The notes below the pieces were generated by a model that was not told the origin of the DNA, made no database searches, and saw only the letters and a program-made list of their open reading frames with translations. From Salinisphaera sp. LB1 (GTDB lineage Bacteria; Pseudomonadota; Gammaproteobacteria; Nevskiales; Salinisphaeraceae), in the NCBI RefSeq assembly GCF_003177035.1, contig NZ_CP029488.1, forward strand, positions 1,302,001 to 1,366,000: a stretch of DNA of 64,000 nt. The letters run 5' to 3'. A program made the position numbers and the translations under genes. This document shows, piece after piece, positions 1 through 64,000 of this stretch (positions are counted from its first letter, which is position 1; every line of letters starts with the position of its first letter).

Positions 1-1
1 A

Positions 2-463
2 ACCCACGCCGACAAGCAGGTCTTGGTTGGCAGCCGTTATCTGCTGCTCAAAAACGCCGAACGCTTGAGCGATAGCCAGGCCGCGCGACTCGATCGGTTG
101 CTCGCCGTCAATGGCCCGCTCAACGCAGTCTATGCCTTGAAAGAACAGCTCCAGCAACTGTGGCACGCCCCAGCGAGCTTCACCGTCATGGGCCAGCGCC
201 TGGATGCCTGGTGTGCCTTGGCCGAGGCCACCGGGCTGGCCCCCATGAAACGCTTCGTGGCGATGCTACAGCGGCATCGCACCGGGATCTGCAACTACGC
301 GGCCCACCCCATCACCACCGCCCGACTCGAAGGCGGCCACGTCGCGATCGGGTTGATCCGTAAACGCGCTCGCGGACTGCTCGATACCGAATACTTCAAA
401 CTCAAAATCCGGCAAAGCGCAACGCCCGAACCACCCCTTGGCCTGTACGCTCTGACCGGATGA
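2..463 (+). CDS. ISL3-family transposase, C-terminal part (cut by window edge)
   Basis: The frame is open from base 2 to a TGA at 461-463 (about 153 codons visible), so the gene begins outside the window. The C-terminal stretch, with a region of the type ITTARLEGGHVAIGLIRKRA followed by an F-K-L-K-I ending, matches the end of ISL3-type DDE transposases, where a conserved E lies in an 'EGxxxxIxxIKRRA' segment. Only the last part of the catalytic domain can be judged, and whether the element is intact is unknown. Intergenic repeats follow it directly, and no terminal inverted repeat was recognised between 464 and 500. Confidence 0.75.
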   Translation, partial: THADKQVLVGSRYLLLKNAERLSDSQAARLDRLLAVNGPLNAVYALKEQLQQLWHAPASFTVMGQRLDAWCALAEATGLAPMKRFVAMLQRHRTGICNYAAHPITTARLEGGHVAIGLIRKRARGLLDTEYFKLKIRQSATPEPPLGLYALTG

Positions 464-494
464 TTGGCTCAAACCATGTCACAAGAGCCCTTTT

Positions 495-835
495 CTCAAG
501 ATCTGCGCTAATCTGCGTCGATCCGCGGACAAGCATTATTTTCGAATCTGTGAAATCTGCGTAATCTGCGGATAAACCCGCTTCCGGAACAACCCCGGCC
601 GGGAAACCATGACACGCGAGTAATCGCCCCTCGCGAGCTGATACGACACATTTGCTCTATCCACAGATTACGCAGATCGCACAGATTTCAAGAGGCCGTT
701 GTATGCCCTTGTCCTCGACATCAGGCACCCAGTCTCGTCATTCACCCGTTTCTTGGCATCCGCGTCAATCTGCGGAAAACACAGTTTTTAATCTGTGGAT
801 CAACCCGCTTCCGAAACAACACCAGGGTTCGGTTT
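495..835. repeat. Intergenic CAGATT-type repeat patch (about 1.5 copies of a long unit)
   Basis: This gap between the transposase remnant and purD holds no gene. Type-A arms built from 9-bp CAGATTNNN units occur near 545-575 and at 658-690, with a degenerate partner near 790-800. Type-B blocks (ATCTGCG repeated at about 10 bp) lie near 503-530 and 760-780. The spacer text between the arms (for example GAGGCCGTTGTATGC and GGCACCCAGTCTCG) recurs at 20.77 kb, so this is one copy of a dispersed, longer repeat unit rather than simple low-complexity DNA. Confidence 0.85.
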
Positions 836-852
836 CGCGAATTGTCCGGCAG

Positions 853-2151
853 CTACAGGCGATCGATCGCCCGATGGCCGATATCGCGGCGATAGGCGGC
901 ATGGGCCCAATCAATGGCGGCCACGCCACGATAAGCCTTGGCCTGGGCCTGGGCCACGTCGGCACCGAGCGCGCAGACGCACAACACCCGGCCGCCGCTG
1001 GTGACCACCCGGCCGTCGTCATCGAGCGCGGTGCCGGCGTGAAAGACTTCGACATCTTCGGCCACGGCACGGTCGAGCCCTTCGATCACATCGCCCTTGG
1101 CATACGCGCCCGGGTAACCGCCCGCCGCCATGACCACGCCGAGCGCGACTTCATCGCGCCAGCGTGCGTCCACTGAATCGAGCTGCCCGGCGATGGCGGC
1201 TTCCAGCAGATCTACCAGATCGGATTCCAGCCGCATCATGATCGGCTGGGTTTCCGGGTCGCCCATGCGGACGTTGAACTCCAGCACCCGCGGCGCGCCG
1301 GTCTCGTCGATCATCAGGCCGGCATACAGGAATCCGGTGAACGGGCGGCCATCCGCGGCCAGCCCGGCCACGGTCGGGCGCATCACTTCGTTCATCACGC
1401 GCTCGGCGATGTCGTCGGTGACCACGGGCGCCGGTGAATACGCCCCCATGCCTCCGGTGTTCGGGCCGGTATCGCCGTCGTAGGCGGCCTTGTGATCCTG
1501 TGAACTGGCCAGCGGCAGGATATGCGTGCCGTCGACCATGGCGATGAAGCTGGCTTCCTCGCCGGCGAGAAATTCCTCGACCACGATACGCGCACCAGCA
1601 TCGCCGAAGGCGTTGTCCTCGAGCATGTCGCGGGCCGAAGCCAGCGCCTCGTCAACCGTGTGTGCCAGGGTCACGCCCTTGCCCGCGGCGAGGCCATCGG
1701 CCTTGATCACGATCGGCGCGCCGCGCGCCTGGATATAGGCCGCGGCCGCCGTGTAATCCGCGAAGGTGGCGTAGTCGGCAGTGGGAATGGCATGACGGGC
1801 CAGGAAATCCTTGGAAAACGCCTTGCTGGCCTCGAGTTCCGCCGCCGCCTGCCGCGGGCCGAAACAGGCCAGCCCGGCCGCCTCGAACATATCCACGATG
1901 CCGATCGCCAGCGGCGCCTCGGGCCCGACCACGGTCAGGCTAACGGCGTTGTCGAGGGCGAAATCGCGCAGGGCGTCGAGCTCGTCCACACCAATCGCGA
2001 CATTACTGACATCGGTCATGGTGGCGGTGCCGGCATTGCCGGGGGCGACATACACATGCGCCACCCGAGGCGAGGCCGCCAGTTTCCACGCCAGGGCGTG
2101 CTCGCGGCCGCCGCCGCCGACGATGAGAATACGATGCGCTGCCTTGCTCAT
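853..2151 (-). CDS. purD: Phosphoribosylamine-glycine ligase
   Basis: PurD joins glycine to phosphoribosylamine using ATP, the second step of de novo purine synthesis in the cytosol. The 432-residue length is normal for the family. The N-terminus carries the GGGGREHALAWKL signature (residues about 12-24), followed by the ATP-grasp region with IKADGLAAGKGV and, later, EFNVRMGDPETQ near the ligand-binding end. The ATG at 2151 gives the standard short N-terminus. It is divergent from the Nudix gene (171-bp spacer) and stands alone; purH, the frequent partner, is not in view. Downstream lies only repeat DNA. Confidence 0.97.
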   Translation of the reverse strand: MSKAAHRILIVGGGGREHALAWKLAASPRVAHVYVAPGNAGTATMTDVSNVAIGVDELDALRDFALDNAVSLTVVGPEAPLAIGIVDMFEAAGLACFGPRQAAAELEASKAFSKDFLARHAIPTADYATFADYTAAAAYIQARGAPIVIKADGLAAGKGVTLAHTVDEALASARDMLEDNAFGDAGARIVVEEFLAGEEASFIAMVDGTHILPLASSQDHKAAYDGDTGPNTGGMGAYSPAPVVTDDIAERVMNEVMRPTVAGLAADGRPFTGFLYAGLMIDETGAPRVLEFNVRMGDPETQPIMMRLESDLVDLLEAAIAGQLDSVDARWRDEVALGVVMAAGGYPGAYAKGDVIEGLDRAVAEDVEVFHAGTALDDDGRVVTSGGRVLCVCALGADVAQAQAKAYRGVAAIDWAHAAYRRDIGHRAIDRL

Positions 2152-2322
2152 GCTGGATTTCGCCCCGGGCGGTTGCTGTGGAAACCGGCATGCGCTATCG
2201 AGCGGGCGCGCCGGTGCGGCGCAAGCTTAACAAAGCCCATATGCGGCGTGCTGCGGCATGGCGTCGCGTAAGACGGCCACAGGCCCTAAACTCCGCCCAT
2301 CGTTTGTTCACCCAACCCTCCG

Positions 2323-2850
2323 ATGGCCGATACCGAAATACTCTACGAAGGCGACTACCTGCGGCTCCAGCGCATCGACACCTGGGAATTCGTCGACCGG
2401 ATCAACGCGCGCGGGGCCGTGGTGATCGTGGCCGTGACGCCCGACGATGAACTGCTCATGGTGGAACAGCCCCGCCCCGCGCTGGGCGGACCCGTGCTGG
2501 AATTGCCGGCCGGGTTGGTGGGCGATATTGCCGGCGAGGAAGACGAAGCCCTGGCCGTAGCCGCCGCGCGCGAACTGGAAGAGGAAACCGGCTATCGGCC
2601 GGCGCGGCTGGAATACATGACCGCAGGGCCGCCCAGCGCCGGCCTGTCGGGCGAGACGCAATGGTTCTATCGCGCCCACGATCTGGCGCGCGTCGGTCCC
2701 GGCGGCGGCGATGACAGCGAAGACATCACCGTGCATGCCGTCGCCCTGGACAGGATCGACGACTGGCTCGCCGCGCGCGAAACCGAGGGCCTGCCGGTCG
2801 ACCCCAAGATCTACACCGGCCTGTACTTCATCCGGCGCGAGCGCGGCTGA
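2323..2850 (+). CDS. Nudix hydrolase (ADP-ribose pyrophosphatase-like)
   Basis: This 175-residue protein has a Nudix box ending in RELEEETGY (residues 83-91), preceded by LPAGLVGD, the arrangement typical of ADP-sugar or ADP-ribose pyrophosphatases. Such enzymes hydrolyse nucleoside diphosphates linked to another moiety using divalent metal bound by the box glutamates. The spacing upstream of the REL core is slightly longer than the textbook box. The substrate cannot be told from sequence alone. The 3' end overlaps the convergent phosphopantetheinyl transferase gene by 23 bp. Confidence 0.88.
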   Translation: MADTEILYEGDYLRLQRIDTWEFVDRINARGAVVIVAVTPDDELLMVEQPRPALGGPVLELPAGLVGDIAGEEDEALAVAAARELEEETGYRPARLEYMTAGPPSAGLSGETQWFYRAHDLARVGPGGGDDSEDITVHAVALDRIDDWLAARETEGLPVDPKIYTGLYFIRRERG

Positions 2851-3454
2851 GTCGATCGCCGGCGTCGACGCATTCGATCGCCGCCGGCGCCACGGTGCGC
2901 GCTGTCGCGAGGCAGGCGGCATAACCGGGCGCCAGCGACAACGGCAACAGATGCCAGCGGTGACCGTCCAGGCAGGCGAACGCGCCATCGATGGTCGTGG
3001 CACGAATGCGAGCCAGACCGACCCGCCCGCTCGCCTTGACGGCTGCCTCGCGCGCACACCAGGCGGCGAAAAAATCGCCGTCCGGCGCGACCCAGCGCCG
3101 CAGCCGCGGCGAGATGCCGTCGCGGCGTTGCTCCACGTCGAGCCCGATGACGCCCTCGGCGTCGACCGCGCAGGCCACGAGCCGGCCGCTGTGGGAAATA
3201 CTGAAGGACGGCCCGTCGGCGAACTGCGGCCGTCCCCCGGCGCCGAAGCCCAATCCCTCGATCCGGTCCGACGGCAGATCCAGGAGGGCAAGCCCCTGTT
3301 CGAGCAGCCACAATCCGGCCATCGTCCGCGCTCGGGCCGCCGGACTGCCCATCGCCTCGACGCGCGCACAATAGGTCGGCGGCGCCCGGGTCGCGGCACG
3401 CTCGGCAAAAAGCGCCTCGCGCGCCGGATCGAGGACGATGTATACTACAAGCAT
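2828..3454 (-). CDS. 4'-phosphopantetheinyl transferase, Sfp type
   Basis: This 208-residue enzyme should transfer the phosphopantetheine arm from CoA to a serine of carrier proteins. Signature elements are visible in order: SISHSG (residues 85-90), the Mg-binding GLDVE (104-108) and WCAREAAVK (132-140), matching the W-x-x-KE-A-x-x-K core. The small size fits a compact Sfp-type protein. It is divergent from the P450/acyl-AMP ligase pair with only 71 bp between start codons. Since the ligase ends in an ACP domain, that ACP is a natural substrate; this partnership is inferred from context. The stop overlaps the Nudix gene. Confidence 0.88.
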   Translation of the reverse strand: MLVVYIVLDPAREALFAERAATRAPPTYCARVEAMGSPAARARTMAGLWLLEQGLALLDLPSDRIEGLGFGAGGRPQFADGPSFSISHSGRLVACAVDAEGVIGLDVEQRRDGISPRLRRWVAPDGDFFAAWCAREAAVKASGRVGLARIRATTIDGAFACLDGHRWHLLPLSLAPGYAACLATARTVAPAAIECVDAGDRLSRARAG

Positions 3455-3525
3455 AAATGATTATTTAACGCAATCATGATGTTTCGCTGTGGCTATCGCA
3501 TCGCACTTGGGGCGAGGCGCCGGGC
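3455..3525. promoter_or_regulatory. Divergent promoter region between PPTase and P450 genes
   Basis: This 71-bp spacer between two divergent start codons is clearly AT-richer than the flanking coding DNA, with the stretches ATTATTTAACG and TATACTACAAG. It must hold the leftward and rightward initiation signals if both genes are expressed from here. No confident -35/-10 pair or operator could be assigned. Confidence 0.4.
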
Positions 3526-4863
3526 ATGACCGCGATGCGCGAATCCAACGAGTCGACACTCAATCATGCCACGGCGGACGGCCTGCCCGGTCCGGCGACC
3601 GCGTTCCCGGTGGCGCCGGATGATGCCACCCGCCGGCAGCTCGTGGCCTGGCAAGCCGAATACGGCGATCTGTTCGCCGTGCCATCGACCGGGGGCGGCC
3701 CCGCGCACTGGATCGTCAACGACCCGGCGCTGGCCCAGCAGGTGCTCGTCCGCCATGCCCACGACTATACGAAAGGCATGGGGCTGGACCGTGTCAAGAT
3801 TCTGCTGGGCAACGGCATCATGGTCAGCGAGGGCGATTTCTGGACCCGCCAGCGGCGCTTGATCCAGCCGGCCTTCCGCCCGCGCCGTCTGGCCGATTTC
3901 AACGTCATGATCGTGGCCGAGAATCTCGCGCTGGCCGAGCGCTGGCAGCAGGTGGCCGAGCGCGGCGATACGCTCGAGGCCGAAAGTCATACCAGCGAAC
4001 TCACGCTCGTGATCGTGCTCAAGTCGATCTTCGGCGCGGACTACGCCCGGCTGGTGGAAGACGGCGCCAATCCGTTTGCGCTGCTGACCGAGGAGCCGGC
4101 GCGCGACCTGCGTTTCGCCGCCCGTTTTCATCGCCTGAAACAGACCGTCGACGCCATCATCGAGCGCCGATTAGCCGAAGGCCCGCGCAAAGACTTCGAT
4201 TTTCTCGGCCATCTGCTGGCCGCACGCAATCGCGATGGCGAGCCGATGAGCCGCCCGGCCATCATCGACGAAGTCATGACGCTGATCGTGGCCGGCCACG
4301 AAACCACTGCCAGCGCACTGGCCTTCGCCTGGTATCTGATCGCCCGCCACCCCAACGTTTGCGCGCGCATGCAGGCCGAAGTCGATGCGACGGACGAAAG
4401 CGGGCTGCGCGAGACCGGCGGCGCCGACCGCGAAACGCTGGCCTACACCGACCGGGTCGTGGCCGAGGTGCTGCGGCTGTATCCGCCGGGCTGGCTGCTG
4501 TCGCGCCGCGCGCTGACCGATCAGAGACTCGGCGATCACACCCTCGCCGCCGGTACACAGCTGTTCGTAAGCCCTTATTTGCTGCAGCGTCATCCCGGCT
4601 ACTGGCGCGACCCGGAACGCTTCGACCCCGACCGCTTCGCACGCGCGGATGAACCGCGCCATCGCCTGGCCTACCTGCCGTTCGCGGCCGGCCCGCGGCA
4701 TTGTATCGGCGAGCATCTGGCCGCCACCGAAATGCGCGTGCATCTGGCCACGCTGCTGCGCCGGTTCACCCCGACCTGGCTCGGCGACGGCGAGCCGGCG
4801 ATCGAATCGGCAATCAATCTACGGCCGGCGGACGGAATTTATTTACAATTGACGCCCCGGTAA
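3526..4863 (+). CDS. Cytochrome P450
   Basis: This is a soluble bacterial-type P450 of 445 residues with no membrane anchor. The I-helix oxygen-activation motif AGHETT is at 256-261, the K-helix ExxR as EVLR at 314-317, and the heme-thiolate loop FAAGPRHCIG at 386-395 with Cys393 as axial ligand. It probably hydroxylates or desaturates a lipid-like substrate with electrons from a ferredoxin/reductase encoded elsewhere. The next gene, 25 bp downstream, is an acyl-AMP ligase fused to an ACP, so an ACP-bound fatty acyl chain is a plausible substrate (inference). ATG at 3526 is taken as the start; a second ATG lies three codons later. Confidence 0.93.
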   Translation: MTAMRESNESTLNHATADGLPGPATAFPVAPDDATRRQLVAWQAEYGDLFAVPSTGGGPAHWIVNDPALAQQVLVRHAHDYTKGMGLDRVKILLGNGIMVSEGDFWTRQRRLIQPAFRPRRLADFNVMIVAENLALAERWQQVAERGDTLEAESHTSELTLVIVLKSIFGADYARLVEDGANPFALLTEEPARDLRFAARFHRLKQTVDAIIERRLAEGPRKDFDFLGHLLAARNRDGEPMSRPAIIDEVMTLIVAGHETTASALAFAWYLIARHPNVCARMQAEVDATDESGLRETGGADRETLAYTDRVVAEVLRLYPPGWLLSRRALTDQRLGDHTLAAGTQLFVSPYLLQRHPGYWRDPERFDPDRFARADEPRHRLAYLPFAAGPRHCIGEHLAATEMRVHLATLLRRFTPTWLGDGEPAIESAINLRPADGIYLQLTPR

Positions 4864-4888
4864 TCAAACCCGTCGCTTTGCGGCGCGA

Positions 4889-6853
4889 ATGACCCACGTT
4901 ATGACTTCGTTCAATACGCTGGCCGACGCGCTCGACGCCGCGGCCGAAACCGACGGCGAGATCGGCTTCATAGACGGCGCCAACGACGAGCGCCGCCTGA
5001 GTTATCGCCTGCTCAAGCGCGCCGCCCTGCGCATGCTGGCCGTGCTACAGGCCGAAGGCGCGGCGCCGGGCGAGCCGATCATTCTGTACATCGCCGACAA
5101 CCTGCGCTTCGTGCAGTTCTATTGGGCGGCGATCTACGGCGGGCTGATCCCGGTGCCGGTGGCCGCCGGGGCGACCGATGCGCATCTGGCCAAGCTGGCC
5201 AAGGTCTGGGCGCACATGGACGAGCCGCGCGTAGTCACCGACGCGCGGCACATGGAGCGCATTCTCGGCTATTTCGAAAACAACGGCGCAGCCGCCGCCG
5301 GCGAACGCCTGGCCGAAACGGCGTTGTCGGACGAGCCGCCGGCGGTCGAGCAGGCCGCCGAGCAGGCCACCCTGGCGGCCAACGACACGGCTTTCATCCA
5401 GTTCTCCTCGGGCTCGACCGGCGATCCCAAGGGTGTGGTGCTGACCCATGCCAACGTACTGGCCAACATCGCGGCCATCACCGAAGGCTCGGCATTCGGC
5501 GCGCACGAAATCGCCCTCTCCTGGATGCCGCTGACCCACGACATGGGCCTGATCGGGTTCCATCTGACGTTGCTTTGCCACGCCTTCAATCATCACCTGA
5601 TGGCGACCGATCTGTTCGCCCGGCGCCCACTGCTGTGGCTGGACAAGGCGGCCGAGAAGAAAGCCACGCTGTTGTGTTCGCCGAACTTCGGCTATCGCCA
5701 CACACTGCGCGCGATCAGCGCCAAGGGCTTGCCGGATATCGATCTGTCGCATGTCCGCCTGATCTACAACGGCGCCGAACCGATCGCCGCGCCGCTGGCA
5801 CGTGAATTTCTGGAAACACTCGCGCCGACCGGCCTGTCGCCCGACGTCATGTTCTGTGTCTACGGGCTGGCCGAGGCCAGCCTGGCGGCGACCTTCCCGC
5901 CGGCCGGCGCCGGCCTGTCCACGGTCAGGGTCGCGCGCGGCGAGCTGGGCATCGGCGACACCGTGCGCTTCGACGATTCCGACAACGCCATCGAACTGGT
6001 GAATCTCGGTACCCCGGTCGTCGGCGCGGATCTGCGCATCGCCGATGCCGACGGCCGAGCGCTGGGCGCGGACACGGTCGGCCGGGTCTGGATCGCCGGG
6101 CCCAACGTTACCGCCGGCTATTACGCCAACGACGCGGCCAATGCGGCGGCACGGGTCGGCGACGGCTGGCTGGATACGGGCGATCTCGGCTTCGTGCATG
6201 CGGGCGACCTGTACATCACCGGGCGCGCCAAGGACATCATCTTCATCAACGGCGCCAACCATTATCCCCAGGATCTGGAAGCCATCGCCCAGGCCGCCGA
6301 CGGCGTGGAGCTGAACAAGGTCGCCGCGGCCGGCGTGCGCGCGCCCGGCGCGGACGCCGACGAACTGGTGTTTTTCGTGGTCTTTCGCGGCCATACCGAG
6401 GATTTCGTGCCCATCGCGCGCGCGGTCGCGCAGCGCGTGAATCACGGCACCGGCCTGGCGGTGGATCACGTGATCCCGGTGCGCCAGATCCCCAAGACCA
6501 CCAGCGGCAAGCTGCAACGCGCCACCCTCGCCCGCGATTATGCCGAGGGCGGCTTCGACGATGTCGTCGCCGAGCTGGATGCGTTGATGGCAACCCGCGA
6601 TACGTCTGCCGACGCGCCGGCTGGCGCCGGCCTCGCGGACGAACTCAAGGCCATCTGTGATGAAGTCGCCCCGGACAAGCAAATCGGCCCCGGCGACGAC
6701 CTGTTCGAGATCGGACTCTCCTCGCTGGAGCTGGCCCAGATCCACGAAGGCATCGAGGCGCGCTGGCCGGATACCATCGAAATCAACGACTTGTTTGACT
6801 ATCCGACGATCAACGATCTGGCCGCCTTTCTGGCGCGTGAAACCGCGGCCTGA
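4889..6853 (+). CDS. Fatty acyl-AMP ligase fused to a C-terminal acyl carrier protein
   Basis: This 654-residue protein combines an adenylate-forming domain (about 1-570) with an ACP domain (about 580-654). The ATP-binding loop SSGSTGDPKG is at 173-182. The following SWMPLTHDMGLIG segment is typical of fatty acyl-AMP ligases (FAALs) that load carrier proteins rather than CoA. The ACP has GLSSLEL with Ser612 as the expected phosphopantetheine site. No ketosynthase or NRPS module follows, since the next gene is convergent, so the loaded chain is probably modified in place, for example by the adjacent P450, or handed to another enzyme. Alternative start at 4901. The nearby PPTase could activate the ACP. 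Confidence 0.88.
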   Translation: MTHVMTSFNTLADALDAAAETDGEIGFIDGANDERRLSYRLLKRAALRMLAVLQAEGAAPGEPIILYIADNLRFVQFYWAAIYGGLIPVPVAAGATDAHLAKLAKVWAHMDEPRVVTDARHMERILGYFENNGAAAAGERLAETALSDEPPAVEQAAEQATLAANDTAFIQFSSGSTGDPKGVVLTHANVLANIAAITEGSAFGAHEIALSWMPLTHDMGLIGFHLTLLCHAFNHHLMATDLFARRPLLWLDKAAEKKATLLCSPNFGYRHTLRAISAKGLPDIDLSHVRLIYNGAEPIAAPLAREFLETLAPTGLSPDVMFCVYGLAEASLAATFPPAGAGLSTVRVARGELGIGDTVRFDDSDNAIELVNLGTPVVGADLRIADADGRALGADTVGRVWIAGPNVTAGYYANDAANAAARVGDGWLDTGDLGFVHAGDLYITGRAKDIIFINGANHYPQDLEAIAQAADGVELNKVAAAGVRAPGADADELVFFVVFRGHTEDFVPIARAVAQRVNHGTGLAVDHVIPVRQIPKTTSGKLQRATLARDYAEGGFDDVVAELDALMATRDTSADAPAGAGLADELKAICDEVAPDKQIGPGDDLFEIGLSSLELAQIHEGIEARWPDTIEINDLFDYPTINDLAAFLARETAA

Positions 6854-6870
6854 GGCACACCCGTGCACCT

Positions 6871-8283
6871 TCAGCCGATCTGCGCCCGCCAGGCTTCGCG
6901 GAACGTCTCGGCGCGATCAGCAGACCAGCTCGGCTCGTACACCACGCTTGGCTGCCAGTCGATGACCGCATCGGCCAGCCGGATTTCGTCGTGTGGATCG
7001 ATCGCCATACGCGCCAGCGCGGCCGCTCCCATCGGCGTCGCGTGGGCATGCGGATACACTTCGAGCGGCTTCTGGGTGAGGTCCGCCACCGCCTGCATGA
7101 GCCGTTGCGACTGGGTGAGCCCGCCATCGACCCGTAACCGCTCGATGGGTTGGCCTGCGTCGGTGCCGATAAGATCGGTCAGCTCGGCAACCTGTGCCGC
7201 GATCCCTTCCAATACCGCCAGCACCAGATGGCACGGCCAGGTGGCGAGGTTCATGCCCGTGAACCGGGCGCGCGCCTCGGGCCGCCACCAGGGCGCGGCC
7301 AGGCCGGCGAAGGCCGGCACGCAGAACGCCCCCTGTGAGGTTTCGGCCGCGACTTGGTCCAGGTCCGCGGCCCTGCCGATCCAGCCCAGTTCCGCCAGCC
7401 AGCGAACGGCCGAAGCCGCGGTATAGACCTGACCGTCCACGCAGTACTGGTTGCGATCGCGCAGGCGCCAGGCGGCCGATGTCGTGAGGCCGCTCGTCGA
7501 CCGCGTCGGCGTCTCACCGATATTGGCCAGAACAAAGGCTCCGGTGCCGAACGTGCATTTGGCCTCGCCCGGCGCCAGGCAGTTCTCGCCGACGAGCGCG
7601 GCCTGCTGGTCCACCACCAGGCCGCCGACCGGCACGGATTGTCCGAAGGCATCGGTCATGCCCACGATTTCGTCGCAGGCCACGATTTCCGGCAGGCGCT
7701 CGTCGGCCAACCCGAACCAGTCAAGCAGTTCGCGATCCCAAGCCAGATCGTCCAGACCGCAGATCGCCGACCGGCTGGCCGTGGTGACATCGGTGACGAA
7801 CGCGCCCGTCAACTGATGGATCAGCCAGCTGTCGGAGGTCGTGACCACGCCCTGGCGGGTCACGTGTCGCCGCAGCCAGGCCATCTTGGGCGCCGAGAAA
7901 TAGGGATCGAGCACCAGCCCAGTTTTCTCGGCCAGCGGCTTGGCGTGAGCAGCCAGCTCGCCGCAGATGCCCTCGGCGCGTCGATCCTGCCAGACAATCA
8001 TCTTCGATAGCGGCGCACCGGTGTCGGGGTCCCAGGCCAGAACCGTCTCGCCCTGGTTGGCGAGGGTGACGATATCCACGTCGACACCGGCCTCGGACAG
8101 GGCGGCCCGGCCGGCCGCCAGCACCGAATCCAGCAAGGCCTTCGGATCCTGCTCCACCACGCCGCCGGCAAGATAGTCGGGCGTGACCGGCTGTTCGGCC
8201 ACCCCGCAGATCCGGCCGTCGTCGTCGACCACGAGCGCCTTGGTGCCGGAAGTGCCCTGATCGATGGCGAGAACGCGCGTCAT
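6871..8283 (-). CDS. FGGY-family carbohydrate kinase (glycerol kinase-like)
   Basis: The 470-residue protein begins with DQGTSGTKALVVD, the phosphate-1 loop of FGGY kinases, and has a late RVDGGLTQS segment of the second actin-like ATPase domain. The family phosphorylates polyols and sugars such as glycerol, xylulose or erythritol. The ATG at 8283 is preferred because it gives the family N-terminus and overlaps the permease stop by four bases (ATGA). It is the last gene of a regulator-oxidoreductase-permease operon. The neighbours resemble GlpA/GlpB-type enzymes, so a glycerol-like three- or four-carbon substrate is likely, but classical glpK identity is not certain. Confidence 0.85.
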   Translation of the reverse strand: MTRVLAIDQGTSGTKALVVDDDGRICGVAEQPVTPDYLAGGVVEQDPKALLDSVLAAGRAALSEAGVDVDIVTLANQGETVLAWDPDTGAPLSKMIVWQDRRAEGICGELAAHAKPLAEKTGLVLDPYFSAPKMAWLRRHVTRQGVVTTSDSWLIHQLTGAFVTDVTTASRSAICGLDDLAWDRELLDWFGLADERLPEIVACDEIVGMTDAFGQSVPVGGLVVDQQAALVGENCLAPGEAKCTFGTGAFVLANIGETPTRSTSGLTTSAAWRLRDRNQYCVDGQVYTAASAVRWLAELGWIGRAADLDQVAAETSQGAFCVPAFAGLAAPWWRPEARARFTGMNLATWPCHLVLAVLEGIAAQVAELTDLIGTDAGQPIERLRVDGGLTQSQRLMQAVADLTQKPLEVYPHAHATPMGAAALARMAIDPHDEIRLADAVIDWQPSVVYEPSWSADRAETFREAWRAQIG

Positions 8284-9803
8284 CCCCGGGCTCCGGCCTT
8301 GGCGGCATCGGCCTCCAGCTCGGCGTCTACGGAATGCATGTCCGGCATGGCCAGGCCAGCCGTGCCGCCACGGCTCGCCAGCAGCCAACCGAGATACACC
8401 GCCCCGATGGCCACCATGATCGCGACATACACCCAGGAGCTCAAAAAGGAGATGTCACGGAAGATCAGCAGTTCGAAGATCAGCCAGATCGAGGCCAGTA
8501 CGATCACCGGCACCTCGAAAGGCCCGAGCGTGAATCCCTTGCTGGGCGGCAGATCGCGGCGCTTGACGATATACAGCAGCACGGTAGCGGCATAGATCAC
8601 CGACGGCAGCAGCGTGGCCGCCGAGAACAACGCGAACAGCGCATCGGTCTGGAACGCAAAGATCGCCAACAGCAGTTCGCCGAGCACGAACACCAGCCCG
8701 GTGGCCGCCAGCGGCGTGCCGAAACGCGGCGAGATGCGCGACCACAAGGCATGTCCCGGGAACCGGGCGTCGCGCGACATGGCCCAGACGAGGCGCACGC
8801 CGGTCATGAGAATCACCATGCCACAGGCAAAGATGGCGACCACCACCATGATCAGCAACGCGGTGCCCACGACCGGGCCGAGCACACGCGCGATCACGTC
8901 AGCTATCGGCGTAGCCGACTGGGCCAGGGCCACCGGGTCACCCGCCAGCAGCGTGACCGCGATCAGGAACGCGAAGCCAAGCACGCCCGAGGCGATCACG
9001 GCCTGGGCCATGGCACGCGGCACCACGCGCGCCGGCTGCTCCGTCTCCTCCGCCAGATTGGCGGCCGACTCGAAACCCACGATGGTGAACGAGCCGAGCA
9101 GCGTGCCCATCATCCAAGGGCCGACGTGGAGCAGACTGCCGAAGCTGAAATAACCTTCGTGGCTGATCGATCCGGTCGATACCAGATTGGAAAAATCCAG
9201 CCCGCGCATGATCGCACCCACCGCCAGCAGCAGAACCACCAGCAAAAGCATGCCGACCAGTTCGGCGGTCACCGCGACGTTGTTCACCCGTTCGGTCCAG
9301 CGGGTCGAGAACGCCACCAGCAGCGCCTGACCGGCCAGCACGACTGCGGTGACCCACCAAGCGTTGCCCGGCGTGCCGGTGTAGTTCAACAGCACCGGCA
9401 GAACGGTGGAGGCGATGGTGTAGTCGACCGCGACCACCACAATCGCCAGGAAGGTGAACGAGATCCAGCCCATGATCCAGCCGAGCACCGGGTTGGCCAG
9501 GCGCGACACCCATTGATAGGAATAGCCGGTCACCGGGATGCGCGCGGCCAGCGAGCCGAACAAGAGCGCCACCATGAGCTGGCCCACCACCGCGACCGGC
9601 CAGGTCCAGATGCCGGCCGGCCCGGAGGACTGGAGCACTGCCCCGTAGGTGGTGAAGATGCCGGTGGCAATGGAAACGAAGGCGAAGGCAACCGCGAACG
9701 AAGCGAAGGATCGCGTACCGCGTCGCATGGCCTGGGTATAACCGAATTCGGCGACATCGGCGCCCGGTCCGGCAGAACCTCTCGAAACTCTCTGATCGGT
9801 CAT
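8280..9803 (-). CDS. APC-superfamily amino acid/amine permease
   Basis: This 507-residue polytopic membrane protein has about 12-13 hydrophobic segments. The segment GFESAANLAEET in the middle is typical of APC permeases for amino acids, polyamines or amines such as ethanolamine. It lies between an FGGY kinase (4-bp overlap) and FAD oxidoreductases (40 bp upstream), so it probably imports the substrate of this catabolic operon. That is odd because glycerol-type pathways normally use GlpF, MFS or ABC importers. A hydroxyl-bearing amine is a possible substrate (inference only). Confidence 0.88.
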   Translation of the reverse strand: MTDQRVSRGSAGPGADVAEFGYTQAMRRGTRSFASFAVAFAFVSIATGIFTTYGAVLQSSGPAGIWTWPVAVVGQLMVALLFGSLAARIPVTGYSYQWVSRLANPVLGWIMGWISFTFLAIVVVAVDYTIASTVLPVLLNYTGTPGNAWWVTAVVLAGQALLVAFSTRWTERVNNVAVTAELVGMLLLVVLLLAVGAIMRGLDFSNLVSTGSISHEGYFSFGSLLHVGPWMMGTLLGSFTIVGFESAANLAEETEQPARVVPRAMAQAVIASGVLGFAFLIAVTLLAGDPVALAQSATPIADVIARVLGPVVGTALLIMVVVAIFACGMVILMTGVRLVWAMSRDARFPGHALWSRISPRFGTPLAATGLVFVLGELLLAIFAFQTDALFALFSAATLLPSVIYAATVLLYIVKRRDLPPSKGFTLGPFEVPVIVLASIWLIFELLIFRDISFLSSWVYVAIMVAIGAVYLGWLLASRGGTAGLAMPDMHSVDAELEADAAKAGARG

Positions 9804-9842
9804 GGTTGCCCCCTGGCAATTTAGATAATGAAAACGCCCTCG

Positions 9843-11078
9843 CTACGGCGGACTCTCGAAACCGATTTCGAGAGCCGGCGCGCGTAGAAAAGCCGGATCA
9901 CCGAGCGGTATGCGGATGCGCCGCTCGGGCAAGAATGCCCCCGAGGCCCACCACAACGGGCGGGTGCCATCGGAGACCGTCAGTGTGCCGCGGACCGGTT
10001 CGGTCACCCGCAGCTGCAGCTCGGCCAGCCCGGGGCGCGCGCTGCGCACCAAGCGTTGCGGCACGCAGTACTTCACGGGCGGCGCCACGCGCACGGGTAC
10101 GAACTCCTCGGCCGCCGGCAAGCCGTAGTCCAGATCGGCGGCGATGAAGCCGGCCACGGCGCGCCCTTCGCGCCAGGACCAGCCGGCGGTTTCGATCGGC
10201 CGCAGGACATTGCCGGCGGCGTAGTAGGCCGGATCGCTGCAGCGCCCGTATTGATCGACCACCGGCCCCGAGCTCGCAGCGTCCACCGCCAGATGCGGCG
10301 CCAGTCGTGCGAGGCTCGATTCGCTGGTAAAGTGGCCGGTCAACAGCACGCCGTCGCAGGCAAGCGTAGAGATCGTACCGTCGGGCCCGGCGAGCTGGAC
10401 GCCTTCAACGCGCTCGCGGCCTTCGATGCCGGCGAGTGTTGTATTCAAGTGCACGGGAATACCGCACAAGCGCGGGAACAAGGTGAGAGGCCACCGCGCG
10501 GTCGGACGCGGGTTGCGCTCGATCACCGCGACCGGGCGAATGCCGGCCCGCCGGCAGCTCATGACCGCCGACAAACTCACCAGCTCGGTCCCGACGATCA
10601 CCGGCGCCTCGAACGGCTTGAAATGTTCGAGATACAGCGCCGATTGCAGGGTCGCGGTATTGATCACGCCCACCGGGCGATCGCCGGAGATCAGCCGGGC
10701 CGAGCGCGGCGTCTCGCGCGCGCCGGTGGTCAGCAGCACGCGCCGGGCGGCTACGCGCAGCGCGCCATCGGGCGTGGCCAGATCGAGTCCGCCGCCGGGA
10801 TGCAGGGCGACCACCGTGTGCCGCGTACGGATATCCACCCCGGCGGCTTCGGCCGCAGCGACGTTGCGTCGGGCATAGCGCGGCCCGGTCATCAGCCGGC
10901 CGTATTCGCGCACGCCGTAGGGCGGGTGCGCGCAGTGGCGCGAAATGCCGCCGGCTTCGGGCTCGCGTTCGAACACGAGTACCCGGTTCACGCCCGCATG
11001 GCGCAATGCCGTGGCCGCGGCCAGACCGGCCGGGCCGGCACCGATCACCACCACGTCGCAATCGAGTTCAGTGATCAT
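9843..11078 (-). CDS. FAD-dependent pyridine nucleotide-type oxidoreductase
   Basis: This 411-residue flavoprotein has an N-terminal dinucleotide fold (VVIGAGPAGLAAATALRHAG) and a second Rossmann segment near the centre, followed by the late YYAAGNV motif. The fold resembles the subunits that partner [2Fe-2S]-containing dehydrogenases in opine oxidase or GlpB-like systems. The start ATG at 11078 overlaps the stop of the upstream dehydrogenase (CATGATCACTGA), which strongly implies a joint complex or electron relay. The longer frame reaching 11240 only reads through the upstream gene. The substrate is unknown. Confidence 0.85.
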   Translation of the reverse strand: MITELDCDVVVIGAGPAGLAAATALRHAGVNRVLVFEREPEAGGISRHCAHPPYGVREYGRLMTGPRYARRNVAAAEAAGVDIRTRHTVVALHPGGGLDLATPDGALRVAARRVLLTTGARETPRSARLISGDRPVGVINTATLQSALYLEHFKPFEAPVIVGTELVSLSAVMSCRRAGIRPVAVIERNPRPTARWPLTLFPRLCGIPVHLNTTLAGIEGRERVEGVQLAGPDGTISTLACDGVLLTGHFTSESSLARLAPHLAVDAASSGPVVDQYGRCSDPAYYAAGNVLRPIETAGWSWREGRAVAGFIAADLDYGLPAAEEFVPVRVAPPVKYCVPQRLVRSARPGLAELQLRVTEPVRGTLTVSDGTRPLWWASGAFLPERRIRIPLGDPAFLRAPALEIGFESPP

Positions 11079-12480
11079 GCGCCGCTCCCGTCGACAACGG
11101 GGTCGCCAGCGCATCGCCGGCGATCTGGGCCACGTGGGCGCCGCAGTAGAAACCCTGGCAGCGCCCCATGCAGGCTCGCGTACGCCGCTTGAGGCCGCCG
11201 ATATCGCCCGGCGGCAGGGGCGAAGCCAGCGCGGCCTCAATCTCGCGCCGGGTCACCAACTCGCAGTGGCAGACGATCTCGCCGTAACCGGCGGTCTGCC
11301 AGTCGCGCGGTCGATGCTCGGCGATGTTCGGCACCGCTGGCACCACAGGCGATGCCAGCGGGCTGTGTTCGACGTGCTCGCGGTAGAGCGCGTAGGCGTG
11401 GGCGGCAATGCCGAGCGCGGCGGTCAGCCCGGTCGAGCGGACGCCGCCGAGCGTGAGCCAGTGGCGCGCCGGCTCGTGACGGATCCGATACTCCTTGTCT
11501 TCGGTCGCCGGACGCAGCCCGGCATAGACCGCGGTTACCGGCATGTCGGCTAGCGCCGGCAGGCGTTCGGCACCGGCCGCGATCAGCGCCTCGAGAGTGT
11601 CGCGATCGACCCGGGCATGCTCGCGATCGTCCTGTTCCTCGGCGGTCGGGCCGACCAGTAAGTTGCCGTAGGCCGTGCGGGTGACCACCACGCCCTTGGT
11701 GCGCGGCTGAGGCACGGGCAGCAGGATATGATCCACCAGCGCCGCCGCGGCCTTGTCGAAGACCACGAACTGGCCCTTGCGCGGTCGGATCTGCATATGT
11801 GCCTCGCCCAGCAGGCTTTGTTCGACCAAGTCGCCGTACAGCCCAGCACAGTTGATGACTTGAGCCGCGGCGATCCGGCCGCGGCTGGTATCAAGCTGCC
11901 AGGCCAAGCCGTCGAACGCGCCGCTCGTGACCTCGCAGTCGCGCCGCACCTCGGCGCCGTTGGCCATAGCCTGGGTGAGATACGCCAACGGGGCCGACCA
12001 CGGATCGATTACATGCTCGTCGGGCACCAGCACGCCGCCGCGCACCGCCGGATTGAGCTGCGCCTCATGCGCCAGCACTTCGGCGCGATCGATGCGCCGC
12101 ACGTTGTCCACGCCGTTGGCATGCGCCCGCGCCACGATGGCATCGAGCTCAGCTTCGTCGTGCTCGCTCCACGCCGCCACGATGGCGCCGGTGGCCAGCA
12201 ACGGCAGGTTCAAGGACTCGTGGATCGCGCGGTATTCGGCATAGCCCGCCTGCATGCAGGCCAGCTCCAGACTGCCCTCGGGCGCGTCGAAACCGGTATG
12301 CAGGATTGCGCTGTTGCCCTTGCTGGCGCCGGCGAGGATGTCGTGCGCTTTTTCGAGCAGGACAACGCGGGCGCCTTCGAGCGTGAAGCGCCGGGCAACC
12401 GCGCACCCGACCACACCGCCGCCGATCACGGCGACATCGTATATACCTTCGCTGCGCTCTCCCCGGGATTCCACGATCAC
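11068..12480 (-). CDS. GlpA-like FAD-dependent dehydrogenase with C-terminal BFD [2Fe-2S] domain
   Basis: This 470-residue protein has a DAO-type FAD fold from residue about 15 (VAVIGGGVVGCAVAR) and, after about residue 395, a BFD-like domain with cysteines in CHCE and CMGRCQGFYC (four-Cys pattern). This is the layout of GlpA-type glycerol-3-phosphate dehydrogenases and related 2-hydroxy-acid oxidases. In context it would oxidise the phosphorylated product of the FGGY kinase or the free substrate and pass electrons onward. GTG at 12480 is the start, 23 bp from an inverted repeat that could be the DeoR operator. It is the first gene of the operon. Confidence 0.87.
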   Translation of the reverse strand: MIVESRGERSEGIYDVAVIGGGVVGCAVARRFTLEGARVVLLEKAHDILAGASKGNSAILHTGFDAPEGSLELACMQAGYAEYRAIHESLNLPLLATGAIVAAWSEHDEAELDAIVARAHANGVDNVRRIDRAEVLAHEAQLNPAVRGGVLVPDEHVIDPWSAPLAYLTQAMANGAEVRRDCEVTSGAFDGLAWQLDTSRGRIAAAQVINCAGLYGDLVEQSLLGEAHMQIRPRKGQFVVFDKAAAALVDHILLPVPQPRTKGVVVTRTAYGNLLVGPTAEEQDDREHARVDRDTLEALIAAGAERLPALADMPVTAVYAGLRPATEDKEYRIRHEPARHWLTLGGVRSTGLTAALGIAAHAYALYREHVEHSPLASPVVPAVPNIAEHRPRDWQTAGYGEIVCHCELVTRREIEAALASPLPPGDIGGLKRRTRACMGRCQGFYCGAHVAQIAGDALATPLSTGAAHDH

Positions 12481-12502
12481 TCGTCAACCAATGTGGCTCT
12501 TA

Positions 12503-12527
12503 TGACCGTTATTTCACAATTCGGTCA
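12503..12527. promoter_or_regulatory. Candidate operator: inverted repeat TGACCG-N13-CGGTCA
   Basis: Perfect 6-bp arms at 12503-12508 and 12522-12527 flank a 13-bp AT-rich centre. The site lies just upstream of the first operon gene and downstream of the DeoR-family regulator, in a 225-bp gap that is AT-rich compared with the surroundings (for example AGTAAATATAAAAACC at 12531-12546). Position and symmetry suit a repressor site. The sequence is not the classical GlpR box, so the assignment is inferred. Confidence 0.4.
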
Positions 12528-12705
12528 CCAAGTAAATATAAAAACCACAAAAAGTCCAGGTGCGCTTGCACAATCATGCTCTGCACCGGAAGCAGACACG
12601 AAGCGGTCGCCTGCCACATGTAACGCATGAGGCGGGCGGTTCGTTTCAAATCAGTGCAATACGGCAAGATCGCCGAATGGCGACGCCCGGGCGAGCGGGC
12701 TTGGG

Positions 12706-13470
12706 CTACACCGTGCCAGCGATGTAGAGCGCCACGCCGGCTTCATCGAGCACATCGCGCAGCTCGGCGTCGGGCTCGGCATCGACCACAAGCCGGTCGA
12801 TGCGTGCCAAGGGGATCACCTTGAACAACGCCCGCCGGCCCAGCTTGCTGGCATCGGCCAGCACGGTGACGGTATCGGCCTGGGCGATCATCGCGCGCGC
12901 CACGTCAGCTTCGGCGAGCGAGAAATCCATCACGCCGCCCGCATCCAGCGCTCCGGCCGTGATCACCACGTGCGCCGCATTGAACCGGGCGATCTGATCC
13001 TGAGCAAAGGTACCGACCGCCTCCTGGGCGTCCGGCTCGTATTCGCCGCCAATGAGGAACACCCGATTCTCCGACTCGCCCAGCGCCTGGGCGATCCGCA
13101 CGCAGTTGGTGATGACGGTCAGTCCGCGCTGGCCGGCCAGAGCACGCGCGAACAGCAGCGTGGTGGTGCCGGTATCGACGAACAGGCTGTCACCGGCCGC
13201 GAACAGCGCCGCGGCGGTCTCGGCCACCGCCGTCTTCGCATCGACCTGTTCGTACATCCGGGTCGCGAACGCGTTCTCGTAGGCCGGGTTGTCCGGTATG
13301 GCGGCACCGCCGTGGAATTTCTCGACCAGGCCTTCGCTGGCGAGCCCCGCGAGATCGCGCCGGATCGTCTCCAGTGACGCGCCGGTCTGCTCCGCCAGCC
13401 AGGCCACGGTGACCCGGCGCTTCAGGCGCAGCCATTCGAGTATGCGCTGGCGTCGATCGAGAGCGTTCAT
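12706..13470 (-). CDS. DeoR/GlpR-family transcriptional regulator
   Basis: The 254-residue protein starts with RRQRILEWL and a winged-helix DNA-binding domain (residues about 5-60, with ETIRRDLAGL in the recognition region). It continues with the sugar-phosphate sensing DeoRC domain containing DTGTTT (about 98-103) and ITNC. Members repress catabolic operons until a phosphorylated intermediate binds. It lies 225 bp upstream of, and in the same direction as, the dehydrogenase-permease-kinase operon, which it most likely controls. That a kinase is the last gene fits a phosphorylated inducer. Confidence 0.92.
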   Translation of the reverse strand: MNALDRRQRILEWLRLKRRVTVAWLAEQTGASLETIRRDLAGLASEGLVEKFHGGAAIPDNPAYENAFATRMYEQVDAKTAVAETAAALFAAGDSLFVDTGTTTLLFARALAGQRGLTVITNCVRIAQALGESENRVFLIGGEYEPDAQEAVGTFAQDQIARFNAAHVVITAGALDAGGVMDFSLAEADVARAMIAQADTVTVLADASKLGRRALFKVIPLARIDRLVVDAEPDAELRDVLDEAGVALYIAGTV

Positions 13471-13545
13471 CCGGGGCCGGGCCGATCCATGGAGTTCAAG
13501 CGCGCAGTGTAGCCCGAGTGTCGAAGAAGACGGGCAACGCCCCGA

Positions 13546-14259
13546 TCAGCGCGACGCACACCGTGCGTCCGCCTCGGCGGTGAGCGCATCAAGGCGCTCG
13601 CCCAGCTCGGTGGCGGCGGCGTCCGGCGTGTCGCCGCGCTTGCAGGCCAGCGGCTCGCCGATGATCATGACCACTCGCGCGAAGGGCTTGGGGATGATCA
13701 TCCGGTCCCACGAGCCGAGCTGCCAGTAGCGATCGGCGGCAAAGCTCACCGGCAGCATCGGCGCCCGCGTCATCTGTGCCAGCATTGCGGTTCCGGGCTT
13801 GGCCCGGCACGCCGGCCCATGCGGGCCATCGGCGGCGATGACCGGCGATACGCCCGACTTGAGGGTGGCATACATGTCGCGGAACGCGCGCGCTCCGGTC
13901 CGGTTCGCCGACCCCCGCAGGACGGTCGCGCCCAGGCCGCCAACCACGGCAGCGACCAGTTCGCCGTCGCGCGAGGGCGAGACCAGAAAACCCGGCGCCA
14001 GACCGCGTGATCGCGCGGCCAGAAGCCAGCCGGCACAATACGGCAGCCGCTGATGCCAGCAGCACAACAAGGCCGCGCGCTGGTTTTCGATCAGCGCGTC
14101 CAGGTGATGCACGCCCTGCACACCGGCGCTGCGACAGGTGGCCAGCAGGGCCCGTGCGAGCAGCCGCAGCAGCGGCGCCGCAAGCGCGACCCGCAGGCGC
14201 TGGCGCCACGACAACGGCGTGCGGCCGGTTTTCTGCTGGTGGTGGCGTGATTCACTCAT
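13546..14259 (-). CDS. Lysophospholipid acyltransferase-like protein, DUF374 family
   Basis: This 237-residue protein of the DUF374 family (related to LPLAT acyltransferases) has a CCWHQRLPY segment near residue 65, FLVSPSRDGEL and the later ADGPHGP motif, the conserved catalytic-type region of this family. It likely acylates a lipid or lipid A-like acceptor at the inner membrane. The ATG at 14259 (MSESRHHQQK) is preferred over 14358 because it removes a proline-rich, non-conserved extension. It is divergent from pncB and not part of an evident operon. Confidence 0.85.
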   Translation of the reverse strand: MSESRHHQQKTGRTPLSWRQRLRVALAAPLLRLLARALLATCRSAGVQGVHHLDALIENQRAALLCCWHQRLPYCAGWLLAARSRGLAPGFLVSPSRDGELVAAVVGGLGATVLRGSANRTGARAFRDMYATLKSGVSPVIAADGPHGPACRAKPGTAMLAQMTRAPMLPVSFAADRYWQLGSWDRMIIPKPFARVVMIIGEPLACKRGDTPDAAATELGERLDALTAEADARCASR

Positions 14260-14437
14260 GGGCGGGGGCGGGCTAAACGCCGGGCCTCGTGTTGCAAGGC
14301 GCGGATGTGGGTAAACTGGCCGCGCACGTAATTCAGGGCGATGATCGTCCGGCGGCATGCCGCCCGGATTTTCGCCACACAGCCTAACCGATCGCCCGGT
14401 GCCACAGCCGGCGCGATCGGCCCCAACGAACGCCGCG

Positions 14438-15907
14438 ATGTCCGCAATCGAGAAACTCTACGGCCGCGCGCCCGCGCTGCTGACCGATCTCTACCAGCTG
14501 ACCATGGCCTATGCGCACTGGTTCAACGGCACCGGTCAGCGCGAGGCGGTCTATCATCTGTTCTATCGCCAGGCGCCGTTCGACAACGGCTTCGCGCTGG
14601 CCTGCGGTATTGAAACCGCCATCGATTACATCTGTGCCCTGCGCTTCACTGAGGAGGATATCGCCTACCTCGGCACGCTCAAGGACAACGCCGGCGAACC
14701 CTTGTTCGATGACGGCTTCCTCGATTATCTGCGGGATTTCCGTTTCACCGGCCGGGTGGATGCCGTCCCCGAAGGCACGGCGGTGTTCCCGCATCAACCG
14801 ATGCTGCGCGTGACCGGGCCGATTCTCCAGGCCCAGCTGCTCGAGACGGCGCTGCTCAATCTGATGAATTTCCCCACCCTGGTCGCCACCAAGGCCGCGC
14901 GCATCGCCCACGCCGCCGAAGGCGACAGCGTGCTGGACTTCGGTCTGCGCAAGGCCCAGGGCATCGACGGCGGCGTCTCGGCCGCGCGGGCGGCCTACAT
15001 CGGCGGCTGCGCCGGCACCTCCAACGTACTCGCCGGGCAGCTGTTCGGCATTCCGGTATCGGGCACCCACGCGCATGGCTGGGTGATGGCCTTCGATCAC
15101 GAAATCGATGCCTTCGATGCCTATGCGCGCGCCCTGCCCAACAACTGCGTATTTCTGGTCGATACCTACAACTCGCTGGAAGGCATCGAAAACGCCATCC
15201 GCGCGGGCAATAAACTGCGCGAACACGGCTACGAAATGGCCGGCATCCGCCTGGATTCAGGCGATCTGGCGCACCTGGCCAAGCGCGCCCGGCGCCGGCT
15301 GGATGCCGCCGGCTTTCCCGATGCCCGGATCGCGGCCAGCTCGAGCCTGGACGAACGCGCGATCGCCGACCTGAAGTCGCGCGGCGCACCGATCGCGCTG
15401 TGGGGCATCGGCACCCGCCTGACCACCGCCCAACCGGACGCCGCACTCGACGGTGTGTACAAGCTTGCCGCCATCCGCGAGGATTCCGGGCGCTGGTCAT
15501 ATCGCATGAAGATGAGCGACACCCCGGGCAAGCTGACGCGCCCCGGCGTGCAGCAGGTGCGTCGTTTCACCGACGCCGACGGCAAACCGATCGCCGACCT
15601 GCTCTACGACGAGGCGTCGTGGTCGACCGCCTGGGCCGGTGGCGTAGCAGAATACGAGCACCGCTTCGACGCCGACGCGCCGCATATCGAATTGCTGCAG
15701 CCGGTCATCGAGGGCGGCACCCGGGTGGACACCTCGCCCGAGCTGGGCGCGATCCGCGAATACGCCAAGGCCCAGTTCGCCTACTTCGCCGAGCGGCCGA
15801 ATTACCTGGCGCTGATCGATCATTATCTGGACGAGTCGACCGACGCCCTGCGCGATTGGCTCGCCCAGCGTCATAATGACGGGCGACAATCGGAGGGTTC
15901 GTCATGA
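14438..15907 (+). CDS. pncB: Nicotinate phosphoribosyltransferase
   Basis: PncB converts nicotinate and PRPP to nicotinate mononucleotide in NAD salvage. The N-terminus LLTDLYQLTMAYAHW and internal segments FGLRKAQGIDGG, GTHAHGW and RLDSGDLAHLAKRARR are hallmark regions of the family. Length from the ATG at 14438 is 489 residues, of the long bacterial type. A longer frame begins at 14357 but adds non-conserved sequence. The stop overlaps the start of pncA by ATGA, so the two salvage enzymes are translationally coupled. Confidence 0.96.
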   Translation: MSAIEKLYGRAPALLTDLYQLTMAYAHWFNGTGQREAVYHLFYRQAPFDNGFALACGIETAIDYICALRFTEEDIAYLGTLKDNAGEPLFDDGFLDYLRDFRFTGRVDAVPEGTAVFPHQPMLRVTGPILQAQLLETALLNLMNFPTLVATKAARIAHAAEGDSVLDFGLRKAQGIDGGVSAARAAYIGGCAGTSNVLAGQLFGIPVSGTHAHGWVMAFDHEIDAFDAYARALPNNCVFLVDTYNSLEGIENAIRAGNKLREHGYEMAGIRLDSGDLAHLAKRARRRLDAAGFPDARIAASSSLDERAIADLKSRGAPIALWGIGTRLTTAQPDAALDGVYKLAAIREDSGRWSYRMKMSDTPGKLTRPGVQQVRRFTDADGKPIADLLYDEASWSTAWAGGVAEYEHRFDADAPHIELLQPVIEGGTRVDTSPELGAIREYAKAQFAYFAERPNYLALIDHYLDESTDALRDWLAQRHNDGRQSEGSS

Positions 15908-16530
15908 CCGATACGTTATTGCTGGTCGATATCCAGAACGATTTCCTGCCGGGCGGGGCGCTCGCCGTAGCCGACGGCGATGCCGTGGTGCCGGTCGCCA
16001 ACCGCCTGATGCCGCGGTTCTCCACAGTGGTGGCCAGCCAGGACTGGCATCCGGCGGATCATCTGTCGTTCGCCGAACAGCACGCCGGCTTCAAACCGTT
16101 CCAGGTCACCGAAGTCGACGGCCTGGAACAGATTCTCTGGCCTGCACATTGCGTGCAGGGCAGCCCCGGCGCGAGTTTCGCCTCGGCGCTGAACGTCGCA
16201 CACATCGACCATGTCGTGCGCAAGGGCGAAAACCGCCGCATCGACAGCTATTCGGCCTTTTACGACAACGATCACCGGCAGCAAACCGATCTGGCGGACG
16301 TATTGCGCCGTCTGGGCACGGATCGATTGTTCGTGATGGGTCTGGCGGCCGATGTCTGCGTGAAGTTCACGGTAATGGACGCACTGGCCGAGGGTTTTCC
16401 GGTGACGCTGATCGTCGACGGCACGCGCGGCGTGGACATGCACGAAGGCGACACACAAGCGGCTATCCAGGCCATGCGCGCGGCCGGTGCCGAATGCGTG
16501 GACAGCGCCGTCCTGGGGGCGCACGGTTAG
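15904..16530 (+). CDS. pncA: Nicotinamidase / pyrazinamidase
   Basis: PncA deamidates nicotinamide to nicotinate, feeding the neighbouring PncB. The 208-residue protein has the N-terminal LLVDIQNDFLPGG with the catalytic aspartate, a WP-x-HC segment (WPAHCVQG), the lysine in VVRKGENR and the nucleophilic cysteine in GLAADVCVKFTVMDA, the complete catalytic triad of the family. Its start overlaps the pncB stop by four bases, forming a two-gene nicotinamide salvage operon. Confidence 0.96.
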   Translation: MTDTLLLVDIQNDFLPGGALAVADGDAVVPVANRLMPRFSTVVASQDWHPADHLSFAEQHAGFKPFQVTEVDGLEQILWPAHCVQGSPGASFASALNVAHIDHVVRKGENRRIDSYSAFYDNDHRQQTDLADVLRRLGTDRLFVMGLAADVCVKFTVMDALAEGFPVTLIVDGTRGVDMHEGDTQAAIQAMRAAGAECVDSAVLGAHG

Positions 16531-16594
16531 CCGATGCCGCACCAGTCGTGGCGTCGCGGCCCGGCCGGTTTTATTGCGCCCCGCGCCTTGCTAG

Positions 16595-18508
<1,914 letters not shown>

Positions 18509-18686
18509 TGAGAACAATGCCCCCGCGGGAGCCCGCCATGCCACGTACTCGACAGATCCGCACGGCGACGCCTGTCGCGGCCGCGGCGGGCACCGCGGCC
18601 GACACCGTCGGCAACAACCGCCACGACGACTTCGCCCATAACCGGCGAACTGCGCCGCGGCGCGGCTAGGCGATCGGGGCGCCCGC

Positions 18687-19622
18687 ATGGCCACGGCTTA
18701 TTTCTCGCGCCATGACCTCTGCCGCGCCCACGATATGGGACGTGGCCACCCGGAAGCGCCGGACCGGCTGCCCGCGATCGACCAGGGGCTGGAGGTGGTC
18801 GGCATTGCCGACGCGCTCGACCGGCGCGCTGCACCCGAGGCCTCGCTCGAGGCCATCAAGCGCGTGCACGACGAATTTTATGTCGACGAGCTGCTCGCCA
18901 GCGCGCCGACGACCGGGCAAGTGCCGATCGACGGCGACACCGCGCTGACACCGCACACCCTGCCCGCGGCGCGCCATGCCGCCGGTGCCGGGATCGCAGC
19001 GGTGGATGCCGTACTCGCCGGCGAGGCCGCCAACGCCTTCTGCGCCGTGCGCCCGCCCGGGCATCATGCCGAATACGCCAGAGCGATGGGGTTTTGCTTC
19101 TTCAATAACGTGGCGATCGCGGCCGCGCACGCGCTGGCCGTCGGTGGCCTGGAACGTGTCGCCATCCTCGATTTCGACGTACATCACGGCAACGGCACGG
19201 AAGATGTCTTTCGCCATGAGCCGCGGGTATTGTTCTGCTCGAGCTACCAGAACCCGTTGTTTCCATTCACAGCGGACCAGAGCATCCCCGGCCAGCTGAT
19301 CAAGACACCGTTGCGTGCGGGTGTCGGCGGCTCGGTATTCCGGCGTGCCATCGAGCGCGACTGGCTGCCCGCACTCGATGAGGCCAGACCACAGCTGATT
19401 CTGGTGTCGGCCGGCTTCGACGCCCATCGCTCCGACCCGCTGGCCGACCTGCAGCTCGAGGCCGAGGATTTCGAGTGGGTCACCCAGCGCATCACCGAAG
19501 TGGCCGATCTTTATTGCGACAGCCGCGTCGTAAGCCTGCTCGAAGGGGGTTACGCCCTCGATGCGCTGGCGGCAAGCGCCGCCATCCACATCAAGGCCCT
19601 GCTGCGGGCCGGCGAGCGCTGA
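18687..19622 (+). CDS. Histone deacetylase-like (acetoin utilisation / acetylpolyamine amidohydrolase) family protein
   Basis: This 311-residue member of the HDAC superfamily has RPPGHHAE with the two active-site histidines (126-127), GFCFFNNVAIAA, and LDFDVHHGNGTED with the zinc-binding Asp164 and His166. The late GFDAH and EGGYAL segments complete the site. Bacterial members remove acetyl groups from polyamines, small molecules or protein lysines; the actual substrate is not predictable. It is alone after thiC (178-bp gap with no recognisable gene) and before a LysE-type exporter. Confidence 0.9.
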   Translation: MATAYFSRHDLCRAHDMGRGHPEAPDRLPAIDQGLEVVGIADALDRRAAPEASLEAIKRVHDEFYVDELLASAPTTGQVPIDGDTALTPHTLPAARHAAGAGIAAVDAVLAGEAANAFCAVRPPGHHAEYARAMGFCFFNNVAIAAAHALAVGGLERVAILDFDVHHGNGTEDVFRHEPRVLFCSSYQNPLFPFTADQSIPGQLIKTPLRAGVGGSVFRRAIERDWLPALDEARPQLILVSAGFDAHRSDPLADLQLEAEDFEWVTQRITEVADLYCDSRVVSLLEGGYALDALAASAAIHIKALLRAGER

Positions 19623-19832
19623 GCGACAACAAATGCCGCGGCTGCCTGCGGAAAGGACAACCGCGGCGGTTCGCCGCTACAACCAGAGATGCATGCCGTT
19701 GGCCAGATTCAGGACCGCCGCGTAGGTCAGATACATCAGCTCGGGCCAAGGACTGACCGCGCCGGATCCATCATTGGGTTATCGACCGGCGCGCCGTATA
19801 GTGAGCGGCCCGTACGTGTACCACGTCGCGCC

Positions 19833-20453
19833 ATGACGATCTCGATGCTGTCGGTATTCGTGCCGACGTTCTTTCTCGTATCGCTCACGCCAGGGCTGTG
19901 CATGACGTTGTCGCTGAGCCTCGGCATGACGGTCGGGGTTCGCCGCACGGCCTGGATGTGGATCGGCGAACTGGCGGGCGTGGCCACGGTCGCGGTCGCT
20001 TCGGTGATCGGCGTGGCCACCGTCCTGATGCGTTACCCGGCCGTGTTCACCGTCTTCAAGTGGGTCGGCGGCGCGTATCTGGTCTGGCTCGGTATCCAGA
20101 TGTGGCGTTCGCGCGGCAATCTGGCGATTCCCGAGATCGAGAATGACGAGGCCGCCCCGCCCCGAGCGCAGCTCGCGGCCCAGGGGCTGGTTACCGCCAT
20201 CGCCAACCCGAAGGGCTGGGCGTTCTTCATCGCCCTGCTGCCGCCGTTTCTCGACTTCCAGCAGGCCCTCGCCCCGCAACTGGTGCTAATGCTGTCGATG
20301 ATTCTGGCGATGGAACTGACCTGTCTCGTCCTCTATGCCAGCGGCGGTTCCGCCGCGCGCGCCATGCTCGCCAAACGCTCCAACGTCCGCCTCCTGAACC
20401 GCATCGCCGGCACCCTGATCGCCGCCGTCGGCGTCTGGCTGGCACTGAGCTGA
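19833..20453 (+). CDS. LysE/RhtB-family translocator
   Basis: This inner-membrane exporter of about 206 residues has six hydrophobic segments. The N-terminal VPTFFLVSLTPGLCMTLSLS and the central IANPKGWAFFIALLPPFLD are typical of the RhtB/LysE family, which exports amino acids such as homoserine, threonine or leucine. The ATG at 19833 (MTISMLSV) fits the family N-terminus; the frame is open further upstream to 19689 but that part is not conserved. No regulator is adjacent. Confidence 0.9.
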   Translation: MTISMLSVFVPTFFLVSLTPGLCMTLSLSLGMTVGVRRTAWMWIGELAGVATVAVASVIGVATVLMRYPAVFTVFKWVGGAYLVWLGIQMWRSRGNLAIPEIENDEAAPPRAQLAAQGLVTAIANPKGWAFFIALLPPFLDFQQALAPQLVLMLSMILAMELTCLVLYASGGSAARAMLAKRSNVRLLNRIAGTLIAAVGVWLALS

Positions 20454-20524
20454 CCGCCGCCCTTTATCCAGTGTCCGCTAAAACCGCCCCGGCACGGGGT
20501 GATCGTGCTGATACGACGCGCCTT

Positions 20525-21215
20525 TCTGTCCACAGATTACGCGGATTCTTGGGGGTCGTTGCGAATATGCTTCCCCGACATGACGCGAACACACGGCCAA
20601 GGCACACGTATTGATATTCTTTTTCTCAAGATCTGCGTCGATCTGCGGAAAACACCGTTTTTAATCTGTGAAATCTGCGGGTAAATCCACTTCCGGAACA
20701 ACCCCGCCCAGGAGCCCATAACGCGCGAGTAATCGCTCCTTGCGCGCTGATACGACACACTGTTTTCTATCCACAGATTACGCAGATTACACAGATTTTT
20801 TAGAGGCCGTTGTATGCACTTGTCCTTGACATGCGGCACCCAGTCTCGCCATTCACACGTTTCTTAGCATCTGCGTTAATCTGCGTCGACCTGCGGAAAA
20901 CACAGTTTTTTAATCTGTGAAATCTGCGTAATCTGCGGATGAACCCGCTTCCGGAACACCCCCGCCCGGGAGACCATGACGCGCCAGTAATCGCTCCTCG
21001 CGCGCTGATACGACACATTTCTATCCACAGATTACGCAGATTGCACAGATTTTTTAAGAGGCAGTTGTAATCTTTTTTCTCGACGTGCCGCACACGATAC
21101 GGCCGCGGCACAAGCGTCATGCATCCTTTTCTTAACATCTGCGTTAATCTGCGTCGATCTGCGGACAACTATCATTTTTAATCGGTGAAAACCCGCGTAA
21201 TCTGTGGATAAACCG
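20525..21215. repeat. Three tandem copies of a ~245-bp repeat unit
   Basis: The motif CACAGATTAC recurs at 20531, 20772 and 21026, giving periods of 241 and 254 bp. Each unit contains an inverted pair of type-A arms (for example 20768-20799 with 20912-20940, and 21022 onward with the arm ending at 21210) and a block of type B (ATCTGCGTTAATCTGCGTCG) between them. The linker (CGCGCTGATACGACACA) is also shared with the patch near 0.65 kb. No gene is present. The array sits between the LysE exporter and the end of btuF. Confidence 0.9.
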
Positions 21216-21218
21216 GCC

Positions 21219-22148
21219 TTATGGCCGCACTTGATCGCGGCGCACGCGGGCGAGTTTGCGGCAGAGTTGGGCGGCGCCGTCGGCCAGTCGTACGGTGGGC
21301 CGGCTAATGAGATCCGGCGGGACGGTCACGAAATGATCGTGGGCGACCGCGGGGATGGCCGGCCACTGCCGCCAATAGGCTTTCCACTGTGGTTTGGTCT
21401 GCGCCACGCCCGAGGCCACGATCGCCTGTGGTGCACGCGCGATGACCGACTCGATACTGACCTGCGGCGCCAGTGTCGCGGCCTTGGCGAAGATGTTGCG
21501 GCCGCCGCACAGCCGGATCACGGCGCCGGTCATACCGGCATTGGATAGTGTGCGCAGCGGGTCCGACCATACCTCCCAGAACAACGAGACCGGGCGGCGA
21601 TGCGCGTAGCGTTGCCGCAGCCCCGCGATGCGCTGTTCGAAGGCGGCAGCCGCGCGATCGGCGTGATCGGCCGTGCCGCCCAGCACGCCCAGATCGCGAA
21701 TGGTGCGCGCAATGCCGGCCAGCCGACGCGGATCATCGACATACACGGCGATACCCAGCGCCCGCAGCCGACGGATGATGTCGGGGGAGCCGCCCTCGGC
21801 CCAGGCGACGACCAGATCCGGCTTTTTCGCCACGATCGCCTCGAGACTGAGGCTATCGTAGCCGCCCACGCGCGGGATGCCCTGGGCCGCCGGGGGATAA
21901 TTCGAATAACGTACGGCTCCCACCACGCGATTGCCCAGTCCCGCGGTAAACAAGTTTTCCACAAGATGGGGCGTCAAGGCGACGATCCGGCGTGCGGGAT
22001 GCGCCAGCCGGACTTCATGCCCGGTGAAATCGGTAACCGAAACCGGGCCAGCCGCGGCCATGGCTGCCGATCCGGCCAGCCACCCCAGCAGCGATAACAA
22101 CCCGAGCAGAGCCCACCGACGCGTGCGGCGCATGCGCTGCGCGGTCAT
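21219..22148 (-). CDS. btuF: Cobalamin ABC transporter periplasmic binding protein
   Basis: This 309-residue protein has a basic N-terminus, a hydrophobic signal peptide (WALLGLLSLLGWLAGSAAMA) and a periplasmic-binding fold of the FecB/BtuF type (ARRIVALTPHLVENLFTAG, then SLEAIVAKKPDLVVAW). It would deliver cobalamin to BtuCD encoded in the same gene block. The ATG at 22148 overlaps the stop of the cobD frame by four bases. It is the last gene of the minus-strand B12 block, immediately followed by the 20.5-21.2 kb repeat array. Confidence 0.9.
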   Translation of the reverse strand: MTAQRMRRTRRWALLGLLSLLGWLAGSAAMAAAGPVSVTDFTGHEVRLAHPARRIVALTPHLVENLFTAGLGNRVVGAVRYSNYPPAAQGIPRVGGYDSLSLEAIVAKKPDLVVAWAEGGSPDIIRRLRALGIAVYVDDPRRLAGIARTIRDLGVLGGTADHADRAAAAFEQRIAGLRQRYAHRRPVSLFWEVWSDPLRTLSNAGMTGAVIRLCGGRNIFAKAATLAPQVSIESVIARAPQAIVASGVAQTKPQWKAYWRQWPAIPAVAHDHFVTVPPDLISRPTVRLADGAAQLCRKLARVRRDQVRP

Positions 22149-23142
22149 GGATTGGTATCCCCGTCGACATGCCGCAGGGCAGCCGAGAGCCGTTCGCGCT
22201 GGTGTTCCGGCGGCAGTCCGAAACGCAGCCAGCGCCGGTTGTCGCCGAGCCGGGTGAACACGGCCCGAGATGCCAGCTCGGCGTGCGCCGCGGCGGCCGC
22301 GCCCTCGGCCGAAAAGAACACGGTCACGAACGACCCGCCGCTGACCACGAGTTGTTGCGGGAAGGCGGCGACGAGGCGCGCACGGAGCCAGGCTTGCGTA
22401 TCTCGAATCCGGGCGCGCTGATCGATCTGCCAATCGCGGTCGGCCAGCGCCCGCGTGCCGATCCAGCGGGTCGGATGCGCCACGCCCCAGGGCGCCACGG
22501 CGCGACGCAATGCATCGACCGTGGCCTTGTGGCCGAGAGCGAATCCGAGACGGATGCCGGCCAGTCCGAAGAACTTGCCCACCGATCGCAGCACGATCGC
22601 CTCATGTGTAACTGGATCGAAAGACGTGCCTTCGTCCCCGTCCGCGAAGGCTGCATCGACGATGAGGCGGCCCGCGCCGAGCGCGAGTGCGATTCGGCGC
22701 AGGCGATCCGGACCGGCGCGCTCGCCGGTCGGATTGTTCGGATCGAGCACCACGGCACGATCGACCGCCGCCAGCATCACTCGAGATCGTCCAGATCGCG
22801 GTAGTACCGGAGGCTATGGCCCGCCGCGCGCCAGGCGGCGGCGTGCTCGGTATAACCCACGGCGGGCACGGCCACGGTGGCCGGCGCGCACAGGCGCGGC
22901 AGCTCGCGAATGGCGAACTGGCTACCGGGCAACGCCACGAGCCAATCCGATGCACAGCCATAGTAGGCGGCCGCGGCGGCGACCAGCCCATCATCGGCTT
23001 CCGGCAGGCGCGACCAGACAGCCGCGGGCAGCGTCGGTACCGGCCACGACCAGGGCGCGATGCCGGTCGACAGATCCAGCCATTCATGCCGGGGAATGCC
23101 GTAGTGCGCAGCCGCGGCACGCAGCTGGCCACCGTGGATCAT
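22145..23142 (-). pseudogene. cobD: Threonine-phosphate decarboxylase CobD, interrupted by a -1 frameshift
   Basis: CobD makes aminopropanol phosphate, the linker of the nucleotide loop of B12. The N-terminal third (MIHGGQLRAAAAHYGIP to YYRDLDDLE, 23142-22780) and the C-terminal two thirds (MLAAVDRAVVLDPNNPTGE with the PLP-site region SVGKFFGLAGIRLGFALG, 22780-22145) are in different frames. They overlap at GAGTGATG near 22777-22782. Adding one base would restore a 332-residue protein of normal length. Either the gene is broken, a base is missing in the assembly, or the two halves are made by stop-start coupling. The operon overlaps on both sides (ATGA with cbiB, ATGA with btuF) are intact. 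Confidence 0.8.
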
Positions 23143-24062
23143 GCCCATAGCCCGTCCATCAGGAGTACGGCCACCACGATCACGGCCAATGCCCGATCGG
23201 CCAGACCCAGCGCGCGTACGACATCGACGTCTTCCGGCGTACGCCCGCCACCCAGCGCCGGCCGTTCCCGCCAGGCGCCGTGATACCAGGCGCCGCCGCC
23301 GAGGCGGATACCGAGCGCACCGGCGCCGGCCGCCATCACCGGGCCGGCGTTCGGGCTGGACCATCGGCCCGCCTGTTCGCGCCAGCAGGTCCATGCAGCG
23401 CGGGTGTCGCCGACCAGCGCGAAAGCCAGCGCGGTGAGCCGTGCCGCCGGCCAGTTCATGCCGTCGTCCAGGCGCGCCGCGGCCCAGCCGAAGGCAATGA
23501 ACCGGGGGGTGCGATAGCCCCACATCGCGTCCAGGGTATTGACCAGCCGATGGGCGAGTACCGCCGCGGCGGCGCCTGCCGGGCCCGCCACCGCGGCGCC
23601 GAACACGCACCAGAACACCGAGGCGAAGATCGCATCGCTGCTGTTTTCGAGCACGGACTCCAGCAGGGCGCCGCGTACGCCGGCGGCATCCAGTTGCGCC
23701 GTATCGCGGCTGACGAGCCAGGCCACGCGTTGCCGGGCGCCTTCGAGATCGCCGGTGGCGAGCGGACGGGCCACCGCCTCGGCGTGTTCGATCAAGCCGG
23801 CCCGCCCAACCGCCAGCACGAGTACCAGACCCGCCAATAACCACGCCAGCCCGCTCGGAACCCAGGCGACGCATGCGCCGACAAACAGCGTGGGCGGCCC
23901 CACCATCAGCGCGACCATGCCATTGCGTCGACGGCCGTGATTGAACCGCGCTTCCACCCGATCGGCAAGACGGCCGAACAGCGCGAGCGGATGCCGCCGG
24001 CGCGGCTCGCCCAGCACCGCATCGGCCACCAGTGCCGCGACCAGCATCAGGCTCAATGCCAC
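23139..24062 (-). CDS. cbiB: Adenosylcobinamide-phosphate synthase
   Basis: CbiB (CobD in the Pseudomonas naming) attaches aminopropanol phosphate to adenosylcobyric acid. It is a membrane protein of about 307 residues with the N-terminal DAVLGEPRRRHPLALFGRL region and later LENSSDAIFASVFW and MNWPAARLTALAFAL, conserved in the family. A GTG at 24062 overlapping the cobS stop is taken as start; ATG at 24047 is the alternative. Its stop overlaps the start of the threonine-phosphate decarboxylase that makes its substrate. Confidence 0.9.
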   Translation of the reverse strand: MALSLMLVAALVADAVLGEPRRRHPLALFGRLADRVEARFNHGRRRNGMVALMVGPPTLFVGACVAWVPSGLAWLLAGLVLVLAVGRAGLIEHAEAVARPLATGDLEGARQRVAWLVSRDTAQLDAAGVRGALLESVLENSSDAIFASVFWCVFGAAVAGPAGAAAAVLAHRLVNTLDAMWGYRTPRFIAFGWAAARLDDGMNWPAARLTALAFALVGDTRAAWTCWREQAGRWSSPNAGPVMAAGAGALGIRLGGGAWYHGAWRERPALGGGRTPEDVDVVRALGLADRALAVIVVAVLLMDGLWA

Positions 24063-24823
24063 GGCAGGCCCCAGGCCGCCGCCACCAGTGACGCCGCCTC
24101 GACCAGTTCGATCAGCGCGCCGGCCACGTCGCCGGTATAACCGCCGATACGGGTCTGCCAGGTCCGGCGCCAACTCCACACGATCACCCCGGCCAGCAGC
24201 ACCATCAACGTCCAGAGAGACAGCGGCAATAGCCATGCGCCCGCCACCGCCACCACGACAATCCCCAGGGTGATCGCCCCGCGCGGACGGGTGGCCGCCT
24301 GGTCGCGGGCGATGCCCCGGTCTCGGCGGTAGGCCGTGGTGGCCATGAGCGCGGCGGTACCGGCACGGGCCAGCATTGGCACGGCAAGCAACAAGCCGAC
24401 GATCGCGCCCCGGTGCTGCAGCAATGTCGCCAAGGCCGCGAACTTGACCAACAACACGATCGTGATCGTGGCCACCGCCATTGGCCCGGCGGCCGGGTCC
24501 TTCATCACCGTGAGAATACGCGAGGCGTCGCGGTGGCCGGCACAGCCCGCGTCGACACAGTCGGCCAGGCCGTCCAGATGCAATGCGCCGGTGATACCGA
24601 CCCACACCGCCAACAACAACGCGGCGGCAAGCAGAGGCGCCGCACCGCGCAACACGCCTTCTGCGAGCACGAGCACCCCACCGATCAGGAGGCCCACCAA
24701 CGGATAGCAGACCACCGAACGCCCCTGATCGACCGGCCGGATACGTGCGGGCAGCCACCGGCCGACCGGCAATACGGTCAGCAGTGACAGCGCCAGAAGA
24801 AGCGGCGTGGCGGCGCGTTTCAT
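24053..24823 (-). CDS. cobS: Adenosylcobinamide-GDP ribazoletransferase
   Basis: CobS joins adenosylcobinamide-GDP and alpha-ribazole (or its phosphate) to give adenosylcobalamin (phosphate) at the inner membrane. The 256-residue protein has several hydrophobic segments and the family signature GALHLDGLADCVDA (residues 79-92), followed by MKDPAAGPMAV. The ATG at 24823 overlaps the stop of the phosphatase gene (24820) by four bases. It lies between the phosphatase and cbiB in a tightly packed operon. Confidence 0.94.
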   Translation of the reverse strand: MKRAATPLLLALSLLTVLPVGRWLPARIRPVDQGRSVVCYPLVGLLIGGVLVLAEGVLRGAAPLLAAALLLAVWVGITGALHLDGLADCVDAGCAGHRDASRILTVMKDPAAGPMAVATITIVLLVKFAALATLLQHRGAIVGLLLAVPMLARAGTAALMATTAYRRDRGIARDQAATRPRGAITLGIVVVAVAGAWLLPLSLWTLMVLLAGVIVWSWRRTWQTRIGGYTGDVAGALIELVEAASLVAAAWGLPWH

Positions 24824-25440
24824 GCCCGGTCGAGGTTGTAACCCATCAGCCGCGGCATCGACGACTCGCCGTCGTGCGTGATGCTGATCCGGGCGCGACA
24901 GCCATAGGGCATGCCGAAACGATTGGTCGCCGCCAGTGGCAGGTCCAGCACATGGGCCACGAGATTGCGGATCACCCCGCCATGGCACACCAGCAGCACA
25001 TGGCCGCCCCGGTTCGCGGCCACCAGCTCGGTCCAGCCTTCGGCCACCCGGGCTCGGATCGACGGCAACGGCTCGGCGTTCGGCGGCGTATTGTTCTCCG
25101 GATCGACATACCAGGCGCGCGCGGCGTCGGACTGGTTCGCCCACACGTCGGCGATGAGCACGCCTTCCCAGTCGCCGAAATACATCTCGCGGAAGCGCTC
25201 GTCGACGTTCAAGGGCACATCGCGGGCCGCGGCCAGTTCGGCGGAGAATTCGCGGCAACGACGCATCGGCGAGGTCACGATCGTATCCCAGCCCTCGAGC
25301 GGCCCGGTCACCCGGCGCAGCCGGGCCCAACCGGCCTCGGACAAGGCCACGTCCGTCGAGCCACGGAAGATCGGACCCCCTTCGCATTCAGCGTGGCGCA
25401 GGATGTCGACCGTGGTCGTGGTCATGTCGAAATCAGGCAC
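24820..25440 (-). CDS. cobC: Histidine phosphatase, probable alpha-ribazole phosphatase
   Basis: This is a phosphoglycerate mutase-like phosphatase of 206 residues with the catalytic RHAE motif near residue 15 and a second conserved histidine in LLVCHGGVIRNL. Placed between cobT and cobS, it most likely removes the 5'-phosphate from alpha-ribazole or from cobalamin phosphate. The broader family has many activities, so the specific role rests on context. ATG 25440 overlaps the end of cobT by 8 bp; an ATG at 25425 just inside is equally possible. Confidence 0.83.
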   Translation of the reverse strand: MPDFDMTTTTVDILRHAECEGGPIFRGSTDVALSEAGWARLRRVTGPLEGWDTIVTSPMRRCREFSAELAAARDVPLNVDERFREMYFGDWEGVLIADVWANQSDAARAWYVDPENNTPPNAEPLPSIRARVAEGWTELVAANRGGHVLLVCHGGVIRNLVAHVLDLPLAATNRFGMPYGCRARISITHDGESSMPRLMGYNLDRA

Positions 25441-26494
25441 TATCGGCTACTCCCGCATCGGCAAAAGTCGCCATTCTGCCGTGAACGGCCAGCGCGGACC
25501 GAATCACGCCCAGCGCGACCATCGCCCCGCTGCCCTCGCCGAGCCGCATATCCAGATCAAGCAACGGCTCGGCAGCCAGCGCTTCGAGCACCCGGCCATG
25601 GCCGCCTTCCGCCGAACGATGCCCGAAGATCAACCAGCCGGCCACACCGGCATTCAGATGCACCGCGGCCAGCGCGGCGACGCTGCTGATGAAACCGTCG
25701 ACCAGCACCGGCACGCCGCGCTGCGCAGCCGCGATATAGGCGCCGGCGAGCGCGGCAATCTCCAGCCCGCCGAGACATTCGAGGATCGCCAGCGCGGCAT
25801 CGGGCAGGGATTGCGCCGCCCAGCGCTCGCGGTGTCGCGCCAGGCCGGCATCAACGGCGGCCCGCTTGGCGGCCAGCCCGGCATCGTCGACCCCGGTCCC
25901 GCGGCCGACCGTCGCCGCGCCGTCCAGATCCGCCAGGGCCGCGAACACCGCCGCCGCGCTGGTGGTGTTGGCAATGCCCATCTCGCCGCCCACGAATAAC
26001 GACAGATCCCCGTTTACTTGGTCCGCGCCGGCCCGCAGTGCGGCCGACAGCGTCGGGCCATCCATCGCCGGGCCGCACGTGAAATCCGCGGTGCCCGACG
26101 CCAGCCGATGATTGACCACCCCCGGCACGTCGTCGGTCGGCGTTACCGTGCCCAGATTGACCACCGCCATGTCGACCCCGGCCTCGCGCGCGAGCACGGC
26201 CACCGCCGCGCCGCCGGCCGCGAAGTTGGCCACCATCTGGGCCGTGACTTCCTGTGGAAACGCCGAGACGCCCTGCGCGGCCACGCCGTGATCGGCCGCG
26301 AACACCGCCAGCCCGATCCGATTCAGCACGGGCTTGTCCGCGCCCTGCCAGGCCGCGAAATCGGTGGCCAGCGTTTCCAGCCGGCCGAGCGAACCCGGCG
26401 GCTTGGTGAGCTGATTCTGTCGTTCGATCGCCGCCGCGCGGGCGGCCTCGTCGGGCTGGGCGGCCGGTTCGAAGAGCCAGTCGAAATCAGGCAT
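25433..26494 (-). CDS. cobT: Nicotinate-nucleotide-dimethylbenzimidazole phosphoribosyltransferase
   Basis: CobT activates the lower-ligand base by moving ribose phosphate from nicotinate mononucleotide. The 353-residue length is typical. Conserved segments include LTKPPGSLGRLE, FAADHGVAAQGVSAFPQEV and GGEMGIANTTSAAA. The start MPDFDWLF at 26494 is preferred over the upstream extension to 26584, which runs into repeat sequence. Immediately upstream is a 1.1-kb gap of repeats separating it from cobU, so it may need its own promoter. Confidence 0.95.
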   Translation of the reverse strand: MPDFDWLFEPAAQPDEAARAAAIERQNQLTKPPGSLGRLETLATDFAAWQGADKPVLNRIGLAVFAADHGVAAQGVSAFPQEVTAQMVANFAAGGAAVAVLAREAGVDMAVVNLGTVTPTDDVPGVVNHRLASGTADFTCGPAMDGPTLSAALRAGADQVNGDLSLFVGGEMGIANTTSAAAVFAALADLDGAATVGRGTGVDDAGLAAKRAAVDAGLARHRERWAAQSLPDAALAILECLGGLEIAALAGAYIAAAQRGVPVLVDGFISSVAALAAVHLNAGVAGWLIFGHRSAEGGHGRVLEALAAEPLLDLDMRLGEGSGAMVALGVIRSALAVHGRMATFADAGVADSA

Positions 26495-26544
26495 AGAGAA
26501 TTGCTCCTGTTGAAAACCCGGTTCGCGAATGCACGCGAATGAAG

Positions 26545-26775
26545 CGCGAATAACAAGACCGTCCGCAGATCGACGCGGATACACGCAGATCGAAAATCAG
26601 TGACTTCACGATCAGCGCGTGCAACGGGCGATAAGGCTCGTCGATGATTGCGTGCGAGGGCCAGTGTCTTTCGCGCCGCGGCATAGCCCAATAGTGCGCG
26701 AGCCAACTCGACCCAATCGACAATCTTCCGGTCTTGTATCGGCGCGCATCGGCGTTGATCTGTGGATAATTTCTT
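26545..26775. repeat. Type-B repeat fragments in the cobU-cobT gap
   Basis: The GTCCGCAGATCGACGCGGAT block with a further ACGCAGATC lies at about 26570-26595, and GGCGTTGATCTGTGGAT at about 26750-26767. These match the blocks in the 31.4-32.0 kb array and near 39.72-39.76 kb. No coding sequence is recognised here. Confidence 0.7.
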
Positions 26776-26921
26776 TCAGAACTCCGACATAAGCCAGCCC
26801 GAGCCTCAAAGGATCGGAAACACGTGGATCCGCAACGCTCGAAAAATTATTGGCGTTCCGTGCCCGTGTATTGGTGGACGCCAGGCAAGAAATACGGTTC
26901 ATGTCAGCGGCGACAGCAACG

Positions 26922-27019
26922 GTAGGTCGGATGAGCGCGCAGCGCGTAATCCGACGCTCAATCGGCGAGTTCCGGGGCTCGACTGTCGGATTACGGTGCA
27001 AGCACCTAATCCGACCTAC
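26922..27019. repeat. Palindromic intergenic element with nested inverted repeats
   Basis: Outer arms GTAGGTCGGAT (26922-26932) and ATCCGACCTAC (27009-27019) are perfectly complementary. An inner pair, CGTAATCCGAC (26945-26955) and GTCGGATTACG (26985-26995), is complementary too. The roughly 98-bp unit would fold into a long interrupted hairpin. Sequences of this 'GTAGGTCGGATTAGCGCGCAG' type are familiar intergenic repeats in proteobacterial genomes; the exact family name is not assigned here. Confidence 0.8.
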
Positions 27020-27111
27020 GCAACTATTTGATGCGGACAAGCCGACGACGATGATGAGGTTGGCTTTCGAGTGTCGGCGCCGGAACATTTTTTTGCGGCG
27101 ACCAGGGCTTT

Positions 27112-27607
27112 GGTTTCGCACTGATGTGCGAGTTCCTTCTTTTGCGTGCCCAAAAGAAGGAACCAAGAAAAAGGCACCCGACACGGCGCCGGCTGACGCC
27201 GGTTCACTCCGATGCTCGCGACGACGGGATGCGGCAAAAACTCGGGCCGCTTTGGCGGCCCTCAAACACCTTGCCGCACCGGCGCAGTGCGCCGGACACC
27301 CGTCGCCGCTGCGCGTCTCCGTCACCGTGTAACGGGATAAAATACAGCCAGGCCAACTTCCCGGTTTTGGCGTGTCGTGCCTGTATCGGGCCCCTTGGGC
27401 GCGGCGCCGAGCAGTGGAGGCCGAAAGCGAAAAAGACCGCCGGATGTCTGAGTCGCGCGCAGCGCGGTGAGTTTCCGGCGGTCCGCTTGCGGCCGGAGCC
27501 GCGCAGGGCACCGATGCGGAGCATCGGCGCAAGACAGGGTGTCCTTTCCTTGGGTTACGTTCGTTTGGACAAGCAAACGAACGTGACTCGCACAGCAGTG
27601 CGAAACC
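27112..27607. repeat. 496-bp intergenic element with near-perfect ~21-bp terminal inverted repeats
   Basis: The left end GGTTTCGCACTGATGTGCGAG (27112-27132) pairs with the right end CTCGCACAGCAGTGCGAAACC (27587-27607) with one mismatch. Each end is also itself partly palindromic. Inside are an 11-bp stem ACGTTCGTTTG / CAAACGAACGT (27557-27567, 27574-27584) and a CCCAAAAGAAGGAACC block. Reading frames give only basic low-complexity peptides, so no gene is called. It separates cobU from cobT. Confidence 0.75.
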
Positions 27608-27639
27608 CCAACCTTCCGCCAACTTGAAAGCACGACGAC

Positions 27640-28179
27640 TCACGGCCTTGACGACAACGGCTTCAAATCCAGAGGCAACCCCGCCACGACGAGACTAACC
27701 CGCGAACACAGGCCCGCCAGGGCCTGATGCAACCGCCCGGCCTCGTCGACGAAAGCACGCGAAAGCTCGCCGAGCGGCACAATGCCCGAGCCGACTTCGT
27801 TGGAAACCAGCAGCACGCGCGCCGTACAGTCCGGCAGCGCCCGAAGCAGGGCATCGCGCTCGCCGGGCCAGGCGTCGGCGGCCAGCGCATTGCTCAACCA
27901 GAGCGTGAGGCAATCGACCAGAACAACTGTGCCCACGGCGTCGTACGCAGCGATCGCATCCGCCAGCCCGAGCGGCGCTTCGACGGTTTGCCAACGGGCA
28001 TCTCGATGCGCGCGATGGTGCGCGATGCGTTCGGCCATCTCGGCGTCGTGCGCCTGGCCGGTCGCAATATAGATCCAGCGGCTCGCCTCCGTGGCAAGGG
28101 CTTCACGCTCGGCGAATGCGCTCTTGCCGCTGCGCGCACCGCCCAGAATCAGATGATGGCCCGGCATCGCCTCAATCAT
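27640..28179 (-). CDS. cobU: Adenosylcobinamide kinase / adenosylcobinamide-phosphate guanylyltransferase
   Basis: CobU phosphorylates adenosylcobinamide and then transfers GMP to it. The 179-residue protein has the P-loop GGARSGKS near residue 13, DCLTLWLSN in the middle and VSNEVGSGIVP, all conserved in CobU/CobP. The ATG at 28179 overlaps the stop of btuD; MPGHH four codons later is an alternative. It closes the gene run beginning with cobQ, and downstream is a long repeat-filled gap before cobT. Confidence 0.94.
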   Translation of the reverse strand: MIEAMPGHHLILGGARSGKSAFAEREALATEASRWIYIATGQAHDAEMAERIAHHRAHRDARWQTVEAPLGLADAIAAYDAVGTVVLVDCLTLWLSNALAADAWPGERDALLRALPDCTARVLLVSNEVGSGIVPLGELSRAFVDEAGRLHQALAGLCSRVSLVVAGLPLDLKPLSSRP

Positions 28180-28948
28180 GCAGCACCACCGGGGTGCCGG
28201 TCACCGGGTGCGGGATGACGTGGGTCTGGGCATCGAAGACCCGGGCCAGCGTGGCCTCGGTCACGACCTCGGCCGGTGTACCCCAGGCCACGGTAGTGCC
28301 CTCGGCCAGGGCCAACAGCCGGTCGGCGTGCGCGGCAGCCAGCGAGACATCGTGGCCGACGAAGACAATGGCGACTCCGGTGGCCGCGCACCGACGCAGG
28401 CTGCGCATGATCAGGCTCTGGTGGCCGATATCGAGCGACGCGACCGGCTCGTCCAGCAACAGCAACCGCGCCGCCGCGTCCTCCGCCGACCCGATCTGCG
28501 CCAGTACGCGGGCAAGCTGGACGCGCTGCTTCTCGCCGCCGGACAGGCGCGTATAGGCACGCGGCATGAGGTGCGCGATATCCGTGGCCTTGGCGACGGC
28601 ATCGATTACCGCGGCATCCGCCGCGCGGCCGGTGGCGTGCGGGCTGCGGCCGAGCGCAATCACCTCGCGCACGGTGAATGGAAACGCCAGCGCGCTGGCC
28701 TGGGCCAGAAAGGCGATCCGCCGCGCGCGTTCGCGCCGGTCGAAGGCGCCCAGCGCGCGGCCGTCGAACGCCACCCGCCCGGCGGATGGCGCCAGATCGC
28801 CCACCAGCGCATGCAGCAGCGTCGACTTGCCGGCGCCGTTGGCCCCGATCACGGCCAGCATTTCGCCGGGCGCCACCGTAAACGACACGCCGGCGATGAG
28901 AACACGACCGCCACGCCGGATCGCCAGTTCTTCGACCGCCAACGTCAC
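28172..28948 (-). CDS. btuD: Cobalamin ABC transporter ATP-binding protein
   Basis: This 258-residue ABC ATPase of the FecE/BtuD type has Walker A GANGAGKST (about 34-42), signature LSGGEKQRVQLARVLAQ (about 135-151), Walker B LLLLDEPVASLD and the H-loop GHD (198-200). A GTG at 28948 overlaps the btuC stop by four bases (GTGA), so coupling with the permease is clear. The reading frame extends further upstream but only through btuC. It should energise cobalamin import with BtuC and BtuF. Confidence 0.9.
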   Translation of the reverse strand: MTLAVEELAIRRGGRVLIAGVSFTVAPGEMLAVIGANGAGKSTLLHALVGDLAPSAGRVAFDGRALGAFDRRERARRIAFLAQASALAFPFTVREVIALGRSPHATGRAADAAVIDAVAKATDIAHLMPRAYTRLSGGEKQRVQLARVLAQIGSAEDAAARLLLLDEPVASLDIGHQSLIMRSLRRCAATGVAIVFVGHDVSLAAAHADRLLALAEGTTVAWGTPAEVVTEATLARVFDAQTHVIPHPVTGTPVVLHD

Positions 28949-29952
28949 AGCGCGTAATCCCGCGTGCCGCGCAGCAACACGATGAAAAACGGCGCGCCGA
29001 GCAGCGCGGTCAGCAGCCCCACCGGCAGCTCGGCCGGCGCGACCACCACCCGGGCCAGGGTATCGGCGGCCAGCAACAGCACCGCCCCGGCCAGGGCGGA
29101 GGCCGGCAACAACGTGCGATGATCCGGCCCGATCGCCAGCCGCACGATATGCGGCACCACCAGACCGACAAAGGCGATCGCCCCGGCCAGGGCCACCGAA
29201 ATACCGACGCCGAAGGCGACCAGCACGATCAACACGGTCTTGGTCCGGTCTACTGCGAAACCCAGGTGACGGGCCTCGGATTCGCCCAGCAACAATGCGT
29301 TCAAGGCCCGTGCCCGGGCCGGCAGGCCGGCCAGCACGGCCGCGGCGGCGACCGCGATCAGGCCCACGCGCGGCCAGTTGGCGCCTTCCAACCCGCCCAT
29401 CTGCCACAGGCTGATACGACGCAGCATGTCGTTGCTGGCATAGAACTCCAGCAGCGAGGTGAGCGAGCCGGCCAGCGCGGATATCGCGATGCCGGCCAAC
29501 AGCATGGTGGCCACCGATGTGCCGGTGGCGCGGGTGGCCAGCGCATAGACCAGCACCACCGCCGCCGCGCCGCCCGCGAACGCGGCCAGCGCCACCAGTG
29601 ACAGCCCGGCAAAACCGGCCAGCGCGCCGCCGAACACGATCGCGAGGCTGGCTCCGGCCGAAGCCCCGGCGGTGACACCGATCAATGAGGGATCGGCCAG
29701 CGGATTGCGAAACAAGCCCTGCATGGCCGCACCCGAAATTGCCAGGATCGCGCCGACCAGCGCGGTCAGCAGCGCCCGCGGCAGACGGATCGCATTGACG
29801 ATGAGCGCGGTCTGATCGACGCGATCATGGAAATGGAAAAGTGCGGCCACAACCTGACCGATCGGCAGCCGCACCGCGCCAAAGGCGAGCTCGGCCATAA
29901 AAGCCGCCGCCAGCAACACGCACAGCATGACGATCAACAGGCGCGGCTTCAT
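28945..29952 (-). CDS. btuC: Cobalamin ABC transporter permease (FecCD family)
   Basis: This 335-residue FecCD-type permease has about ten membrane segments. The conserved [19 protein letters not shown] segment near residue 57 and [19 protein letters not shown] follow the family pattern. On its own it could belong to a siderophore or B12 system, but its position between cobQ (ATGA overlap) and btuD/cobU, behind a cobalamin riboswitch and with btuF at the end of the block, points to B12 uptake. Confidence 0.9.
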
Positions 29953-31382
29953 GGCAGGGCTTCCAGATCGATCGCCGCCTCGACCGCATCCGCCAAGCGT
30001 TCCAGGCTGGCCTCGCGGCGCTCGGCCTGATCGACGGCACCGGCCGCGTCGAGCCCGGCCCAGGCCAGGATCGCGTCGCAGCCGGCGCCGGTATCGAACA
30101 GGCCGTGCAGATAGGTGCCGGCGATCTGGCCGTCGGCCGAAAGCGCGCCGTCCGGGCCGTCATCGAGCTGGAGAAACGGCCGTGCCAGCGCAGCCCTCGC
30201 GGTCACGCCGCAGTGGATGCGATAGCCGGCGACCGCGCCACCGCCGGCCAGCGCGCCGGTCACATTCTGCAGATGCTTGTTCGTATCCAGCCGCGTCGTG
30301 AAGTCGAGCAGGCCGAGGCCGTCCGTCGTCCCTGGTCGATCCTCGACGCCGTCCGGATCGGCGATTTCGCGGCCCAGCATCTGATAACCGCCGCAAATGC
30401 CGAGCAGCTTGCCGCCATAGCGCAGATGGCGCTTGATGCGATCCGGCCAGCCGGCGTTGACCAGCCAGGCACAGTCGGCGCGGGTGTTCTTGGAGCCGGC
30501 CAGCACGATCAGATCGGCCGGGCCCGGGGTATCGCCGGGGCCGACGAACTGCAGATCGACCCGCGGATGGGCGCGCAGGGCATCGAAATCGGTGTGGTTG
30601 CTGATTCGAGGGGTAACCGGCACCTGTACTACGAGCGCATCGGCGGCGGTCGTCTGCCCGGTATCGATCGCGTCCTCGGCGTCCAGATGCAGGCCCGCCA
30701 GGTAGGGCAACACGCCGAACACCGGCTTGCCGGTACGCGCTTCCAGCCAATCCAGCCCCGGCTGCAGCAGACCGATATCGCCGCGAAAGCGATTGATCAC
30801 GAAGCCCGCCACGCGTTCGCGTTCAGACGGCGACAGCAACGCCAGCGTACCCACGAGTTGGGCGAACACGCCGCCCTTGTCGATGTCGGCGACCAGGATC
30901 ACCGGGCAATCCACGGCCTCGGCGAAGCCCATGTTGGCGATATCGCCCGCGCGCAGATTGATCTCGGCGGGGCTGCCGGCGCCCTCGACCAGCACACGCG
31001 GGTAGGCAGCGGCCAGTCGCGCATGCGAGGCGCGCACCGCCGCCATCGCCTGTGGCTTGTAGCCATGGTAGCAGCCGGCATCCATCGCGCCGACGGCATG
31101 GCCGTGGATGATGACCTGGGCGCCGATGTCGCTGGCAGGCTTGAGCAGCACCGGGTTCATGTCGGTGGTGGCCGCCACGCGCGCGGCCTGTGCCTGCAGG
31201 TATTGCGAGCGGCCGATCTCGCCGCCATCGACCGTTACCGCGCTGTTGAGCGCCATGTTCTGCGGCTTGAACGGGGCCACGGCCATGCCGCGCCGGGCAT
31301 ACGCCCGCGCCAGCCCGGCCACCAGCGTCGACTTGCCGGCGTCCGAGGTCGTGCCCTGGATCATCAGCGTCCTTGCTGTCAT
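29949..31382 (-). CDS. cobQ: Cobyric acid synthase (glutamine-hydrolysing)
   Basis: CobQ amidates four side chains of adenosylcobyrinate diamide. The 477-residue protein has an N-terminal dethiobiotin-synthase-like ATP domain ([18 protein letters not shown]) and a C-terminal type-1 glutamine amidotransferase domain with [10 protein letters not shown], whose cysteine is the likely nucleophile. Its presence without corrin-ring genes nearby suggests salvage of cobyrinate-level precursors or a ring pathway encoded elsewhere. Upstream is a 766-bp repeat region before cobO. Confidence 0.95.
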
Positions 31383-31384
31383 GG

Positions 31385-31960
31385 GAGGCCGTTCTTCACG
31401 TCATTCGTCCACAGATTTCACGGATTGCACCGATGGGTTGCAGACGGTTTTCGGTTTGAAGACAGTTCAAAATACTCGGCTTCGTTGTTTGAGAACCTGT
31501 CCGCAGATCGACGCAGATGCACGCAGATCAAAAGGCAGATGATTCGGCCGACACTGCTTAGCCGGAATGTCGATTGCAGCTCGTTCTTGCGGGCATATTC
31601 GAGGCTTCGTTCTTTAAGTCATTCATCCGCAGATTTCGCAGATTAATTGCAGGCGGTTTTCAGGCTTGAGGATAGTTCAGAATATTCGGCTTCGTTCCTT
31701 GGGAACCTGTCCGCAGATCGACGCAGATGCACGCAGATCGGAAGGCAGATGATTCGGCCGACACTGCTTAGCTGGAATGTCGATTGCAGCTCGTTCTTGC
31801 GGGCATATTCGAGGCTTCGTTCTTTAAGTCACTCATCCGCAGATTTCGTAGATTAATTGCAGGCGTTTTTCGGCTTGAGGACAGCTCGAAATCCTCGGCT
31901 TGTTTCCTTGAGAACCTGTCCGCAGATCGACGCAGATGCACGCAGATCAAAAGCAAATGA
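31385..31960. repeat. Tandem ~210-bp repeat (about three copies) between cobQ and cobO
   Basis: The marker GAACCTGTCCGCAGATCGAC recurs at about 31493, 31703 and 31912, with periods of 210 and 209 bp. Each unit holds a CTTCGTTC..TAAGTCA segment, type-A remnants (ATCCGCAGATTTCGCAGATT), a unit-specific spacer (GGCGGTTTTC..TTGAGG) and a type-B block (CAGATCGACGCAGATGCACG). Copies differ by scattered substitutions, so the array is not very recent. No credible gene lies within. Confidence 0.9.
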
Positions 31961-32029
31961 CTCGTCCGATGCTGTTAAATCGGCATCGATTGTAGCCTCG
32001 ATGCCATGATCTAGGCGATGCCATACGTT

Positions 32030-32130
32030 TCTTAAATTTGCGTAATCTGTGAAATCTGCGGATAGCCGCTTTGTAAAAACATATTGAGACCTGCGTAGAG
32101 CGGCGTCGATCTGCGGACAGATTTATCGAA
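32030..32130. repeat. Solo type-A/type-B repeat next to cobO
   Basis: TGCGTAATCTGTGAAATCTG (type A) at about 32040-32060 is followed about 50 bp later by GGCGTCGATCTGCGGACAG (type B). It is a further member of the dispersed family, lying between the 210-bp array and the 3' end of cobO. Confidence 0.65.
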
Positions 32131-32148
32131 AAACGAATCGAAGCGGGG

Positions 32149-32757
32149 TCAGTAATCCACCCCGGCGCGGGCCTTGATGCCGGCCTTGAAGGCGTGCTTG
32201 ACGTTGTCGACCTCGGACACCGTATCGGCCAGTTCGCGCAGGCCCGAACCGCCGCCGCGGCCGGTGACGATCACTGACTGCTCGACCGGGCGGTTGGCGA
32301 TGGCGTTCAGTACGAGCTCTTCGTCCAGGTACTTGTAGCCGAGCATATAGGTCAGCTCGTCGATGACGACCAGATCGTAGGCCGGGTCCTGCAACATCGG
32401 CTCGACCTGGGCCCAGGTGCGCTCGGCGGCTTCGATATCGCCCGAGCGATCCTGGGTGTTCCACGTGAATCCCGTGCCCATCTGGTAAAAATCGACCTGC
32501 GGGCAGTGATCACGCAGATAGATCTCCTCGCCGGAGAGTTGCACGCCCTTGATGAACTGCACCACGCCGATCTTCTGGCCATAGCCGAGTGCGCGCATCA
32601 CCATGCCGAAAGCCGAGGACGACTTGCCCTTGCCCTTGCCGGTAATGAACACGAACACGCCGCGCTCGATATCCGCGGCCTGGATGCCGGCGTCGACTTT
32701 TTCCTTGTGCTTCTGCATCGTCGCCTTATGGCGGGCGTCGCTTTTCGATTCGCTCAT
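32149..32757 (-). CDS. cobO: Corrinoid adenosyltransferase (CobO/BtuR type)
   Basis: This enzyme transfers adenosine from ATP to reduced cobalamin or cobinamide. The 202-residue protein has the P-loop ITGKGKGKSSSAFGM, the VQFIKG segment and VVIDELTYML, all typical of the BtuR/CobO/CobP family. Its ATG at 32757 follows the btuB stop by 18 bp, so it is co-transcribed with btuB and under the same cobalamin riboswitch. It supplies the adenosylated substrates needed by CobQ and CobU. Confidence 0.95.
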   Translation of the reverse strand: MSESKSDARHKATMQKHKEKVDAGIQAADIERGVFVFITGKGKGKSSSAFGMVMRALGYGQKIGVVQFIKGVQLSGEEIYLRDHCPQVDFYQMGTGFTWNTQDRSGDIEAAERTWAQVEPMLQDPAYDLVVIDELTYMLGYKYLDEELVLNAIANRPVEQSVIVTGRGGGSGLRELADTVSEVDNVKHAFKAGIKARAGVDY

Positions 32758-32775
32758 GACATGGCCTTTGCTGGC

Positions 32776-34650
32776 TCAGATATGGCCCGGGCTATAGCTG
32801 ACGGTGACATAAACCGCCCGCCCGGGTTGGTTGTAGAAGTCGACGGTCTGGTAATGACGATCGAACATGTTGGATAGCTTGGCCTGAACTTTCCACGCCT
32901 TGGTCACCCGCATTTCGCCTGTCAGACCGAACAGCGCGTAACCACCGAGCTTGTCGGTATTGGCCGGATCGTTGTAGCGCGACCCGACCAGCTTGGCACG
33001 GGCGCCGATCGAGAACCGCGCGGACAGATCGCGGTCGACGTGCAGCGAGGCCGAGTAGTTCGGGCGGCGCGCCAGATCGTTGCCGTGGTTCGCCCCGCGC
33101 CCGCGATTCTCGGCGTTCAGCCAGTCGGCATTCGCGCCGATACGCCAGTGGCCGAGATAGGCCGTCACCTCGCCTTCCACGCCGCGGATGCGCGCCGAAC
33201 TCACGTTGCGTGGTGTGTAGTTGGCGTCCAGCGTGATCTCGTCGTTGATATCGGTCTGGTAGGCATGGACCGCCCAATGCCCCCAACCCGGCGTGGCCTT
33301 GAGACCGATTTCGCCCGTGCGCGACTTCTCCGGTTTGAGATTGGGATTCGAGTCAAACGGATAGTAGAGATCGTTGAAGGTCGGTGCGTTGAAGGCGTTG
33401 CCGTAGGCGGCGGTCAGCGTATAGGTCGGGTTGACGTGATAGCCGTAGGTGATCGAGCCGGTGGCATGATTGCCATAGGCCTGGTTGTCGTCGTCGCGGG
33501 CGGCCAGATCGATCTCGTGGGCGCCGAAGCGGCCCTGGTACTCGCCGAACACGCCGGTGTTGCCGCGCTTGTTCTGCTTGTAGTCGGCCGAGCTGGTGAC
33601 CGCGTCCTGGCGATAATCCACCCCGAGGGTGGCGCTCTGCTGTCTGGCGAGCACGAAATCGTTCTGCCAACTGACGCTATCGCGGCGCGTGTCGAAACGG
33701 CTGACATAATCGCCATCGAAATAGTTTTTCGACCGATCGCGACTGCGCGACAGGCGCAACTTGGAATCCCAGAAATCGGCCAGTGGCGCATCCACGCTCA
33801 GGCCATAGACTTCCTGCACCGAGTGCGACTGGTTAGTCGTAGGGCCGTCGTATTCGACATGGCCATCGGACCGAAGATAATGGCCGTTCACCGACCAGCC
33901 GTTATCGAAGGTATAGCCGACGTTCGCCGAACCGTCCGCGCGGTGGTAGCCGTCGCGGTCGGGCTGGTTGGCGTAACAGCCGGCGCCACCCTTGGGCGAA
34001 CTGAACGGCCGGCCGGTACAGGCATTGAAGCCGCCCGTGTACTCGCCGGACACGCTGAAGTTGTAGTGTAGGCGTTTCGTCGCCCCCGAAACGCCGCCCT
34101 GGCCTTTCCAGGTGTCGTAGCTGCCACCGGTCACCGAGAAGTAAGGCGTGGGCCCGCGGCCCTTGGCCCCCTTGCCGTCGCGGGTGAAGATCTGGATCAC
34201 GCCGCCGACGGCATCGGCGCCGTACAGCGAGGAACGCGGCCCGCGCACGATCTCGATGCGCTGGATCTGGGAGACCGGAAAATCCTGGATCGCCGCCTGA
34301 CCGCTGGTGGCCGAGCCCCAGCGCACGCCGTCGACCAGCACCACCACCTGGCTGGCATCGGTACCGCGCAGGTGAATCGATGTCGCCTTGCCCGGGCCAC
34401 CGTTGTTGGCGATCGACAGACTCGGCGTATCGCCGAGCAGTTCGGCCAGACTCTGGGCCTGGCTGCGCTCGATATCGGCCCGGGTGATGACCGTGGTAGC
34501 GGCCAGCGTACTGTTCCGGGATTGCGGCGTGCGCGTGGCGGTCACCACCACCGGGTTCAAATCGGTGGTCGCGGCCCGCGGCGGCGACGCCCCCCAGGCA
34601 GACGATACCCCGAGCAGGGCCGCAAATGCGGGCCCGGTGCGAAACTGCAT
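32776..34650 (-). CDS. btuB: TonB-dependent cobalamin outer-membrane receptor
   Basis: This 624-residue outer-membrane barrel has an N-terminal signal-like segment, then the TonB-box region LNPVVVTATRTP and a plug domain (QSLAELLGDTPSLSI, IHLRGTDASQVVVLVDGVRW, RGPRSSLYGADAVGGVI). The C-terminus ends in the beta-strand VYVTVSYSPGHI. The ATG at 34650 is chosen over the longer frame to 34812, which runs into the riboswitch. A cobalamin riboswitch precedes it and cobO follows 18 bp downstream, so B12 is the likely ligand. Confidence 0.93.
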   Translation of the reverse strand: MQFRTGPAFAALLGVSSAWGASPPRAATTDLNPVVVTATRTPQSRNSTLAATTVITRADIERSQAQSLAELLGDTPSLSIANNGGPGKATSIHLRGTDASQVVVLVDGVRWGSATSGQAAIQDFPVSQIQRIEIVRGPRSSLYGADAVGGVIQIFTRDGKGAKGRGPTPYFSVTGGSYDTWKGQGGVSGATKRLHYNFSVSGEYTGGFNACTGRPFSSPKGGAGCYANQPDRDGYHRADGSANVGYTFDNGWSVNGHYLRSDGHVEYDGPTTNQSHSVQEVYGLSVDAPLADFWDSKLRLSRSRDRSKNYFDGDYVSRFDTRRDSVSWQNDFVLARQQSATLGVDYRQDAVTSSADYKQNKRGNTGVFGEYQGRFGAHEIDLAARDDDNQAYGNHATGSITYGYHVNPTYTLTAAYGNAFNAPTFNDLYYPFDSNPNLKPEKSRTGEIGLKATPGWGHWAVHAYQTDINDEITLDANYTPRNVSSARIRGVEGEVTAYLGHWRIGANADWLNAENRGRGANHGNDLARRPNYSASLHVDRDLSARFSIGARAKLVGSRYNDPANTDKLGGYALFGLTGEMRVTKAWKVQAKLSNMFDRHYQTVDFYNQPGRAVYVTVSYSPGHI

Positions 34651-34775
34651 TGTCGTCGTCTCGATCGGCGGGCACGCCCGTCCGCGTGCCGAAGTCGCTG
34701 ACCATCGCCGGGCAAGACGAACGGACCGCGCGCGAACAGGCGCCGGCACCGATCGCGTGTGGCGACGGTCCCCCT

Positions 34776-34970
34776 GTGCCAGGCCGGTCTCCGGACTTGC
34801 AGTCAGACCCATGTCTGCGCGCGGCCTTCCCGAGGCAAGATGTTCGCCTCAGTGGCTGGAATGCGCGACGCCGTGAATTACCACACGGCGCTGCCTACCG
34901 TTGCGGGGGCAGTGTCGGCTTGGCGCTTGCGCGCGCACCGACTTCCCGTTTCACCGCATCCGTGGATGCG
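34776..34970 (-). promoter_or_regulatory. Cobalamin riboswitch upstream of btuB
   Basis: On the minus strand the conserved elements appear in order: a P1-like stem (GCATCCACGGATGC region), CGGGAAGTCGGTG, GCCAAGCCGACACTGCCCC followed by CGCAACGGTA, GCCACTGAGG, GGGAAGGC and the B12 box GCAAGTCCGGAGACCGGCC. This is the canonical core of the cobalamin aptamer. It should lower expression of btuB, cobO and probably the downstream genes when adenosylcobalamin is plentiful. Confidence 0.95.
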
Positions 34971-35087
34971 ACACCTGTCACGGCGACGATGCTAGGCAGC
35001 CCCCGAGACGCCGTCAAGCCGGGCTTGGCGCCGGCAACGGGCCCAATCGGGCCGCGGGCGGCCTGCGGCCAGGGCTTGCGGATTTTT

Positions 35088-35105
35088 CGCTTATCCGGAT
35101 AAGCG
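35088..35105. promoter_or_regulatory. 18-bp perfect palindrome upstream of metH
   Basis: CGCTTATCCGGATAAGCG is perfectly self-complementary and lies 38 bp before the ATG of the metH N-terminal ORF. A TATACT hexamer, a possible -10 box, follows a few bases later (about 35108-35113). The site has the form of a dimeric regulator operator. It does not match MetR or MetJ boxes, and no regulator is suggested by neighbouring genes. Confidence 0.4.
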
Positions 35106-35143
35106 GATATACTCCCATCCTTATTCGCGAGCTGCAGGGTGAT

Positions 35144-36196
35144 ATGAGCGACACGCGACACGCCATCGAGCGCGTTCTGGCCGACCGGATTCTTGTGATC
35201 GACGGCGCCATGGGCACCATGATCCAGAACTATGGCCCCTCGGAGGCGGAATACCGCGGCGAGCGCTTCGCCGACTGGCCCTCCGATCTGCAGGGCAACA
35301 ACGACCTGCTGACGCTGACCTATCCGGATCTGATCAAGGGCATCCACCGGCAGTATGCCGAGGCCGGGGCCCATATCATTACGACGAACACCTTCTCGTC
35401 GACCACGATCGCCCAGGCCGACTACCACATGGAAGATCTGGCGGTGGAGCTCAACGTCGAGGCCGCCAAACTCGCCCGCGAGGTGGTCGAGGAATTCGAA
35501 AGCGACACGCAGCCGATGTACGTGGCCGGGGTGATCGGGCCGACCAACCGCACGGCCTCGATCTCGCCGGACGTCAACGACCCCGGCAAGCGCAACACCG
35601 ATTTCGTCGAACTGGCGACCGCCTATGGCCAGGCCGCCGAGGCCTTGCTCGAAGGCGGCGTCGACATCATTCTGATGGAGACCATCTTCGACACCCTCAA
35701 CGCCAAGGCGGCGATTTATGCCGTGCGCAGGCTCATGCGCGAGCGCGGTATCGACGTGCCGCTGATGATTTCCGGCACCATCACCGATGCCTCCGGCCGC
35801 ACCCTGTCCGGCCAGACCACCGAGGCCTTCTACAACTCGGTGGCCCACGGTCGGCCGCTCACCATGGGGCTGAACTGCGCGCTGGGCCCAGACGCGCTGC
35901 GCCAGTACGTCGCCGAGCTGTCGCGCATCGCGCCCTGCTACACCCACGCCTATCCCAACGCCGGCCTGCCCAACGAATTCGGCGAATACGACCTGCAGCC
36001 GGACGAAATGGCCGAGCACATCGGCGAATGGGCCGACTCGGGTCTGCTCAACATGGCCGGCGGCTGCTGCGGTTCCACCCCGGAGCATATCGGCGCCATC
36101 GCGAACGCCGTGGCGGGCAAAGCCCCGCGCCGCCGGCCCGAGATCAAGCAGGCCATGCGCCTGTCCGGCCTGGAGCCGTTCACCGCCTCTGCTTAG
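35144..36196 (+). CDS. metH: Methionine synthase, homocysteine-binding module (split MetH, N-terminal part)
   Basis: The 350-residue protein corresponds to the first domain of cobalamin-dependent methionine synthase, which binds homocysteine through zinc. It starts with [15 protein letters not shown] and ends with the zinc-ligand pair in [13 protein letters not shown] plus the earlier cysteine in GLNCALGP. The ORF stops at the linker before the folate domain ([12 protein letters not shown]). A natural two-gene metH exists in some gammaproteobacteria, so this is probably functional. The rest of the enzyme is encoded 483 bp downstream, beyond a nuclease-like gene and repeats. Confidence 0.93.
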
Positions 36197-36209
36197 GGTT
36201 TGGAATATC

Positions 36210-36669
36210 TATCCGCAGATTTCACAGATTGTGCAGATTTTTGTATGGACCGCCGAGATCCCGAGACCTACGCAATCATTGGAGCTGCGATGGAAGTCCA
36301 TCGAACCCTCGGCAATGGCTTTTTGGAGTCGGTTTATCACGAGGCTTTGGCGATCGAGTTCGGTGAGCGCGATATACCGTTCGTGCGCGAGCCCGAGCTG
36401 ACGGTCGCTTACAAGGGGCACAGGCTTTCCTGCGCCTACCGCGCCGACTTTGTGTGTTTTGGAGATGTGATCGTAGAACTGAAGGCCCTGAGCCAGCTGT
36501 CGGGCAACGAACAGTCGCAGGTAGTCAACTATCTAAAGGCTTCGGGAATCGAAAAAGGGCTACTGCTCAATTTCGGCCGGGACAGCTTGCAGCACCGTCG
36601 CTTGATCCGGTCGAACGGTTCACCCCTCCATTCATTTTAAATCTGTGAAATCTGCGCAATCTGCGGATA
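36210..36669. mobile_element. Inverted-repeat-bounded element carrying a GxxExxY gene
   Basis: The left arm (36210-36242) reads TATCCGCAGATT followed by two NNNCAGATT units. The right arm (36639-36669) is its inverted counterpart with the same 12-bp end and two units of the same type. The 460-bp segment holds only the GxxExxY ORF and lies between the two metH ORFs. The same arms bracket gene-less 143-189-bp segments elsewhere (39445-39587, 20768-20941, 21022-21210). No target duplication was evident. Confidence 0.55.
36245..36640 (+). CDS. GxxExxY protein (PD-(D/E)XK nuclease-like)
   Basis: This small protein of 131 residues carries the name-giving motif GFLESVY in the segment [14 protein letters not shown]. 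Further on, [18 protein letters not shown] supplies the D...ExK residues of a PD-(D/E)XK nuclease core. The biochemical role of this family is not established. The ATG at 36245 (MDRRDPET) is preferred; the frame continues upstream through the repeat arm to 36200. The stop codon lies inside the right arm. It sits between the two metH ORFs, in the same direction, and does not seem related to methionine synthesis. Confidence 0.82.
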
Positions 36670-36679
36670 AAACGCTTCT

Positions 36680-39412
<2,733 letters not shown>

Positions 39413-39444
39413 GAGTGAGTTTCAAAACCCTTGTTTAAGGCCTT

Positions 39445-39587
39445 TATCCACAGATTACGCAGATTGCACAGATTGGAATAAAGAGAGCGGGCGCCGGTGC
39501 GTATCCGAATGCGGCAGCAACAACGGCAGGCATTGATGCCACGCACTGCGCCCTAATAATCTGCGAAATCCGTGTAATCTGCGGATA
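39445..39587. repeat. 143-bp gene-less inverted-repeat element after metH
   Basis: The arm TATCCACAGATTACGCAGATT with one more CAGATT unit (39445-39474) is inverted at 39558-39587, which ends TAATCTGCGGATA. About 80 bp of unique sequence lies between. It looks like a MITE-sized version of the 36.21-36.67 kb element without its gene. Confidence 0.75.
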
Positions 39588-39906
39588 GTTCTCGAAAGCG
39601 AAGTCAATAGGCCGGCCATTCGCGGCGGGCTCGCGGATTCACGTAAAGCCTTCGTATGCGATGTTCGGGCCGACTCCGTCGTCGGTGAGCGCCTCAAATC
39701 CGCTATGCCGCGAAACGATAACCGCATCGGTGCGCATCGGCGTTGATCTGCGGACTGTTTTTCTTCGCGAAAACAAAGCCCGAAAGCCTGGCGCCTGTTG
39801 CCACGGCGTGTCCGTCTTCAGGTTTTCAAATGAATTCTTAGGGCTACCGGCCTGCCGCGCGGATGGCGGGCCGTCGTTCCGTGCGCGGCTTGACGAGCCG
39901 GCTCCG
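39588..39906. other. Non-coding gap after metH
   Basis: No credible gene is seen between the repeat element and the CheW-type gene. A type-B-like fragment (GCGCATCGGCGTTGATCTGC) lies at about 39732-39751, matching a copy near 26745-26765. Long frames on both strands here are composition shadows. Confidence 0.6.
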
Positions 39907-41375
39907 TCAGACCTCGGCCTGCACGCGGGACGGCTCGGCGAGCAGCATGGCGGCCAGATCGCGCAGCCGCACCACCGACAGGAACTGCTGCTGCGCGCCC
40001 ACGCCAAGCCGGACCAGGCGTTTGCAGCCCACCAGACCGTCACCGTCGGAGCGCGGCCCGGCGCGGTGCTCGTAATACGACGCCACCGGCGCCTCGATAT
40101 AGGCGATGGCCTCGACGCTGTCCACGACAAAACCGACCGCGCCGTCATCGACGGTGACAATCAGCACCCGGCCGGCCTCGGCCGCCGCCGGGGTTCCGCG
40201 CCACAACAGGGCCCGCAAATCGGCCAGCATGACCGTGCTTCCGCCATGCACAAAGCGCGCCTGAAACGGCCCGCTCGCCGGACAGGGCATGGTGTCCGCC
40301 GGATAGGCGGTCACCGCGTCGATATCTTCCACCGCGGCCGAGAGCTTGCCCGCCGCGGTGAAATGCATATAGGCAAAACGGGTCCAGGCTTCGCCGGCGC
40401 TTACGGCATCGGCGCCGTTCACGGCCTTGGCGCGAACGGTCATGCCCTGGGCGAGCGCCGCATACGCTGCGACCGCGTCGTTGGCCGCGAGCTGCGCATG
40501 ATTGAGCAACAACAATGGGCCCAGCGCTTCGTCCTCGAGGAGTGCGGCGACATGATTGTGGAGGCGATCCGAGTCCGTGGCGGTCCGCCGCCGGGTTTCG
40601 TCGCAGGCGACAATGCCCAGCGCCTCGTCGACCGCCAGGGCCAGCCAGCCACAGTCCAGCTCGACCACAACTATCAAGGCGTGATCGCGGGTCGGCCGCG
40701 GGCGGCCGACCAGGGCGGCGGGATCGAGCAGGGCCAGCCGCCGGCCCCGCCAGTCGACGTGGCCGACGTAGGCGTGGGCGCCGATGGCCGGGTCGATCAC
40801 CGTCCCGCGACGGGTGATTTCGTGTACCACCGACAGCGGCAGCGCCACGCGCAGCTCGCCGCAGCGCAGAGCGAGCGCCCGCACCTCGCCGGCCATCGCC
40901 CGGGCCGTCGCGGGCTCGCCGCTGCCAGCCGCGGTCCCCTGCTGCACCTGTAGCAGATTCTCGAGCGCGAATACCGCGCCCAGATCCAGTACATACACCG
41001 CCTCGCCGCCGTCGCGCGCGAACATGCGGGGCACCAGCCCCGGTGCGACTGGGTCACACGGTGGCAGTCGGCGGCGGCGACCCGCAGCACTTGCCCCACC
41101 CCGTCGACCGCGAAGCCGAACACCTGGCCCTCGCGGGCGACGATGGCCACCAGGCGCCGGGCCGGCGCCTGATCGCCGCCGAGGCCCAGCAGTTGCGCGA
41201 AATCGATGACCGGCACCGGCGCGCCGCGCAGCACGAAACTGCCGAGCGACCAGGCCGGCGCCTGTGGCGCCGGCGCCAACCGTTCCGGCAACGGGACGAC
41301 CTCCTGCAACGCATCGCTGTCCAACGCGACCTCGGTCCCGGCCAGAACGAGGGTGGCCAGACTCAGCGCACTCAT
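39907..41375 (-). pseudogene. Multi-domain CheW-type chemotaxis coupling protein, frameshifted
   Basis: The gene should encode a protein of about 489 residues with two or three CheW-like domains. The first part ([20 protein letters not shown] to CHRVTQSHRG) and the rest (from LVPRMFARDGGEAVYVLDLG) are in different frames joined at a GGGG run near 41037-41041; one missing G explains the break. The break falls inside the first CheW domain, before its closing VYVLDLGAVF strand. Its ATG overlaps the chemoreceptor stop by four bases (ATGA), so the two were one operon. Whether the indel is real or an assembly error cannot be told here. Confidence 0.78.
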
Positions 41376-43116
41376 GACGCGGCTTCCGGCTGCGACTCGC
41401 GCCCGCCGCTGGCGCTATCGGTCAGCGCGCTGATGAGCTCGACCACGTGCCGCGCGGTCTCCAGCTGCGACTCCGTGGCACCGGCGATATCCTCGACCGC
41501 CTGGGTGGTCGAGACCACGCCTTCGCTGATCCGGCCGAAGGCATCGCGTGCCTTGTCGGCGACCTGCGCCCCGCTGTCGATGCGGCGCTGCGACTCGGTG
41601 ATCAGGCGATTGATCTGGCGCGTTGCCTCGGCCGATTTCTCTGCCAGTTTGCGCACTTCGTCGGCCACCACCGAAAACCCCAGCCCGTGCTCGCCGGCCC
41701 GCGCGGCCTCGATTGCCGCGTTAAAAGCCAGCAGATTGGTCTGCGAGGCGATCTCGCCGATTACACCGACAATTTCGGCGATGTCCTCCGAGGACTTGCG
41801 AATCGCCTGCATCGCCTCGGTGGAGTCGCCAATCGCCTGGGTGCCGCTTTCCGCCTGGCCGCGGGTGGCTTGCGCCTGGCCCCGCGCATCGCGGGTATTC
41901 TCGACCACCGAACGGATGCTGCCATCCAGTTGACTGATGGCGGCCGCCATGGCGTCCGACTGCTCGCCGATATGCGCTTCACGTTCGACTACCGTGGTGA
42001 TGTCGGTGGCGAACTTCACCACCTTGTAGGGCTTGCCGTCGGCATCCAGCACCGGGTTGTAGGAGGCCCGGAGCCAGACTTTCTGGCCGTGGCGGCCGAT
42101 CCGCAGGAAGCGGTCGGTAAAGAATTCGCCGCGGCCGAGCGCGTTCCAGAAATCGCGGTAGGCGGCGCTGGTGACAAACGCGGGCTCGCACAGCAGCCGA
42201 TGATGCTGACCGATCAACTCGTCGCGGCGATAGCCCATCAACGCCAGAAAATTGTCGTTGGCGGCCAGAATGCTGCCGGACAGGTCGAACTCGACCACCG
42301 ACTGCGAGCGCTCGATGGCATTGACCTTGCCCCGAAATTCGATGTTGCGGGTCCGGGATTCAGTTACATCGGTGGCGAACTTGACCACCTTGTAGGGCTG
42401 CCCGTCGGCATCGAGAACCGGATTGTAGCTGGCCTGAAACCAGACTTCGTTCCCATCCCGGCCCACCGCCGGAACTCGTCGACCATGAACTCGCCGGCCT
42501 TCAGGCGGGCCCAGAACTCGGCATAGGCGTCACTGCGCGCGTAATCCGGTTCACAGAACATGCGGTGATGGCGACCGACGACTTCATCAAGCGAATAGCC
42601 CATCGCGGCGAGAAAATGCTCGTTGGCAGTCAACACCACGCCCTCGAGATCGAACTCGGCAATCGCCTGCGAATGATCGATAGCCTTGAGCTTGCTCTCG
42701 AATTCGGCGTTGCGCAGCTTATCCGCCGTGATGTCGGTCGCGAACTTGATCACTTTCTGCACACGCCCGTCGTCGCCGAGGATCGGATTGTAGGTGGCGC
42801 GCAGCCATACCGATCGCCCGTCCCGGGCCAGACGCCTGTATTCGTTGCTGTCGTACTGACCTTTCTGGCCGAGCTTGCGCCAGAACTCGGCATACCGATG
42901 ATCGGCGGCATCCTCGGGGGTGCAGAACGGGCGGTGATGCTCGCCCACCACCGCCTCGCGCTCATAGCCCATCAAATTCAGGAAATTCGTATTGGCGTCC
43001 AGAATCCGACCATCGGGGGCGAATTCGATGATGGCCAGCGATCGATCCAGGGCATCGATCACATCGGCACGGTTATTATTTTCAACTTCTTCCGGGCTGG
43101 CGGGGCTATCCGACAT
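41372..43116 (-). pseudogene. Soluble PAS-type methyl-accepting chemotaxis protein (BdlA-like), frameshifted
   Basis: Restoring one base near 42466-42473 gives a protein of 581 residues without membrane segments: three PAS domains (each with a WLRA.YNP-type motif) and a C-terminal receptor signalling domain with [20 protein letters not shown] and [20 protein letters not shown]. This resembles soluble PAS receptors such as BdlA or Aer2, which sense redox or oxygen through bound cofactors. The frame breaks inside the second PAS domain: FRR is followed out of frame by [16 protein letters not shown]. The downstream partner is the CheW-type gene. Confidence 0.8.
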
Positions 43117-43459
43117 GATCTGGCTCCTGAAGCGGGTGCTTTTCTGATTTCACCCACAAGTTGTTACTACCGGTCATAACGGCAAGAGTTTTTTTGCTTA
43201 ATAGTTGAAGGCAATATGATTGAGCATTGCCCACTCGGCACCGCGCGCCGGGGCACGCCCAACGCATCGCCCGGGCACATGCTCGCGAATGGCGAGTCCG
43301 GAAAAATCAGGGACCTAGCGAATTCCGGGAGAATCGGGAAACGAGGCGGCGAACTCACAAGCCGGCGGGTTCCGGCGCGACCGGCGCCCATCGGCGGTCA
43401 GCGCGGCCCGGTCATCCGACGCGCCCGCCGCTTCCGCCCGCGGATCGCCGCGCAACGTG
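43117..43459. other. Gap upstream of the chemoreceptor
   Basis: About 340 bp with an AT-rich patch next to the receptor start (TTTTTTTGCTTAATAGTTGA near 43190-43209), plausible for its promoter. The GC-rich remainder has one frame (43216-43485) without similarity to any family recognised here. No repeat or RNA gene was found. Confidence 0.5.
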
Positions 43460-43831
43460 CTAGTCGTGGTTCGGCGACAGCGTGATGACGTGTTTTGCCG
43501 GCGTATTCGCGGAGCCGGCGAACGGCAGGTGGAACAGGCCGCCGATCTCGCCCGCGATCACGATCGTCACCAGCAGCGCCACGATGGGTACCAGGGTCGC
43601 CAGCACCAGCTCGCGCCAGGTGAGCGCGCTGTTGCCGGTCGCACGCCGCGCGAACACATGCACGATGTAGAGCAGATTACCGGCCAGTGACAGCCCGACC
43701 GTCACCCAGAAATCCAGCGGCGGACTGACGCTGTAGGCCAGCGAACAGGCCACCAGCGCCGCCGCCATGCCCACCAGGCCGGCCCCCTCGCAGATCCAGT
43801 CGATGAGGTTCAATTGACGTGTCGTGGACAT
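43460..43831 (-). CDS. Small membrane protein of unknown function (intact copy)
   Basis: This 123-residue protein has three hydrophobic segments (about 17-35, 40-60 and 75-97) and a short polar tail ending SPNHD. The family is not recognised. Nearly the whole gene from the ATG to codon about 106 is duplicated at 51.13-51.45 kb. This left copy has the natural C-terminus, while the right copy ends in a different short tail. It was originally the neighbour of the MATE gene. Confidence 0.65.
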   Translation of the reverse strand: MSTTRQLNLIDWICEGAGLVGMAAALVACSLAYSVSPPLDFWVTVGLSLAGNLLYIVHVFARRATGNSALTWRELVLATLVPIVALLVTIVIAGEIGGLFHLPFAGSANTPAKHVITLSPNHD

Positions 43832-44171
43832 GGCGTGATCAGGTCAAGCCGCCGAATGGCGGCGCCATGATAGCGCGGGGCGCCCGCAGGGCCGAACGGC
43901 GCGCGCGTCAGGCCCCGCCAACCGCCCACGCGCCGGAATGCGTCCGCCACACCGTCGCCACCAGCCTGGCGAGCAGGAATACGGTCAACAGCCCCCAGCC
44001 GAAGACATAGGACAGCCAGATCAGCGGCAGGAAGCCGAGCAGTGCCGCGCCCAGCGTCGTGGTCCGCAGAAAAGCCGTATCGCTGGTGAACACATCCGGC
44101 CGCACCGGGTAAGCCGCCGCAAACACGCCACCCAACACAATGCCCAGCCCCAGCGAATAGCCGGTGATGCA
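43514..44171. repeat. Left direct repeat flanking the rhodopsin island (658 bp)
   Basis: The segment corresponds base for base to 51133-51916. Two gaps account for the whole length difference: an 18-bp gap (right copy about 51607-51624) and a 108-bp gap (between the GCGGTATCGC copies at 51711 and 51819). The central part (about 43620-43900) is almost identical, whereas the outer parts carry scattered substitutions. The repeat contains most of the small membrane gene and the 3' part of the MATE gene. Confidence 0.9.
43908..44171 (-). pseudogene. 3' remnant of the MATE efflux gene
   Basis: The frame matches the last part of the intact MATE protein encoded at 51527-52837 (ITGYSLALGIALGGVFAAAY and FLPLIWLSYVFGWGL) but lacks the first three quarters. 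It also has two in-frame deletions of 36 and 6 codons. The similarity stops at 44171, where island sequence begins. It cannot encode a functional transporter. Confidence 0.85.
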
Positions 44172-44313
44172 CATGAACGATTTCGTCGGCCTGGGCGCAA
44201 CAGTGATCACGTCATTTTGATCGTACCGCCCGGATGAGCCGAAACTCGATAGGCGCTTCACACGACGTCTTTGGTGCGAATGCCATCCCAAAACGACGGG
44301 GCCGATCAACTGG

Positions 44314-45174
44314 TCATTCGGCCGAGCGCAGTCGTATCAGACGGTCGACCAGCAGCATATGCGGAACGGTTAAGCAAGCGAGCGTCACGAAGACCAAGCG
44401 CATCAGGGTGGTGTCGAGGTCGACGTGTTGCGCGAGGAAGAACCCCGTGGCTATCAGGCAAGCGAGCAAGATTGCGGTAGTCGGCAAAAGCGCGGCCCGC
44501 ACGCCGGCGGCTGTCGACAAGCCGAGAGTGTGTACGACGCTGCGAAAATGACGTGGGGAATGTAAGCCACAAAAATAAACGGCGAAATGGACCAGTGGTG
44601 GGAGCAGGATTGCAGAGGCGGCCAGTGCGATCCATTCTGTCCGGACAGTAGTGCTTTGCCGATACCCGGCCAGGAGGGCGAGCGGTATGGCGATCCAGCC
44701 CACGACGGCCACACCTCTGGCCACCATGTCGGCCACGGGCGCCGGCACTAGAAAAGCAAACAGGGCCGCAACCTGTTCCGGATGCGTAGCGACCGGAAGC
44801 GCGACCGCGAGCAACCCGCCAGCGATAGCGCCCCGGCCTTTCTCCGAGGTGGTCCAGTCATCCGAGAAATGGAGCGCCGAATACGCGAGGAACGCTGCGA
44901 GGGCGAAGCCCGGCGCGATCAGCCAGAGGCTCAGCATCATGGCAGCGGCCCCCAGATAAATAGCCACGAACCGCGCGGCGGCTTTCATGTTGGAGAGCGG
45001 AAAGAGTGCCCGCGCGATCTCGAAATCGAGCGCACCGTGCGGCAATCCGAGAACCGCAATGATCGGCGCCAGCAGCAATAGTTGCGTTGCTGTCGGCAAA
45101 GACGCGAGTTCCAGCAATGAGATCACCCCGACCACCATTGCCAGGAAAACAATCGTGTGTCGCGACCCGTTCAT
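44314..45174 (-). CDS. blh: Beta-carotene 15,15'-dioxygenase, Brp/Blh family
   Basis: Blh cleaves beta-carotene into two molecules of retinal, the chromophore of the rhodopsin encoded in the same cluster. The 286-residue membrane protein has GLPHGALDFEIA, YSALHFSDDW and VYFCGLHSPRHF, the histidine-bearing segments thought to bind iron. The ATG at 45174 overlaps the crtY stop by four bases (ATGA); a longer frame exists but only reads through crtY. It is the last gene of the operon. Confidence 0.93.
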   Translation of the reverse strand: MNGSRHTIVFLAMVVGVISLLELASLPTATQLLLLAPIIAVLGLPHGALDFEIARALFPLSNMKAAARFVAIYLGAAAMMLSLWLIAPGFALAAFLAYSALHFSDDWTTSEKGRGAIAGGLLAVALPVATHPEQVAALFAFLVPAPVADMVARGVAVVGWIAIPLALLAGYRQSTTVRTEWIALAASAILLPPLVHFAVYFCGLHSPRHFRSVVHTLGLSTAAGVRAALLPTTAILLACLIATGFFLAQHVDLDTTLMRLVFVTLACLTVPHMLLVDRLIRLRSAE

Positions 45175-46298
45175 GACGAGCGTAGCGCCGAGCGCAGAAA
45201 GAAGGCCGGCGGCAGCGATGCAATCACCGAAAGCCGGTCGGCGGCCGCAACGGAGCCCGCGAGAAACCGCTCCAGCCGTTCGGGCGGCGCGTTGGCGAAA
45301 AGAGCATGGAAAAACTCGGGGCCTCGTTCCGGGGCTGATTGGATGACTCGCAGGAAAAGACGATCGAGGACGCGGGTGATGGCGCCGTCCAGCCGCGGAT
45401 CGAGCCATGGCGTGTCGCTGGAACTTTGGATCTGCGCAGCGAGCCTGTCGGACATCCGCTGAATGCGTTGGAAGGCATAGCCGGTGCTAGGCCGCGCCGC
45501 ACCGCCCCCCAAGCCGATACGGGCATAGCCTTGGCTCGGCCCCTTGGCGACGCCGTACCCTGCCTGCATCGGCAATGCGCCTGCCTCTTCTCGCAGCACC
45601 GCTGTCGTCGCTCCGTCCGATAGTCTGTCGCACTCTTCGGCGAGCCACGTTTTCAGCCATTCACTTGACGGCCTTGCCGAACCGAACCGGGTCACTTCGA
45701 CCAGGGCACGGTCCGAGGCGAAGGGAAGCACGTAAACGAAATCTATGCCGCCGGCATGCGGCGGGCGAAAATGCATGAGCCCGACGGTCGTCGGATCGAA
45801 GCGAGCGCGGTCGGTGTGGATCTCTACCCCACGGAAGAATTGGCCGTAGTTCGGCGGTATCCGGGGCGGGCGCGCGTCTATGAGGGTTCGAGTGGTCAGG
45901 CGACCGCGCGAAGTTTCCACGGCCCAGGCGCCGGCATGTCCGGTGGTATCCGTCGCGGTGGTGCCAAGCCACAGATGCACGTTCTTGCCGTCCTCGCAGC
46001 ACCTCAGCGCGGTTTCGTAGAATGCCGACGAGGAAATGGCGACGTAAGGCATATCGGTCGCGCCGCGGATTGTGATCGCGCCATGGCGGCTCACAAGCCA
46101 CCGGTCCCAGCGTTTGCGGATGCACCCATCAAACGGATGGGAAGCGGTGTGCCAATGACACCATGTGCGATCTTCGATATAGCGGGATCGTGTCTCCACA
46201 ATACCCACTCTCGAACGACCGCCCGAGAGTCGACAAGCGAGGCTAAGGCCGGCGCAGCCGCCGCCGAGAATTAATATGTCCAGGTCGGGATCCGGCAT
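45171..46298 (-). CDS. crtY: Lycopene beta-cyclase
   Basis: CrtY closes both ends of lycopene to give beta-carotene. The 375-residue flavoprotein starts with the dinucleotide fold LDILILGGGCAGLSLACRL and has DRTWCHW and GLGGGAARPSTGYAFQRI, typical of the CrtY/CrtL family. Its start overlaps the crtB end by 56 bp and its stop overlaps blh by ATGA, so translation is coupled along the operon. Confidence 0.93.
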   Translation of the reverse strand: MPDPDLDILILGGGCAGLSLACRLSGGRSRVGIVETRSRYIEDRTWCHWHTASHPFDGCIRKRWDRWLVSRHGAITIRGATDMPYVAISSSAFYETALRCCEDGKNVHLWLGTTATDTTGHAGAWAVETSRGRLTTRTLIDARPPRIPPNYGQFFRGVEIHTDRARFDPTTVGLMHFRPPHAGGIDFVYVLPFASDRALVEVTRFGSARPSSEWLKTWLAEECDRLSDGATTAVLREEAGALPMQAGYGVAKGPSQGYARIGLGGGAARPSTGYAFQRIQRMSDRLAAQIQSSSDTPWLDPRLDGAITRVLDRLFLRVIQSAPERGPEFFHALFANAPPERLERFLAGSVAAADRLSVIASLPPAFFLRSALRSS

Positions 46299-47145
46299 GA
46301 GGGTACTCCGCGGTTACAGCCCCGGCCGGGCGGAAGAGTGAGATGAGAGCGCGGCATGCGACCACGACCTTGGTGCCAAGCGGAACATGCACACGGCGAT
46401 CGAGGGCGAGATCGCCACGCCCGCCTAGCTGCCGGCCGATCGCTCGGTAAAGAGCGGCCGCCACCATGACGGTGACCCTGACTCGCAGCGGTAGTACGGG
46501 CAGGCCCGACAGTCCGTGGGAATAATGCCGCTCCGCCAGTGCAAGCGTCCTGTGGATCGCTGCCCTGACTTCGGCCCTGCCGGCCGGCGATGCATCGACT
46601 AATTCCGCGGGGGATGCCGGCAACCAAGTGGCGGGCAGGTAGCGTCGACCGGCGCGCGCGTCCTCTCCCACGTCGCGGACGATATTGGTGAGCTGCATGG
46701 CAATGCCGAGTGAGGCAGCACGTGCGCGGGCCTCGGCGGCCCGGATGCCGTAGAGATCACAGAACAGCAGCCCCACCGTTCCAGCAACGTGCCAAGCGTA
46801 ATCGAGCAGTTCAGTATCGTCCTTGATTTGCACCCCGGTGGTGTCCTGCAGCACTCGGGCTGTCAGATCCGCCAGAGTAGCCCGGCTTTGAGAGTCCCCA
46901 GCAAAAAGTTTGTCTGCTTCAACGACCAGCGGATCAGTCACTACCGTAGTGCCACGAAGTTCGGCTTCGATTCGAGCGAGACGCTGTGCGGCGGCCCGGC
47001 TGCCGTCGCGATCGGCAAGATCATCGAGGGTCCGGCAGATCGCATAAAGCCGCGCGATGCGCTCGCGGTCCGCGCGTGGCAAAAGTCGGGTTGCCGGCGC
47101 GAAGCTGCGCGCGTGCTGGGTAAAGATGCGTTCGGCGTCGCTCAC
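46243..47145 (-). CDS. crtB: Phytoene synthase
   Basis: CrtB condenses two geranylgeranyl diphosphates to phytoene. The 300-residue protein contains the first aspartate-rich segment RTLDDLADRD and the second, QLTNIVRDVGEDARAGRRYL, both needed for magnesium-diphosphate binding. The start overlaps the crtI stop by four bases, and its 3' end overlaps crtY by 56 bp. Gene order is the usual one for carotenoid clusters tied to rhodopsin. Confidence 0.94.
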   Translation of the reverse strand: MSDAERIFTQHARSFAPATRLLPRADRERIARLYAICRTLDDLADRDGSRAAAQRLARIEAELRGTTVVTDPLVVEADKLFAGDSQSRATLADLTARVLQDTTGVQIKDDTELLDYAWHVAGTVGLLFCDLYGIRAAEARARAASLGIAMQLTNIVRDVGEDARAGRRYLPATWLPASPAELVDASPAGRAEVRAAIHRTLALAERHYSHGLSGLPVLPLRVRVTVMVAAALYRAIGRQLGGRGDLALDRRVHVPLGTKVVVACRALISLFRPAGAVTAEYPHAGSRPGHINSRRRLRRP

Positions 47146-48680
47146 GACGTCGGCGCCAGATCGGGCACCAGCGAACCAATCACTTTAGCCGAGCTGATGA
47201 CGCCGGGCACGCCGCCCCCCGGATGGGTGCCCGCGCCTACGAGGTAGAGGCCGCGAACCCCTTCCCCACGGTTGTGGTAGCGAAACCAGGCCGATTGCGT
47301 AAAAAACGGCGAAAGCGAAAAGCCGGCGCCCGCCTCCGACAAATAATCTGTTTCGAAATCGTCCGGCGTCTTGGCGAATTCCGCACAGATCGTATCCCGC
47401 AGCCCGGGCAGGATCGTAGCGTCAAGCGCGGCGACGATACGATCGCGCAGGCGCGGTCCCTCCACCGACCAATCGATTCCGGCGCGCTGGTTGGGTACCG
47501 GGCACAAGACATAGAAGCTGTCGCACCCTGGCGGCGCGAAAGTCGGGTCGGTCGCGGTCGGACGATGAAGATAGAGTGAAAAATCTTCGGCGAGGACGCC
47601 GCGGTGGAAGATATCGGACAGGAGCTCACGGTGGCGGCTGCCGAACCATACCGTATGATGCGCGACGTCCGGCCATTGCCGGCGGGCCCCGAAATACAGC
47701 ACGTATAGTCCCATCGATAGGCGCGCTGTGCGGTTACGCAAGCGCGCCGTCAGCCCGGCTGTACCGGGTGGAAGCAGGTCACGATAAAGACGCACGGGAT
47801 CGGTGTTGGCGATAACCACGTCGGCGGCCGAGACCGAGCCATCAGCGCGGATGACCCCAGTCACACGGCCGTTAACCACACTGACACGCTCGATTGTGGT
47901 GCCGGTTTCCACGGCGATCCCGACCTCCTGCATCAGCCGGTGCAATGCATCGACCAGAGCACCCGTGCCACCCATGGCGAACCAGACGCCGTAGGCGCGC
48001 TCAAGATGATTGATCATTGCGTAAATCGACGTGGTATCGAAGGGGTTACCGCCGAGAAGAAGAGGCTGAATGGAGAACGCCCGGCGCAGCCGGTCATCCT
48101 TGAGGTGCCGTGAGACCATGTCCCACACGCTGTCGTAACTGCGCAGACGCAGCAGAGCCGGCACTTGACGCAACATGAACAACGGATTGTGGAACGGCTT
48201 GTGCGCCAAGCCGGTGAAGGCAACATCGTAGATCGCGCGGCTTGCGTCGCCCAGACGGCGGTAGCCGTCGACGTCAGTCGGACTGAGGCGAGCAATCTCG
48301 GCCTCGGTCGCCCCCTCCGTTGGCCCGTATTTCAGCGTTTCGCCATCGGCGAAGCGGAAGGCATACCAGGGATCGGGGGCGACCAGCGTGACGTAGTCGG
48401 CCAGTCGTTTATCAAAGAGCGCGAACAATTCCTCGAATAGTTGGGGCGCGGTCAGGACGGTTGGGCCGGCGTCATAACGAAATCCGTCGCGTTCGAAGAC
48501 CTGAGCGCGCCCACCTAGGCGGGCACAACGGTCGATTAGCCGAACTGCGTAGCCCTTGGCACGCAAGCGAAGGGCGGCGGCGATACCGCCGAAGCCGCCG
48601 CCCACCACGATCGCCTGATTGCCAGATCGAGTAGCGACCGACGCGGAAACGAAATGATCCTTTGCCCGATCACGCAGCAT
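47142..48680 (-). CDS. crtI: Phytoene desaturase (CrtI type)
   Basis: CrtI introduces four double bonds into phytoene to make lycopene. The 512-residue flavoenzyme has the N-terminal FAD fold AIVVGGGFGGIAAALRLRAK, the RYDAGPTVLT segment and the C-terminal GLYLVGAGTHPGGGVPGV, hallmark regions of bacterial CrtI. Its ATG overlaps the end of crtE by about 11 bp. It is part of the rhodopsin operon. Confidence 0.95.
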   Translation of the reverse strand: MLRDRAKDHFVSASVATRSGNQAIVVGGGFGGIAAALRLRAKGYAVRLIDRCARLGGRAQVFERDGFRYDAGPTVLTAPQLFEELFALFDKRLADYVTLVAPDPWYAFRFADGETLKYGPTEGATEAEIARLSPTDVDGYRRLGDASRAIYDVAFTGLAHKPFHNPLFMLRQVPALLRLRSYDSVWDMVSRHLKDDRLRRAFSIQPLLLGGNPFDTTSIYAMINHLERAYGVWFAMGGTGALVDALHRLMQEVGIAVETGTTIERVSVVNGRVTGVIRADGSVSAADVVIANTDPVRLYRDLLPPGTAGLTARLRNRTARLSMGLYVLYFGARRQWPDVAHHTVWFGSRHRELLSDIFHRGVLAEDFSLYLHRPTATDPTFAPPGCDSFYVLCPVPNQRAGIDWSVEGPRLRDRIVAALDATILPGLRDTICAEFAKTPDDFETDYLSEAGAGFSLSPFFTQSAWFRYHNRGEGVRGLYLVGAGTHPGGGVPGVISSAKVIGSLVPDLAPTS

Positions 48681-49551
48681 CAGCAGTTTGCCTTAGCGGG
48701 CGCGCGAGATGTTGCGCCGCCTCTGCGAGTGCACCGCCAGCGCCGGCAGGGAGCGCGGCTGCCAACGCTTGCGCTGCTTCGCAGTGTTCGACGGCTCTCA
48801 AACGACAAGCAATAATGGCCTTGGATTGACTCAGCTGGCGGGCACGTGCAATTACGAACACGGCATTAAGACGTTCTGCGCGACCGGGTCGTGCCGCGTC
48901 GTCATCAACGTCTGCGATATCATCACGCATCTGATATCCGATAGCGAAACGACGACCGGCGTCGTAAGCACCCGCAATGGCGTCGGAGTATCCCGCTGCG
49001 GCAAGGGGGGCGGCGAGTGCCAAGGAGATGAGAGCGCCGGACTTCTGCCGCGCTATCTGCTCGTAATGTTCCAGGTTCCACACCGGCAGATGGCAGGCAG
49101 CACGGTCGGCCGCCTGTCCGGTAATGGTCTCGGCAACGGCGGCATGCAGCTGACCGCAAGCGTTCGGAGAACCGCTGGCAGCAAGCGCCGCATGCGCGGC
49201 GGATAGGAAGAAATCACCTAGCATGAGAGCCGTGTCTTCGCCGTGGGCTCGCCAGACAGCGATGCTCCCTCGCCGGGTCGAGTCGCGATCCTGTAGGTCG
49301 TCATGCACCAGGGCTGCGTTGTGCACCAGTTCGCAGGCCGCCGCGATAGACGACCTAGGGGCAGGATCCAGGCCAAGCGCTTCTCCCGCTGCCAAGGCAA
49401 CCTTGGCTCGCAGCCGACCACCGCCGGCCTTGAGGTGCGCGCGTCCGGCGGCTGCAACATCCGCCGGCAGCGAACCCAACATCGCATCGATTATGGCATC
49501 CACTTTGGCGGTACTCACCGCGCGTTCGGATGTCTCGGTAATTTCCGACAT
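48670..49551 (-). CDS. crtE: Geranylgeranyl diphosphate synthase (polyprenyl synthetase)
   Basis: CrtE makes the C20 precursor for carotenoid synthesis. The protein of about 293 residues has the first aspartate-rich motif in ALVHDDLQDRDSTRRG and the second in GYQMRDDIADVDDD. ATG at 49551 (MSEITE) is used; an upstream in-frame ATG at 49566 adds only five residues. Located between the rhodopsin gene (69 bp away) and crtI, it provides the pathway entry. Confidence 0.92.
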   Translation of the reverse strand: MSEITETSERAVSTAKVDAIIDAMLGSLPADVAAAGRAHLKAGGGRLRAKVALAAGEALGLDPAPRSSIAAACELVHNAALVHDDLQDRDSTRRGSIAVWRAHGEDTALMLGDFFLSAAHAALAASGSPNACGQLHAAVAETITGQAADRAACHLPVWNLEHYEQIARQKSGALISLALAAPLAAAGYSDAIAGAYDAGRRFAIGYQMRDDIADVDDDAARPGRAERLNAVFVIARARQLSQSKAIIACRLRAVEHCEAAQALAAALPAGAGGALAEAAQHLARPLRQTADAA

Positions 49552-49620
49552 GTCAGATCCACGCAAGCTGTGACGGGAACGCGGGTCTCACGGCTGCGCC
49601 CCGAGACCCGCCTGGCTAGG

Positions 49621-50397
49621 TTACCCGGCGGCGGCGGGCTGAGTTCCGCCAGACCGCATCTCCGCCTCGGACTTCCGGACAGCAATCATGTAGATCAGTA
49701 CGCCGAACGCAGCCTTAGCGAGCAGATCAGCAATGGTGTACCCAATCTGAATGATGGTGGTTGCCGTTGCCCCGTCCAGGCCGACGGCGCCGACGAAATA
49801 TACGACCGGATAGAAGAACCAGACATACACGGTCAGGTTACGCGCCGTCGTGACCAGTCCGCGTGCATCATCCGGCTGCTTCGAGATCGCATCACCCAGT
49901 CCGGAGTAGAGCTCGTAGACGATCCAAAGGAACGGCAGCATGGACAGAATCCCGAAGATCCAACGTGTCGACGTCGCCGACGCCACTTCACCGGGATAGC
50001 CCAACACAATCATAAGCACGGCAAGAACGCTGAGGCGCGTAGCCCGCGAGATCGTTTCCTCACGTGGCAACCGCATCACCAAAATGAGCTCGACCAGTAA
50101 CAACGGCACCGTGGCGACCCAGTCGGCATAGCGGAACATGCCGTTGAATGCCACGCCGGTGGCTTTGACGGTCCCGTCAGCAACTTGATACGCGCCTTCC
50201 CAGCTTTGAAACATGCGGAAGTAGTTGTACGCGGCAATTAACGTCACGAGACCTGTGATGGTAATGGTTGCACGGAAATTAGGCGTGACCTGGCCTCGAT
50301 TAATCCAGAAAAAGGCTGTCGCAGCAGCCATAAGCGAGAAACAGAACGAAAACGAAATACCAACCAGGTGAAACTGACCTACCGACATGGATGTCAT
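49621..50397 (-). CDS. Light-driven proton-pumping rhodopsin, xanthorhodopsin-like
   Basis: This 258-residue seven-helix protein has the proton-pump triad in RYADWVATVPLLLVE: acceptor Asp92, Thr96 and donor Glu103. Leu100 sits at the spectral-tuning site, which favours green absorption. Lys228 in IADLLAKAAFGVLIY is the retinal Schiff-base lysine. GYPGE, QIGY and AKAAFGVLI resemble the xanthorhodopsin/Gloeobacter clade, and Gly149 occupies the position of the carotenoid fenestration in that clade. Residue 58 is Asn in AAYNYFRMF, where relatives usually have His. It is the first gene of the cluster with a strong ribosome binding site. Confidence 0.95.
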   Translation of the reverse strand: MTSMSVGQFHLVGISFSFCFSLMAAATAFFWINRGQVTPNFRATITITGLVTLIAAYNYFRMFQSWEGAYQVADGTVKATGVAFNGMFRYADWVATVPLLLVELILVMRLPREETISRATRLSVLAVLMIVLGYPGEVASATSTRWIFGILSMLPFLWIVYELYSGLGDAISKQPDDARGLVTTARNLTVYVWFFYPVVYFVGAVGLDGATATTIIQIGYTIADLLAKAAFGVLIYMIAVRKSEAEMRSGGTQPAAAG

Positions 50398-50401
50398 GAA
50401 A

Positions 50402-50409
50402 TCCTCCTT
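50402..50409 (-). promoter_or_regulatory. Strong Shine-Dalgarno site of the rhodopsin gene
   Basis: Read on the minus strand, AAGGAGGA lies four bases before the ATG at 50397. It is a near-perfect match to the 16S tail and stands out from the weak or overlapping starts of the following crt genes, in keeping with high rhodopsin output. Confidence 0.8.
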
Positions 50410-50809
50410 CTTTATTATGCGTTTGCATGTGCAAGGAGCGAATCGAGCGGCAGTAGCAGCTGAATTCTCTCAGTAGTATTACGTAAGCTGCGTCGAAACG
50501 GTTGCGCGAGTCTGTGAGCAATTCCGGTTATGTTGCGGTGATCGCAGTTGAAGCAGCATGTGTTAGGCCGCACGAATAAAATCGATATAATTCCGATTTC
50601 CAAAAATCGCTCAACGGATGCTCCGCAGCCGAGTAATCACGGCTCGTCAAACGAGTGTGCCCTGCGCCTAGGCCCGACTCGGTCATCGGTCAAAGCCGGC
50701 CACGACGAGCGGGTGATGGTGGCGGTGTATGAGACCAACGACGCGGCGGTGATCGATAGCGGTCGCGACCGATGCCTAGGCGCTTCTACAATGCCCCCAA
50801 ACCGTCAAG

Positions 50810-50851
50810 AAACGGCTCGGGCTGAATCTGGGCTACGAGCCGGAAGCCTAG
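50810..50851 (+). pseudogene. 3' fossil of a second metH gene
   Basis: The frame [13 protein letters not shown] followed by TAG matches the very end of MetH in this window ([13 protein letters not shown], stop at 39412). Most base differences are synonymous, as expected for a relative's metH rather than a copy of this one. Only about 14 codons are convincing. A terminator hairpin follows. Confidence 0.55.
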
Positions 50852-50876
50852 CCCGAGTCTCGACTCGGCTTTATCG

Positions 50877-50900
50877 AGCCCGCCGTGCGAGGCGGGCTTT
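50877..50900 (+). terminator. Hairpin terminator after the metH fossil
   Basis: The stem AGCCCGCC / GGCGGGCT with a 6-base loop (GTGCGA) is followed by TTTC. Orientation suits termination of the rightward metH-like fossil. Confidence 0.65.
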
Positions 50901-51111
50901 CGGGCCGTATCGCACTGACGTGTGAGCACCGCATTGTGGCCTCGAAGCGTGGCCGGCATCGCGCGAACCGTTCATCGGATGGATCGTGGATCAGGGACAA
51001 CGCCGCTCGTCGGATTTTCCGGGGCTATCCCCCGGCATCGGGGCAACCACGCACGGAAGCGAAACGCGCGCAGGCGTGGCTAACTCGAACGCTTGTTCGA
51101 CGACAGCCTGA

Positions 51112-51450
51112 TCAAATGCCTCTACGGTCCGCGCCGGCGAACGGCAGGTGGAACAGGCCGCCGATCTCGCCCGCGATCACGATCGTCACCAAAAGCGCCA
51201 CGATGGGTACGAGGGTCGCCAGTACAAGCTCGCGCCAGGTGAGCGCGCTGTTGCCGGTCGCACGCCGCGCGAACACATGCACGATGTAGAGCAGATTACC
51301 GGCCAGTGACAGCCCGACCGTCACCCAGAAATCCAGCGGCGGACTGACGCTGTAGGCCAGCGAACAGGCCACCAGCGCCGCCGCCATGCCCACCAGGCCG
51401 GCCCCCTCGCAGATCCAGTCGATGAGGTTCAATTGACGTGTCGTGGACAC
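51112..51450 (-). pseudogene. Truncated copy of the small membrane gene (right repeat)
   Basis: From the ATG at 51450 through codon about 106 it matches the gene at 43460-43831 almost perfectly. Then the frame leaves the repeat at 51133 and ends with the unrelated tail ADRRGI. It lacks the natural C-terminus. It may still be translated, but it is best seen as the by-product of the duplication that brackets the island. Confidence 0.75.
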
Positions 51451-51916
51451 GGCGTGATCAGGTCAAGCCGCCGAATGGCGGCGCCATGATAGCGCGGGGC
51501 GCCCGCAGGGCCGAACGGCGCGCGCCTCAAGCCCCGCCGACCGCCCAGACGCCGGAATGCGTCCGCCACACCGTCGCCACCAGCCTGGCGAGCAGGAACA
51601 CGGTCAGCCCGGTCCAGATACCGAACAGCCCCCAGCCGAAGACGTAGGACAGCCAGATCAACGGCAGGAAGCCGAGCAGTGCCGCGCCCAGCGTCGTGGT
51701 CCGCAGGAAGGCGGTATCGCCGGCCCCGAGCAGCACCCCGTCGAGCGCAAATACAATGCCGGCCACCGGCTGCTGGACCACGAACAGCCACCAGGCATAG
51801 GGAATCTGGGCCAGCACGGCGGTATCGCTGGTGAACACATGCGGCAGCACCGGGTAAGCCGCCGCAAACACGCCGCCCAGCGCAATGCCGAGCGCCAGCG
51901 AATAGCCGGTGATGCG
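51133..51916. repeat. Right direct repeat flanking the rhodopsin island (784 bp)
   Basis: This is the counterpart of 43514-44171. It keeps the 18-bp and 108-bp segments that the left copy lost. The repeat merges on its right into the remaining 5' part of the intact MATE gene. Recombination between the two copies would remove the island and leave an intact small membrane gene next to an intact MATE gene. Confidence 0.9.
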
Positions 51917-52837
51917 CCCGGCCACGCGCTGGGCGTCGGCCGTGCGGTCGCCGCCCAGCGCCGCGCCGATCAGGGCCTGGGCGGCAATCGCCAGCGAGTC
52001 GAGGATCAACGACAGGAACGACCACAGTTCGTAGACGATCTGGTGTGCGCCGGCGGCCGCGGCGGAATGGCGCGCCGCCACCGCCGCCGCGGACAGAAAA
52101 CAGATCTGGAACGAGGCGCTGCGCAGAATCAGGTCGCGCCCCAGCACCATCTGGGCGCGCATGACCGCCAGGCGCGGCCGGCGCATCGCGCGCTCGCGCA
52201 GCAACGCCATCACGAAAAGCACCGCGGCGATGGTCTGGGCCAGCACATTGGCGATCGCCGAACCCGCCAGCCCGAGACCGACCGGATAGACCAGGATCGG
52301 GCAGGCGATGCCCGAGGCGATATTGGCCGCAAGCACGTAGCGCAGCGGCCGCACCGTATCCTGCACGCCGCGCATCCAGCCGTTGCCGGCCAGCGTGATC
52401 AGGATCGCCGGCGCACCGAGCAGCGCAATGCGCAGCCATTCGGCCGCGGCATTGGCGATCGGCGCCCGGCCGGCCAACAGCCGGGCCAGGTCGCGGGCAA
52501 AGATCTCGCCGAGCACCAACACCAGTACTCCCACCGCAATCGCCAGCCAGGTCGCCTGCCCACCCTCGGCCACGGCGTCGGCGCGCCGCCCGGCACCATA
52601 GAGCCGGGATGTCCGCGCCGTAGTGCCGTAGGACAAAAACGTCAACTGGCTGGTCAAGACACTCAGCAGGGTGCCGCCGAGCGCGAGACCGGCCAGCGGC
52701 ACCGCGCCGAGATGGCCCACCACGGCGGTATCGATCAGCACGTAAAGCGGCTCGGCCGCCAGCACGCCGAGCGCGGGCAGCGCGAGCGCGAGGATGCGGC
52801 GCAGCGTGACATCGGTATCGGCGTTCGGTTGAGCCAT
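51527..52837 (-). CDS. MATE/DinF-family efflux transporter
   Basis: This 436-residue protein with about twelve membrane segments has LALPALGVLAAEPLYVLIDT and VGHLGAVPLAGLALG at the N-terminus, typical of DinF-type members of the MATE family, which export drugs or organic cations against H+ or Na+. ATG 52837 (MAQPNADT) is chosen; the longer frame is not conserved. The last quarter of the gene is duplicated at 43.9-44.2 kb. It is divergent from the AI-2E-type permease gene. Confidence 0.9.
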   Translation of the reverse strand: MAQPNADTDVTLRRILALALPALGVLAAEPLYVLIDTAVVGHLGAVPLAGLALGGTLLSVLTSQLTFLSYGTTARTSRLYGAGRRADAVAEGGQATWLAIAVGVLVLVLGEIFARDLARLLAGRAPIANAAAEWLRIALLGAPAILITLAGNGWMRGVQDTVRPLRYVLAANIASGIACPILVYPVGLGLAGSAIANVLAQTIAAVLFVMALLRERAMRRPRLAVMRAQMVLGRDLILRSASFQICFLSAAAVAARHSAAAAGAHQIVYELWSFLSLILDSLAIAAQALIGAALGGDRTADAQRVAGRITGYSLALGIALGGVFAAAYPVLPHVFTSDTAVLAQIPYAWWLFVVQQPVAGIVFALDGVLLGAGDTAFLRTTTLGAALLGFLPLIWLSYVFGWGLFGIWTGLTVFLLARLVATVWRTHSGVWAVGGA

Positions 52838-52957
52838 GACGAACAACGCGTCGAAGCAGCCGTGCAGTGTGCCACAGCCGGTTCGTAACGCCGCCTCGGC
52901 AGTTGCCCGGATGACCCGGACGTGGCCGCCGCGCGATGATAGCCTGACAGTGCAACG

Positions 52958-54094
52958 ATGCGAGTGGCTGCTGGCATGGCCGACAACACCACGGAACCGA
53001 CCGCGATGAGCCGTTCGCGGCGTGAGACCCGGGATCTGCGCGATTTCTGGCGCCGCTGCCTGATCGTGGCGGCGACCGCCATCGGCAGTATCGCCCTGCT
53101 CTGGTTCCTGTGGACGGTCGGCCACGCCGTGCTTCTGATTTTTTCGGCGTTTCTGGTTGCGGTCGCGCTAGACGCTCTGGCGCGCATGGTGTCGAAAGTC
53201 ACCGGACTGGCCCGCCATTCGGCGGTGATCGCGGTGCTTACGATCATGGCGCTGCTGGCCGGGGCGGCCACCACGCTCGGCACCATGAACGTCGCCTCAC
53301 AGGCGCCGCGGCTGCAGAACCAGATCGCGCAGTCGATCGATGAACTCCAGGCCAAGCTGCAGCATTATCAGATCGCGGCGCATCTGTTCGGTCAATCGCA
53401 CAGCAGCGCCAGCGGCTCCGGCTCCGGCAATTCACTGGGCGAGCAGCTCACCAGTGAGCTATCGAGCGCGCTGTCGGTGACCATCACCTCGCTGACCGAT
53501 CTGTTCGTGGTACTGATCATCGGCATTTATCTGGCGCTCAGACCCAAGCTCTACTACAGCGGGCTGTTGCGGCTGTTTCCGCCGACGCGCCAGACCCGGG
53601 CCCACATGATCGCTCACGAGGCCACCGACGCCGTGCGGCGCTGGCTGACCGGGCGGGCCATCTCGATGAGTCTGGTCGGGCTCGGCAGCCTTGCCGGGCT
53701 GTGGGCGATCGGTATTCCGTTCCCCATGTCGCTGGCGTTGCTGGCCGGCCTGCTCACCTTCATTCCGTACCTCGGCGCGCTGGTATCGGCGATTCCGGCG
53801 CTGCTGATCGCCGGCATGCACGGCATCTGGCCGATGTTTTACGTCGGCGCGCTGTACCTGGCGCTGCACATCATCGAAGGCTATCTGCTCGCCCCGCTGA
53901 TCCAGCGCCGTGCGGCCTCGATCGCACCGGCCTTTTTATTGTCGGTACAGGTGCTGGGCGGGGCGGCTGCCGGCGTGCTGGGCATCGCGCTGGCGACACC
54001 GATCGCGCTGGTGATCGCGGTGATCATCCAGCTCAGCTATGTCCAGGACGTGATCGGCGAAGAGCCGCATCTGCCGGGTAATACGTCCGGCTAA
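52958..54094 (+). CDS. AI-2E family transporter (PerM-like membrane protein)
   Basis: This 378-residue protein has paired hydrophobic helices at the N-terminus, a central soluble stretch of about 70 residues rich in Gln/Ser, and a C-terminal membrane region with FIPYLGALVSAIPALLIAG and HIIEGYLLAPLIQRRA, the conserved block of the AI-2E/PerM family. Members move small molecules or ions; the substrate is not predictable. Starts at 52958 or 52976 (MADNTTEP) are possible. It converges with the YihY gene. Confidence 0.88.
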   Translation: MRVAAGMADNTTEPTAMSRSRRETRDLRDFWRRCLIVAATAIGSIALLWFLWTVGHAVLLIFSAFLVAVALDALARMVSKVTGLARHSAVIAVLTIMALLAGAATTLGTMNVASQAPRLQNQIAQSIDELQAKLQHYQIAAHLFGQSHSSASGSGSGNSLGEQLTSELSSALSVTITSLTDLFVVLIIGIYLALRPKLYYSGLLRLFPPTRQTRAHMIAHEATDAVRRWLTGRAISMSLVGLGSLAGLWAIGIPFPMSLALLAGLLTFIPYLGALVSAIPALLIAGMHGIWPMFYVGALYLALHIIEGYLLAPLIQRRAASIAPAFLLSVQVLGGAAAGVLGIALATPIALVIAVIIQLSYVQDVIGEEPHLPGNTSG

Positions 54095-54098
54095 GCGC

Positions 54099-54995
54099 CT
54101 ATTCCGCCGAGGACCCGTACTTGGCCTCAAGCTGTGCGTTGATTTCGCCGCCGACCAGCACGGTCAGCACGGTGACGTAGGTGAGCGTGAGCAGCAGCAC
54201 CACGCCGGACAGCGAGCCATACAGCGTGGTATAGGAATCCGAGTAGGACAGGAACACCGAGAACACGCTTGAAGCGATAGTCCAGAATGTAACCACAACA
54301 CCCGCCCCCACGCGGACCCAGCGCCAGCGCGGCGGCCGGCGATCCGGCCCCCAGCGATACAAGGCCGCCAAGCCGAAAAACAGCACCAGTCCGCCCAAGG
54401 CCATGCCCACCGCACGCAGACATTCGGCGATCCACAGTGAGGACCAGATCGATCGGGCGATCTCCGGCAGTCCGATCGCCAGCACCGACACGAACACCAG
54501 CCCGCAGATCACCGCCACCGCAAGGCCCAGCGAACGCAGCGCGTGCCGCCAGCTGAACTCGGGCCGCTCGCGATACGCGGCATGCAGGGCGAGCAGCAGC
54601 ACACCGACACCCTGCTCGGCGCACCACAGCGCGATCAGGCCGCTGAACGTACCTGCCACCCAAAGCGTCGACGTGCCCCGGCTCGCCAGCGTCTTCATCT
54701 GCCCGATCATGGAGACCACGACATCCGCCGGCACGAAACCGGACAGGGCGCGCATGTCAGCCACCACGCTGGCCGGATTGGCATACAGGCCATAGAAGGC
54801 CACGAACGCTGAGACCGCCGAAAAGATACCGAACAACGCCAGAAACGTGATCGCCGCGGCATCGATGCTCACCTGATCGCGTCCCATGCCGCGCGCCACA
54901 CCGCGCAGGATCTCGATCCACCCCGCCACCGGAATCTCGCTCGGCCATTCCCGGCGCGGGGTGTCGCGGTCAGGCGACTTGCCCTGGCTCGGCAT
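54099..54995 (-). CDS. YihY/BrkB family inner-membrane protein
   Basis: This 298-residue protein of the YihY (formerly RNase BN) family has about six membrane segments. The segment AAAITFLALFGIFSAVSAF near the start and the late GVVLLLTLTYVTVLTVLVGG with EINAQLE are characteristic. Function in the family is unsettled. It converges with the AI-2E-type gene, with four bases between the stops. Confidence 0.88.
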   Translation of the reverse strand: MPSQGKSPDRDTPRREWPSEIPVAGWIEILRGVARGMGRDQVSIDAAAITFLALFGIFSAVSAFVAFYGLYANPASVVADMRALSGFVPADVVVSMIGQMKTLASRGTSTLWVAGTFSGLIALWCAEQGVGVLLLALHAAYRERPEFSWRHALRSLGLAVAVICGLVFVSVLAIGLPEIARSIWSSLWIAECLRAVGMALGGLVLFFGLAALYRWGPDRRPPRWRWVRVGAGVVVTFWTIASSVFSVFLSYSDSYTTLYGSLSGVVLLLTLTYVTVLTVLVGGEINAQLEAKYGSSAE

Positions 54996-55085
54996 TCACG
55001 CCTCCGCAATACTGAACAATAGCGCCATAATGCCGCAGCGGACCACCGGCCCGCCAGAATATCGTCGTGCCCTGCCCGAGCCGGC

Positions 55086-56309
55086 TTACCGTGGCGCCCG
55101 CTCGCGCCGGGCCGACCCAGTGAAACGGAACGACGCGAATACCACGATCGCGGCCACGGTAAGCCCGAGAAACACGATGGGCATATCATAGACGCTGGAC
55201 TGATGCAGCAGCGCCATCGCCATCGTGCCGAGCGCGGCCAGCAGCATGCGCATGAAGCCCAGCAGCGAGGACGCCGCCCCGGCGATCTCCTTGAACGGCG
55301 CCATGGCCTGGGCCGTCGACACCGGCATGATCAGGCCGATGCCCGGAAAACACACCGCGACCGGCCCGAGATATTCCGCCAGATTGCCCTGCTTGCCAAC
55401 GATGAACGCCACCGCCATCGAGGCCAGCGAGCCGATCAGCAACAACGCCAGCCCGGCGCCGATGACCGTGGGATCCCGCAGCCGGCTGCTGGCCAGGGCA
55501 CAGGCCCCGGCGCCGCCGGCAAAGCCGACGAGGACCACCAGCGCCACGATCACCACCGCGATACTGCCCAGGTGCAGCACGTTGATCACCAGATCCGGGG
55601 CGCCGATGAGCGCGCTATAGACCACGCCGATGCACAGGCCGCTCAGCCCGGCGTGGAACAGAAAACCCGGGTTGACCAACGGCTCGCGATAGGCCTGCCA
55701 GAGCCCCGACCATTCGAGCGCGCGCGGATTGCGCTCGAAATTCGTCTCCGGCAGGAAGAACCAGACCAGCGCCCAGAGCGTCAGCGACAGCCCCAGCAGC
55801 ACGGCGAAGTTCACGTGCCAGTTCATGGCGTGCGCAATCAGGCTCCCGACCACCGGGCCGACCGCCGGCGCCAGCGAGAACGCCGCGTTGAGCTTGGCGT
55901 AAATGCGCTCGCGCCGGCCTCTTTCGAAGGCATCGCGCACCATCGCCTTGGCCATCACGCCGCCGGCGCAGGCGCCGATGCCCTGGATCAGCCGGCCGCC
56001 GATCAGCGGCCAGATCGAGAAGCTCACCAGACACAGCAGCGCGCCCAGCGACAGGATGCCGGCGCCCACCAGCGCCACCGGCCGACGGCCGAAACGATCC
56101 GACAGCGGCCCGTAACAGACCTCGCCGACGGCATCGCCGAACAGATACGCCGCCATGGTGAACTGCACCAGGCCATAATCGGTCGACAACGCGTGGGCGA
56201 TGTCGGGCATCGCCGGGGTGTACTCGGTATCCCCGAACGGCCCGACCGCCATCATCAGGGCCAGAAGCGCCAGCGATGGCTGGGGTATGCGGCTGAACGA
56301 CGCGGTCAT
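55086..56309 (-). CDS. Bcr/CflA-type MFS drug-efflux transporter
   Basis: This 407-residue major facilitator has twelve predicted segments. DTEYTPAMPDIAHALSTDYG and YGPLSDRFGRRPVALVG (motif A) match the Bcr/CflA subfamily of proton-driven multidrug exporters. ATG 56309 is preferred over 56390 because it begins just ahead of the first membrane helix. No regulator is adjacent. Confidence 0.9.
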   Translation of the reverse strand: MTASFSRIPQPSLALLALMMAVGPFGDTEYTPAMPDIAHALSTDYGLVQFTMAAYLFGDAVGEVCYGPLSDRFGRRPVALVGAGILSLGALLCLVSFSIWPLIGGRLIQGIGACAGGVMAKAMVRDAFERGRRERIYAKLNAAFSLAPAVGPVVGSLIAHAMNWHVNFAVLLGLSLTLWALVWFFLPETNFERNPRALEWSGLWQAYREPLVNPGFLFHAGLSGLCIGVVYSALIGAPDLVINVLHLGSIAVVIVALVVLVGFAGGAGACALASSRLRDPTVIGAGLALLLIGSLASMAVAFIVGKQGNLAEYLGPVAVCFPGIGLIMPVSTAQAMAPFKEIAGAASSLLGFMRMLLAALGTMAMALLHQSSVYDMPIVFLGLTVAAIVVFASFRFTGSARRERAPR

Positions 56310-56457
56310 GCGTGTTTCCCCGGCCCGTGCCCGGCGCCCCGGACGCGCGATCGCCAAACGCCGCACGCTAGCAACAGCGCCGGGCGCCAACTATCCGTAC
56401 ATTATGGTAGCAAGCGCGCCATAGCCCGGCGCGGCCCGCTAAGACATTAGATGGTAT

Positions 56458-57483
56458 CTAGCTCTCGGTCGCGATCATGACCTTGAGATGGCACGTCTTG
56501 TCGGCGGCACTGGCAAAAGCGGCTTCGGCATCGTCGAATGCATGGGTGCCGGTGATCGCGCAGGCCAGGCGATCGTCTTCCAGCACCGCGGCCACGGCGC
56601 CCTCGAATTCGTCAACGAAGCGATAGCTGCCGTGTAGCTCGATCTCGCGCGTGAGCAAACGGTTCAGATCCACCCCGGCGGTCGGCAGAAACCCGACCTG
56701 CACGATGCGCGAGCCGGGCTCGACACAGGCCATGGCCGTATTCAGCGCTGGCGCCGCCCCGGCCGCCTCGATCGCCACGTCGAAGGCCGGATCGGCGGCG
56801 ATGGCCGCGATCGCGCCCTCGTCTGCGGCGTCCAGCACCGCCACATCGGCCAGATCGGCCACACGTTCGCGCGCAGCCGGCTGGATATCGGCCACGGTCA
56901 CGCCCGCGGCGCCGGCGCGCAGGGCGGCGATTGCGGTCAGTGCACCGATGGTGCCGCCGCCGGTAACCAACACCCGCGCCCCGGCCACCTCGGCCCGGTT
57001 CACGGCATGCGCGGCGATGGCGTACGGCTCGGCCAGCGCCGCACGCGACAGATCGGCCTCGTCGGGCAGCACGACGCACTGGCTGCGGTCGACCACCGGG
57101 CGCTCGGCGAAACCGCCCTCGGTGTGCGGGCGATAGGCCGCGCTGCCCATGTAACGCATGGAAAAACACAGGTTCGTGCGGCCGGCCCGGCACATCCGGC
57201 AGACACCGCAGGACAGCGCCGGATTGACGGCCACCGGCGTGCCGACGGCGAGATCGGTGACATCCTGGCCGGTTTCCACAACCCGTCCGGACAGTTCGTG
57301 GCCCAGCACCATGGGATCGCGCAGGATCGAATTGCCGGCCCGGCCCTCGGCGAAATAATGCAGGTCGGAGCCGCAGATACCGCCGTAGGCCAAGGCCAGG
57401 CGCACCTCGCGGGCGCCCAGCTTGCGCTCGGGCACCTGGTCGAGGCGCAGATCGCCGACGCCATGAATCACACAGGCAAGCAT
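56458..57483 (-). CDS. Zinc alcohol dehydrogenase, L-idonate 5-dehydrogenase-like
   Basis: This 341-residue MDR-type dehydrogenase has GGICGSDLHYFAEG and VLGHELSG for the catalytic zinc, the four-cysteine structural zinc loop CGVCRMCRAGRTNLC, and the cofactor-binding VTGGGTIGALTA. The segments YFAEGRAGN, MRYMGSAAYRPHTEGGF and AGDKT-like AADKTCHLKV resemble L-idonate 5-dehydrogenase. No gluconate or idonate genes are adjacent, so the substrate is tentative. ATG 57483 (MLACVIHG) gives the family start. Confidence 0.85.
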   Translation of the reverse strand: MLACVIHGVGDLRLDQVPERKLGAREVRLALAYGGICGSDLHYFAEGRAGNSILRDPMVLGHELSGRVVETGQDVTDLAVGTPVAVNPALSCGVCRMCRAGRTNLCFSMRYMGSAAYRPHTEGGFAERPVVDRSQCVVLPDEADLSRAALAEPYAIAAHAVNRAEVAGARVLVTGGGTIGALTAIAALRAGAAGVTVADIQPAARERVADLADVAVLDAADEGAIAAIAADPAFDVAIEAAGAAPALNTAMACVEPGSRIVQVGFLPTAGVDLNRLLTREIELHGSYRFVDEFEGAVAAVLEDDRLACAITGTHAFDDAEAAFASAADKTCHLKVMIATES

Positions 57484-57532
57484 GTCGATCTCCTCGTTTT
57501 TTGCGGACAATCATGATGCCAGCACAGGACAC

Positions 57533-57583
57533 CTAGCGCCTGTTGCCGTTTCGTGCGAGCGCCGCGTTGGAGACGCGCAAATC
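57533..57583. repeat. Left copy of a ~50-bp direct repeat flanking the SDR gene
   Basis: The block TGTTGCCGTTTCGTGCGAGC followed by GCCGCGTTGGAGAC recurs in the same orientation near 58584-58634 with a few substitutions. An 11-bp motif CACCTAGCGCC at 57530-57540 is also present inverted at 58530-58540. Confidence 0.65.
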
Positions 57584-57654
57584 GTGTGATGTACGCGGCG
57601 TCCGCATATGTTTGTATATTCGAATACAACATCCGCAGCCAGGGCGGCTTCGAT

Positions 57655-58482
57655 ATGGCGCGCAATGTATTGATAACCGGCGGCAACAGTGGCATCGGCC
57701 GCGAGATGGCGGCCACGCTTGCTGCCCGTGGCGATCACGTGATCATCGCCTCGCGCGATCTGGCCAAATCGCAGGCCACGGCCAGCGCGATCCGCGAGGC
57801 ACATCCCGCGGCCCGGATCGAGGCGATGGCGCTGGATCTGGGCGATTTCGCCGACATCGACCGCTTCGCCGAACAACTGCTCCAGCGCATGCCGACCATC
57901 GACGTTCTGATTCTCAACGCCGGGCTATACACCCAGGGCACGCGCTCGTTGCCGAACGGGCTGGAAGCCATGATCGGCATCATGCATTTCGGCCATTTTC
58001 GGCTAGTGCAGCGGCTGCGCGAGGCGGTCGTGGCCGCGCCTGCCGGGCGGATCGTGGTTACCGCATCACTGGCGCACCGGCTGGGCCGGCTGCGCTTCGA
58101 GACCTTCGACGCGCCGCGCAAGCACTGGGCGGCGGTGCTGGCCTATGGTCAGGCCAAGCTCGCCAACATTCTGTTCACGCGCGAACTGGCGCGCCGATTG
58201 GCGGATACGCGGGTCACGGTCAACTGCTTCCATCCCGGCCCGGTCGCCACCGGGCTTTGGCGCGAACTGCCGACGCCGATCCAGCGCCTGCTCGGGCCGG
58301 TGCTGATCGGGCCGGTTGCAGGCGCCGATACCGGCATCTGGCTGGCGACCGACGAAAAAGCCCGCGAATTCAACGGCGAATATTTCGTCAAACGCAAACC
58401 GGCACCGACAACGGCCGCCGCCCGCGACATGGATCTTGCCGCGGCGCTGTGGCGCGACAGCGAAGCCCGCATGGCCGGCTGA
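57655..58482 (+). CDS. Short-chain dehydrogenase/reductase (retinol dehydrogenase-like)
   Basis: This SDR of 275 residues has TGGNSGIG near residue 8, LNAG in the central strand and the catalytic YGQAK. The overall pattern (FARQ-like FTRELARRLADTRVTVN, HPGPVATGLWRELP) is that of the retinol dehydrogenase/WW-domain oxidoreductase-like group. The substrate is unknown, and a link to retinal made in the island is possible but unsupported. It sits alone in a segment bounded by direct repeats. Confidence 0.85.
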   Translation: MARNVLITGGNSGIGREMAATLAARGDHVIIASRDLAKSQATASAIREAHPAARIEAMALDLGDFADIDRFAEQLLQRMPTIDVLILNAGLYTQGTRSLPNGLEAMIGIMHFGHFRLVQRLREAVVAAPAGRIVVTASLAHRLGRLRFETFDAPRKHWAAVLAYGQAKLANILFTRELARRLADTRVTVNCFHPGPVATGLWRELPTPIQRLLGPVLIGPVAGADTGIWLATDEKAREFNGEYFVKRKPAPTTAAARDMDLAAALWRDSEARMAG

Positions 58483-58583
58483 CCTGATCGACACCCCGCT
58501 GCCGGCGGGATCGTGTGCCACGACAACGGGGCGCTAGGTGTTTTCCGCCATGTATTGAGCCCGGCTGACACCGTAGGCTTGTT

Positions 58584-58634
58584 GTTAGGGCCCGTTGCCG
58601 TTTCGTACACGTGCCGCGTTGGAGACCGCAAATC
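58584..58634. repeat. Right copy of the ~50-bp direct repeat flanking the SDR gene
   Basis: CCCGTTGCCGTTTCGTACAC followed by GTGCCGCGTTGGAGACCGC is the second copy of the block near 57533-57583. Together the two copies enclose the SDR gene in a segment of about 1.05 kb. Confidence 0.65.
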
Positions 58635-58764
58635 CGTCGAGACAAGACGCGCAACGCGGTATCGGTGCCATGATTGATTTTAGGGGCGACCCAACCCGAC
58701 GGGGCAAGCGCTTCGCAGCGGCTTGCCGGGCCCGCGCCGTTCTCATCGGAGCATTCGCGTATTC

Positions 58765-59859
58765 ATGTCGGCCGTGAGTTCCGCCGTCCTGTTCACCCAT
58801 CGGCTCTCGCCGCGCCAAATGCTGTATCGCGTAATGGCCTGGGCGTCGGGCATTGCCTGCGGCCTGCACCTGGGCTTTCTGGTGGTGTTGAGCTGGGCCG
58901 GCATCTACGGTCTGGCCTGGATCAACGTCGCCAGCGTGCTCTTCTATGCGCTGGCGACGGTCAACATCCAGCGCCAATCGCGGCTGTCGCTATGGCTCTA
59001 TCTGATCATGCTCGAAGCACTCGGCCACGGCGTGCTGGCCTCGTGCTGGATCGGTCTGGGCACGGGTTTTTACTACTACATGATTCTCGTGCCGCCCGCG
59101 CTACTGCTGGCCGACATCCAGCCGCTGGCACGCCGATGGGCGCTGATCCTGGGCGCCATAATGATCGTGCTCGGCAACTCGCTTTGGCGCGGGCAGCAGG
59201 CTCCGTGGACGCCGCTGGCCCCGGGGCTGGTACTGGCGCTCAACGTGCTCAACCTGATGGGCACACTGGCGATCATCATGTTCGCCGCCCTGTTTTATTT
59301 CCGGCTGGTAAATCGTGCCCACGAGCAGCTCGGCGCAATCGCGGCGACCGATCCGCTGACCGGCCTCCTCAACCGGCGTAGCCTGATCGCCCAGTGGATG
59401 CACGCTCTGGAGACGCAATCCTGCGTTCTCAACGGTATCGGCGTGTTGCTCTGCGATATCGACCGGTTCAAGGACATCAATGACCGGTTCGGCCATGAGA
59501 CCGGCGATCGCGTGCTGCGCGAGATCGGCGAACGGCTGAAAACCGGTGTGCGAGCCCACGATCATCTGGCGCGTTGGGGCGGCGAGGAGTTTCTCGTGCT
59601 CATGCCCGGGCTCGATCTCGCCACCGCGGCCGACGTAGCGGAGACGTTGCGTGCGCGGACCGCGGATCGACCGGTGACCGCCGCGGGTGCCGATCTACGG
59701 GTGACCCTCACCGTGGGCGTCACGCGTCAGGAAGCCGGCGAAAGCGTCGACCAGACCATCTCGCGTGCCGACGCCGCGCTGTATCGCGGCAAGGAACTGG
59801 GCCGCAACTGCGTCCAGTGCCTGGCGCCCGGAACGGCCGACGCCGTTGAATATTATTAA
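58765..59859 (+). CDS. Membrane-bound diguanylate cyclase (GGDEF)
   Basis: This 364-residue protein has about six N-terminal membrane helices (residues 20-185) and a C-terminal GGDEF domain. DPLTGLLNRR opens the domain, the active site is GGEEF, and an RxxD inhibitory site (RAHD) lies five residues before it, so product feedback is expected. It should make cyclic di-GMP. ATG 58765 (MSAVSSAV) is preferred; 58723 is an alternative. The IS630 element inserted 32 bp after its stop. Confidence 0.9.
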   Translation: MSAVSSAVLFTHRLSPRQMLYRVMAWASGIACGLHLGFLVVLSWAGIYGLAWINVASVLFYALATVNIQRQSRLSLWLYLIMLEALGHGVLASCWIGLGTGFYYYMILVPPALLLADIQPLARRWALILGAIMIVLGNSLWRGQQAPWTPLAPGLVLALNVLNLMGTLAIIMFAALFYFRLVNRAHEQLGAIAATDPLTGLLNRRSLIAQWMHALETQSCVLNGIGVLLCDIDRFKDINDRFGHETGDRVLREIGERLKTGVRAHDHLARWGGEEFLVLMPGLDLATAADVAETLRARTADRPVTAAGADLRVTLTVGVTRQEAGESVDQTISRADAALYRGKELGRNCVQCLAPGTADAVEYY

Positions 59860-59891
59860 CCCGGCAAAAAAATGGATGATTTTTCGGGTTA

Positions 59892-61000
59892 CTAATCCGT
59901 TCATAAGTAGAACCTCATATGATAGGTTCTGTGATCATGAGCACGAAGCGCAGCAATGACGGCCGCCATCTGGACGCGCAGTCGAAAGAGGCGATTCGGT
60001 TGCGGGCCGTGGATCAAATCGCGCAAGGCGAAAGTCCGGAGGCGATGGCCGAGGCGTTGGGAGTGAATCGCCGGACCGTGTATCGGTGGCTGGAACGCGC
60101 CCATCACGGGGGGCGAGAGGCGCTCTACAATCGCGCGAAATCGGGTCGGCCGACCAAGTTCACTGCAGCCGACCTACAGTGGCTGTCCGGCGCCTTGCGG
60201 GACAGTGACCCGCGTCAGTATCGCTTTGCGTTTGCTTTGTGGACGCGCGACATCGTGCGGGAATTGCTGCGTCGCGAGCGTGGGGTACGGGTTTCGGCCG
60301 TGACGGTGGGCCGCGTACTCCGCCGCTTGGGTTTTACGCCGCAGCGCCCGCTACGCCGGGCCTGGCAGCAATCACCCGAGGCGGTCGCCGAATGGAAGCA
60401 GACGGTCTATCCGGAGATTCGACGGCGCGCCCAACGCGAGCGTGCGCGGATTTATTTTGCCGATGAATCCGGGGTGCGCTCGGATTATCACGCCGGCACG
60501 ACCTGGGCGCCGACAGGCGAAACGCCGATTGTTGAAGCCACCGGAGCGCGCTTTTCGATCAACCTCGTGTCGGCGATCAGTCCCGGCGGCTCGCTGCGTT
60601 TCCAGCTCGTCGAGGGCACGGTCACGGCCGAGGTCTTTGCCGGATTCATCCAGCGCCTGGCCGCCGATACGGCGGCGGACGAAAAAGTCTTTCTCATCGT
60701 CGATGGCCATCCCACGCATCGCGCCAAGCGCGTCCGACGGACGCTGGAGGCCCTCGACGGCCGCGTCGAGTTGTTCTTCCTGCCGGGCTATTCGCCCGAG
60801 CTCAATCCGGATGAGCAGGTGTGGGGGTATGTGAAGAGTCGGCTGGGTCGCGGTGCTATCGCGAGCAAGGACGAACTCAAGATGCAGGCGCGATCGCTCC
60901 TGCATTCCCTGCAAAAACTGCCCGACAAGGTCGCTGCGTTTTTCCGTCACCCCGAATGCCAATACGCAAGGTGACGTGGCTTTACTTTTGAACGGGTTAG
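59892..61000 (+). mobile_element. IS630-family insertion sequence, complete
   Basis: The ends CTAATCCGTTCATAAGTA (59892-59909) and the inverted CTAACCCGTTCAAAAGTA (61000-60983) match at 16 of 18 positions. TA dinucleotides at 59890-59891 and 61001-61002 give the duplicated target expected for IS630. The 1109-bp element holds one intact transposase gene and lies in an intergenic gap. Confidence 0.9.
59919..60974 (+). CDS. IS630-family transposase
   Basis: This 351-residue DDE transposase has an N-terminal helix-turn-helix region (ALGVNRRTVYRWLERAH) and the catalytic residues in YFADESGVRSD, FLIVDGHPTHRA and SPELNPDEQVW. It is intact and fills the IS from end to end. The start may be 59919 or 59937 (MSTKRSND). 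Confidence 0.93.
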   Translation: MIGSVIMSTKRSNDGRHLDAQSKEAIRLRAVDQIAQGESPEAMAEALGVNRRTVYRWLERAHHGGREALYNRAKSGRPTKFTAADLQWLSGALRDSDPRQYRFAFALWTRDIVRELLRRERGVRVSAVTVGRVLRRLGFTPQRPLRRAWQQSPEAVAEWKQTVYPEIRRRAQRERARIYFADESGVRSDYHAGTTWAPTGETPIVEATGARFSINLVSAISPGGSLRFQLVEGTVTAEVFAGFIQRLAADTAADEKVFLIVDGHPTHRAKRVRRTLEALDGRVELFFLPGYSPELNPDEQVWGYVKSRLGRGAIASKDELKMQARSLLHSLQKLPDKVAAFFRHPECQYAR

Positions 61001-61057
61001 TAATAGCGCGAGTATGCGACCGCATGCTCGCCGCGGCCATCGGCCGCGAAGCCTCCA

Positions 61058-61094
61058 AAAAATAAAAGACGGACAGGCGCCGGCTTTTATTTTT
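61058..61094. terminator. Hairpin after the IS element
   Basis: AAAAATAAAAG (61058-61068) pairs perfectly with CTTTTATTTTT (61084-61094) around a 15-base GC-rich loop. The A/T arms would give a U-run for rightward transcription. Confidence 0.5.
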
Positions 61095-61104
61095 GAAGGC
61101 GTTG

Positions 61105-61131
61105 AAAACAGCTGATGAAGTCAGCTGTTTT
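61105..61131. terminator. Bidirectional-type terminator hairpin
   Basis: AAAACAGCTGA (61105-61115) and TCAGCTGTTTT (61121-61131) form a perfect 11-bp stem with a 5-base loop. A/T ends on both sides suit termination in either direction. Confidence 0.7.
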
Positions 61132-61178
61132 GATGCCAGATTAATAGATACCATCTTGCCGACTCCGCACCCAGGGGC

Positions 61179-61275
61179 TCATGTAGCGCCTTGGGGTTGA
61201 TAGGGCGTCTGGTGCTTAAGCACGCCATAAGCGAGATGGACGAGCTTGCGCATACTCGCAGCGCCTATTTCGTGA
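61179..61275 (-). pseudogene. C-terminal remnant of an IS110-type transposase
   Basis: The minus-strand frame ends AASMRKLVHLAYGVLKHQTP and stops a few codons later, a sequence closely resembling the end of IS110/IS116-type transposases. Only about 30 codons are left, and the frame upstream is hslO antisense. It marks an old insertion between the terminators and hslO. Confidence 0.55.
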
Positions 61276-61300
61276 CAACAGGCTTCAGGAGCACGACCGC

Positions 61301-62206
61301 ATGGCTGCCGACCAACTGCAACGCTTTCTCTTCGACGGCACCGCCGTTCGCGGCGAGATCGCCCGACTCGAATCGACCTACCACGAGGCACTCGCCAACC
61401 ACGATTATCCGGAGCCCATCCAGCGCCTGCTGGGCGAGTTGCTGGCGGCCTGCGCCTTGCTGACCGCTACGATCAAGCTCGACGGCACCCTCGGCATCGA
61501 GATCCGCGGCAACGGTGCGGTCAGTCTGTTGATGGCCGAATCCAATCCGGGCAACCACGAACGCGCCCAGCGCCTGCGCGGCATCGCGCGTTTCGACCAC
61601 GACGCCGTGGCCGCCCTCGCCGACACGTCGCTGCACGGATTGCTCGGCGACGGCAAGGTGGTGATCACGCTCGACCCGCGCGAAGGCCGGCGCTATCAGG
61701 GCATTGTGGCCCTCGACCAGCCGAGCATCGCCGGCTGCGTGGAAACCTACTTCGCCCAGTCCGAACAACTGCCGACCCGGCTCTGGCTCGCGGCCGACGA
61801 TCAGGGCGCGGCCGGTCTGCTGCTGCAGAAGTTGCCGGCTGAATCAATCTCGCTGGCCGCGGATGCCGATCTGGATGCCTGGGACCGGCTCAATCATCTC
61901 GCCGCCACCATCACCGACGACGAACTCACGGGCCTGGACGCCCGCGACGTGCTGTATCGGCTGTTCCACGAGGAACAACCGCGGCTGTTCGACCCGGCGC
62001 CGGTGATGTTCGCCTGCACCTGCTCGCGTGAGCGCTTCGGCGTCGCCCTGCACCAGCTCGGCGCCGATGAATTGCGCGGCCTGATCGAAGAACGCGGCGA
62101 GATCGAGACCCAGTGCCACTTCTGCAACACCACCTACGTGTTCAGTCCGGCCGACGTCGAGGCCCTGATCGACAATCCGGACGCGCCCTCGCCGACCATG
62201 CACTGA
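61301..62206 (+). CDS. hslO: Hsp33 redox-regulated chaperone
   Basis: Hsp33 holds unfolding proteins under oxidative stress. The 301-residue protein has the N-terminal QLQRFLFDGTAVRGEIARL and the zinc-binding redox switch CTC and CHFC (the CxC...CxxC pattern) near the C-terminus, all four cysteines present. The start ATG at 61301 fits the family. No heat-shock partner genes are adjacent. Confidence 0.96.
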   Translation: MAADQLQRFLFDGTAVRGEIARLESTYHEALANHDYPEPIQRLLGELLAACALLTATIKLDGTLGIEIRGNGAVSLLMAESNPGNHERAQRLRGIARFDHDAVAALADTSLHGLLGDGKVVITLDPREGRRYQGIVALDQPSIAGCVETYFAQSEQLPTRLWLAADDQGAAGLLLQKLPAESISLAADADLDAWDRLNHLAATITDDELTGLDARDVLYRLFHEEQPRLFDPAPVMFACTCSRERFGVALHQLGADELRGLIEERGEIETQCHFCNTTYVFSPADVEALIDNPDAPSPTMH

Positions 62207-62549
62207 GCGCGCCCGGATCGCGGCCTGGGGCACGACTTACGTCACACGGCCACGGGCGTCGAAGCCCATCGGCCATGGTGTCGCGCTCGGGCTCGCGCCG
62301 TAAGTCGCCGCCGGGCGCGGTCGGCGGCGGCAACGCGGTGCATAATAGGTTGCCGGCGCCCGGGATGACGCGGCGATTGCCTCCGAAACGCGACCGCGCG
62401 CGTATATCCGCGGGCACGGTCACACGGAGCCGCCCGGATCGCCACGTGCGAGCCACGCGTCGTCCCAGTTGCCCGCGCGAGGCATCGAATACATCATGGC
62501 CGCCCCGAGCGCCGGCCGACGTCATCGACTGATCCTGACGAGGAATATC
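62207..62549. other. Gap between hslO and the polytopic membrane gene
   Basis: About 340 bp of GC-rich sequence. An upstream extension of the next gene reaches 62469 but is not conserved in character. No repeat of the CAGATT family and no RNA gene were recognised. Confidence 0.5.
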
Positions 62550-63500
62550 ATGGCTTCCGAATACGCGAGTTCCGCGCAGCAAGCGCGCAATCCCTCGACC
62601 GACCCTCATCACGTGGTCGAAGGCGAGTTGACCTGGCTGGTGCGCGCGGTGGGGCTGGCCATCGGCGGCCTGCTCGCGGTAGGCGTGATTCTCGGGCTGT
62701 ACCACGGGCTGACCTTCGGCGGCGGCGTGCGCGCCCAGATCGCCCACGGGCTGCTGGTCGCGCAGGTCGTGTTCGCCGTGGTGCTGATCATGCTCGGCAG
62801 CATCGTTGAGGGCTTCGGTTTCGGCCTGGCGCTGGGCACGCGCTGGCCTTATACCAAGAACATCGTGGTCCTCATGCTGCGCGGCGATCCGGAGGCCGCG
62901 CACCGTGTGGTGGCCACACTCGTGGGCCTGGTCGGCGTCGCGCTCGCGATCACGCATCCGGTCTACGAGATGTTTCTCGGGCTCGGCTTGATCGTGGCCA
63001 CGGCACTGTTCGGCATGGGCGTGCTGTATGTGCTGGCCGGGCGCGCGCCGGCAATCGTGCACGGCACCCACGGCCTGCTCGCTTATCTGGTGTTCATGGC
63101 CTATCTGGTGCCGCTGGCGCACGCCAACATCGGGCTCGGGCTGTATCTGAAGATCATCATCCCGACCCATCCGCTGTTGTTCGCCATCTTCATGGGTGGT
63201 GTGGTGACCGGTGGGCGTGGCTTCGGCGAGGCGCTGGGCCAGTTCACCGTGCCCGAGCGCAAGCCGCAATGGATCGTGGCCCTGCATGGCATCGCCGGGC
63301 TAATGGTGGTCGGCACGCTGGGCTGGTACATGCCGACCTATCCGGTTGCCTTCGCGCTGGTTCTGCTGCAGCTGGGCGTGGGCTTCCTGCTGTTCCAGGC
63401 GGTGAATCTCAAGCCCAAGGCCCCGGGCGCGATCGTGGCGTTCCACCAGATCATGGCGTTGCTGATCACCACCGCCATCGTGATGCAGTGGCAGTTCTGA
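62550..63500 (+). CDS. Polytopic membrane protein with histidine-bearing helices (heme A synthase-like, tentative)
   Basis: This 316-residue protein has about eight hydrophobic helices. Several begin with histidine pairs or HG/HR/HQ motifs: HGLLVAQVVFAVV, HRVVATLVGLVGVALAI, HGTHGLLAYLVF, LHGIAGLMVVG and FHQIMALLITTAIV. Such helix-start histidines recall heme A synthase (CtaA/COX15) and other heme-binding four-helix bundles, but overall identity cannot be judged by eye. ATG 62550 is preferred over 62469. A strong hairpin terminator follows. Confidence 0.6.
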   Translation: MASEYASSAQQARNPSTDPHHVVEGELTWLVRAVGLAIGGLLAVGVILGLYHGLTFGGGVRAQIAHGLLVAQVVFAVVLIMLGSIVEGFGFGLALGTRWPYTKNIVVLMLRGDPEAAHRVVATLVGLVGVALAITHPVYEMFLGLGLIVATALFGMGVLYVLAGRAPAIVHGTHGLLAYLVFMAYLVPLAHANIGLGLYLKIIIPTHPLLFAIFMGGVVTGGRGFGEALGQFTVPERKPQWIVALHGIAGLMVVGTLGWYMPTYPVAFALVLLQLGVGFLLFQAVNLKPKAPGAIVAFHQIMALLITTAIVMQWQF

Positions 63501-63535
63501 TCTGATCTGATCGGGCCGGGCCGGGCCCGGCGCGT

Positions 63536-63560
63536 TGAACGCCGCTGAAAACGGCGTTCA
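63536..63560 (+). terminator. Terminator hairpin after the polytopic membrane gene
   Basis: TGAACGCCG (63536-63544) pairs perfectly with CGGCGTTCA (63552-63560) around a CTGAAAA loop. Confidence 0.65.
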
Positions 63561-63615
63561 GCCCTGTTCGGTTCAGTCGCTGCGCCCGATGCGGCAGGAT
63601 GGGCGCACTGGCTTG

Positions 63616-64000
63616 ATGCAGGGCATGTCGATGGCTTGGTGGCTGGCAGGCCCGCCGTTGATCATCGCGGCGGCCGCGTTCTGGGGCCTATCGGGCGGGC
63701 TGTCCGGTCTACTCATCGAGCATGGCTGGGCACCGCTGCTCGTGGCCTTCTGCCGCGGCCTGATCGGCGGCGCGCTCATCCTGGGCTGGTGGCTTCTGGC
63801 GCCGGGGCGGTATCGCCGGCCGGACTGGCGCATGCTCGCCGCGTCGGCGATCGCCGGCGTGGGCGTCGCCGGCAATCTGGGGTTTTACTGCATCAGCATC
63901 GCGCATACCAGCGTGGCGGTCGCCGCGACGCTGCTCTATACCGCGCCGCTTTACGTGTATCTCGCTGCGCTCGTCATGCGTACCGAGCGTCTGCGCTGGC
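63616..64000 (+). CDS. EamA/DMT-family transporter, N-terminal part (cut by window edge)
   Basis: The frame from ATG 63616 is open to the window end (about 128 codons). It encodes hydrophobic helices with PPLIIAAAAFWGLSGGLSG, then VAFCRGLIGGALILGWWLL and FYCISIAHTSVAVAATLLYT, the pattern of EamA (drug/metabolite) transporters. ATGs at 63625 and 63631 are alternative starts. The substrate is unknown. Confidence 0.8.
   Translation, partial: MQGMSMAWWLAGPPLIIAAAAFWGLSGGLSGLLIEHGWAPLLVAFCRGLIGGALILGWWLLAPGRYRRPDWRMLAASAIAGVGVAGNLGFYCISIAHTSVAVAATLLYTAPLYVYLAALVMRTERLRW

Follow-up and report, generated by a model that had tools for sequence, protein, structure and literature searches.

Rhodopsin operons have a scattered distribution among bacteria and are considered to be passed on laterally, and to our knowledge the route by which they enter a chromosome is seldom visible. 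In the 64,000-nucleotide stretch of the Salinisphaera sp. LB1 chromosome analysed here (the window), a cluster of rhodopsin and retinal genes lies between two copies of one chromosomal segment. How did the cluster arrive, and why is the segment beside it present twice? The preliminary description of this locus proposed that a circular DNA carrying an internal fragment of the locus had recombined once with the chromosome.

Composition and Distribution of the Rhodopsin Operon

The limits of the cassette were set by alignment to its relative in the genome G016, with which it is collinear:

44306–50409, minus strand: rhodopsin/retinal cassette, 74.5% nucleotide identity to G016
44314–45174, minus strand: blh, beta-carotene 15,15'-dioxygenase (listed open reading frame to 45408; start inferred from G016)
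45171–46298, minus strand: crtY, lycopene cyclase (family scan)
46243–47145, minus strand: crtB, phytoene synthase (family scan)
47142–48680, minus strand: crtI, phytoene desaturase (family scan)
48670–49566, minus strand: crtE, polyprenyl synthase (family scan)
49621–50397, minus strand: xanthorhodopsin-type rhodopsin (Asp/Thr/Glu and the retinal Lys aligned to 3ddl)

Among solved structures, 3ddl is the best match of the rhodopsin, with the Asp/Thr/Glu and Lys residues aligned. The residue corresponding to xanthorhodopsin Gly156 is again Gly, where the Salinivibrio protein has Trp in the portion of that account cited here (PMC4094778). Judged from its sequence, the cassette is a complete xanthorhodopsin operon, for which light-driven proton pumping is predicted. 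The gene order rhodopsin-crtE-crtI-crtB-crtY-blh is the same in G016, and also in all of the 19 contig loci (out of 50) where all six genes were found.

The operon differs from its surroundings in composition, the GC3 of its genes being 0.60–0.71 versus mostly 0.73–0.88 (one at 0.63) for genes at 32–60 kb. Its distribution is narrow: its rhodopsin was found in 1 of the 14 genomes of the genus and in 2 of the 85 genomes of the order, and was not found in any of the 13 other genus genomes searched, three of which are <90% complete. In trees of rhodopsin and of CrtI, the proteins group with those of G016 at 100/100, among mainly alphaproteobacterial sequences, and the G016 contig, as far as its sequence extends, has no trace of the present flanks around the cassette. 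We take the operon to be foreign to the genus, as far as the genus has been sampled. Proteorhodopsin has been reported in other strains, in the section of the source cited here (PMC11165706).

The Direct Repeat Combines a Near-Identical Core with Diverged Ends

The two copies of the repeat and the genes within them are as follows:

43514–44169: left direct-repeat copy (core 43608–43906)
51133–51915: right direct-repeat copy (repeat alignment)
43460–43831, minus strand: intact left copy of the small membrane gene, 123 aa, without a Pfam family (open reading frame, Pfam scan)
43907–44169, minus strand: 3' fragment of MATE, from which 18 and 108 bp have been deleted in frame (repeat alignment)
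51079–51450, minus strand: right copy of the small membrane gene, with a GTG start, 5 synonymous differences and a diverged 3' end
51527–53125 (limits of the open reading frame), minus strand: MATE efflux transporter, intact (family match)

The direct repeat is genuine, and its copies brace the blh-crtY-crtB-crtI-crtE-rhodopsin cluster, as the preliminary description had it. The left copy holds the complete small gene and ~260 bp of the MATE 3' end, and is cut inside MATE, which also agrees with that description; the right copy adjoins a complete MATE gene, whose true start is probably near residue 97–100, where congener matches begin. The right small gene, by contrast, had been described as cut at 51133, and this does not hold. 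Its last ~54 bp persist in diverged form and run up to a stop at about 51079; they align with a score of 34, which none of 2000 letter shuffles reached (highest shuffled score 30). A 7-bp deletion in this diverged 3' end frameshifts the gene.

Aligned over 656 positions, the copies show 24 differences, in addition to the 18-bp and 108-bp deletions. The differences are unevenly spread, with 5/94 in the 3' part of the small gene, 1/299 in the middle of the repeat and 18/263 in the MATE part (middle versus remainder, Fisher p = 9.0e-6), and a stretch of 223 bp is perfectly identical. A near-identical 299-bp core between diverged ends is consistent with a crossover, accompanied by conversion, that involved two diverged alleles; later gene conversion of one copy by the other could give the same core. 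Furthermore, 16 of the 22 differing codons are synonymous (5/6 in the small gene and 11/16 in MATE, with two codons left out, one lying beyond the repeat and the other bordering a gap), versus ~30% expected for random change (p = 4.4e-5). Allowing for synonymous drift of the working copy itself weakens this excess: with 46% expected, which is our own estimate, p = 0.010 for all 22 codons and 0.057 for the MATE codons alone. With the nearest congener, G006, as outgroup, the 18 MATE differences split evenly: G006 has the base of the right copy at 8, that of the left copy at 8 and neither at 2, which is closer to what two functional alleles would leave than to the result of a single decaying copy (p = 0.017). 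A majority vote of 11 congeners polarises them 12 right to 6 left, a ratio that one decaying copy would explain well (p = 0.22).

Gene Tails and Joins within a Variable Interval

Further features of the locus bear on how the insert was joined to the chromosome:

36680–39412, plus strand: metH (methionine synthase), the conserved gene bordering the variable interval on the left (NCBIfam metH)
39907–43116, minus strand: CheW-like gene and PAS/MCP chemotaxis receptor; in each, a one-base difference from G006 splits the open frame
44162–44245, plus strand: dehydrogenase 3' tail, 87% to the genome's own copy at G000:827421–827504
50799–50850, plus strand: metH 3' tail
52958–54094, plus strand: AI-2E family transporter (family scan), near MATE in several congeners too

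The metH border gene has a match in 15 of 17 family genomes, and the content of the metH-MATE interval varies between species. (The CheW-like gene is named from its translation, without a profile scan.) G006 has single copies in the order metH-CheW-MCP-small-MFS-MATE-AI2E, one join of which is inferred across a contig break, and its single small gene and MATE in the same order support the insertion as the derived state. Relatives lacking the island had been expected to show an uninterrupted small-MATE locus; the single copies in G006 agree with this, while the MFS gene between them does not. In both copies in the window, the small gene and MATE adjoin with no MFS gene between them, a junction that was not found in the four congeners that possess the small gene. 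Because the MFS gene is missing from both copies, its loss would predate the duplication, and because the junction is shared, the homology arm, at the least, is likely to derive from this same lineage or from a close sister.

Between the repeats and outside the cassette lie the dehydrogenase tail, which we take to be alcohol dehydrogenase-like, the metH tail and other stretches. At the left join, MATE and the dehydrogenase tail have only TGATG in common. The right join falls inside homologous small-gene sequence, and an additional join is found at the metH tail, a 52-bp piece located beyond the diverged end of the right small gene. A single crossover together with a single end-joining would leave fewer joins than the two tails reveal. 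Given the right small-gene remnant and both tails, the incoming DNA would have been composite and the event old. One other candidate fragment, 50693–50732 against G000:1542143, was dropped as a short, GC-rich, gapped match.

Other metH-MATE intervals were searched for extra metH, MATE and small-gene pieces with no clear second case, although several scores exceeded a single shuffled control, among them 41 versus 30 for metH (G007), 47 versus 25 for MATE (G003) and 46 versus 28 for the small gene (G015). An Rfam scan of 39300–54000 found nothing.

Proposed Recombination Anchored on One Side

The reading that we favour, with a probability of roughly 0.55, is that the xanthorhodopsin operon was inserted into the metH-MATE variable interval by recombination anchored one-sidedly in the small-gene/MATE segment. 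The incoming DNA would have carried the operon together with a diverged small-MATE allele and the metH tail; homologous recombination would have occurred inside the small-MATE segment, and the other end of the incoming DNA would have been joined without homology. By an equivalent route, the incoming DNA would have been circularised and have entered via one crossover. The outcome would be a small-MATE segment duplicated on both sides of the insert, after which deletions of 18 and 108 bp would have arisen in the spare MATE piece and a frameshift in the spare small gene.

The single crossover of the preliminary description is supported in part, by the repeat geometry, the single copies in G006, the near-identical core between diverged ends, the synonymous excess and the lack of an integrase or transposase among the proteins scanned. 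Its simple circle with an internal fragment of the locus fares less well, in view of the right small-gene remnant, the metH tail and the unrelated gene tail at the left junction. We infer the order of events, RecA dependence and the form of the incoming DNA, and the present structure does not distinguish between a circle, linear integration from one side and later conversion. Neither an excised circle nor a donor nor an empty site within the species was seen. A ComEC match in the genome says little about competence, since the same search was also positive for 12 of the 14 control genomes, 5 of them above the cut-off. As a whole, the structure resembles a scar left long ago by homologous recombination on one side, not the work of a transposon.

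Alternative Origins of the Repeat

We consider it unlikely, if still worth weighing, that the metH-MATE interval was tandemly duplicated in situ by illegitimate sister-chromosome joining, with the operon captured at the duplication junction. The right copy would then have lost CheW and MCP, the repeat would be a by-product, and the identical core would reflect later gene conversion. Such an origin would suit the right-side order metH tail-small-MATE, which mirrors the resident metH-CheW-MCP-small-MATE, as well as the left join of TGATG and the 12:6 congener vote, which decay of a spare copy would produce. However, identity between the metH tail and the resident metH is 79% (41/52), not ~93% like that of the MATE copies (p = 8e-4), and the tail is no closer to the resident gene than to congeners (42/51 in G006, 86% over 42 bases in G001 and 85% over 40 bases in G009, gaps that amount to one or two bases). 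A simple in-situ duplicate of the resident metH was rejected on this identity, with less than certainty for so short and decaying a piece. The bias of the differences between the copies toward synonymous sites also speaks against duplication in situ.

It is improbable, too, that a related strain already had the whole structure and that it was transferred as an allele by a double crossover in the flanks, the mosaic then marking the boundary between donor and resident. The differing content of the metH-MATE interval among species is expected if alleles are exchanged through the flanks, yet this rhodopsin was found in no other genome of the genus among the 13 searched, and such a transfer would not explain how the duplication arose.

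A mobile element bounded by long terminal direct repeats and served by an unrecognised recombinase has very little to recommend it: the insert is indeed bordered by direct repeats, but these are chromosomal genes with single-copy counterparts in relatives, the cassette contains six pathway genes only, and in G016, the sole relative, it is without these flanks as far as the contig extends. In line with the preliminary description, no integrase or transposase was found in a Pfam scan of 30 proteins (out of 61 open reading frames picked). No tRNA lies within the 64-kb window, and an integrase-, IS- or tRNA-borne island was rejected on these results; terminal inverted repeats were not found at the insert. 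Finally, a false duplication of ~700 bp, the assembly artefact that the preliminary description had named as fatal to its reading, is hardly credible and was rejected: the sequence rests on one assembly, but its copies differ at the 24 positions and by two indels, with a third indel in the diverged tail, and the genome forms a single 4.14-Mb contig.

Comparison with Known Systems and Implications

Recombination of this kind is known from laboratory work; the present locus would be a natural example with a phototrophy cassette. A literature search for rhodopsin, direct repeats and single crossover found no paper. In E. coli, where re-circularised incoming DNA entered by a single crossover, 56/60 Lac- recombinants gave a duplication PCR product and 14 sequenced recombinants had duplications of 109–950 bp, according to the portion of the study cited here (Amarir-Bouhram et al., 2011, PMC3240628). 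The present locus is similar in its integration beside a partial duplication of the homologous locus, of similar size. It differs from that system, as far as the cited portion describes it, in that laboratory plasmids and designed homology are replaced by what would be an old natural event, whose joins bear additional gene tails and whose homology arm is diverged. Homology-facilitated illegitimate recombination (HFIR) of naturally competent bacteria, as outlined in the same source, likewise combines homology at one end with illegitimate joining at the other; its product carries a deletion of recipient DNA, whereas here the recipient DNA at the integration site is duplicated, not deleted.

In Streptococcus pneumoniae merodiploids, incoming DNA bridges two chromosome copies and a tandem duplication results, as might be the case here (Johnston et al., 2013, PMC3784515). 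Unlike the present repeat, the duplications modelled in the cited part of that work span ~100–900 kb between existing repeats; one small duplication of 3,276 bp is without flanking repeats (PMC3784515). In Salinivibrio, a xanthorhodopsin cluster of rhodopsin with crt genes and blh was likewise described in an unusual host, with possible horizontal transfer, and the passages of that account cited here mention no duplicated flanks (PMC4094778).

The 223-bp perfect repeat could presumably still excise the island. It is doubtful that the metH-MATE interval is a genus-wide gene-capture site, with integrase-free swapping via the border genes, and that the rhodopsin island is still unstable. If this were so, the cargo of the site would include chemotaxis genes, transporters, a catabolic cluster and the phototrophy operon, and the repeat would yield a circle able to bring phototrophy to cells with the same border genes.

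In this chromosome, the joins are still legible as a duplicated anchor segment, a diverged allele and the end tails of genes. They point to homology-anchored capture of ordinary DNA, not a dedicated mobile element, as one route for rhodopsin operons, and by such capture a heterotroph could gain light-driven energy.

Architecture of the Repeat and Its Joins

The genome of Salinisphaera sp. LB1 forms one contig of 4,141,708 bases, and its six-gene rhodopsin operon, on the minus strand in the order rhodopsin-crtE-crtI-crtB-crtY-blh, has a direct repeat on both sides. The elements at its borders are:

43460-43831, small membrane gene of the left copy, whole
43514-44169, left repeat copy, with the complete small membrane gene and the MATE 3′ end
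44162-44245, 3′ tail of a gene that we take, from its sequence, to be alcohol dehydrogenase-like
51133-51915, right repeat copy, adjoining the intact MATE gene
~230 bases further left of the small-gene remnant of the right copy, metH 3′ tail (52 bases), across the operon from the dehydrogenase-like tail

By BLASTN, the copies are 94% identical over 588 aligned columns and 92% over another 97, in agreement with the bracketing repeat of the preliminary description and with its assignment of an intact small gene and a partial MATE gene to the left copy and an intact MATE gene beside the right one. Two in-frame deletions, of 18 and 108 bases, mark the MATE piece of the left copy. The small gene of the right copy, described as cut at 51133, in fact continues past this position, which marks the end of near-identity and not of the gene: its last ~54 bases are present, diverged, and reach a stop near 51079 (alignment score 34; 0 of 2000 shuffles as high, shuffle maximum 30). 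A 7-base deletion precedes a stretch of this remnant that, in one frame, translates as RHLIRLSSN, where the intact copy has KHVITLSPN.

The metH tail matches the resident metH (36680..39412, plus strand) at 41/52 bases (score 49, shuffle maximum 30) and metH of the nearest congener, G006, at 42/51 (score 57, shuffle maximum 32). The dehydrogenase-like tail is 87% identical to a copy elsewhere in the same genome (G000:827421-827504), and TGATG are the only bases in common at its join with the MATE piece. These extra gene tails at the joins show either that the incoming DNA was already composite or that there was more than one event. The stretch of 390 bp that precedes the rhodopsin gene (50410-50798) is GC-poor (55.0%), and no convincing match to it was found among 17 family genomes.

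Mosaic Divergence between the Copies

The copies differ at 5/94 positions in 43514-43607, at 1/299 in 43608-43906 and at 18/263 (gaps excluded) in 43907-44169, the middle section departing from the rest (Fisher p = 9.0e-6); the longest perfect run, 43608-43830, is 223 bp. Within the repeat, 22 codons differ, 16 of them synonymously, against ~30% expected from random change (p = 4.4e-5) or, allowing for the working copy's own synonymous drift, against an expectation that we estimate at 46% (p = 0.010); restricted to MATE (11/16), the drift-allowed comparison gives p = 0.057. With G006 as outgroup, the right copy has the outgroup base at 8 of the 18 MATE differences, the left at 8 and neither at 2, two further sites being excluded because one lies beyond the repeat and the other borders a gap. 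This polarisation favours two alleles that each worked for some time over a single decaying copy (p = 0.017). When the same sites are polarised by the majority among 11 congeners, 12 fall to the right copy and 6 to the left, a split well explained by decay of a spare MATE copy (p = 0.22).

The Locus in Relatives

A close MATE orthologue occurs in 12/14 genus genomes (G011 and G012 have distant ones only) and the small membrane gene in 5/14. The rhodopsin of the island occurs in 1/14, the present genome, three of the others being <90% complete; across the order, 2/85 genomes carry it at E ≤ 1e-40, the present one and G016, of a different genus in the same family. Another rhodopsin-like gene, 28-29% identical to it, is present in congeners G003 (L038) and G007 (L037).

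In G006, contig C29 opens with part of an MFS gene, followed by the small gene, MCP, a CheW-like gene and metH; the rest of the MFS gene closes contig C14, after an AI-2E transporter and MATE. The two ends (L089 end, L107 start) have a 31-base inverted end in common, 30 bases identical, which looks like an insertion sequence-like element interrupting the MFS gene. The single-copy order is thus metH-CheW-MCP-small-MFS-MATE-AI2E, with one join inferred across contig ends. The uninterrupted single locus anticipated in relatives lacking the island is matched in G006 by single copies between which an MFS gene separates small gene and MATE. Since MFS is absent from both repeat copies, its loss preceded the duplication, and both copies derive from one MFS-less locus. 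Adjacency of the small gene to MATE was not seen in the other four small-gene genomes (different contigs in G001, G009 and G013), and hence neither was an exact empty site.

In 39907-43116, the CheW-like and MCP genes, each one open frame in G006, are both broken by differences of a single base (near 41040 and 42465), reflecting either decaying genes or sequencing indels. A PDDEXK_3 nuclease-family gene (36200-36640) lies between an S-methyltransferase gene and metH, with similar sequence at the same place in G006 (L107 8049-8408).

metH and MATE share a contig, in like relative orientation, in 6/14 genus genomes, at distances of 1.1 kb (G004), 5.8 kb (G005, G007), 13.0 kb (G008), 22.6 kb (G002) and ~12 kb (window). 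They lie on different long contigs in G001 and on separate contigs in G003, G006, G009, G010 and G013, where adjacency is at most inferred. The interval holds one ORF in G004 and fourteen picked ORFs in G002, the latter resembling, by eye from translations, a purine-related catabolic cluster. Because the content differs between genomes, the operon landed in an already variable interval.

Origin and Type of the Operon

The operon is collinear with that of G016 over 44306-50409 (74.5% nucleotide identity). Protein identities are 86% for CrtI, 78% for CrtE, 74% for CrtB, 73% for CrtY, 69% for rhodopsin and 68% for Blh, whereas the same genome pair has 70% in GyrB, over 707 aligned positions, and 65% in ParE; this comparison hints that the operon was shared after the genera split, though a difference in constraint could account for it. 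In trees of 51 rhodopsins (G016 branch flagged as long) and 33 CrtI proteins, the present sequences pair with those of G016 at 100/100, among mostly alphaproteobacterial ones. GC3 is 0.60-0.71 in the operon and mostly 0.73-0.88 (one gene 0.63) in outside genes at 32-60 kb.

The rhodopsin (49621-50397) belongs to the xanthorhodopsin type, its best match among solved structures being 3ddl (E 4.7e-63), with which it aligns at the proton-pump residues Asp, Thr, Glu and Lys. Where xanthorhodopsin has Gly156, which leaves room for a carotenoid antenna in that protein (PMC4094778), it likewise has Gly. This Gly is kept although the six-gene operon itself contains no ketolase or hydroxylase gene.

A Proposed Homology-Anchored Integration

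The best reading is a one-sided, homology-anchored integration of the operon. A crossover within the small-MATE segment would have joined the resident allele and a diverged incoming allele, and the far end of the incoming DNA would have been joined illegitimately, unless the DNA had circularised beforehand. One genome does not suffice to distinguish a circular from a linear incoming molecule, or either from later conversion between the copies. The single-crossover origin originally proposed is partly supported: the scar is real, but the diverged small-gene remnant and the metH and dehydrogenase tails make it more complex and older than first supposed. This class of product is reported from E. 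coli, where 56/60 recombinants gave the PCR product expected of a partly duplicated homologous locus and the duplications in 14 sequenced recombinants spanned 109-950 bp (PMC3240628); transformation has also been shown to duplicate segments of the chromosome (PMC3784515). ComEC is encoded in the genome, the same search being positive also in 12/14 control genomes. There is no evidence that the rhodopsin island is still moving. The process behind the scar is already known from the laboratory, and the repeat-bracketed operon is a real, well-preserved scar of an apparent lateral gain of phototrophy.
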